A stretch of 64,000 nucleotides of DNA from Capitulum mitella. Taxonomy: Eukaryota; Arthropoda; Thecostraca; Pollicipedomorpha; Pollicipedidae. Below the pieces are notes generated by a model. That model ran no database searches. It had not been told where the DNA came from and was given only the letters and a program-made list of their open reading frames with translations. Numbering within the stretch: the stretch's first letter is position 1; each line of letters starts with the position of its first letter. A program made the translations under genes and the position numbers. Below are positions 1 to 64,000 of this stretch, piece by piece. The stretch lies in the NCBI GenBank assembly GCA_030062745.1, contig CP099849.1, positions 13,676,144 through 13,740,143 on the forward strand, in the 5' to 3' direction.

Positions 1-953
1 AACTGGCATGAATCGAGAGATTATGGATAGGGCTTTTACCATGGGTATGCAAATTTGAAATTTTGAGAAAATTCATGGGCGTTCACAGGGTTTCAAAAAT
101 ACGAGGATTAGTTCTCTAACGACTGAATGAACAAAAGAGGCCAAAACACTTTTTTAGCTTCTGCTAGTCATGTTATGCTAAAGAAGTACAAATCGTATTA
201 CAATGCTTGTATAATTTTAGCATAGGCGGTGCCAGGGACATAAAAAAAGGGGGAACTGTCATGGTCACACGTTCTTCAGATCAACTTGTGACCTTTGACC
301 TTAAATGACCTCCAGTGACCTTGGGGTCACCTGGAATGATGTCGTGTGCATTCAATATTATCTGTAAACGTTTTTAATCGATTGAATTCACTCTATTCCA
401 ACAAATTCATTTTTTGGCTTTTGCGATATAGGGTACGCGCACTGACATTTTAGGTCATAGCTCCGTGACCCGACCTGATGTCAAGCTGAAACATGGTACA
501 CAAGTAGAGGGCACCTTTCTACGTCATATATATTCCGGGTTTGGCATTTGAAAAAACGGCGCCGAAATTATTGCGAAAAAACAAATTTTGACTTTTGACC
601 TTGACCTCACCTTGTAAAGTGACCTCAGATAAACAAAATTACATATGCACATTGCCCAACTATTTAGCTATACATTCATTTAAAGTTTTAAGTTTTATCT
701 TAAAAACTCTGTTTTTGGCAGCCATTTTCCTTTTACTCTCAACATGGCCAAAAATGACCTGAGGTGCCTCCCAAAAACATTGCCTGGCTCCGCCCCTGAG
801 CAAAATAGAATTTCGAAATTTTGTCACGGCGCGTAGAAGGAATAGCTAGGAAAAGTGACCAAGTTTCGTGAAGCTGCGTTAAAAAGCCTGGAATTGGCAA
901 GCAAAACACCCGAGGGAGGGCGGATTCCGCCCCCCCCCCTGCCGGGAATAGGG
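1..953 (-). mobile_element. TTAA-target TIR element, copy 1 (cut by window edge)
   Basis: This is the inverted copy of the element at 44,916-46,112, with recognisable similarity along its whole length. It ends with CCGGGAATAGGG followed by TTAA at 954-957. No transposase reading frame is visible. It contains a perfect DR1 nuclear-receptor-type motif at 289-301. The terminal CCC...GGG with TTAA flank suggests a non-autonomous piggyBac-superfamily element. Confidence 0.8.
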
Positions 954-1185
954 TTAATAAACTGGTTTGTTACGCATTATTTTGCGCAGCCCGAGTCGGT
1001 CATAATACATAAAATCATGTTCTCATACTTCCCATCAGTTGTCAGCAGTCGGGTGCGGTATAGTCGACCGTAGCCATGCGAACCTGACCTTGTTAACTTA
1101 GCCTATAGCCGTGCGCGTTTGACAACGTTCGGTGTCGGAGAGCCGAGGCGTCCAACTGTTCGCGTAAGGTAGCAGGACGACTAAC

Positions 1186-16564
<15,379 letters not shown>

Positions 16565-18421
16565 CTAGAGCACAGAAAGAGTTTGTCAGATCACCCAGAG
16601 TGGAACGACTTTCGGAAAATTCATGGGATGAATCAGATCAACATGTAAAAACGTTTGCGACGCAACTGCGTCTTTACTGCAGTTGTAAAAGCTCGATGAA
16701 TAATCTGTTGGGCTCAAGGATAGTTTCAACTTCTAGTTGTTATTGCGGCCGTCTCGTCTACGTAAGGTTGAGATCACATATGCTAAGATCTGAGACCGAA
16801 ATCGGCCATTGGGTGTTCCAAACAACCAGACTGCGTTTTGGATACACACACACACAGAAACAATAATGAACGTCGGCCTTTGGTTAGGCGAAAACGACCA
16901 CAACGCGTTTCGGCAATTCCTCCATTCCCATTACCGACGAAGATACCACTTCGCGTTTTGGCTCATAAAGAAACGACTATGACGCGTTGGGGCATATCGT
17001 TATTCCCTAGAACGTATTCTGGTTTATTTAAACCATGTAAATGACGCAAATGGCCGAAGCCCGGCGGATGCAGAATTTTAGTCATTTACGATCTGTGAAC
17101 ACTTTTTGCATCTCTCCTACTAGGTCGTTAACTTTCTAGCCTACTGTAGGGATAATAATATAGCATATTAAAATTGTAACATATGACAAGAAAACAATCC
17201 TGTCCCGCTGGTAAATACCAGAACTTTTGCACGGCCCGCCTCCGGATCCACCTTTGCCGGGTCTTCGGGGGTCATAAACACCCCCAACATCTCGAGAACT
17301 GTATGTTGTACCAAAAGTGCAAAAACATCGTTGGAAAGCTCTTGTTAAAATTAGAAGAAAGCATCTAGATCTGTTCCAATAGGATCAGTAGTAAGGTCAC
17401 CAGAGGGCATCTTACGCCAAGTACCCTATTGACTAAAGACGGCCGTGCCGGAGTTTTTTTATGGGAGGATATTTTCACAATGGCATGTACTTTTCATTCT
17501 GGCCAGAAAACATAAAAAGATTGGGCAGTACAAATTGCATACAAAGAAAGCAAAGGTTTATTTTTCACTTGCTGCCATACGAAATGCATTGAAAACAAAC
17601 CAAAAATTTGGAAAGACCATATCAGATCAGGGTAGGGCAAAAAGGATTAGTTTACCCGTTGTAAGTAAATTCTTACCATACAACAGTGCTTCTGAAGCAC
17701 ATATGAGTACAGAAAACATTCCAAGACTGTACACCAATGACTTGTTTTGGTTGTGGGTCCCAAAATTCACTATAAGACATGACCTGACTTCAGGTCACGG
17801 GACGAGAGGCATCATTATGTGTGCAAAGGGTAGCACCAGGGCCCACATTCAAGCTTCGGAACCGACGAATTAGACCAACAATTTGAATAGGAAACGCGAA
17901 CAAGGTCGAAAGTGTAGTTAACCTACAGTTTATGTCCTAGACTTTTCCGAAAAATCTGAGAACATAATTCCTCCATTTATCATGTTCCATCAATATGACA
18001 AGTTGCAGGTCGATCGATACTTTTGACAATGTGTCGTGACACTTAAAATGTTTTGAAATGTAGTCCTTCTTGACCTGTCCTAAGTCAGTAACCTGAGGTG
18101 ACCCTGAGCTTAAAAACTGACATTTTATAAAATGATACATGCAAAGGTATCCAGAGATTCATTTTTCTGCATCTCTTCGTTTTTTTCTCTGTCCTCAGAA
18201 AACCGTTCTTGGTTCTCATGTTCTCATGCTCTCAAAAAAGGTTCTGATGAACCCTCCGGCCCGGCCAAGGTTCAGTGCACACTCGTACGGGCATTATGGT
18301 GTATATGGGCCAAAACTGTTAGCCTTCACTCACCCTGGGGTTCTCGATGACCCCTCCCATCAAGTTTTCTAAAAATAGCGCTGAGACGAAGAAAGCTAGA
18401 AACGTGGAATTTTCAGTGGCC
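16565..18421. other. Upstream of the first recognised kinase exon, no exon identified
   Basis: This should be intron, and the start-codon exon lies here or further right. A 142-codon open frame at 17,445-17,873 (+) resembles no family and lies in AT-rich, repeat-like sequence. A short CA run is at 16,846-16,857. From 17,900 there are scattered GACC/GGTC motifs like those in the TGACC-rich repeats. Confidence 0.4.
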
Positions 18422-18425
18422 TTAA

Positions 18426-18495
18426 CCCTATTCCCGGAGGGCTACACGGTATGGTAGATTCCCGGCGGGGGGGGGGGGCGGATTCGGCCCTCCCT
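18426..18495. mobile_element. Terminal fragment of the TTAA/CCCTATTCCCGG element
   Basis: TTAA at 18,422-18,425 is followed by CCCTATTCCCGGAGGGCTAC and the rest of the right-end sequence seen in inverse at 46,060-46,112. A G-run follows. Only about 70-110 bp of the element survive. Confidence 0.8.
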
Positions 18496-18580
18496 GAGAT
18501 CTATAAGCAAATGACTCCGCCTGAATTTAATGATCCCCCCTGAGATCTAGAGCAAATAACTCCGCCTGAATTTAATAAGA
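18492..18580. repeat. 46-bp tandem duplication
   Basis: A segment with TGAGATCT and ACTCCGCCTGAATTTAAT occurs twice at an offset of 46 bp, directly after the TTAA-element fragment. Confidence 0.8.
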
Positions 18581-19489
18581 AACAGGTGTGATACTGTAGC
18601 TTACTTACACCAATAACTCCAACTTAAGCCAGTATTATTTTTGCCAAATCTTTTGCTCCAAAACAAAATTATACTCCGACATCAAGAACAAAAACCAAGT
18701 TTCCAACCCTGATGCCGTCATATGTCATCATCATCATAATCTTTGGGACCATCCACGTAAAAAACACCAGGCTAAAACGGTTCTGTGTCAGTGATGAAGA
18801 TGTCAGTGGAGGTGCAAGACACAGAACGAAGAATCACAACACTGAGATCGAAAAAGTTTACATGAAAGGTGAAGATTGAGTCGCAAGACAAAGGGTAAAA
18901 GCGAAGAAAACAAAAGGTAAAACGTATCGCATTCAGATACATCAAGAATATTGAACGCTTGTCTGCAAGATGACACCTAAGACCAGTCGCAAAACTCGCC
19001 TCAGGATAAGAATCTGTTGGAACACAATAAATTTTTACCTTCTGGTAGATTGTTTTAGGTTTTTGTACAGTCTGTTGGTACAAGAATCCATCAATGGTGC
19101 GTTGCACGAGCACGGAATTTGGTCACGGGACCAGTTCTGTGCGAACTTAGCTTAATCCGGTGCATTTTCCGTGCCAGGGCGGCACGTGACACACAAAAAA
19201 CTGTCCCGTAAGATTAGCACGTGATTGCGGAAAACAGTCAACAGTTCAGAGTTTTGCGGGGTGATTAGGACCAAGTGTTGGTGTTACGAATGGAGGAATT
19301 TCTCGGACTATCGTCTTTGTGCTGTGTGTTGTCGAACTGGGCTCAGCCGGTTCGAATCCCAAAAATACCGCAAGGTTTTCGGGGCTGCGACGCATGCGTG
19401 ACCAAATGCCAAAACCCAGCCGTTCCCTCTCAGGAACAATTGACACCTAACAAATTATCACCTCACTACGGCCGGAGAACTAACTGCCC
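18581..19489. other. Nothing recognised
   Basis: No gene or full element was seen. A tRNA-like B-box (GGTTCGAATCC) at about 19,349-19,359 has no matching A-box at the usual distance. Confidence 0.4.
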
Positions 19490-19700
19490 GAAACGCTGTG
19501 CAAATAATAACACGCAGGACGACGCCGATGGCGCGAAAAATTCCTCTTCGATAATACTCAACAATTTGTCACGGGGCCTATTTCTTTCTTTTTCCTGTCT
19601 GTTCCTCTTTCGGCGCCACACCTCGGCGACGCCGGGTCGTACCGAAACGAAATCGAGTGCGAACGACAAAAAATCGACCTGGAATTGGCTCGTGCGAGAA
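19490..19700. repeat. Copy of a sequence found again at 22,770-22,990
   Basis: The shared landmark is GT-CGCACCGAAACGAAA followed by GTGC-TTCGACG-like bases. The two copies are in direct orientation on either side of the LINE at 19.8-22.8 kb. Confidence 0.45.
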
Positions 19701-19780
19701 AGGACGCTTGCAGATCGGCACATGGTGCGTGCCTCCTGCGCCAGCGCCAACACTCATTCACTTATTCACATCCATAAGGC

Positions 19781-22760
19781 TCATTGGTGGCTATCATACC
19801 CCAAGTCAATTGCGGTACATGTGTAAAAGCAAACGGAGTGAAAACATGCGCATTGCATACAGAAAATGCACCGGCGTTGACACGATGTGCGAGAGCGACG
19901 CGCCAGCCTGGTCGGATGCTCGGTCACGGTCGAGATACCACTGTCTCGTGGCGTGGGCAGAACTCTGACTTCGGAACGCTTTGAGCTCATTGGGGAGCTG
20001 GTCATACATTGTGGACGCTCTTGAGGAAAACTGCCTCTTCCCTGCCCCCGTCCTAGAACGTAAGACATCCAGCAAGTTTATCTGCCTGATAATCCACTCT
20101 TTTACTGCTCTGTTCGCGCACAGCAGGTCAGCCAGGAACTCTGGTTCGCCGCGAGAGGGCATCTTGTGCGCCAGGCTCATTGCGGCCAGGCTAGCAAACT
20201 GCTGGGAGGGGATTCAGCCAAGTTTCTCACGCTGGTCACGTGATCAAATTTTCTACGGCCAAAAATTACTGGAACTGCGTTGTTCGAAATCTTCTGAATT
20301 TTGTGCATCTTCTTTTTTATCCTGTTGCAGAAGACGAATAGACAAGAACGGACCTGCCAAAGTACCAGAACTATGACTAGCATTTTGACAATGCTCTGGG
20401 GCACAAAATGGCGGACATGGGAGTCTGGTGTTCCCATGCAGCGACGGCTGACGAGTGACACATGGACGTCTCAGGATAAGGTTTTGTCGAAAATGTTGTC
20501 CAGATTTTTTGCCTCTTCACAGGGTTCGAGGGTAGCGTCACGAAATGTGACTTCAGTTTTGGAAGGGTGCGCAAAATTTGGCGATTTCCGAAAGCGATGA
20601 GTTCGGCTTTTGTCGCGCTAACCTTGAGGGCGCTCAAGCGGAACCACAAGTCCAGAGAGGCGAGAGATTGCTCAGGTTCGGAAATAAGCACTGGGCCCTT
20701 TTTGCACTTTACGAACACCCAGGTGTCGTCAGCGTACTGCACGGGACTGGCCTCTGCCGAGAGCGACGCCATGACGGAGACTCCGTGACGTGACATGTCG
20801 TTGGCAAAAATCGTGAACAGAGATGGTCCGAATGCTGAACTCTGAAATACCTGAAAGGCCTGATGGCAAGCGATGGTGATGTCACCATCTGCCCTGAGGT
20901 GTTTTTGAGAGCTACACTTCATGTGTGTCCACGGAGGTAAAATGAAAACCAACGGGTGTCAACGCCGTGCAACTCGAACTTACCAATGACGCTGATGGTA
21001 TCAAAACTTGGCTGATGAAATCGAAACTTGCTAAGATCAAGCAAACATAAAAAAATATTCGCCTGCTATCGGCGGCGGAGAGGAAACGATCGGCGACTGT
21101 CACCAGCGCAGTTTCCGCCAAATGGTAAGAACGGAAACCGTTCTGGGACGGGGAAAGAAGGTTGTTGGAGGACATGTAAGGGTAAAGTTGATGCTATGCT
21201 ACCCGCTCTTCCACTGGAGAGGACGGGAACAGTGGATATGGATCTGAAGTTGAATGGCTCGGATCACCGGTTTTTTGGATGGATGATGGCGTGAATGATG
21301 GAGTGTTTCCAGGACTCAGGAAAGTCGGAATTGGCAAGGCTGGTGTTAGTTATGCGAAGGATGGTGTCAGTGATAGCAGGGAAACTGACTGTAATCACGT
21401 GGATACAAAGTCTGAGCTGGCAGCGCCCGAATTAAGCATGCAGGCGACGGTACGCAGCACGCAGGTCGATGGGCGCGACAGAAAAATGACAAACACCGAC
21501 CCTGGGCAAACGGCAAGCCACATCAGGGACTGGCCCTTGCCTAGCGATCTAGGGCGCAACCCTAGGTGATCCAACTGAGACGAAATATGAGTTCAGATCG
21601 TCACCAGTCACCTGCGGCTGCGTCTTCTGATCGCCATTTTTGTTACCGATTCCACTGCGCATGTTCCGCCAGACTGTATTCGGGCCCTGCTCATTGATTC
21701 GGTGCTGGATGTCGGCTCGAATGTCACGACGGATGGCGGACCTCAACTCGCGGTTCAGTCGCAGTTCAGTTCGCGGTTCAGTTCACGGTATTCGAGCTAC
21801 TCCCGCCCACCCGCTATCATAACAACCCGGCGACGCGACATGAGCTCCCGTGTGGCAGGGGAGACCGGAGGCACGATGGGTTGCGGATGGTGATAGTTCT
21901 TATTGGGGCGTATTTGTTAAGAAAAGGTAAAAAAAACTACCCCACTTGAGGTCTGTTGTTACCGAATTGAAAATTGCTCCCCAGTTAACACGGCACAGGT
22001 CACCGGGAAACATGGCCAGGTCGATGCGTTTCAGGCTGCGCGATAGAACGTTTGCTGGCTTTTGCCTAATTCGAGGCACGTCAATTGCAGCGAGAACAAG
22101 ATCATGCGGGCTAAAGTTACAGACACTTTACGGCAGTAAACACTGACATTGCGACTGTTAACAACTACGACATCAAGCAAGGAACCGATGGCGTAAGTGG
22201 GCGAGCTTACCGCTTGGCTCAACAAATAGGCATGCAAAAACTCTTTGAGTCTCACCCTAGAGGGGTCTGGCGGGCCCTTCATCAGGTTACAATTCAGGTC
22301 ACTGCACATGATGATAGAGGCTACAGGATGATCTATGATACCGCGCTGCAGCTGGGACTTCAGATCGTCGAAGTTGGCCTGCAGAGCGGCAGCGGTGTGA
22401 CGTGGAAGGCTGTAGAGGCAGCAGAGTAGCATCTGCCTGCCTCGGGATAACTTGAGGATAGACCACATGGCCTCCAACTTGCTGTCCGGAATGGCCGACG
22501 ACGTAATGTTTGCTAATACCTGTTTTGCAAGGCTTACAGAACAGGGTGTGGACCTTAGAAAATAGCGGCGATATGAAATCGGCGACTACGCTATCTCACC
22601 GAGCAAGATACCAGTTGCAAATCGTGCCGTGCCACTGACCCTATCCGCCACACGGGTTAGCCACGACACGAGCTCAAATTGAGAACAATTACGAATTTCG
22701 GATTTGCATGTCATTTTCGACGGCAAAAGAGCGCATTTCCGTGACGAAACTGGAAGCACC
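19781..22760 (-). pseudogene. CR1/L2-like LINE, endonuclease plus RT plus C-terminal tail, decayed
   Basis: Minus-strand blocks occur in the correct order. An AP-endonuclease-like part at 22,477-22,031 carries LCCLYSLPRHTAAALQANF, IIMCSDLNCNL and SPTYAIGSLLDVVVV. A linker at about 21,750-21,550 carries RINEQGPNTVWRNMRS. Then come ITVSFPAITDTILRITNTSL at about 21,400-21,330, SPSQNGFRSYHLAETAL at about 21,160-21,110 and SLFTIFANDM at 20,830-20,800. The RT catalytic box YADDT is intact near 20,730, followed by KAELIAFGNRQ at about 20,600-20,560. RKFDHV at 20,250 and the tail AGKRQFSSRASTMYDQLPNELKAF at about 20,045-19,975 close the order. Frameshifts separate the blocks, so it is inactive. It is better preserved than the copy at 9.3-11.1 kb. 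No ORF1 protein was recognised. Confidence 0.9.
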
Positions 22761-22769
22761 GGACTGCTC

Positions 22770-22990
22770 ATTGTTTCCCCACGCCGATGGCATTCAGCAG
22801 TGATGAATGCAGCAGCTGTTCCGGTTGGGAGGCGCCGCGAGAACCGGTGCCGGTCGTGACTTCGACCACTTTTCAAGGGAGCTCGCGAAGCCTGCCGACC
22901 GCCGACACAGTCCCCTTCCGGTCGCTTTGTCTGACAGATCCTGAGTCGCACCGAAACGAAACAGGGTGCATTCGACGGAGAATCAGTTGG
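22770..22990. repeat. Second copy of the sequence at 19,490-19,700
   Basis: Direct-orientation relative of the segment on the other side of the LINE. It may be the LINE's own 5' region, with the other copy left by a second, truncated insertion. Confidence 0.45.
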
Positions 22991-23599
22991 CGAATCGCAT
23001 GGTGTGAAAATAGCGCTTAAGGACCAGCACCTACCGCATCCTGTCGCGAAAGCCATAAAAAGGGCCGCTTTGGAGGGCTTGTAAAATAGGGTGAGGATAA
23101 ATTAAACCAGGAATGGTAACGATTTGGAGACTCCGTGACACCATAAAGTACCGACTTAAAGTCATGTCACAGGGTGGGGCCGGGTCTGCCGAGCGGGCCT
23201 AGCCATGGCACGCTCTCGGAAAGCGGCATTTCCGGCTTTCGAGTTATTTGTGCTTACACTGTGACTGACCGCATAAAGGATTTGGGCAGGAAAATTGCTT
23301 ACATTGAAGGAAAACCCGTTTTCTGTCGTTCTGATCCTGCAATAAAATACCTAACTTCCAAAAACGCCTGACTTTCATATAATGACGTATCAGGTAAACC
23401 AGTGAAGGTCGTGGTTTCATCTCAAGTCGACGCAGCTCGTCTTATTCGTGTTTAATTGAAAATTGTTGCGACGTCATTAGGAGCACGCAGTTGAAAACAT
23501 TGCTGCAAAGATTCTTGATCAATTCTGTACACGTCTGCATAAATAATCGGTCGCATTTCTTTGTGTTTGACTCAAATGAACGCGTACAAATATGTCTAC

Positions 23600-24790
23600 A
23601 TGTCAGGTTTTGTGTTTTGTGTCGATTGCGATCCAAATCATCTCTTTTTCACAGCTGAAAATAAAATTGTTGGGTCGTGCTGGGTTTGAGGCGCCCTCCA
23701 ACTTCGGGTCTTTGAATGCGTTATAAAATTCAGCTGCTGCAAGACATATTATTAAAGGCATAGCTAGACAAAGTTCGATGGAGATAGGCAAGGTTAGACA
23801 TAGACCGACCGACAGGTTCTGGACCAGGACACAGCCAGAACCACAACCAAAGATAAGGGTCAGAGACCTAGATAAAGAACCGGGATTCAGGAATAAAGAA
23901 ACCGGGATAAAGAAACGGGAACAGGCAACCGGCACCAGATAATCGGAGCGGGGAAAGTAACAAACGAATTATTTATTACAAACGAATAAGTGCGTCATAC
24001 AAATTGTACACCGCGCACAAGGGGACCTTCTAATTTTCAATGCAACGGGAAAGACTAGGAAAACGACGGAAAAGTGGACAATTTCTCCTTCCCCGGTGGT
24101 CCAGGTCCACCGTACCTTGCTCTGTTTCAATTCCTTGTCCTGTGCCCTATCGCGGTCTCATTTCCGCCCGAATTCCTGTTCTTTTCCCAGTCCCTGGCCC
24201 CGTTCTCTTTCCCGTTCTAGCGAAAGTCTCTGTCCATGTTACCGTCACTGTCGTCGCTCTTATCGATGTCCCCGTATTTGTACCTGTACGGTGATGCTGC
24301 CCCCATTTCTGTCATTCCTTGTATTGTCCCCTCTGTCCCGGCGCTTTCTGCCCCTGCGGTCGCCTATCCCGTTGGTCCCTCGTTCTTTCTCCGTTCCTTC
24401 TTCCTGTCTCCTGTCCCTTGAAACATAGGTCCATCATTCCTTGCCTGTCACCTGTCACCAACCACACCCCAATGTCTCGATTCTCTAGCCCTGGTCCCTT
24501 GTCTCGCTCCCTTGCTCAAGTCTCTGTACTTGTCTCGGTCTCCTAACATTCCCCTGAACTGATCCCCTGTTCTGAATCTGGTTCTGTTTGACCCAGGTTT
24601 CTGTGTTTTGGTTTCTGCGTGCTCTTTTCTTTCCAAGGTCCAAGATGTCTAAGGACGGTATTTTAACGTCTTTGAAATCCCGAAATCAAAAGCCCTCACA
24701 CACTGCACAATCGCACAATTTCATGTTGAGCTTTGAGCAAAAGCAGGTGATTTGGATTCCGGTTCGCAAAAAAAACATCCTAAACGCGAC
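23600..24790. repeat. Diverged inverted repeat with purine/pyrimidine-switched interior
   Basis: The arm at about 23,600-23,740 matches the inverse of 24,650-24,790. Shared pieces are TTTCA-CT-TGA-CAAAA-type sequence, GATTTGGAT and TCTTTGAA. Between the arms the plus strand is purine-rich (23,760-24,080, many GGGA/AACAGG words) and then pyrimidine-rich (24,090-24,640, CCCTGTCCC words), so the interior is also roughly self-complementary. Confidence 0.65.
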
Positions 24791-24799
24791 ATTTCGACC

Positions 24800-25854
24800 T
24801 TTTGTACGCTTTCACTTGAGCTTAACCGATAGGAATCACAACCTATGATGTATAATACAAGCATGTACAAAATCGATTGGAGATCTTCGTGATGTTATGT
24901 ACGTATTGTTCACCGTATGCTCCCAATGACGTCCCCATAATCTTCAATGTGAAAAGAGCTAGACGGCACTGGATGTTTATTTCTATTGTAAGTTTCCACT
25001 GTGCAGACGTTTCACATGCATATTTGCGCTTGACTCCAGTTGGGGAAATCGATTCTGAACCTGACTAATGGCTTGCCGTCAGCCCATCGATACCATTTCA
25101 GTCTCAGAAAAGTGCTCGTTTGAATCTTTGAAATTGCATTGAAAACGAAGCCCTCTAGAATTTGCTAATGTTCCCCGCGTTGAGCGAATGTCGTGGCCAC
25201 CCCATCAGGTGGACAGGGGCAGCCTCTCTGCACGATTTGCAGTTGTTTGCTTGCTGCGCGAGATGGTCTGATCGACGATTTCGTGTCTTCTTTTAGTTTC
25301 CGAGATCTACACCCTGTTTTGTAAACCTTGCACCATGGGTGTTTTGGCTATGAGCACGACAGGCACGCACCACGCGCCATTTGCAAGCGTCATTTCTCGC
25401 GATGCGCACGCACTGTGTGATTCATCGCCGAATCTTTGTCGATGGCACCCGGCTTCGTCTCTGTACGACCCAGCGTAATTGAGCGCCAGGGAACGGACCG
25501 AGTCGGCCGCACAACAAAGTCGTGCGTGTTTCCCGTGATCGCGTGCTAACCCTATGGAAGATGTCTGCGTGAAGATGTCCGCAACGTCATTTTGGCTGGG
25601 GGGGGGAGGACACCAAAGGCCCCCGAAAAGTCCGTCCAACAAACTAGAAGAACACAAAATTTCGGCCAAACGTGTTTCATTACAATACTGCATGGATAAA
25701 AAGTGCTAATATTTCGACAAATGTGCAATGCAACCTCCGTTTTCCCTCAAAACCATACATAGCGGACGAGCGCTGGAGAATCTTCATCGTGCTTTGCAGC
25801 TCCATGACATGGCCGGCCCGTGCTTGGATGATCCTTTTGGTCTCGGGTCAAAGA
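24800..25854. other. Nothing recognised
   Basis: No gene was seen. There is a G-run at 25,601-25,607 and only short unsupported frames. Confidence 0.4.
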
Positions 25855-25859
25855 GGTGC

Positions 25860-25945
25860 CCGTTCTGGAACTCGAACCCGATGCCTGCCGCGCTCTGGAT
25901 CTGTTGTCCGGCTCTTCAACCATCAGGCCACGGCGGTGGCCTGAT
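25860..25945 (-). repeat. tRNA-derived SINE head
   Basis: On the minus strand the sequence reads GTGGCCTGATGGTTGAAGAGC (an A-box shape of class II tRNA type). About 40 bp later comes a B-box-like GGGTTCGAGTTCC. The acceptor stem does not close well, so it is not a functional tRNA. Confidence 0.55.
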
Positions 25946-27237
25946 CCCCATAAGGGCTAGCCAGATTCCTCCCTTGAATCCGGCTTGCAAATGTCATGTA
26001 TGTATTCGTCGTGCGTCATCCGTACAACAGAAACGATAGAGCATCGCACTTCATTTCACTACAAAACTCCAGGCACTGTTCCCAGGTCTTAAACGTCCAC
26101 CCCAAACTGCTGACCCTTTTTTTCATTGTCCCAACGATATTTCGCCGAAATCTGCTATAGTTTGAATTGGGGGGGGGGACGGTAATTTTCAACTTATTGC
26201 TCACTTTGCAGTGTCACACATGGGTTAAAATTTTTGAACTATCCACGGACAGGATCATCGAAACCAGTATTGTACGAGTTAGCTTCATCTCGCAAAAGGA
26301 AAACGTCACGGCACGGTAGCGCTACCAACAACAGGTGAGCAAGCCACCACTCGCTAGCCTGATTACGTATAATCTGTGTCTGTTAGAAGCATTTAAATGC
26401 ATGTTCAAACCTAATAATACTTAGCCTGGCCAACTTAGCCTATCCAACACCTACTACGATGCCTTCCCCTGTCCCCACGCTTCCGTTTTCTGACAGTGCA
26501 GTTTTCGTTTTGGAGAATGACGAAAGTTTACCGCCAAAACGGGTCTTCTGGAGTTCTCTTCAAGATTAGTTGCACTGTCACCACTCATGGTGCCACTGAC
26601 AAGGGTGGTGCCAGTGATCTTGAATGGTGCGGTGACGCCAACTCGTGGACTGACGCGGAAACCTGCCCCCATGGTTCTGAAGTGCCTTCCTGTTCCATTT
26701 TTAGCAAACGACACGAAAATCAGAACAAAAATATCCGTGTTTTCCAGCATTCCAATATATTAGTATCGACGGTTTCCGAAATACAGATGCTCTCTTATTA
26801 AAGTATTCCTTTTATCCATTCTCATCCTACAGCCAACGCACGAGAGCTAGTATGCCGGTGCCCATGCATGGTCCTGCTTCGGATTACGTCATTATAGGAT
26901 GCCAACGGTTACCATTTGCTGCCAGATTCAAAAGCAGGAACGGAAAACGCCAAATAAAGTAAATGGGTTTTCTTGAATATCCAGCAGCTGCAACACAGGC
27001 TTTTAGGGTAGAAATATTGTAGCCTATTAGGTTATTGTATTAGGCAGTTATTTGGGGGGTATAATCACCATCAATTAGATGGCTGGAGAGGATGCATCCC
27101 CTCCATCCACCTATGGAGGAGCCCATGCGTGACACGTGCCGACTCCGGGATGCACGCACAACAGGTTTTAACATCTAATTTAGTGCAAAACTCTTTACAT
27201 GACCAATCTAGCCACGTGCAATGAAGTGGATAGATGT
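25946..27237. other. Nothing recognised
   Basis: A short G-run lies at 26,168-26,177. No coding similarity is apparent in either strand. Confidence 0.4.

Positions 27238-27308
<71 letters not shown>
27238..27308. repeat. (TA)n microsatellite, left end of palindrome
   Basis: About 70 bp of alternating T and A with one C interruption. Confidence 0.98.
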
Positions 27309-27310
<2 letters not shown>

Positions 27311-27608
27311 GGGCGTTTCGAGGGCACGTTTTCTAGTATGCAGATATCGTTAAACGTGACAGCATTTTCATATTTCCTTGTATTCAGATCATCTTTGTAT
27401 TATAGAATTTCCTTTTTTTACGATTTTTCGCTGTTCAGCCGAAAGCCAACTGCCAAAAGATTTCACCATGAAGACAAGAAAAATCGCATTTAAGGAAATG
27501 GTAGGCAAATAAAAATTCATTTTTTACATGATATCTATGCTTATGCATTTTACCGTTTTGACCTCCATGGGTCATCTCCAGGAATCGAATTATAATGAAT
27601 TCATACAG

Positions 27609-27614
<6 letters not shown>

Positions 27615-27653
<39 letters not shown>

Positions 27654-27656
27654 TAT
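27615..27656. repeat. (GA)n microsatellite
   Basis: About 18-20 GA units with a small interruption. It is the mirror of the CT tract at 29,285-29,341. Confidence 0.98.
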
Positions 27657-27699
27657 AGAGACGTCTTGCGCAACGATTAGTCAGGCACTTTATACAAAA

Positions 27700-28319
27700 G
27701 AACTGTCGTTCAGAGCCAAGTGTGTATGTGTTTTGTTCTCTGCATTAATAACTGATGTGTGATCTCTGATGAATGTTGTCTCAGCGACCGCCAGCCGACG
27801 TTTATCGTGACACTACAGAAGGATAGCATTGTTGTTCGTCAGCATGGTCCTAGTCAAACACTGCCCGTGGTGTTCTCGTAGGTGGTTCTTAGGGCCACCC
27901 TCCTGCATGTGCATTGTGAGGCGGCGGCTAAGAGTGGTAGTGGAGTGGCTGACCTAGTATATGTTGCGGGTTGTACAGTCCCCAGTAGTACATCTGAAAC
28001 GGTATGCTACATCGGTCTGTTGAAGTGCTGTGGCTTTGAATGTATTGTTACGCATAACGAGAGAGGAGGTCTTAGGTGTTTGCAGTATATGATGAATCGA
28101 ATCTTGTGGTGTTTCTGGACGGGTCTGATGCTCTTCGTGACTATGTCCAGGATAGCCTTTTCGTCCTGTTTCCCTGATGGTGTCAGGTGTTTTTGTAGAG
28201 GATGGGGATATCGGTGTCAGAGTTGGTGGTAGAGTCACGGGTTTCCTGACCAGTAAGACAGAAGTTTTTATGTAGCGTGGTTTGCGAGATGGTGTCAAAA
28301 TCTCTCTTGCTATAACCAT
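27700..28319 (-). pseudogene. Penelope-like GIY-YIG endonuclease end, left arm
   Basis: Reading leftwards the frame gives RNNTFKATALQQTDVAYRF, a CTTGDC cysteine pair, NIY, then HSTTTLSRRLTMHMQEGGP and KNHLREHHGQCLTRTML, followed (frameshifted) by KRRLAVAETTFIRDHTSVINAE. This is the C-terminal endonuclease of a Penelope-like element, including the downstream arginine and the Glu-helix (AETTFI). The YIG part of the motif is mutated, with a stop and then VS. The RT domain is absent. Confidence 0.8.
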
Positions 28320-28689
28320 TGTTCGCTAACACTTACCCTCCGCAGCGCCGCGTCCAAGCATGCCCAGGTGGAACAATGCTTTAACGCCCGCCGCACGAAC
28401 GACCTAATTACTCGGCGCTTATAGCCATCGATGCAGTCGCAGCACCATTCTTGCACCGTGCTGGCGATTGCACCGTTTTGCACCATGCTGGTGAGTGTTG
28501 GTGATTGCACCGATGGCTATAAGCGCAGCGTAATTAGGTCGTTCGTGCAGCGAGCGTAAAAACATTGTTCCACCTGAGCATCTTTAGACGCGGAGCTGCA
28601 AAGGGTGCGTCCAATATTAGTGAACAATGGTTATAGCAATAATGATTTTGGCACCGTCTCGCAAACCATGCTAGGTAAACACTTCTGTC

Positions 28690-29265
28690 ATACCGGCCAG
28701 GACACCCGTGACTCTGCTACCGACTTTGACACCGATATCCCCATCCTCTGCAAGAAGACTTGAACACCCTCATGTAAAAACGACGAAAAAGCTACCCAGG
28801 GCATAGTCACGAAGAACATCAAACTCGCCCAGACAAACAAAATATTCGGTTTATGGCATATTGCAGAGAACCTAAAACCTCTTCTCTCGTTCTGCGTAAC
28901 AATACATTCAAAGCCACAGCACTTCAACAGACCGGCGTAGCATACCGTTTCAGATGTACTACCGGAGACATCTGACTGTGCAACCAACAACATATACAAC
29001 ATCGGCCACTCCACTACCACTCTCAACCGTCGCCTCACAATGCACTTGCAGAAGGTAATAAAGCCATCTCCGAAAACACCATGGATAGTGTTTGACCAGG
29101 GCCATGCTGACGAACAACACTGCTATCCTCCTACAGTGTCATGACAAACGTCGGCTGGCTGGCGTCGGTTGCTGAGACAGCATACATCGGAGACCGCACA
29201 CTAGTTAACAACGCAGAGGACAAAACTCACACACCTTGTATAAACTGTCCGACTTGTCATGGTGA
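28690..29265 (+). pseudogene. Penelope-like GIY-YIG endonuclease end, right arm
   Basis: Reading rightwards the frame gives NNTFKATALQQTGVAYRF, then after a short frame change NNIYNIGHSTTTLNRRLTMH (the GIY-YIG motif with arginine) and, further on, a VAETAYIGDRTLVNNAEDK tail. It is the inverted counterpart of the left arm. It has stops and frameshifts, so it is not functional. The two coding ends point away from each other. Confidence 0.8.
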
Positions 29266-29284
29266 AAGACGCCTCATTATTTCT

Positions 29285-29296
29285 TTCCTCTCTCTC

Positions 29297-29341
<45 letters not shown>
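29285..29341. repeat. (CT)n microsatellite
   Basis: About 27 CT units with one CCC interruption. It sits at the equivalent position in the right arm of the palindrome. Confidence 0.98.
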
Positions 29342-29343
<2 letters not shown>

Positions 29344-29576
29344 CGTATGAATTCGCCGCGTTTCGATCCCTGAAGATGACCTATGGATTTTTATTCACCT
29401 ACTATTTTTCGTGTTATATTTGGACATTAAATGTGATTTTCCTTGTTTTCATGGTTAATTCTTTGGCAGTTTCTTTTCATAACGTCTCGGCTGAACGGCA
29501 AAAAGTCGTAGGAAAATTTAAAAAAATCTAAAGGAAAAGATACAATCTTAAAATGCTGTCATGCTTAACGATGCAC

Positions 29577-29614
29577 CCACAACCACACCCACACACCCAC
29601 ACACCCACACCCAC

Positions 29615-29689
<75 letters not shown>

Positions 29690-29729
29690 AATGTACATGT
29701 ATGCGTATATACATGTGTGTATCATTAAG

Positions 29730-29777
<48 letters not shown>

Positions 29778-29800
29778 TATGTATATATGTATATATAGCC
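29577..29800. repeat. Compound CA-rich, (AT)n, (GT)n, (AT)n microsatellite
   Basis: CACCCACA-type units occupy 29,577-29,615, (AT)n 29,618-29,674, (GT)7 about 29,675-29,689, and a second (AT)n 29,731-29,790. Confidence 0.97.
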
Positions 29801-29859
29801 CGTAGGGCATACACAGAAGGCTACGTCCAGACCCATCGTCAATTTCTACTAATGAATAA

Positions 29860-30610
29860 ATGACCCACCTCTTTGCTCTCCGCCTCGTTGCCTATCGGCG
29901 GCAATTTCCGGAATCGTTTCGACAGCGACCACATGGTGAAAGGTGGGGGGCCGGCAGCCGTCACCGACTCCTCCCAGGATCAGCACCGGTCACTCTGTGC
30001 ACTGACTCACACGCTCGCACTGGGACCGGCGGGGAAGGTCTGGGGTCTGACCCAGCACGTCGGGTCCTGCTGCAGGGGTGTTCGACCAGGCGGCAGTGGG
30101 CCAGAGGACACTGATACGGCCGGCCTGAGGCCAGACAGGGTCACGGGGAGCACTAGAGACCGCTGGCAGGGAGGGGGGCGGTGGCGGCTGAACTCGCGAA
30201 CGCTACCGCCTCCGGCAGACTATCGGGGCGGCGGTGGCCGACGCTGCCCGGTGCTCAGTCAGCTTGATTAGATATCTGACCGATAGCCGGCACAAGCCGA
30301 AGCCCTGCGTTGCACGGGCGGCGTCACACATGGCGATCACATGCACTATTGGCCGTGAATCACGGACACATGCAAACGGGGTTATAAGGCTCTGTACCGA
30401 GCATCACGGACGAACGGACAGCAGTCCACCTGAATACCGCGGACGCACAGACAGCAGGGATCAGCATGGACCGGGAGAGATCATAGACCATCGGACAGGC
30501 CCGTGGGCTCCTGGACAAAGGACCACCGAAGATCACTGGATTCTCAAATACTACGTTCGAAGGGCCCTGATCCATTTGCCAGATGTAGCGGACAGGATGT
30601 GTCAGGGATA
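29860..30610. other. GC- and CpG-rich stretch, no gene recognised
   Basis: Composition is clearly higher in G, C and CpG than the flanks, especially 29,940-30,250. GGAC/GACAG words recur at 30,400-30,540. Open frames on both strands show no family resemblance. Confidence 0.4.
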
Positions 30611-30764
30611 GCTGGGTAATGCGCTACCAACGATGTCCCACTGATTCTTCCTTCCGGATCTTGTCTGTCGGATTTCATACCAGTCCGAGCGCGGAACCGC
30701 CCATCACCTGATGCATTCATCTGCGGTTGTCACGATGACGGTGACATCGAGACGGGAAGTCTCA

Positions 30765-30840
30765 TGGGCTGGCACGATTACAGAGATGCTGGCGCGTCGT
30801 ACCGCTAAGTCATCGGTTCCGATCCGAAGCATCCGTTTTT
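30765..30840 (+). repeat. Possible tRNA-like SINE fragment
   Basis: GGCTGGCACGATTACAGAG resembles an A-box, and GGTTCCGATCC about 45 bp later resembles a B-box. This is weak evidence only. Confidence 0.3.
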
Positions 30841-32021
30841 GCTGTCCCCGTGAAGCCCCAGTCGTCTTTACGGGAAATAAATCAGGGGATATTTTGCACC
30901 GAGCATGTTTGGAGTTTGCTGGAGAACAACGACGGATTTCAAATGAGTGAGATGGTTTTTGTCTTGAAATATCCAGGCCTCGTGGCATACACATGTTTCA
31001 TGCAAATGTGCAATTGTCATGTAAAGTCGTGGATTAAAAGCAGACGCTCTGGAAAAGCCACAGACACTACCACTACTCCCACATCCTCCGTCCGCAGTAG
31101 CTGATTTTAATCGATAGCTTAAATACATTCGACTGAGTGCCTTGAATAACCGTCGTTGATACATGAGGCGATAAAATGAAAAGGGCGACGGTAACCGTTA
31201 TCCAGAAACAAAAACTTTTTTTCAAAACAGACACCGTTTTGTCATGGTCCGTGCTGAACCGCGGAGGAGGAGGTTTAGGAAGGAAGGGACACAGAGCGTC
31301 CTTACCCTCCATATTTTTCTATTCACGAACATTATTCGTGTGGCGTTTCATGCAGAAATCGTCCCAAAATCTCTTGGTGCCCCCTTTTGCCATCTTGCCA
31401 TATTGCCCTTTTGCCTGTGGGACGTAGCGTCCGCTTGGGCGGGAATCACTTGTTCTGACTTTGACTTTGACCTCTGGTTTTGACTTAAAAAATACGATTT
31501 GGATTTGAGGTCAGAAGTCAAGGTTTTGTTTCGACTTTCTTGTGAAACCATTTTAAGCAGACGAGGGGTAGGAGAAAAAGGGCGGTTGCCAAAAATTCCA
31601 TTTTCTAAAATGCTGGCTCTGGCCGTGACGAACGAGTTCATGTGCTGATCTAGGACTTTGAGAGGTGGGGGTTTGATGTAAAAAAGGTGGAACTCGGGTC
31701 CTCCTTATCAAAGAAACAACGAAAACTGGTGCACCCACCCCATTGCCCTCTGGATCAATGGGGTGCTATCGCAGGCAGGTGCTATCGCAAGGAACTTTGG
31801 TAAGCGGATGTCTCAGAGGTACGCTTAGTGGTCGCCACCTTGTGGTTTTACCAGTGGTTTTACTGACTGGCACGAGATGGCAGGGTAGTAGACACCATGT
31901 GAAATGGTCTGCAGTGGACGAGTACTACCTGGACATGCATAGATCTTTTGCAACAATGTGCTTAGTCATGCAACCCAAACCACCTGAGACCAACTTAGTC
32001 ATGCAGACAATAGTCGCATTG

Positions 32022-32165
32022 ATACGAGCATTTAGAAAGTTGCCAGATTCCCAGCCAAGTCGGCCGGATTGGCCAGCTTTAAAATAAACGCTGATTTAAA
32101 CTATGATTGACTCTGGAAAGGCGTATGTCAACATCAGGGGACAGAATGAATGGATTGCAATGCAA
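32022..32165. repeat. Dispersed repeat copy (also at 46,822-46,972 and 32,655-32,740)
   Basis: It shares TGCCAGATTCCC, GCCGGATTG, TTTAAAATAAA-GCTGATTT, GGAAAGGCGTAT and ACAGAATGAATGGATTGCAAT with 46,822-46,972. Part of it is present in inverse at 32,655-32,740. Confidence 0.85.
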
Positions 32166-32654
32166 ACAAGCTTGAAATAAAAAGAGGAAAACCTCGACTT
32201 TCTGTACTACATGTCATGCGTAATGATTTCTTCGCGTGTTCTGCGGTTCATATGGTAGCTTCTGGCCAGCCTGGCAGCGTCTCGCCAGTACGGCCGCTGG
32301 CCAAATGCAGTGGTTTACAAAGGCTAAGGCTATGTACCTTGACAAGGCTGAAAGGTCTTACAACGAAGGCGCTGATTGGTCGACGACTGATAAGATGGAA
32401 GCGCAGGGAGAATGACGAGGGAGCGGAAAATTCCTTCACTCGTTGTGCACGTGGTCCTTATTTAAGATCATAGCGTCTGTGTTTGAAGCGATCTGTGATT
32501 TTCAAAACCTAAAGAAGGTAAGTGGATTGGCATACAGATTTAGTTAGCTGTAATTTCATGCAAACCAGCATAAGTTGCAGTGGTGTTTAAACTGTCATGT
32601 CTAACAACAAGTGAAAAGAACGTGAAAGAAACCCGGAACCTCGCGGATGCTTAA

Positions 32655-32740
32655 ACTGGCCAGAAAGGTGCACCCTGGCCAATCTGACCGGGAATCTGGC
32701 AACTTTTCAAATGTCCGTATAAACACGCCTAATATCTCAG
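32655..32740. repeat. Inverted partial copy of the 32,022 repeat
   Basis: The reverse complement contains CATTTGAAAAGTTGCCAGAT, then a GGCCAG segment. With 32,022-32,090 it forms arms about 560 bp apart. Confidence 0.7.
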
Positions 32741-32840
32741 TCGGAGCCTCATATGGTCGGTCCCTTAAACAGGACGTCATAAATTGGGTGCTCGGGTGTA
32801 TACAAAAGTGGTCCAAGTGTAATTGCGGGAGAGTAGTTAC

Positions 32841-33060
32841 GAGCAGACATGTGCCGAGATCGCGATGGAATGCAGGTTATCCTCGTGTTGCGTCACATAC
32901 TAGGCTGATCCGGGTAAGTGTTGCGACACCTGGGCACCGCTTTGCTCTGGAGGGGCACGACCTTTTTGTGATGACGCAGTGACCCGCCCAGATCAAGGAG
33001 AGGTTGAATACGATACGGGGATAACCTGCATTCCATCGGGATCGTGGCACATATCTGGTT
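32841..33060. repeat. Short inverted-repeat (foldback) element
   Basis: Arms at 32,841-32,892 and about 33,008-33,060 pair over about 50 bp, with a run of 19 identical bases, GATGGAATGCAGGTTATCC, at 32,864-32,882 and its complement within 33,019-33,038. Confidence 0.85.
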
Positions 33061-34079
33061 ACGAGCACTTACCAAACACACAACTCATCGCTGGCAATTT
33101 TCCACGTCCACGTTTCGCGAGTTATGGCGTCAAAGAAACAAAATGCGAACATCAGCATGATCGCCATGGCTTACCAGACAAGCTGAACTACTTTTCATCG
33201 GTATGCACACAAATCTGACATTTTGTGGTCTAGATACCTGTGTAAAGCACTTCCACCAGTTTCCACTGTGCGCTTCTTCCAGTGGAGCGTTGCCGTTTTC
33301 AGCGAGTAGAGGTTTTTGATAACGTACGTCAAAGAATGCTTTTACAGGCAGAAAAGGCTTCGTGCTTTTGGAATCCCACAGGAGAGAACGATGAATGGAG
33401 GGTAAACTGCAAATCTTTCGTGTCGATCATCTGATTTCATTGGATTTAACACGTTTTATTTACTTTCCCGGGAAGTATGTGAATAACATCTACGCTAAGT
33501 TGGGGCCTAACAACCAGTGAAAGTGTTCCGAGTCTTCGAGGCTATATTTCCACCGCAGAGCATTGCCAGAGGGCGTAAATTTCCACCGTCGTACGTTGCC
33601 GAGTTGGCATTTATTTTCACCTCTGTCCCTTTCTCTCATTTCGGCATTCGGACGGCAGCGAAGGGCAATTCCGGCACAGGCCACCATGGCGACTTCACCA
33701 CATTTTCTCAGATTTCGTTCAAAATTAGTGCACAGACATGTTCAGGGACCTGATTTCGATTCTCGGGTTCATAAATCCGTGGGTTCAAGAAGCCAAGAAA
33801 TACAGGTCATTAAAAATGTGATGCCAAGACCGATGACCAACAACATACGGTACTATATCTCTATGATAAAAAAAAATTGTAGCGAAAGTTTTGTTATAAC
33901 TTTGTTGAAGGTTTCTGTACATCATTAGAAAGAAAAAGAACCAAAGAATGGGTTTCTTAATTTAGTTAGTTGACCGTAGGCTCCTTTTTAAGACCAAGTT
34001 CAACACATTTTGCATGTTTTGATTCGTTTTAAATTGATAAAAACGTGGGCTATATTGGTGTTAACTGCTAACGAAATTA

Positions 34080-35910
34080 AATTTTGTAGTGGAAACTCCT
34101 TAAGAGAAACGGGGGTCATGTGTCACGACCTAATTTGACCTCAATGCTCACTAGCCTCGATTTCTTAAAAGATATAGACAACATGGGTATCATCTGAAAG
34201 CATGCATTATGCGGAAGACATCCATGACATCATTGTCCACCTTTCAGTTTGTTTTCATATGTCTACCTCTTACCAGTGTATGGCATTCCGACAATTTCGA
34301 TGGTGTTTGGGGGGAGGGGTAAGAACCCCCCTGATAAGCCCCTAATCGAGCTAGAGTCGCGAAATACAAACAAGCGTGTTGCTCATTATAACAGAGGGTC
34401 ATCGGCATCCGTTTGTAAGGCTTTAGGTCAACCGGTCATCTCCCAGGCCAGGATTGTGACCCGAAATTGGTAAAAACCGTGATGCTTTTTGTTGGAGAGT
34501 CACAGAACAAGACTTTTAACAAGTAGAGAAATCGGAGAAGGAACGTAGCACTCATTGAGGCTTTGCATATTCTTCATCATTACTTTCAATCAATGACACA
34601 GATCAGGTCATGGCACATCCTGTGACCGCCCAGAATGGCATAGAATTTAAAGCTCTCTGACGGCCATAAAACAAACATGAATGGGTCGGAATGGTTTGAA
34701 ATGGATGCCTAATTCGAAATCAGCGCCTCAAATACGTAGCAGACCTCTGGTCACAAAAGTCATCCTAGATCATCCGAGGCCACTGACCTCAGGTGACCTC
34801 AAGAGAGCCACGAACTTAGTGTTACCCATAGGAATCGTTTCTTTACAAACAGACCGGAACTTGTATCATTTGGTTTCATAAATTTGCGATTTCCTGACAT
34901 TTTGGACAAAATTATCCTTGGGTCGCTGACTTAGGACGTCATTTGTGGACATTTGCAAGGCTAGTTTTCCCACAAACGTTGGGAAATGACGTGTTTGCGA
35001 AAGGAAATGGCCCTGAAGAGACCAGCTGCGTTCCAACTACGTGTTAACAGACCACACCGATGTTTCCCATGAAATTTATTCACCTGTTACTATAACACCT
35101 ATGGGTTTCACTACGTCCGTGATTCTTTTGAAGACGCCTGAGGTCAGTGACCTCGGATAATCTAGCAGCTTTTTGGCGTTGGGTAAACTGGGGTATTTTA
35201 AATTGGTTTCGAATTTGGGGTCCATTTTAAACAATTACGACTCATTTACGTTCATTTAATGGCTGCGAGACGGTTTTGTTCTGAGACGTTTCAGGAGGCC
35301 ACAGGTTTTGAACAGATCTGACCTGTGTCCTTGCTCGATAGTAACCACGAAGGACATCGTTAGATTTGCAAGGCTTCAGTGAGTCTTATGATTATTTCAG
35401 ATTTTTCTAACTGTAAAACATTTTGTTCTGTGACCCTTGAAGCAAATCGTCTTGCGATTTTCACCAATTTCGGGTCATTGGCCTAACCTGGGAGGTCACC
35501 AATTGATCTAAAGCCTTAACAACAAAAACCACTGGCTTCCTTGTAAGGCGAACAACACGCTTGTGTGCACTTCGCAGCTCTAGCTCGATTAGGGGCTAAT
35601 CCTAGGGGGTTTCTACCCCCTCCTCATGCACCATCGAAGTTATCGAAATGCCATACACTTGCGAAGGGTAAAACATATGAAAACAAATTAAAAGGTGCAT
35701 AATAGGAAGGGTTGAATAACTAAAAGGAAGGATAGATATTGAAGCCACGCATGTATTCTACATAAAAAATGCCTTCAATTCATACCCATATTTCGTCTGT
35801 CTTGGAGTAAATCGAGGTTAGTAAGAACTCAAATCAAGTCATGTCACATGACCCCCTTTCCCGATAAGGAGTTCCCACTGCAAAATGAAATTTCATCGGT
35901 ATATTACAAC
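34080..35910. repeat. Long inverted repeat nested in the larger one
   Basis: The left arm, about 34,080-34,940, pairs with 35,050-35,910. Shared pieces include GGAAACTCCTTA/GGAGTTCCCACT, AATCGAGCTAGAG/CTAGCTCGATTAG, GACCCGAAATTGGT in both, TCACAGAACAA, GATCATCCGAGGCCACTGACCTCAGG/CTGAGGTCAGTGACCTCGGATAAT and CCCATAGG. Arms are roughly 850 bp and diverged. No coding capacity was recognised. Confidence 0.85.
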
Positions 35911-35912
35911 AA

Positions 35913-35978
35913 TTTAATGTATTATAATAATAAATAATATTATAATATTATAATAATATTACAATATATTACCAACAA
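35913..35978. repeat. AT-rich (TAATAT)n-like tract
   Basis: Degenerate ATTATAATA words immediately after the right arm of the long inverted repeat. Confidence 0.85.
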
Positions 35979-36329
35979 TTTAACCTATATTTGTGTTACT
36001 TTAACACACGTTCTGGAAGGTGGTCTTTCTGTGCCCCCCCCCCCCAGTTTTTCTTCAAAATCTCGAGAACGAATCGAAGCTGGTTGCTGCTATTTTGTCA
36101 CATTTATGGCAGTTGAATAACTCGTCGAATAACGCAGAAAAATCGAAAACTGGCCGGAAATTTTGAAGTTTCAAGCACTTGAAGTCAAGCAAACATAACG
36201 AAAATAACGGTTGTCGCTGACAAATGGGAACTTTGTGAAAACACTAGCTTTCTACCTTAAGATTACCGCTTGAAAACAATCACTCGACGTCATTTGGGCG
36301 TAAGTGATGGATGTACCAAGACCAAAGCC

Positions 36330-36610
36330 AGGGTCATTAAGGGTCAAGGTCATCAAAGGTCAAGACCAACCAGCTTGTGACCTGATCCAGATTTGCGTTG
36401 CGATATGTCAAAGACCTTAATAAAAATACGTGTGCGCACATGGATACCCTTATATACATCAGGGTAAGTGCAGGTCAAGGTTACCAAGGGTCAGGGGTAA
36501 CTGTTTTGTTGCCTGGTCCAGATTTGCTTTGCCCATATGTCTATTTGTGTGAAATATGCATTCAAAGACCCTACTAAAAACACGTTTGGCACACTGATAC
36601 TGATATGTAT
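36330..36610. repeat. 131-bp tandem duplication with AGGTCA words
   Basis: CCAGATTTGC occurs at 36,387 and 36,518, with matching AAAGACC-TA-TAAAAA-ACG and TATGTC flanks. A TATACATACA microsatellite follows at 36,604-36,650. Confidence 0.8.
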
Positions 36611-38004
36611 ATACATACACACATATACATACATACATAAATATAAACGTTGGAAATGATCAGATGTACCGATGTTGGCTACCTTCACTGAAAATACACT
36701 GAAAGATGCGTGTAGCGCCTTCATTTACATTCAAGCTATCCCATGTTGCTCGAAATCTGACCAGCAAAAAATGAAAAATGGCGTCATAGGTCAATGGCCT
36801 GACATGACCTCGACCCGAAATCCTCAGTCAAGGCATCAGATGGTCGGAAGTTGTCGTATTCCACATTTTAACGTCCAAACAAGTGCCCTTTTCACGTTTC
36901 GTTTGAAAAGTTTTACGGAATGGCATGTACTGGCCGGGAAAGTGTCCAAAGTTCACCTTTTGGACCCCATTTGGCCTTGAAGACATTAACCTAGGGTCAT
37001 GCAAATTGCACATAATGTATATCGTTATAGCCCCACCCTGTCCACAATATTTCATGTTTCTAGCGCTATCCGTATCCAAGATCGGAGAGGGGCACTTTTA
37101 TGCAGTTTTGTGCCCCCCTTCCAGTGCGCGTTAGCTCAAAACCCCCTTCCATTTTGCGGGTTAAAATTAATGAAAAGAAGGAACATGACCTGGAAAACAG
37201 ACATTGTCTGTAAAAAGTAACTTGCACATGTTACAGATTTGACCTGAGAAGGTCAGATTCTATGGCAACATATTCCTTGGCTCTTTTTCTTTCTAATAAT
37301 ATCTAGTTTTGTTCTTATAACTTTTTTAACCCGTCTCCGACTGAGGGGGCAGTTAACTGCTCCCCTTGCATTTTTCTGAGATTGCGAGAGAGCGAACAAA
37401 CACAGAGCCACGAAACTTCGTGTACCTTTTGCTTCATCAATTTTACATCTCGTGTCAAAATTTTCACCTCAGGTCAGGTCAGCTGCCTGACCTAGGTCAG
37501 ACCAAACGGACCTATGTCCAAAAAAGTTTAGCGCCCTCTAACTTTTTCGCAAAACAAGATATCTCAATAATACTTTAAGGGTCGCCGTTTTTTCGGAAAT
37601 TGACGGAATATTTCAAAACATTTTTAGTGTGGAGTGAAGCACACATCCCGTTACCGTCATTGGGGAAAGTATCAATGACTTCCAGTCATTGACCTGAGGT
37701 CAGGTCACGAATAACTGTAGTGCGCCCAAATGCACTACCGTCAAAATCGGCGATGAATTGCTCAGAATGGGTAGAAAATGGCAGAACTAGCTTGCACAGA
37801 CGTAAGTAATACCAGAAACCTCAAAAAGTTTGAAAAAGTAGCATATTTTGGAAAGAAACAAGCTCTCGCGAATAAAGCTCCGCCAATTTTGTAAATTGGT
37901 AACTACTAAATTTTTCCAAAATTTAAGCATGAAAAACCATCACAAGAACCACTAAGATCAATCAAATATATATAGATCGTCTTTTTTCGCGAAAATAAAG
38001 GAAC

Positions 38005-38635
38005 GCTAAAATTAGTTCCCGTCAATTTGTTAGTTCATACTGCAGTAGCGCACGCCTAGCAGCTGTCGCGAGAAATGCCGTGTCTTTAACTCAATGTTTT
38101 GGCGTATATATTGAAGAAATCTGGAGAATTAGACGTGTATCGGCATCCGCAGACCTTGACTTGTGCGCTGGTGCCTTTACCTATGCGTTTTTAGTCACAG
38201 CCCTTGGCATTCAGGCCATTTCTCGGTGTGATGCAGTCGGCTATGAGAAAACATATATTTAGGGCGTAAAACACATATAATTTTAATTTTTGCGCTATAT
38301 ATAAAACATATATATAGGGCGTAAAACATATAATACTAATTTTAGCCCTATATATAAAACATATGTATAGGGCTAAAATTAGTTCCCGTCAATTTGTTAC
38401 CGCATAGGGTAGCAGCGCACGCCTGCAGCTGGCGTGAGGATTGCCGTGTCTTTAACTTAACGTTTCGGCGTATATATTGAACAAATCTGGGGAAATTAGA
38501 CGTGTATCGGTGTCCGCGAACCTTTACTTGTACGCTGGTGCCTTTACCTTTGCGTTTTAGTCACAGCCCTTGAGATTCAGGCCATTTCTCGGTCTCATGC
38601 AGTCGGCTATGAGAAAACATATATAGGACATAAAT
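38005..38635. repeat. Tandem duplication (offset 368 bp) inside the TTAA insertion
   Basis: Both copies start CTAAAATTAGTTCCCGTCAA (38,005 and 38,373). Both run through GCCGTGTCTTTAAC, GCGTATATATTGAA, TTAGACGTGTATCGG and CAGTCGGCTATGAGAAAACA. Confidence 0.95.
38336..38382. repeat. Perfect 15-bp hairpin at the duplication junction
   Basis: CTAATTTTAGCCCTA at 38,336-38,350 and its exact complement at 38,368-38,382, with a 17-base AT-rich loop. Confidence 0.95.
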
Positions 38636-38746
38636 TGCTTACATATTATCTAAAACTAAAAATGAGACCAGTTTCGAGCTCTACTCGTCACAAGCTTTCC
38701 AACGGTATGGTTATTTCTTATCGTGCGACCAACCGTTCGTGAGTTA

Positions 38747-38780
38747 GAGGGGGGGGCGGCCAACTGCCCCCCCCCCCAGT
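38747..38780. repeat. G-run/C-run pair, subterminal hairpin of the TTAA insertion
   Basis: A run of about 8 G followed by CGGCCAACTG and a run of 11-12 C. It could fold on itself. Confidence 0.85.
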
Positions 38781-39180
38781 CGCCCATGTTCGAAACGGAC
38801 CGACGGTTGTGTGCGGGTTAAGTCATGGAGATATCGTGCCATACATAATTAGTTGTCGGTCTTGACAACACATTGTCAGTTATCTGTATCTGGTGATCTC
38901 TTGACCCCTCGAACAGACAGAGATAAGAGTCGAAAGCAGGGCCTGGAACAAATCTACATAGCAATTTTGAGGAAAATCTGAGAGGGTGCAGTGAATTCAC
39001 CTTCGTGATCTGTCCTCGAATTGCCCTTCGGTGCTGTCTGAACGCCAAAGTGAATGAAAAGGGCGATGTTTTGAGCCATGGGAAGGCCATCTAGACACTC
39101 GAACTGTCGGATATTATGTTTGTTTTGGAAAGACAACTTACCAGGCGTATTACCTGCGGAACAAAAATTTAGCAACGGAA

Positions 39181-40689
39181 ACTATGAAAGGTAACACGGT
39201 GACCTTGGACATAGGCCACAACAATACTTTTTCAGGTTGACGCAGGCAAATGTTCTTTCTGCTTTTGTATTTAACATACCTTTGCGATTTTGAAAATTTA
39301 TAAGTTGATGAATTTTGTGCATTTTCATTGTGCTACGACGCTCCGAACACATTCATGTTACGCCCAGTTCTGGAAACGTCTTGGGGCATATCTTGTCACC
39401 CGTAGATCAGAGAGAGAGTTGATATTGTGCCAGGCGCATTTCACGCACCAGATAACCCCTGGTACCAATTCTCGGCGAAATCTGAGACATGAGGGTGTTA
39501 ATCGTCCTGTCGGTACTGCGCTGGACGAGAGACCACACCAGAGACAATGAGTTACATGTGCCAAGAGCACAGGGTTGTCTGTAGCTTGTATCAGCCAATC
39601 AGTTTAATAGTATCGGACCATCTGTTCGACTCATTAGATGGTTCATGCACATGAGCAATTGGACATTTCGTGCACAGGAAATTTCGGCATGTCCAGCTCA
39701 GGTTACTCATCTGGAGACGTCAGAACTTCCTGCGGGTCGAAACCCGCGCGGACTCAGTGGCTCAAAAGGCCTCCTATCTTCCAGTCTGTATTGTGCTTGA
39801 CTCTTCAACGATGCTGCACACAGAAATCGCCAGGCCAGAGCCGTCGGGAGTTTGAATCACAAAGGACAAACACGTCAGTAAACTTAGAGCAGCTCGTGAG
39901 TCTCTTGGCAATGGGAGCTGGATAGGGGCCGCCAGGGGCGTATTCCAAAATTAACCAGGGGAGATGAGATCATGTTTCAGGGGTCGCCCATACACATTGT
40001 GGGGGAGGCAGTGGAAGTTCTAAGAAAAAAATGTCGTCATGCATTCTTTGTATTTGGACTTGTAAATGTTGTGCGAAGAGATGGCTTCTGCCTCGGCGGG
40101 CAGGTAACCGCGCACCTTCTGCCATTGCGCTATGCCTTAGGTGCCATTTTAGTGGCCAGAGCAGGCGATATGCGTTGGCGGGGCAGGAGCTCTATCACCG
40201 AGCTACCGGAATGCGGGGCTGAGCGTGACACACAGGACCGAATCGTTACATGCGCGTGGTTCGCGATGATGCTCAAGTGCAGCATCATCGCGTGTTAAAA
40301 CAAATGGGAGTTTCAGCCTTTCATGCATTCGATTTCCTTTTCCATACTGGGAGTTAAAGGTTCCCTAATTCTACACATTTTACACTCCATATTTAAAATA
40401 GATTTTAAATATGCATTTTTTAAAATAAAAATATATTTTAAATAAAAAATAGAAAGCTGGCCCTTTAACTAGTAGTCGTTGGTGATCCAACTACACTATT
40501 ACACTGGGCGAAGAGTGCTGCCAGAAAATACCAAGCAAATACTTTTACTTGTGAGGATTAAATTGTTACGAAAAGTTCCAATCGTCCTTCAGACATTCCG
40601 CATGGGCGCCTTTGAAACCTGAAGGTCATGTAAGGTTGGGTACGTATATTTTTCGAACACCATGGGTACCCTTTCAGAACACCAAGGGC
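39181..40689. other. No gene recognised; possible tRNA-like pieces
   Basis: At about 40,170-40,215 the minus strand contains TAGCTCGGTGATAGAGC, an A-box shape, without a good B-box. At 39,735-39,870 are a GGTCGAAACCC and a GGGAGTTTGAATC. A perfect 12-bp hairpin (CGCGATGATGCT, 7-base loop) is at 40,262-40,292. AT-rich TTTAAAATA words are at 40,390-40,450. Confidence 0.35.
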
Positions 40690-41790
40690 ACTCCAAAGGC
40701 CCCATGTGGCCCTTGGGATACCCTTTTATTTTTTATGACATCCTTATAGCTCTCGAGACGTTTTCACACCTCAGGGATGCCCTTTGAGCCCCCGGGGGCA
40801 CCTCTCCAAATTTTGGGGCACCCTTTTGTTTTTGAGGTGTTGTAGCCCTTGGAACAATTTCAAATTTCCGGGACGTCCCTCTGGGGTTTTGGGCGTCTGT
40901 CTGTTTGTTGAGGCGTTCTTCTAAACGTCGGGAATATTTTCGGACCACAGGGACGTCTGACCCCTCGGGGGCGCCCCTCCTGGTGTTCGGGTTGCCCAGA
41001 CTCTTTAGGATGTCCTTTAGCCCTCGACACATATATTCGGAGTACAGGGACGTGCTTTGAATCCTCAGGGGCGCCCCTCCATGGTTTGGGTTACCCGTTT
41101 ATTTTTCAGGGCATTCGTCTAGACCTGAGGACATATTTGCAGACCACATGGGCGCTCCTCGAGCCTTTGGGAGCACCGCTTCAGTGTTTGGGCGCCATTT
41201 TATTTTATTTTAGTGTCCGTCTAGCCTTCGAGACGTATGTTCAAACCTCAGGGACGCACTTTGGAGCCATCTGGGCCCCAAGAAATAAAAGCCCCAAAGA
41301 ACAATAGGTCTCCTCAAACCCTGGAGGGGCTCCAGGGTTTGAGGAGACCTATTATTTTTTGGGGGCTTCCCTCTAGCTTTCGGAACGCATCTTCAAATCT
41401 CAGCGCGCCTTTAAGAGCCATTGGGGCGCCATTTAAGTCGTCGGGGGTGCTCCTCCAGTGGTTGGGGCGCACTTTTATTGTTTAGGGCGTCCTTCTTGCC
41501 TTCGGTACATAGGCTGAGGGGCGTCCGAATGAACCCTCGGGGCACCCTTCCAATTGGGTAGTTTGGGACGCCTTTTATTTTTCAGGACGTCATTATGGGC
41601 CTCGAGGCATATTTTCAGACCACAAAGGCGCCATTTCGGCCCTCGGGGGCGCCCTTCCAGGGTTTTGGACACCGTTTTATCCTTCAAGGTATCCTTTTAG
41701 TCATCGGGATGTTTTCATTCCTCAGGGGCGCCGTTTGAGCTCTCCGGGGGAGGGGAGGGGAAAGGACTTCTCCGGACTTTGAGGTACCCT
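40690..41790. repeat. Satellite-like array, unit about 100 bp
   Basis: About 11 degenerate units. The T-rich block (CCTTTTATTTTT and variants) recurs near 40,721, 40,821, 40,901, 40,995, 41,094, 41,197, 41,352, 41,471, 41,571 and 41,672. Each is followed by GGCGTCC-TCTAGCC-TCGAGACAT, then CCTCAGGGGCGCC and GCCCTCGGGGGCGCCC blocks. Confidence 0.9.
41303..41353. repeat. Perfect 23-bp hairpin inside the 100-bp array
   Basis: The arm at 41,303-41,325 (AATAGGTCTCCTCAAACCCT plus three bases) pairs without mismatch to 41,331-41,353, with a 5-base loop. Confidence 0.98.
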
Positions 41791-42099
41791 TGGGGTTTCA
41801 TGACCATTCAGTTGCGTTGCGTTACTGATTCTCTTCTCATCCTCGGGACATTTTTAAGCCTCGTGAACCTTAGGGGCGAGCCTGGAAGGCATAATTTCAG
41901 GATTAAACATTACACGGTATTCCCGAGAGGCGCACCTTCGGCGCCCAAGGAGGAGGCCATGGCTTGACGGCATCCCTGGGAACCTAATCAAATGTCTGAA
42001 TGTTTAAAGCGGGCCTGTGGTGAAAGCTAATAAAATGTTGAGAGTGTGACTGACAAACGAACGGTGTTGCCCCTCCTCTTCGAAGTGATTAACGAGCAT

Positions 42100-42560
42100 T
42101 CCGCAGGGTGGCATGCTCCTTCTCCGCCCCAACACGAGTGCAGCGGCGGCGGCTTACTTCCCGGTCTCTTCCGCGCCACGGAGGCCGGGGCGGACAACCT
42201 CAGGGGAGGGCTATCTTCATGATCACCTCTCCGTCACGCGGTGATAGACGCGGTCCATGGCATGTTTGCCGCCGTCTGCCGGCGCCTTGACCCGGATGAC
42301 GTCAGAGTGTCCATCAGCTGGCCATGAACGGCAGCGCGCCCGACACACACGTGTCGCGCTATCGGCAGGCAGCCGTCACCAGCCGGACCGGAATAGACGA
42401 CCCGGCGGCACCGTTTCACCTCCAAATCCGCCGCAGTGGCGCGTCTAAAAATAACGGCCGACGAGCATGGGTCTGGCCGGCATCTGACGACCAATGAGAG
42501 CCGGCGAGAAAAGCCGGCCCGGCCTGGCATCGGTGTCCTATTGACTAGGTCAGTGCCTGT
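42100..42560. promoter_or_regulatory. CpG-rich island with CRE and CCAAT motifs
   Basis: Many CpGs occur in a GC-rich stretch. A consensus CRE TGACGTCA lies at 42,297-42,304 and CCAAT at 42,491-42,495. There is no recognised exon nearby. It could be a promoter, possibly of the kinase gene whose first exon is missing, or a GC-rich repeat. Confidence 0.35.
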
Positions 42561-43179
42561 GGCCGGACCGTGTGGCCCCGCTTAATTCCACTGATTCACC
42601 AACCAGGTTAGTACACGGCTGGAGATTTTCGAAGATTATTTGGAGGGTCTCCACAGGATTTAACACTATTTCATTACAGCCATTACCATAAGTCTGAAGA
42701 CCTAATGTTAAAATACCCGAAAAAATGTGCGCGTTGGGGGAGGGGGTCCCTTTCCAGCCCCCCAGGATCTCCAGCCATGAATAAACAGCGCCAGATCCTG
42801 GTCTGGGAGATGACGCAGTCGCCTGGGACAAGCCTGCGCCGGAAGACGTTCTAAGGCAAAGTGTGGAATTTAACGGTGCATCTGAAAAAAATCGAGTCGG
42901 CTGCAGCCAATCGAATAGATCAAACCATTGTCGGCTGATAAGGCTGATGGAAAGTGCGGCTACATACCGGCGAGATTTTGTAAAATTACCAAGGGAAGCA
43001 GCTGTCCGTGGCATTGCCTTTTCAGTGACATGCAGCAGATCTTGATCGCTTCTGCGCGGCAAATTTGCTTTGACATGTGGTTTCTATAATGGTGCAATAC
43101 TAGTTGTTTCTGTATCCGTTTACTTACGCGTGGAAGAAATAACCAGCAACTTGTAAAAATGAATCATGCATATACATAT

Positions 43180-43316
43180 TCTTGCACGGTGTCGGAAAAA
43201 CGAAATGTTCTAGATTAAGGTCATTGACACAATATCTGGCATGAGCATAGTGAGCCGCCAGAAATTGTGTCAGTTTCCGAAATCTGTCACATGAAGTTTA
43301 TCTGGCATCGTGCAAG
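43180..43316. repeat. 137-bp foldback sequence with inner 16-bp stem
   Basis: The outer arms TCTTGCACGGTGTC and GGCATCGTGCAAGA pair with few mismatches. The inner arms at 43,225-43,240 and 43,257-43,272 (TGACACAAT-TCTGGC) pair with one mismatch. Confidence 0.8.
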
Positions 43317-43760
43317 AAACTGTTCCCTATATGTTCGAACGAAGCAAACGAATAAGCGTTTTTTGGATTCTCGTCCAAAGCCTTATTTTAACACAATAGA
43401 ATGATCGAATTTCATAGACTTTATTTCAAAGATCGAATGATCGAATGGTATGACGATCATGACAGATCGAATGAACAGTCCTTAATTTCGTGTGATGTAC
43501 GTGGGTATTACGAATACAAATGCATTTTCATATATGCAAGGAAATTGTAAAGCATCGCGTTAATAGTGAATGCAGGAAGTTTCAAATCGCTAAACAGCAT
43601 TACGTCTTTTGCCTCGCACCTTATTTTTCGTATATGTGGTATCCAAAGCAAACGCAAACCATTCAGGTTATCAGGATTACCAAGCCATGCAGGTAATCCT
43701 CATGCCAAGTTTCCTGCATGGAACTTCCCACACCTTAACTGCATTAAGCATACAGGAACA

Positions 43761-43900
43761 AGAATTCCACCTACTCAGTGGCCATGCCTCGATCAAAATA
43801 ATATAGCCTGTTGCCAGATGTGCGTTTTGAAGAATTCCGCCTGTTCAGTGGCCATGCCTGGACCAAAATAATATGGCCTGTTGCCAGATGTGCATTTTGT
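43761..43900. repeat. 70-bp tandem duplication
   Basis: GAATTCC-CCT-TCAGTGGCC, AAAATAATAT-GCCTGTTGCC and AGATGTGC occur twice at a 70-bp offset. Confidence 0.95.
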
Positions 43901-44911
43901 TATTACAGTCTCAAGAGGTGGCAGAGGACACATTTCAAAAAGAACGTCCTGCAGACATCGTGCGGCAAACTGTGTTCGCTGTCGAGTCATGGCGACGGCT
44001 TCCATCTTCTAGCTGTACGAAATCCCATGTCATGAAAGACAACACAGGGAAGTGACATGACAGTTTTCTGGACAACCGCATTATGTGCCCAAAAAATAAA
44101 GTTGCTCCATGTCCCAAACACGGGAAACAGAACGAGACCTGAACCTTAAAGTAAACTTTTTATGAAATATAAAATGTATGTGGTTATAACGGGCTACTGA
44201 TGGCGAATTCCAGGGATAGCAGACAGCCGCTGCTACGCTTATTATAAATTTTTAAGAATCAAGCTTGCGCCATTCCCATGGTAAATGAACAAGATTCTAA
44301 ACTGATATAAATGAAACGTCGAACATTTCTTTAAGCAATGCTATACGACTTCCTCAATAAGAACTGATGCCTATTAAAAACAGGAACTATTACGTCGCAA
44401 CAGAACCGAACTTAGAAAAATAAAAACGCTAAATGTCCCACGCAACTGGTATTTTTGTAATTGTATGCTTGAATAACAAATGCTTCCATAAGCGTTTTTG
44501 ATGTGCTGTATTAACCTTCCATTGCGGAAGCATATGTCTAGAATACACTGCCGTGCATTAGATTACCTTGCAGTGCAATTGTCATTGCACTCTAACGATT
44601 TCTTACTTAAGGACAGTGGCCATTTAAATGCCATTTTTGGTGCACCGGTGGCGCATTTTTGGTGTACCTAGGTGGCGTCCCTGCCGCTGATAAACTAAGT
44701 GCAGTAAAACACTGGTCAGAGTGACAGTAACGGCCAGTCGTCGCTTCCCAACTCTTGATGACTGTTGAAAACCCGTTTTTCCCTATTTTGTTTATCATTA
44801 AACATTTGAATAGGACGCACATCGTCAGTTTTGGGGAAAACTTGCAAGCCGTTCCGGGACTGTAACCACTGAACTGCACTAACGGGTGAACACTGGGAAA
44901 TGAGGCAATAT
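43901..44911. other. Nothing recognised
   Basis: AT-rich sequence with no gene or element signature. Confidence 0.4.
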
Positions 44912-44915
44912 TTGA

Positions 44916-46112
44916 CCCTATTCCCGGCAGGGGGGCTAAATTCGCCCCCTAGGGTTTTTTCTTGCCAATTCCAGGCTTTTTTGACGCAGCTTCACGAAAC
45001 TTGGTCACTTTTCCTAGCTATTCTTTCTACGTGCCGTGACAAAACTTCAAAATTCCATTTTGCTCAAGGGCGGAGCCAGGCAACGTTTTTGGGAGGCACC
45101 TCAGGCCATTTTGGTCATTTTCAGGGGAAAGAGAAAATGTCTGTTAAAAACAGCGTTTTTAAGGTAAAACTTAAAACTTTATATGGATGAGAAGCTAAAT
45201 AGTTGGGCAATGTGCAGATGTAATGTTGTTTGTCTGGGGTCAGTTTACAAGGTCAGGTCAAGGTCAAAAGCCAAAATTTATTTTTTGCAACAATTTTTGC
45301 GCTGTTTTTTTTTCAAATGCCAAACCCCAAATATATAGGACGTAACAAGTTGCCCTCTGCTTGTGTGTCAAATTTCAGCTTTGTATCAGGTCGGGTCACG
45401 GAGCTATGACCTGAAATGTCAGTGAGCGTACCCTATATCGCAATAGCCATAAAGTGAAAGTTTTGAAATAGAGTGAATTCAAATGATTGAAAACGTTTAC
45501 AGATAATATTAAATGCACACGAGATCATTCCAAGTGGCTCCAAGGTCACTGGAGGTCATTTACGATCAAAGGTCACAAGTTGATCTGAAGAACGTGTGAC
45601 CATGACAATTTCCGTTTTTTCAAGTCCCTGGCACTGCCTATGCTAACATTATACAACCATTGTAATGCGATTTGTATTTCTTTAGCATAACATGAATAGC
45701 AGAAGCCAAAAGTGTTTTTGCCTTTTGTTCATTCAGTTGTTAAAAACTAATCATCGTATTTTTAAAACCCTGTTAACGCCCATGAATTTTCCCAAAATTT
45801 CAGTTGTGTGTACCAATGGTAAACGTCCTATCCATAATCTCTCGATTCATGCCAGTTTGATCGAAATAGGTCCATAAACAACGGAGTTATAAGAAGCCCA
45901 AAAATACCCCTTATTTTTGTCATTTTTGCCCCCCTGTATCCACAGTTCTCAAATTTTTAGAATTTCTTTCTATAAAAATGCAGTTCACCTCATGGCCAAT
46001 CGACTGCCGTTTGTTGCAATGAAATCGGGTGTGTAGTTCTCGAGATCTCAGGGGGCCAAATCCGCCACCCTGCCGGGAATCGACCATACCGTGTAGCCCT
46101 CCGGGAATAGGG
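44916..46112 (+). mobile_element. Full-length TTAA-target TIR element, 1.2 kb, non-autonomous
   Basis: The left end is CCCTATTCCCGGCAGGGG, preceded by TTGA (one change from TTAA). The right end is CCGGGAATAGGG, followed by TTAA at 46,113-46,116. The right end holds a second, internal GCCGGGAAT motif about 40 bp in. It is homologous to 1-953, 6,585-7,755 and 18,426-18,495. It has no transposase frame. It carries several AGGTCA words, including a direct repeat at 45,255-45,266. Confidence 0.88.
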
Positions 46113-46199
46113 TTAAAAAGTCATACTGTGAACACATTTATTACTACATGAACATTTAACTTGGCAGAAACGTAATCATGGATGTTGCGGTCAGTTCTT

Positions 46200-46815
46200 G
46201 CTTAGTGAATCATCTTCAGCACCTCTGCTTGGCAGTGCGCACGCGTCTGGGCACGCCCACCAGCATTTTGCGCAGCACTTCTGGGTGCAGAGCAGTGATC
46301 TCCTAGCGTATCCTGCGCTTCAGGACGAGGTCAGATGCTGCATACCAGCATTCCTGATGCACCCTCTGTTTAAAGGTGTTCCAAGCGTCCTCACTAGTAC
46401 GTATGTAGGGCACAAGGGGATTGGTGTCACGTGACACATACGGCACTCTGGCCTTTTCTAGCATCTCGCGGGTTTTCTTGGCGTAATGAGCGCTGACCAA
46501 GTCTGGCCAGAACAACCCCTTTCGGAACAGTTCTTGTCCTAAAATGGAATGGGCACGTCTCTTACGCAATTTTCACGATACACGTTGCCATCAGCATTCC
46601 GTGATAACCGAACGTGTCACGTCCTTTGGAGAGATGGCAAGACATACGAGAAGTTTGCGGGCGAATTTGTTCTGTGGCCTCTGTTGTTCTGCTAAACAGT
46701 CTTCGTGAGGTCCAGCATAGTACCCAAGGTTTCCTAATATATAGCTCCCGTGGTAGGTGAAGCAACTTTCATCCTCGTCAACAATTCTTCTCAATTTGAT
46801 GTGTTCACGCGACAT
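46200..46815 (-). pseudogene. Tc1/mariner-type transposase relic, C-terminal half
   Basis: Minus-strand frames give RRIVDEDESCFTYHGSY (position of the D-E start of the catalytic core), YYAGPHEDC, RPQNKFARKLLVCLAISPKD, then FWPDLVSAHYAKKTREMLEK and VPYVSRDTNPLVPYIRTSED with WNTFKQRVHQECWYAASDLVLKRRIR. These match the second catalytic aspartate region (FWPDLASAHYAK) and the NPP..RPIED..W region of mariner-like transposases. The helix-turn-helix half is missing, and frameshifts occur near 46,570. It is inactive. Confidence 0.88.
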
Positions 46816-46821
46816 AGACGC

Positions 46822-46972
46822 GTTTATACGGGCATTTGGAAAGCTGCCAGATTCCCGGCCAGGTTGGCCGGATTGACTAACTTTAAAATAAATGCTGATT
46901 TAAACTACAATTGGTTCTGGAAAGGCGTATTTTAACATCATGGGACAGAATGAATGGATTGCAATCCAAAGA
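46822..46972. repeat. Dispersed repeat copy (see 32,022-32,165)
   Basis: It lies exactly between the mariner relic and the Penelope RT fragment. The other copies have neither neighbour, so it is a separate repeat or an untranslated part of one of them. Confidence 0.8.
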
Positions 46973-47577
46973 GGAGTGACTGGGCCTCAGGTCTTTGCGA
47001 GACAATGATGGCATTGTCATTCTGCCGGCGGACAAGAGCCAGAAGGCATGTGCATTAACTAAGGCGGATTATGTGCAGAAGTACCACCACCTGCCTGATG
47101 ACCGAAAAACCTACAGCGAAGTGTCACGTGACTCTAACAACTCAATGAATACCAGTCATCAAAAAGCCCCAGGGAATGAAGGAACAAGGCCACATCAAAA
47201 ACACGTACTTGTCACGTAATGCCGGCTCGACTCAAAATGTTCGTTGAGCTTGCCCAGATTTTACGGCCTTTCGAAGACTCATAAGGAAAACACATCACTG
47301 CGGCCCATGGTATCATTCATCGGGTCATCAAACTGCAACTTATCCAAGCACATCGGAAAACTGCTCTCATCTCTCATCAGTAGATCCCATCGGCACGTCT
47401 GAAACTCCAAAGAGTTGGCGAGCAGTCTCCGACAAACCCAGCTGTCTCCCCGGTATATTCTCATGTTATTCGACGTCAGCGCGCTCTTCACGACTGTCCC
47501 CACAGCAGAAGTCATCATGTTGATTAGCACGGCATTGACCGGGATATTTCGCCACATTCCATTGACTAGTGGGGGCG
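46973..47577 (+). pseudogene. Penelope-like element reverse transcriptase fragment
   Basis: The plus strand begins LRSLRDNDGIVILPADKSQK, then KADYVQKYHHLPDDRKTY. In a second frame come FYGLSKTHKENTSLRPMVSF, IGSSNCNLSKHIGKLLSSL and NSKELASSLRQTQL. RT motif A follows as LFDVSALFTTVP. This order is specific to Penelope-like RTs. It has at least one frameshift and two in-frame stops and ends before motif C (YxDD). The GIY-YIG parts at 27-29 kb could belong to the same family, but nothing here links them directly. Confidence 0.9.
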
Positions 47578-49059
47578 TTTAAATGCCTCCTTGTCTGTCT
47601 CGCGAACCGATGGTCCACTTCGGCCAATTCAAATGGTAATCGATAGCACCGATTTGCACCGAACTTCGCGGCCCTGTGACATACACACTTTTGACTTTGG
47701 GGTCAATGATGACGTCACAGGTCAGGTCAAGTACGAAAAGTGGCCATTTTCTCCAGGGTCGCCTAATCACAATGAAAAACAGAACGAAACTGAAGCTTGC
47801 TTGGTAATATGTTTCTGGCAATTTAATTTTATATTCAAAGCGTCACCTCGCCCTAGGTCATGCAAGGTCAACGTCACAGGTCGGATAAAATTTTACCTCC
47901 GTTATAACGTGTCGTACGATACAAGTTTCCTGGCCCAAGTGACAGAGATATTTTAAAAATGACACTTTCAAGGAGCCTTGGGCACAAAAAAACTTGAAAT
48001 GATCCCAATCATTGTGCACATGCAACATTGCGACTTTCTGAAGTACCACGAGCACGCTAGTGATCTCCATGTATGAAAAATACATATTTGGCCTAGGATG
48101 ACCTCGCATGAGGTCACAAGAGCTCTATACTGAAGTCTCGGGTCATGGTGATATGCAGTGCACGCCACAACCACCATACATTGTAAAAGTATCGACAACA
48201 CGGCGGTGAAATAAAGCTGGACGTGAAATCGCAAAACATGGTCGTATTTGTGGCGCCATTAAGACGTGACCTGACAAGACCTTGTTTCCAAAAATTGCCA
48301 GTACCGTATAACGCCCTTACTTTAGCTAGTTTTCAGATTCAGACTTGAATAACTTTCCTGCCAATCAATACAGCGTGACTGCAATGGCTCCCAAAGTTGT
48401 GACAAATTGAAAGCTTTCGAAATCACTAAGTTTTCTCCTCCCCTAGCGAACAGGGGAATGCGATTTTTTTAATGCGTGTGGCTAAAGTTTGGACTGGTTT
48501 TCCAAAACTGGGCGACCCAAATTTTTCGTTGTATTTTTCGACGGAGAGAGCGTCCGTTTACGACTTAAGCCACCGTGGGGGTTTTTAAAAAAGCAGTTAG
48601 CAAATCCCTAGCTATTTTTTAGGTTCAACATGCACCTTGATGCTGAAATTTTGGAAACATGCTTATTATGGCCTGATAGTTACAGTGACTGAACACAAAC
48701 AGTCGGGCAAAAAAACCTCATCCGCAGAAAACTTGACAGAATCACTCAGATGCAAATCTGCCGGTTGCGTTCAGACGGTCACCGGAAGCATCTTCGCGTC
48801 GATGTGAAATTCAGCTGTCGACATAAGTCCCCGGCGGTCGGGGGTGACTTTCTTGACATGACGGAACACCTGACTGCGTGCAATGACACTGATGTCATCT
48901 TTGATTGGGAACACAAACGTGAGTTTCGTTTGTTTTTCGAGGAATGACACAATGAAAGGTTCCGTGGCCAAACTCGAGCAAACAACAACTTCATGTTTTT
49001 CTTTCCCGTCAACTGGGCGATGACGAAATCTCCGAGCGACATCCCCCAGTTGATCCTGG
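47578..49059. other. Nothing recognised apart from scattered AGGTCA-type words
   Basis: GACGTCACAGGTCAGGTCAAG at 47,709-47,729 and CATGAGGTCAC at 48,106-48,116 are examples. No coding similarity was seen. Confidence 0.4.
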
Positions 49060-50500
49060 GGGATGGGCTGCCGTCCCCTTGATCCTCCTCGCGCTCGGAT
49101 GAACTGCCGTCCTCTCGATCCTACTCGGCGGCTCGCCGCCCACGAGAGGTTCGGGACATCCTCGGCCGACCTGTCTTCAGAACCGGATGAGCTGATGCCC
49201 AGACTTTCCCGGGAGAGCGTTCAGCTTCGTCCAGCGACAACAGTCCGGTACGGCGGTGTCCGTACGTCGGAGGCCTTGGAGATGGTCGAGGATAACACCG
49301 TCTGTTACGGCGCGCGGTGTGTACAGAGAACTTCTTCGGGAACTTCTCGGGTACGGTGTTTTCTTGGGAGGATGAATCTCGCAAATCCTAACTTGAGATT
49401 GTCCATGTTCAGGACAGATACCAACTCCCTGAGTCGCGCGGTTTTTTCTTCTTCAGATTCAGACAGACTGAAACAAATTCCTCGGAAGGGTATCGTTATT
49501 CTAACCTGAAGCCGTTGTTTTTCATTCTGCGATTCTTGTCCTTTATTTCTTCTTAAGCGAGGACAAAAACGTGACGTCGAGGGGCTGCGTCAAGTGTGTT
49601 GAGTTTGGTGTGAGGCATATGAATCGAATGTTGTGCTCCTTGCATTTCTGAATCACCTTCTCATTGATGTGGCTGGACAGTTGTCTAGAATGATAGCTTT
49701 GGGTCCTTGTTTTCGGTGGAGATAGGGTAGGCAGATCTTCATGAACCCTTCTTCAAGGACATTTCGTCGAATCACCCACTCTTTGAGTGGGTGTATCGCC
49801 TGGGGGTCCTCCTATCGTCCAGTCCTCGTAGATGTTGTTCGCCTTAAAGACGATGAACGGCGGGAGATGACCGTTACCAACGCCTGCAAACATGGCACTG
49901 GTCGTCACCTTGCTGTGGTTTGTCGCAACATCAGGATAGCGGCTTCCGCGACGAATGATACAGCGTCTCTTACCTTGATCGTCTGCGAGTTCTGTTTCGA
50001 CATAACTGACCAGGTTCTCGGGAGAACCGCGGCGAGACTGACAGTGAGCTCGACGAAGTATTCATGAATTATTTTCCCATCGACAGCTGCCCACTGTCGA
50101 CTGATGTTTGGCACCATCCGTTTTGTTAGCCCATTCCGCTGACAGAATCCGTTGATCCATTGCTCTCAAGGAAGGTTGTCTGTGCAACGTTTATTCGTTG
50201 CACCAAGCCTGTCGAGATACTGCTTGACAAACCGCTTTACGTCCGAAGCGACGACAGGAAAGTCTTATTCTCCGAACAGTTTGACGCGTTTAGCCAGCTT
50301 GTCTTCCTCCTTCTTCGATATTTGTGAGGGATGCCCCGGACCATGTTGATGCTGAGCATTGATCTTGTTGAAGAGAGTCTGGCGGTTGATGCCGTGCGTT
50401 TTTGCAGCCTCTCGGAGACTCATTCCCAATGCAACATCTTTCTTCGTTGCCTCGATCACTGCATCGGTGAAAGCTCCGCAATTTCGCTTCATCTGGAAAG
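49060..50500 (-). pseudogene. pogo-like DDE transposase relic A
   Basis: The N-terminal helix-turn-helix (psq type) is at 50,490-50,330: DAVIEATKKDVALGMSLREA with AKTHGINRQTLFNKI. Further left are WINGFCQRNGL, then NHSKVTTSAMFAGVGNGHLP with PFIVFKANNIYEDW at about 49,920-49,810. The second catalytic aspartate is in AIILDNC near 49,690, and the third-block CLTPNSTHLTQPLDV is at about 49,610-49,570. This is the pogo/Tigger domain order. There are several stops and frameshifts, so it is not functional. It differs in sequence from the copy at 55-56.3 kb. Confidence 0.88.
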
Positions 50501-51109
50501 AGCACAGCATTGTTTATCAGATTCTTTGTTCGTCGGACTGCGGTGTTGTTTATCCGGTGATGTGAAAGGCTTGCATGAAGGTCTGCATTGGATGGAGTGG
50601 TCGCAATCTGGTGGAAAGAAGAAAAGAACACATAAAAACATCTCACGCAGCACCACACAGATGCACAGATAAAGGCCACGGCTGAACACCGCATGGACAC
50701 TGGACACAAAATCGATTGGTACAACACGGAAGCACTAGCATTTGACACCCGTAGTAAACAAAGGAAAATTAAGGAACCTGTCTACAAACAGACAGAACAA
50801 CAACAAACAGTTGCGTAGGCAAACATATAGTTTTCTCTGGTTGGTTCGAGTTTCTGAGGACAGAAAACGACGCCAGTTGGAAATAAATAGTGCAGTGATT
50901 AAGCTCACATGTTTTGATATTTTTCTTCATACCGCAATGCTTTCCCATAAGCTGTAACCGCTGTTGCCGTTTATCGTGAACTGTCTGCCGTCCCCCACCG
51001 CTGAGAGATCGCATCCGATGACGTCACAGCGACGACTTAGGAGGGCCGGGATTTGCATTTTGTGGTAGTCTAGTGGTGTGCGTCGACCATATGGTTAAAA
51101 TCACTGTCG

Positions 51110-51655
51110 TCCTGTAAAGGGGCACCGCTGGAGTGTAAAGGGCCCTGCTTGCCTGTTAAGACGTTCCTGCCGACCTGACGGGTGATCTTCAGAGGTCAGC
51201 AGGGCATCTTTGAAGGCAAGCAGGGGCGTCCGAATGAACGTTTAGGGACTCTGATAGTCTGCTGGGGGGAGGGGCAGTGCCTGTCAGTAGAAGGCCCCCT
51301 ACCGACATGGAAAGGACTCCTGATGGCATCTGGAGGGTCCCCCTTGCAGTCCATAAAAGGGCCCCTGCTGGGCAGTAGAGGTATCGCTATTGGCTTGTAA
51401 AGGGGCCCCGCTATGTTCCTGCCGACCTGACGGGTATGCCTTATATCGGTTTATACACATAGGCCGGGAGGAGCATCTTTACAAGCAATCAGGGGTCCCT
51501 TTACACTCCAGTGGTGCCCCTTTACAAGCAGGCGGAGGGTCTCTCTACTGGAAAGCAGGGACCTTCGTGCAAACCGAAAGGAGGCCCCTCCAGAGGCCGA
51601 CAGGGCCCTTTATGGACCAGCAGGGGGCCCTCTCCAGACAATAAACATCCCTAAG
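51110..51655. repeat. Minisatellite of about 25-30 bp units in both orientations
   Basis: Units fit a TGTAAAGGGGC-CCGCTGG-like pattern and include a mirrored section. The segment near 51,114-51,141 recurs in inverse at about 51,500-51,526 with one difference. CCGACCTGACGGGT occurs at 51,170 and 51,422. The 17-mer GGGGCGTCCGAATGAAC near 51,224 also occurs near 41,519 in the 100-bp array. Confidence 0.85.
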
Positions 51656-51659
51656 AACT

Positions 51660-52500
51660 AGCAGAGGCCCATAAACCCTCATTCATACCACGGGCGTCTC
51701 TTCATACCACGCAAAACGCTCCTGTGTTTTTGGAGTACATTATTTTTTAGGTTCGTAAGACTTTTTAATGCTTAAATACTATTGTTTTCCTTTAATTGTC
51801 TGTTTCAAGGACTGTAAGGCGCCCTACGGGCGGCTCATGCTATACAAAGCACTGGGCGCCTTCGACCCCAGGGAACCCGCTTGATGCCCAGGCGGGGGTG
51901 GCATAGCCCATTTAGCCGCCCTCTCTTATGGCTATGCCATTGCCTGGTATTGCACATCGCTGAAAAGCCAGAATTATTATTTTCAGGAGTGCAGCGTATG
52001 GGGAAACGGGAACAATACGAAATATGAAGAAGCAGTGACTGCTAAGCGCTTCAAGTGTCGTCATGTAATTATACGATGTGATGAACTCCTAATACCTACG
52101 TGTGAAGCTATCCATTACCTGCTGGACGAAGTACCTGCGTTTCCTTTTCCACATCTTGTCTGCAACTCGCACCAAATCCTTGCGTTGATTTTCCTTTATG
52201 ATGAAATGTACGTAACGTGCGAACAGAGCCAGGATTTTTGTTTTTGTCCAGATGCGGAAACTTTGATTAGAGGAGATCTGTCATGTCGCTCATCACTAAA
52301 TAGTACTTCTGGTTCAGCGTAACCGAAAGGAAACTCTCCCATCAGCCAGTCAGAAAAACACACACGTTGTGTACAGATAGGAGCCATTCGTGTACTGAGT
52401 CCAACCACATGCATACGTTAACACCAAGAGAAGAGTGTAGCCGTGGACCAACGTGGCAGACTCTATCCCCTCCCAAAAAAACGCGCTGGTGTCGCCCCAC
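51660..52500. other. Nothing recognised
   Basis: A 95-codon open frame at 52,035-52,322 (+) shows no family resemblance. Confidence 0.35.
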
Positions 52501-52529
52501 TACGAACTGTCCGAACAACAGGATCAGGG

Positions 52530-52740
52530 CCCAGACGGGGAGGCGGGTGGGTTTTTCAGACGAGCAGCAGGAGCCAAGTGAGAGCTGCGCCCCTCATCCC
52601 GCCGCTGAGCTCTGGGCGCCACCGCGCGGATTGGCCACACGCAGCCAATCAAATGCAGCCGCGCAGGTCGCCGGTCGGTAGTCCGGACCCGGGTCACGTG
52701 ACCCGACCGTGTTCGCTGTCTGCCAGGCACCCTTTTGTCA
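52530..52740. promoter_or_regulatory. Promoter-like CpG-rich block with GC box, paired CCAAT and E-box palindrome
   Basis: A GC-box-like GGGGAGGCGGGTGGG lies at about 52,538-52,552. Two CCAAT boxes are arranged head to head as GATTGGC and GCCAATC (52,629-52,650). A perfect 14-bp palindrome GGGTCACGTGACCC lies at 52,691-52,704 around an E-box. No TATA box and no adjoining exon were recognised on either strand. Confidence 0.4.
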
Positions 52741-53019
52741 TGGTGCGAAAAAACGGCCAGCTTAGCCGTGCTTTTACGGTAAATTGAATATATCAGGTAG
52801 CAGAGATGTAGAAACATCTAAAAAAGTGCGGGCGCCAAAGCCAATTTTGACTTTCTGTGCGTCGCCATGTGGTTAATGTTCACATTCTCGGAAAGTGGGG
52901 GTGCCATGGCACTCACGGACCCCGCCCCATTCCTACGTCAGGCATGACTGATAAGTGTTTGCATATATGTATTTTGAGTATGATTTGCCCAGTATTTCCT
53001 GTACAAGTCCATGGGGCAA

Positions 53020-53062
53020 CAACCTATGGGGCAATATACTTATGGGGCAATAACCTAGTACA
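53020..53062. repeat. ATGGGGCAA short tandem
   Basis: Three units of about 16-20 bp, each with ATGGGGCAA. Confidence 0.85.
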
Positions 53063-53784
53063 TCACCCTATCAGTAACTTGCAATATGTTTGTGATATCA
53101 TGAGAGTAAGATTATTCCGCTGGTATAAGAGTCATGACGATTTCCAGGCGATCATATTTTCCAGGGCCATAGTGATCACGTGAACATCATCAGGCATCGA
53201 TATGACTAGGGGTGCAGAAACCCCCCACAGTTCGGGGAGGCACTAAAGAAAGCAAAAAAGTAAAAAAAGTCTTCGTTTAGGGCGATACGTTTCTGGTTAG
53301 CTTCATAAAGGCCAATTCTAAATTTCAGAAACATTGCCGTCTTCCACTTCCCATGTCCATGGATGTGACAAGTTTCATGGACTGAAGTTGTTTATCATAG
53401 AATGGCTCAGTTATTTACCTCTTGAGAGATGCTGGTCTTTTCACCTTGCTGCCATTGGCGTCAAACCCGTGTGCCTTGAGGAGGCAGCACTCAGTTCAAA
53501 CTTTGACCTTGGGCTTGGAGAACCATCATGGACAAGCTCATACATGCTGTAAATCCCTGTCGTAATCAACATGCTCGTACTGTAAATTCCCTTCGCAATT
53601 ACTGTTCGTCAAAGAGCCGAGCACGCGAGGGACATTGACGTCCTGAACTTTGCCACGTTTTGTACATATCTGCCGCCATGAAGCTGCGTGTTCTTTGTCC
53701 TTGGGCAGAAGGTGATAGTAAATACCCTTTGCAACTGTTGCCCTTAGTGCAGCCTGAAACCAAACAGTGTGGACTTGGTGCGGC

Positions 53785-53865
53785 AATGACTTATTATGAC
53801 AATGATCTTGACAATGACAATGACGACAATGACAACTTATCGGCAATGACTCAAATGACAAATTT
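53785..53865. repeat. (TGACAA)n-like simple repeat
   Basis: Degenerate GACAATGA/ATGACAA words in tandem. Confidence 0.85.
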
Positions 53866-53869
53866 TACA

Positions 53870-54955
53870 CGACAGAAGCAACAATTAACTCATGTAGTCT
53901 ATCACTCGAAAGTCATGCGGTGTGCACTGATACTGAAGCAAACGTAAACAATATGGTTTCCTTCATGGGTGGAAAACGTATTTACATCTGTAGCGATTTA
54001 AAAAAAAAACTCCAAAAACGGAGGGCTGTTTTTGTTATGTCGTCATATCTTTTAAACTGGCTGCTGAATTATGAAAAAATCTGACTGGACGAAAAGGTCT
54101 CGAGATGACACAGCGGCGGCCGATCAACCTTACAGTGTACAAAAGTCTTGCTGTCTGCTCCGTGCCCTTGCACCACCTCACAGCGAACCCGAGACAGGTT
54201 TGAAATCGGTCGTGAATACACCGTAGCCTAATCGCCTCACGATTTTTTAAGGATTGCTTATTAATGAATTAAGGATTGCTTTTGTTTCGCACTTTTCTCA
54301 TAGGGAAAGGGCCCTAACTGCGCACACCTAACGATCAAATTGCAGATACTGCTGGACGGCTCAGCTACAAAGGCTGCAACCTCGCCATTACGTAGAACAG
54401 TTAATTGTCCATCTAGTCCTAAAATAAGAAGGCTGAAAGCATTTTCCAAGAGATCTACATTCATGCGCTTTTAGGAACATGCTTCTGAAAAGTGCACACC
54501 CACTGATGTGACCCCAAAGACGCACATTTTTCATATATTATCTGTGACACCCAAACTTCATTGCGAACCCAGCCCCAAACCCCAGCTTATTCCAATAAGC
54601 CTTGATACTTTTTCGGCAAGGCCAAAACACAGGGCATTTTGTCCATAAACGTCATTCAGACATGAAAGCCTTTGTAAGTGTATTTCTTTGCCATGCACAG
54701 CACGTTTGCCATTAAAACCAACACAGAAAGCAAACCACAGGTTCTTCGTCTTAGCGCTGTTCACTTGAGCTTAAACCTGATCTTACATTACATGTTAAGG
54801 TCTGCGACGTCCTCTAGAATTTCACAAACCACGAAGCTGGCCGCAGGCCTAATTTATTGCAAAGCCTTACTAGGCCTAATTCTGCAAGCACCATTGCAAT
54901 GATGTTGCGTGACGCCTAACATGAATGGAACACCAAACACACAGTACGATTTCTA
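53870..54955. other. Nothing recognised
   Basis: No coding or repeat signature beyond short open frames. Confidence 0.4.
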
Positions 54956-54958
54956 AGG

Positions 54959-56310
54959 TTATGAGAACATTGGTGCTTCAGTACATGGGATAGAGGAGGA
55001 GAGTGTTGCTGTATTTTTCGGCATCTTTCGGGCCACCACTTTTACTCTTCTTCTTTCTAGTCTCTTTTCAGCACACAATCCCTTTTCCGTCAGAACGGCC
55101 TGCGCATTCACTGACTCCCGCGGATGCGTCGCTGCCCTTTTGTGCTTGGGTGTTGGCGCCATGAAGGACTTGCAGCCGCTGCACTCTATTCAAGTCCTTT
55201 GCTCACAGCCGTGACTTCGGCGTCCTGGTCGACATGATGAACAGGCGTCGCCGGCATCTCTGATCAGCGAACAGCGCTTCCGTCCCACCTGGCACACTTA
55301 CTGACCTTACTGGACGTTCGCTTGTTTCAGCGGCAGCGAACGCGTCTTCGTCGACGCTGAACATGTTCGGTGGGTAAATACCAGTGACCTTAAAGTCACT
55401 GACGAGAGTCCGTGGTGACCATTGACCTTCGCCGAACGTGCGTTGCGTTGAAGCGCATGCGCAGTAACTCAATGCCAAGTTCTTCGACTTTGTCAGTTAC
55501 CTCTTCCGGCACGTGACTTTGATGGCCATCCACAATCACGAGCGCACTGCCAGCGAGATGAAAACGCTGACAGAGGTCCACCCACTGCAGGGAGATGCCG
55601 CTGAAGAAGCCACTGTCAGATATGGCAACTTCACTTGGAAGGAGCAAGTAGTGACCGTAGTGAGCCCGTTTGCGGGCACTTTTATACACTACAGAAGGCG
55701 GGATGTGGGATCCGACTGCGTTACCGCCACCAGACGGATACGGTTTCCTCTTTCACTACAGGAGCCTGTTGAAATACGCGCTTGTCCCCCTTACATGTCA
55801 CCATGTGAGGCGGGTTACCAATGGTGAGCTGTAAACCCGACTCGTTCGAGTTGTAGACTGCTTTCGGTCTGTGAAGCAACGAGGTTTCCTTCATGACCTT
55901 TTCGAGCAGGTCAATATAGCTCTTGACGACAACCTTGTTCACATTTTGCCCCCTGCCGGAGTGAACCCACGAAACCATTTTCTGCAGGCTTTTCCGCCGG
56001 TAAGCGGATTTGTTTTACCATTTTTTTCACAGTAATCGAACACCAGTCTGCGTATCTCGTTTGCGGCTAGTCTATAGCCAATCTTTTCTAGCCTTGCCAG
56101 CCTGGATGCAAGAGTGGCCTCCACTTCCTCAGTAAAGACAGGCGGCCTTCCCGACTTGTCCCGCAGCTCAGCTCGCAGGTGGTCTCTCAGTGTTCTCACC
56201 GGAGCATTGTGGGCCTTGCTGGCCTTGCAGAGGCTTATGCGACTGTGCCTTACGGCAGAAACCACTGCCCGAAGCTTCTCCCTCGTCCACTTCACGTTAG
56301 GCTTTTTCAT
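54959..56310 (-). pseudogene. pogo/Tigger-like DDE transposase relic B
   Basis: The longest frame starts at 56,310 with MKKPNVKWTREKLRAVVSAV, an HTH region (LCKASKAHNAPVRTLRDHLR) and a second domain, RPPVFTEEVEATLASRLARL to AANEIRRLVFDYCEKNGK. A frameshift near 55,960 leads to KSYIDLLEKVM and AVYNSNESGLQL, then KGDKRVFQQAPVVKEETVSV. Next come GFFSGISLQWVDLC and the catalytic-type ALVIVDGHQSHV. At about 55,440-55,340 lies FKVTGIYPPN, the typical C-terminal block. The first catalytic aspartate position in YN-x-DE reads N (SNESG). At least three frameshifts are needed, so it is dead. The N-terminal half is an intact 123-codon frame. Confidence 0.88.
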
Positions 56311-56319
56311 GTTAGGAAC

Positions 56320-58900
56320 GTGAGAAGGAATGGCGTAAAAGGAACAAACAGGAAAGGAGACGAATAAGACAGGACTGGAGATCTGTCACCAAAAACACAA
56401 CTGGGTTAGGGCAAACATATGTGCAAGGAACTGGGTCTAAGACGTTAGCATTGTAAGTATGAGATTAGGAGGGGTATGAACACCTACCGTCATCCAGTCA
56501 CGAAGCAAATTTCCACCCCACCCCCACCTCTTCCTCCGCTTGGGATTTTCAGCAATACGATGAGGCCTAAGGTTGAGGAGCTTGACTCACATTTGAAAGG
56601 GAGGATGCACACACGCAGAGCGTTAGAAAATAAATGGAAAGAAGGCCAGGCGTCCATTAGATTATAAACTTTTGATGTTGTGACATGAATGCTGCTAACC
56701 GTTTACAAATACATTATGAATAGATATCATACTATAAATGAAAAGTCAGAACAATCCCTTCCTCATCAAAACAGCCCAGTGACATCCGGGCCCAGTGACA
56801 AACCAAGGGGGTACCGTCAGCATGTTTCCCACCCAAAGGGAGTCGCAAAAAAGCGAGCTCCTGGCAAAAACATAAACTTGGTATAGGAAGAGGTCAAAAT
56901 TGCCATTGCCTATTGATCAATCAACCGTTAGGTACGAATCCAGAACCGCCACGGCCTTTGCCAATGCGAATGTTAATGGACTTTTACCGAAATCATGAAA
57001 TCTCTTTAAGCCCTCTGTGGAACTTTTGACTGAAAGTGAGCGTCCCCGCGGTCACCCATGTCGACGGACGACTGTGCGTGATTAGGCAGCGCGCCGATGT
57101 GCGTTTTAGGAACATAGTCCCCAAATCACGCACCCATGATATTTAACCTTCGTACGAAGTGAATGACGCATTCTGGGTGCTGATAACCTTGAACGACACG
57201 GAGAGCAGGCTCTTCTGGTCCCAGTGCCGCACGGTTGAAGAGCCGGGTCATATTTTCCTTAAGTTCCCCTAAGTGTTCTGTCTGGAGGCATGTAAATAAG
57301 CACAAACACTTTTTGAAGGATTGAAATAAACGTTTCAGACAACGCTGTCCTGTTCCAGCTGAGACGGACCTAACCTAACCTAGCGGTGCCCACGTGGTGG
57401 AGAAAAGGCTCACGCGTTTCAGCGTGGCACGGTCCACTAGCTGTCGCTGGTCTAGAGCGCTACCTGCCTACCATTTCCTTGCGTTCATACGTAGTAAGGA
57501 AACGGGCGTAATAAGGGCACTTTTCCCTATAGGATTCAAAACAAACGCAAGCTGTTCGGAAAAAGGGGGGCAGGAAAACCTCATGTCAGCTCTCCTGCAC
57601 GGGAACAAGAAACGGTTTTACATCCAGCAAGGTCATGGTAAAATCATCAGCGGAGCGTCGGAAGCTCATGATATGAAGCTCTCTTCATCCAACGTTAATG
57701 GCCAAAACTGAACGGGCCCATGAACGGCGTTACTTTGGGGTTGTTCGGCAATACGTGTACATAATATTTACCTCCTTTAAACATGGTGAACACCTCTTGC
57801 ATGCTGTTCTTTTCTGTACTGTTGTACTTTCTGCCCTCTCTCGCAACTCAAAATTTACTTACGTTATCTCGATTTCAGTTGTTTCTCATGTCAGAGTGTC
57901 CTTTACTTGCTGGAACTTGAACCACGTATAATGTTAAACATGCACTGTCAACGCTCAACGTACCACACACATTCTGAATTCTGAATATGGGTCACCGAAA
58001 CGCCATTGGAAATGCAGTTTAACTATGAAATGAATATTGGTAACTTGCTGTACACTTTGTCGATAAATATGAAACCCTTATACGAAACGAAACATCGAAC
58101 AAAGGACAAAGGACATAATTAAATGTCCATATGTCCTGGCATTCAACAAGATACGTATAAATGAAAATATTCTGTCACACACAAACACACACGCACACAA
58201 AAAACGCAAACGGGCACGCGTGCACAACTTTCACTTTTTTTGTAATCACGCAGTAAATTTCATCAGACAGGAGTTATCATAAGGTAGGTGGTATACCTAT
58301 GACTTAATCTGTAACATTAAGAGATTCTTAATTACTGATGAAACAAGTCTCTGCAAGTGCTCTTAATGGCGTTCAGGCATATGTAACGACAAGATGCACC
58401 CGTCTGCAAAACTAGATCAAACAGATTTCACCGTCTTGCCGTGAGGCAGCTCCAAGTTGCGAATTCATCTGGCGCAGAGATGGCGGGTGTGTCGGGGCAG
58501 GTTGCACTTGATCTGACTGAAAAGAAATAAAGGCACCTGCGGTAACTATTTAACAACAATTATTTTGCAAAATTTCCGACAGAAGTGTCATCACATGGTA
58601 TAGAGACTGATCGTACGTTCCTCTTGAGCTGGCTGCATTCTCACTCCAGCTGTTTTGCCATCAATAAAATGTTAGCCTGAACTGTAACCGATTGTCAACA
58701 ACAGTAGAAAAAAATTATTACATCGTTGGTCAGCAATAGCAGTGAAAAACGATGTCATCGTCCCTGATGTTTCATCTCAGGGTCAAATCACTGGCATGGT
58801 AATGACTGCAGTACAATGTAATGCTTTTGGGATCATTCTGCCATTGCAGCAGCAGCTTAACTCATTACGACAAATTGTTCCTGCTTTTTGCATGACGCAT
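56320..58900. other. Nothing recognised
   Basis: A 105-codon open frame at 57,394-57,711 (+) and shorter ones show no family match. A CA-rich run lies at 58,177-58,200. Confidence 0.4.
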
Positions 58901-60940
58901 TGTTTCCTAAGTATCCGTCGGTCCGTTGGCTGACCATTCCTAGCGATTCACTTCATCCAGCTTATCGTTCATCCCTGGCATAGCGGGCGGTTGTCGTTTT
59001 GCTGGGTTAATTGCCAGTGTGGATAGCCGAGCGATAAGTCGACCGCGGGACGTGAGCGCCGGCTAATGCGGCGGGGATGAGCATGTTTTGGGCAGGCGGT
59101 ATGTCGGGAGACCGCAGGAATATGGCCAATAAGACGGCATGTTATGCTCAGTCGAACAGGCCATACCCGGGAGATAATACCAATGGGACTGGGTCCAATC
59201 GCAAGTTCCATCGCTGCCGTCATTAGGTCTGTGGACGAATTAGCGCCGGCACTGGATGGCTCCAAAGCTAGTTACCAAGAGATCTTTAGCGGGATGGTCA
59301 ATGACACCAGTACTATTTTCTGGATTAACTTTGCTGAGCGGGGCCGCCGACACAGGTTAAAAGTCTGGGGCTCGTTCAGGTTTCGACGCGCCTTTTTGCA
59401 TGACTCCTCACAAACGTGAAGCGAAAATTTGCGATGGCGCGTTGGTTCGACCGTTGAATCGCACAAATAACGGTAATACTGACAAAGTAGCCACTAGTGA
59501 CGGTTCGTAGGGAAAATCAGCACTCTGAGTTCAATCCGCCAAATCACTGCACCGCCCATGACATTCCTGGCTTCCTCGTGACATGCGACATGCTAAAACG
59601 CTATGATTCTCTCAACTGAACTTACCTCAACATTGCTGTCCGCTTATTCGGATTTGGCGGTAGAGTCTGGAGGCAGGGAAATATTTCGTAAAGCGGCAAC
59701 CCGGTCGAGCGGCAATAGCAACGCTGCAACTGAGTTGATGCCTGTTATCACCTTGCCAAATACAAAGCATATTACGACAGAAGTGACTTCTGAATTGTTG
59801 TCCCTCTTGGTTCCAGCGAACTGCGCTGTGCAAAAACTATGGAGAACAGAGGGGTTCAAAGGCCTATTGTTGGACCAGTCATATTGAAAACCTCTGCACA
59901 GGAGGGAGATTAAGCTGTTTTTCGTGGAGGAATCAAAGCATTTGTTGAGGGCTTTCATGTCCCTCCTTAACATTTGTACGGATGGCCGGTCAAGTATAAC
60001 GTGCCCGGGTGAAGGAAGAAATTCGATCCCCTGATAAGATTTCAGAAACTAACTTGGCGAGATCCACCAAATTTCCGGTGTTGATGAAGCCCTGAAGGAA
60101 CTCTCTTAAAAAAAGTTTCACGCTTCAGCAGTGTAACCTTCAAGGTCAAATGAGGCCAAAGAGAGCCAAATTCGGTGCGATTCGCCAGACTTTTGTTTAA
60201 CAACAGTTGAACAAGACAAGAAACAGTTGGTCATAGCGTTAACATTTATGCCGATATTTGTACGACAGACAAACTTTGCAACAGAAGGTATATTTTCTGG
60301 CATGCTTGGCTCAGTACTTTCGCTTTTATTTGAACTTCGGCTCAACTCAAGCCATATGGCTATGATTTAACGAACTGTCATGTACCTTGTTTTGTGGCCT
60401 CTCGGGATAGATTTTGACGACGAATTCGACTTTGGCACCCAAAATTACCGCTCCGTCTATTTATGAAAGGTAGATCAGTACTGGGATCCCTTCTAGTTGT
60501 GCAGTATTGCACCTACCACAAAAAAATTGGTGATGAAAAATATCTGAGCAAAAGCGCATAACAAGTGTGCAACAATAACATTGTGCTAAGTATTGCCCAG
60601 ATACGAAGCAAACAAAGTAATCGTGGATTTAGTAAAAAAGGAAATGTGACAGCATGGAAACAGGCTTTGAGCATCCCAAAGTTCGGACGGCAGGAAATGT
60701 TGAGACAAGCCCAAGTCGGGCGGCTAAATAACCTAATCAACCAGCAGCAAAACTATTCGTTCCATCAAAAGAAAATTATTGCAACAAGGCATGATCTGAG
60801 TTAAAACTTTGTACATTGTCGCAAAACAGAAAACTTTCTCACCAAACCACATTGACGTCCACGCTATTCATCCTTTGCAAAGCCTCGCTTTGATGCGCTC
60901 GCTTCCTTTAGAATACAAAAGAACTAAAGAACCCGTAAGC
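58901..60940. other. Nothing recognised with confidence
   Basis: Open frames of 98 (58,969-59,265, -), 94 (59,603-59,887, +) and 109 codons (59,644-59,973, -) overlap on opposite strands and show no known motif. Confidence 0.4.
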
Positions 60941-61179
60941 CAAGGACGTTGGTTAACCCGCCATTGGCTGGGTTAGGGTCAAGTTTTAAGTTTTTTTCAA
61001 GGTTTTTCAATCTACATTTTATCTCCCTCGCGTCGCGATGTCTGCTTAACTCTCAAAGACTCCAAGCTGAAAATTTTGCTATTTTTTGCACCTTAGTTCT
61101 GCACCAAAAATCACTGCACCGTAGGTCGCCCTATAATGACGTCAGAGCGACGTCAGCTCCGCAGAATTTTAAAGTTAAG

Positions 61180-61480
61180 AATAGACCTAAAAAACTGCAG
61201 AAAACGTAGTTTTAACGATAAAATGCCTTTTTTAGCCAAAACATGGCTCAACATGAAATGTTTGGAACCGCTATCCCATAATTTTGATAAGGGCAACTAC
61301 AAAAGCACAAAATGGCAAACTCAGAATTTTGAACTGAAGCAAATGTTTTTTAAGATTTATTATTTTTCAAGGAACGGCATACATATATGACGTAAAGAAC
61401 TGTCCTGAAAGTGTGTATCAAATTTCAACCCAGTATCCCAGAAAGACGGCCTTATTATGACACTTCAAAGGTCAATACTT
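61180..61480 (+). repeat. Possible old relative of the TTAA/CCCTATTCCCGG element
   Basis: The CATACATATATGACGTAA--AA segment followed by GTGTATCAAATTTCAACCC resembles 45,330-45,390 (ATATATAGGACGTAACAAG and GTGTGTCAAATTTCAGC). No ends were seen. Confidence 0.45.
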
Positions 61481-62225
61481 ATCGGCATCTCGTCGACACG
61501 GGCTGGCCGGTGACGGTGGTAGGTAGATATGGTAGTGCGTTTAGCTTTGTCGTTATCATCGGTGATCGTTGTAGTAAAACAGCCAAGCCACGGCCAAAGG
61601 CCGATGAGCTCTTTGCGGAAACGTAGTCAGCTTTAAGGGCGTCTCAGTGTCAGGTGTTTCAGCCAAAGTTTAAAGCAAGAAATGCAGCATTATTTTGAGT
61701 AATGGCGTTTGGGACGAGGTCACACAGCAGAGGGCAAACGATTGCCGCAGGATTCATTCAAATCCAACCATCAGGTTTTGAGATACAAATATTCCACTAG
61801 GTTGCCTTTTTTGCACTTGACCGCTAACCTGTACAATAACAATCTTAAATCTATGTTCTCAGCAGCAGACTCCATTGCATCTGTCTAAGGTGAATTTCAA
61901 TATGTCTGTTTTTTCCACGCCACTAGCACCATTGGGACGGACCATAGCACTGCCCTGTTTCAGTGCTTGACTTTGATCTGTGACCTTATTCTTGAAATGA
62001 AACAAACATCTTTGTATGTCCCAAGGTTGCACAGCAGAGGATCGACGGATCGGCGGATCGGGAGATATAGATGACCGACTTTTTGAATCATTCAGATGGT
62101 TCATTGGTTCCGGACATGCCCAGGAATGCCCATTTGCCATTCCCATCAATGCCGGGTTTACTTCATTGCTGTTTCATTTTATTGTTGTGTTGCAAGGACA
62201 AAGAAGGTGTCAAAATATGCGATAA

Positions 62226-62243
62226 TAAAAAAAAAAAAAAAAA
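62226..62243. repeat. Poly-A tract
   Basis: Eighteen A with an adjoining ATAAT. It may mark the 3' end of a retrotransposed sequence on the plus strand, but the body was not recognised. A 167-codon frame reads through it as a lysine run. Confidence 0.9.
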
Positions 62244-62849
62244 GGGAGCAACTGGCATGTCGTGCAAAAAATTGAAGCGTTACGAAAGATGCCATTCTGC
62301 TCTGGCTGGTGAATGCAGATGCCATTCTTCTGTCGTGGAACCATCGTACATGTTTTATGAGACTGTCGGAGGAGAAGCCTGTTCTGGAAACTATTTTATA
62401 CGATCCCTGGGCTTCCAACGTGTTGAAAATTTATTCTTCATAAGGATGGATTGGTGGGGTAATTCGGCGGAACCTGACGAATTTGATGGAAATACAAAAC
62501 TGTATGAGGTTGAGAACAATATGCAACATGTTGTCGGCGTGCCGGTTTCCGCGTGTGATACCCTGTTCATATGATACAGCAGAACAGACGCCGGCCGCAA
62601 GATTTGCCTTGGAAGAATTTGGAAACGCTGCAATGTCGAAACTGATCGCAAATTTGCTGAAGTCCAACGCTTATTTGCAGATTAACAAGCACCGAGCGAT
62701 TCGAAGTTTAACTGATCTGCATTTGCACCGTGTCCGGATTACTTTACAACATTCTCAGCATCTCTTTTTGACGTAGCCCCTCAAACCAGGCATGGCGTTC
62801 GAAGCAGCAGAATCCTCGGTGACAGGTAAAAGGTGAAATGGGAGCTTAG

Positions 62850-63460
62850 CGGTACAGAGGCATCCGCCACGTGTCATTCCCAGAAAGCGTGCCAAATCGT
62901 GGTGGATGTGTGCTGTCGGCCGCTGTCTCGTGTTCCCCGCTCCTGTCGGACCACATCCCTGCAGCCGCCCGCCCTGCAGCATACCAACCAGGCCTGCCCA
63001 GGAGCCGAGCAAGGTGACCAAGCTGCGTGACGTGGCGGTGCATGCCACGTGAGATGTGCATCTACAAGCTTCGCATTTTACCGATGTCCCGCGGTGCGAC
63101 TTAGAGACATGAGACGAGATGTGGTCAGATGCGACTACGTGGGAACCACGGTCGCTCACGCACCACAGACAGGATGCTAGAGGCGCGATGAGGGACCCGG
63201 GTCCGTGGCTCGCCGCGCGTTAGGTGCGAGTCGGCGGGATTTGAGAGCCGCTTGTGGGGACGAGGGGGTGGGAACCCAGAGCCGGTTTGTACCTATCTTC
63301 TCATGTCTGATACCTGCTGGCACCAGTCATGCACCGTTAGGTCCCTGTTCAGCCCACGGCCGCCTTCACGCGCCCAGTCGCCAAGGGTGGACTCATCTGC
63401 ACAAGATTCCGTCCCGGGCGTTAACCGGCAGGAAACAGAGGGGCCAAGCCTACCTTCCGT
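62850..63460. other. GC- and CpG-rich stretch, no gene recognised
   Basis: Locally CpG-rich. Overlapping short frames on both strands have no family resemblance. Confidence 0.4.
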
Positions 63461-63669
63461 GAGATCTAAGCTGCCTCCAAATGTTAGTTTCTGGTATGTC
63501 GGCCCCTCTACCTTACGATTTTTGGCAGAGTAAAAAACTGCCAAGGTAAGGCGAATTACCCACCAAGCTTAGGGGCCGTCGCAGGTTATCAAAAATAAAG
63601 GGGATCGCATCCCTCCATCGTTCCTAGAATAGGAAACACTGTCATTGTCAGTTAGCTACCCAGGTGCTA

Positions 63670-63785
63670 CCTCTGCCAGACACCAGACACAAGACGCCGG
63701 AAGCCGGGGCACAGGACTGCGAACACCGAGCACCAGACACCACGTACCAGACACGAGACAGCGGACTGGAGACTGGAGACATCCA
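63670..63785. repeat. CCAGACAC-rich low-complexity tract
   Basis: The word ACCAGACAC recurs at 63,680, 63,731 and 63,746 with similar GAGAC/GGAGAC words around it. Confidence 0.6.
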
Positions 63786-64000
63786 GCGGCATGGCCCGAC
63801 TTGTCCGTCAGACGACTGCAGGTCGGGTCGGGTGAAACACTAACCTCTGCTGCCCGAGCAATCAGCGCTTCAGTCGCAGTCGCTGGACGCCGTTTTGTTC
63901 TTGACTGGTTAAGTTAAATGTAAAATCAACAGGCGATGGCATAGAAAGAAGGTATAGCTTCAGCCTGAAAAACGCAGAACTAAAAAATGAGAAGTGAAGG

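Follow-up and report, generated by a model that had tools for sequence, protein, structure and literature searches.

A TTAA-flanked insert in one arm of an inverted repeat is very probably a member of a large nonautonomous piggyBac-superfamily family

This study analyzed a 64-kb stretch of the Capitulum mitella genome (the window), which lies in a 477-Mb assembly of 16 contigs. An insert in this window, element A, is very probably a copy of a large nonautonomous family of the piggyBac superfamily; its TTAA insertion site lies within one arm of a dispersed inverted repeat that is older than the insert. The original prediction had proposed a mobile unit with a TTAA target duplication and piggyBac affinity, and all three points were upheld by the genome copies, their ends, and the empty sites. 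Furthermore, A and two other elements, B and C, which are unrelated to one another in sequence, each have a subterminal palindrome at both ends, at a distance of about 25 bp from one tip and about 54 bp from the opposite tip. The features are listed in Table 1.

Table 1. Features identified in the 64-kb window
Feature	Position	Strand	Remark
Element A, nonautonomous piggyBac-type insert	37326..38821	+	atypical copy; both TTAA included
Left TTAA target-site copy of A	37326..37329	.
Right TTAA target-site copy of A	38818..38821	.	TTAA at 33/38 family right ends
Left subterminal palindrome of A, GGGGGCAGTTAACTGCTCCCC	37345..37365	.	centre 25-25.5 bp from tip
Right subterminal palindrome of A, G/C runs	38749..38777	.	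centre about 54-56.5 bp from tip
Internal tandem duplication of the window A copy, 364 bp	38251..38614	+	not in family majority
Site of the 96 bp of the family majority missing from the window A copy	37580..37581	.
Element B, second insert flanked by TTAA, right host arm	36001..37164	+
Host inverted repeat, left arm	33619..34832	+	holds empty sites
Host inverted repeat, right arm	35098..39069	-	interrupted by B and A; dispersed repeat family
Element C2, third TTAA-type nonautonomous family	44912..46116	+	left TTAA decayed to TTGA
Element C1, C copy cut by the window start	1..957	-	87% to C2
C3, right-end fragment of family C	18422..18502	+
Element D, internally deleted piggyBac	13050..14618	+	perfect 15-bp inverted repeats after TTAA
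D ORF, N-terminal piece of a piggyBac transposase	13601..14104	+	167 aa

Alignment of the two host arms revealed that the large inverted repeat is real. Positions 33619-33866 aligned with 39069-38823, the homology ended no more than 2 bp from the outer TTAA, and it picked up beyond A at 33921/37300, confirming that the left arm runs through without the insert. The insert was located exactly between the two TTAA copies, and it begins with CCCG and ends with CGGG just inside them, as had been claimed. The predicted empty site required one correction: at this point, the left arm reads ATGATAAAA and does not contain TTAA. With A and B excluded, 842 of 1,360 aligned columns of the arms were identical (62%), and the host repeat is an old one, older than A. 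The arms recur elsewhere in the genome as inverted pairs approximately 2 kb apart (contigs C1, C3, and C4), indicating a host repeat that is dispersed and fold-back-like. Elsewhere in the window, a palindrome of approximately 2.4 kb at 27238-29797, the halves of which are 73.6% identical and have (TA)n / (AT)n tracts at their outer edges, looks like a separate fold-back element. The tRNA and Rfam scans of the 64-kb window yielded no match, and its longest ORF does not exceed 302 aa. Two of the 10 long window ORFs scanned exhibited weak reverse transcriptase matches, namely RVT_1 fragments at 9666-10310 and 20377-20952 (-) with E values of 2e-4 and 1e-4, which are under the family cut-off.

We examined whether the ends of A recur in the genome. 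The left tip CCCGTCCCCGACTGGGG occurred exactly 1,992 times genome-wide, directly after TTAA in 1,785 cases (90%); the reversed pattern, used as a control, did not occur, and the TTAA background in the window is 271 in 64 kb, or about 0.4% by base position. Most of the 10% of tips without TTAA could be explained by mutation alone at about 5% divergence. The genome search with A returned 8,164 first-look candidates; scoring covered 40 of them, namely the window copy and 39 others, and the main pieces of the 39 other loci were 90-92% identical to A. One of these loci (L047, contig C16:8346500-8351600) contains two adjacent A copies and was excluded when the ends were counted, which leaves 38 single copies. 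By direct match or short extrapolation, the left end fell at A position 1 in 37 of the 38; TTAA was present at 30/37 left ends and 33/38 right ends, and at both ends in 27/37 copies. The left ends, the paired TTAA, and the tips after TTAA thus revealed that the copies share the boundaries of A. At two loci, the sequence on either side of the A copy was not TTAA: ATAC flanks both sides at L028, and ATAT flanks both sides at L027, where the AT-rich context leaves the duplication length ambiguous. Such pairs cannot be element sequence, and they therefore demonstrate target duplication.

An intact member of the A family measures about 1.22 kb, and the copies range from 1,190 to 1,289 bp, a length that rules out a MITE in the strict sense, which is defined as short, usually under 500 bp (PMC2872659). 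The copies differed from the family majority by 3.3-5.9% (K2P; median 4.7), and the window copy differed by 5.8%. The window copy is atypical compared with the 37 other copies in both the missing 96 bp and the 364-bp duplication; the repeats behind the latter, 38005-38270 and 38372-38634, are 87% identical. An all-against-all comparison of the 150-bp flanks yielded two matching pairs: the downstream flanks of L013 and L021, and the flanks on either side of L027. At a single place, retrieved as both L014 and L007, an A copy adjoins B pieces in both orientations. The CCC..GGG tips are well preserved: at either end (37 sequences each), every one of the first three positions shows the consensus base in at least 92% of the copies. 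The terminal inverted repeats of piggyBac elements measure 12-19 bp; the inverted tip consensuses of A are short and imperfect, matching at 10 of the first 14 bases by eye. Because of such imperfect tips, A did not stand out when the window was searched for pairs of TTAA whose tips match: three TTAA pairs reached 12 of 16 tip matches, and several of the 16 palindromic 4-mers tested did as well. An exact search of viral contigs with an A-internal 28-mer yielded no match.

No sequence similarity was found in the comparison of A with B, further copies of which come from loci retrieved for other purposes. A second case of nesting was seen at L065, where a D-type piggyBac has entered a full-length B copy at TTAA. 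The genome search with C returned 9,418 candidates, and the 40 scored matches span from about position 1 (14 at the latest) to 1202-1205; the 39 matches besides the window's own were 86-89% identical. TTAA was present at 19 of the 20 ends of 10 C copies, and an exact search of bacterial and archaeal genomes with the C tip yielded no match. An old relative of C, about 62-64% identical and with decayed ends, was observed at 6579-7879 (-). A possible further TTAA element lies at 60953-62160, with TTAACCCGCCATTGG at 60953 and inverted CCCGGCATTGATGGG near 62159; 94 bp inside it are weakly similar to C.

We then compared the positions of the subterminal palindromes. For each A-family end, the best 22-bp palindrome was taken, and ties were assigned to the centre nearer 40. 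At the left end (n = 37), the centre lay at a median distance of 26.5 bp from the tip, and at the right end (n = 37), at 54.5 bp; averaging ties gave 26.5 and 55.3 bp. The left palindrome was 22-34 bp from the tip in 34/37 ends compared with 183/740 base-shuffled ends, and the right palindrome was 50-61 bp from the tip in 35/37 ends compared with 118/740. Palindrome scores of at least 9 were reached by 24/37 left ends and 14/37 right ends, compared with 17 and 24 of 740 shuffles. The medians for C were 25.5 and 53.0 bp (10 ends each), and the values for B, each read by eye from a single end, were about 24.5 bp (L014) and 53.5 bp (L065). In single copies the palindrome test is weak: the left and right p values were 0.009 and 0.09 for A, 0.035 and 0.31 for C2, 0.75 and 0.76 for B, and 0.75 and 0.76 for D, and a composite of C1 and C3 yielded p < 0.05 at both ends.

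In A, B, and C, the left-end motif also recurs at the right end, where it is displaced inward by 27-28 bp. The motif-shift scores were 10 at a shift of 27 for A, 10 at 28 for B, 21 at 28 for C2, and 20 at 28 for the two-copy composite of C1 and C3. In a control comprising 4,058 window TTAA pairs, true pairs included, a score of at least 10 at shifts 26-30 was reached in 0.25%. Element D did not exhibit the 28-bp layout in this TTAA-pair test and showed a shift of 22 instead.

This arrangement, with palindromes at both ends and approximately 28 bp further in at one of them, is of the LE35/RE63 type known from piggyBac of Trichoplusia ni, which likewise targets TTAA. The minimal ends of piggyBac measure 35 and 63 bp, and both contain a 19-bp palindrome (PMC7351741). 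Positions 34-63 of its right end are almost identical to positions 7-35 of its left end (PMC7351741), which amounts to an inward shift of 28 bp for the repeated stretch. The structural work concerns this one moth element, and the asymmetric ends were termed puzzling and enigmatic by those who solved the structure (PMC7351741). In contrast to piggyBac, A carries no transposase, and its tip and palindrome sequences differ; the palindromes of A, B, and C are G-run/C-run sequences of variable length. By analogy, a piggyBac-type transposase supplied in trans would move A, its cysteine-rich domains binding the tip and the subterminal palindrome, and it would cut via a TTAA hairpin and rejoin at TTAA. 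At the end of A where the palindrome lies approximately 28 bp further in, an additional transposase dimer would be bound on the inner side, in line with the model for piggyBac LE35/RE63.

To identify the possible source of such a transposase, we analyzed the piggyBac genes of the genome. The claim that there is no transposase held for A, which has no long ORF and encodes no protein, but not for the genome, where Pfam DDE_Tnp_1_7 produced 118 matches, some of them pieces of one gene, and not entirely for the window, which contains D. Alone, the D ORF matched Pfam weakly (E 0.23), and the comparison with solved structures returned no match; comparison with the genome's own transposases settled its identity. 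D was 97.5 and 95.6% identical over two pieces to the transposase-bearing locus L049, with an internal deletion between them, and its ORF was 94% identical over 154 aa to the N-terminus of the L049 transposase. Among the best 30 of the 118 matches, 29 loci fell by tips or protein similarity into two families, D (tips TTAACCCATTAACGCCCAG, about 2.9 kb) and E2 (tips TTAACCC[A/T]TTAGTGCCCA, about 2.7 kb), and the remaining locus, L066, was about 49% identical to D.

The families D and E2 or the L066 type could themselves move A, B, and C, and no separate piggyBac lineage would then be involved. Their transposases share a cysteine-rich end wherever the reading frame is long enough, and the E2 ends of the two loci tested matched weakly, over 8 or 7 bases, at shift 29, a level that about 2 and 5% of the control pairs also reached. 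However, the D and E2 tips differ from those of A, B, and C past TTAACCC, and the shift of D is 22 rather than 28. None of the best 30 of the 118 transposase loci had the tips of A, B, or C at both ends; single A-, B-, or C-like tips were observed near 5 of the 30 (L050, L056, L062, L063, and L077). On balance, mobilization by these autonomous families appears less likely than not.

The combination of TTAA with CC..GG tips identifies piggyBac, which has CCC tips, and Sola3 is said to duplicate TTAA as well. A exhibits a TTAA target with a 4-bp target-site duplication and 5'-CC..GG-3' tips, and its fourth base, G, departs from the T of the usual tip, CC[C/T]T (PMC2872659). The original prediction treated the TTAA duplication as the hallmark of piggyBac; the affinity stood, but TTAA alone is not diagnostic, because Kolobok elements, which are present in many animal phyla, also produce TTAA duplications (PMC9587614). 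Nevertheless, a nonautonomous Kolobok (or Sola3) identity of A is very improbable. Kolobok ends are 5'-RR..YY-3' (PMC9587614) and are excluded by the CCC..GGG tips of A, the AGGRR ends of T2-MITEs (PMC6004289) are unlike its CCC start, and its end layout is that of piggyBac.

The assignment of A to piggyBac was complemented by an analysis of its insertion site. The host repeat without A and B, with the junctions at 305 and 470, was used as the query; it returned 121 genome candidates, 40 of which were scored, and an empty site was counted by eye when the match extended at least 20 bases beyond the junction on both sides. Among the 40 scored candidates, the junction of A was crossed unbroken at 35 paralogous places besides the window (66-77% identity) and that of B at 7 (69-81% identity). 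The letters were checked for 17 paralogs, leaving out a meaningless local match of the left arm that would make 18 for A. The junction of A was crossed in all 17, with TTAA in one and TTGA in most; that of B was crossed in 6, of which 5 had TTAA in the aligned column, and the empty site of B in the left arm still reads TTAA. Because the paralogs mostly read TTGA at the site of A, the target probably became TTAA in this host copy before the insertion. The empty sites are best read as sites that were never filled. The contrary history, in which the left arm lost the insert or a rearrangement produced chance TTAA at both breaks, is very improbable, for although piggyBac excision is seamless and restores an empty site, so that one arm pair alone cannot separate gain from loss, and although an exact TTAA is missing here from the left arm, the 35 further empty paralogs make a gain in one arm the simplest history and the exact left tip of A occurs at about two thousand other places.

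As a nonautonomous piggyBac-type family, A resembles several described elements. CMITE of Acropora corals is likewise nonautonomous, with a TTAA duplication and CCC tips, and it shares with A the tie to genomic piggyBac-like elements and, in its case, an allelic empty site (PMC2872659). CMITE is about 100 bp long, its repeats measure 13-14 bp, and its internal region is conserved, whereas A is about 1.2 kb, and no subterminal asymmetry is reported in the parts of the CMITE description cited here (PMC2872659). CsuPLE1-like insect elements have 13-bp terminal repeats and asymmetric 25-bp subterminal repeats, which were called characteristic; unlike A, CsuPLE1 is autonomous, 2.4 kb long, and from a moth (PMC4273485). 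The piggyBat element of Myotis lucifugus also belongs to the piggyBac superfamily and carries a left-end motif and a palindrome at bp 19-30, but its right end has no palindrome (PMC11707139), whereas A, B, and C each have one there. The D family of the same genome shares the TTAA target and CCC tips with A and differs from it in encoding a DDE_Tnp_1_7 transposase, in its perfect 15-bp repeats, and in lacking the 28-bp layout.

Asymmetric subterminal repeats are thus already on record as a typical feature of insect piggyBac-like elements (PMC4273485), and the asymmetric assembly of piggyBat has already been compared with the 12/23 rule (PMC13405395). What the present analysis adds is the occurrence of nearly the piggyBac numbers in three nonautonomous families that are unrelated to one another and belong to another genome; a limited search of open-licence papers found no description of the 28-bp layout in nonautonomous families. 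The layout does not extend to the whole superfamily, since D has a shift of 22 and the right end of piggyBat lacks a palindrome. We tentatively propose that the 28-bp offset may reflect a conserved rule of spacing, akin to the 12/23 rule, that applies to a piggyBac-type subset of the superfamily, leaves D and piggyBat outside, and has been kept by three families unrelated in sequence in a genome remote from moths; the proposal is possible, if somewhat less than even in our judgment.

The finding is otherwise ordinary genome biology, that of a genome full of nonautonomous DNA transposons. If the spacing rule is true, A, B, and C would be three independent dependants of one piggyBac lineage, the transposase of which would be rare, decayed, or lost in this genome, where A and C have a high copy number. 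In the high-copy families, the palindromes stay near 26 and 54 bp while the palindrome sequence and the G-run length vary, and these families constitute an evolutionary data set on the spacing and the bases that the inner transposase dimer needs.
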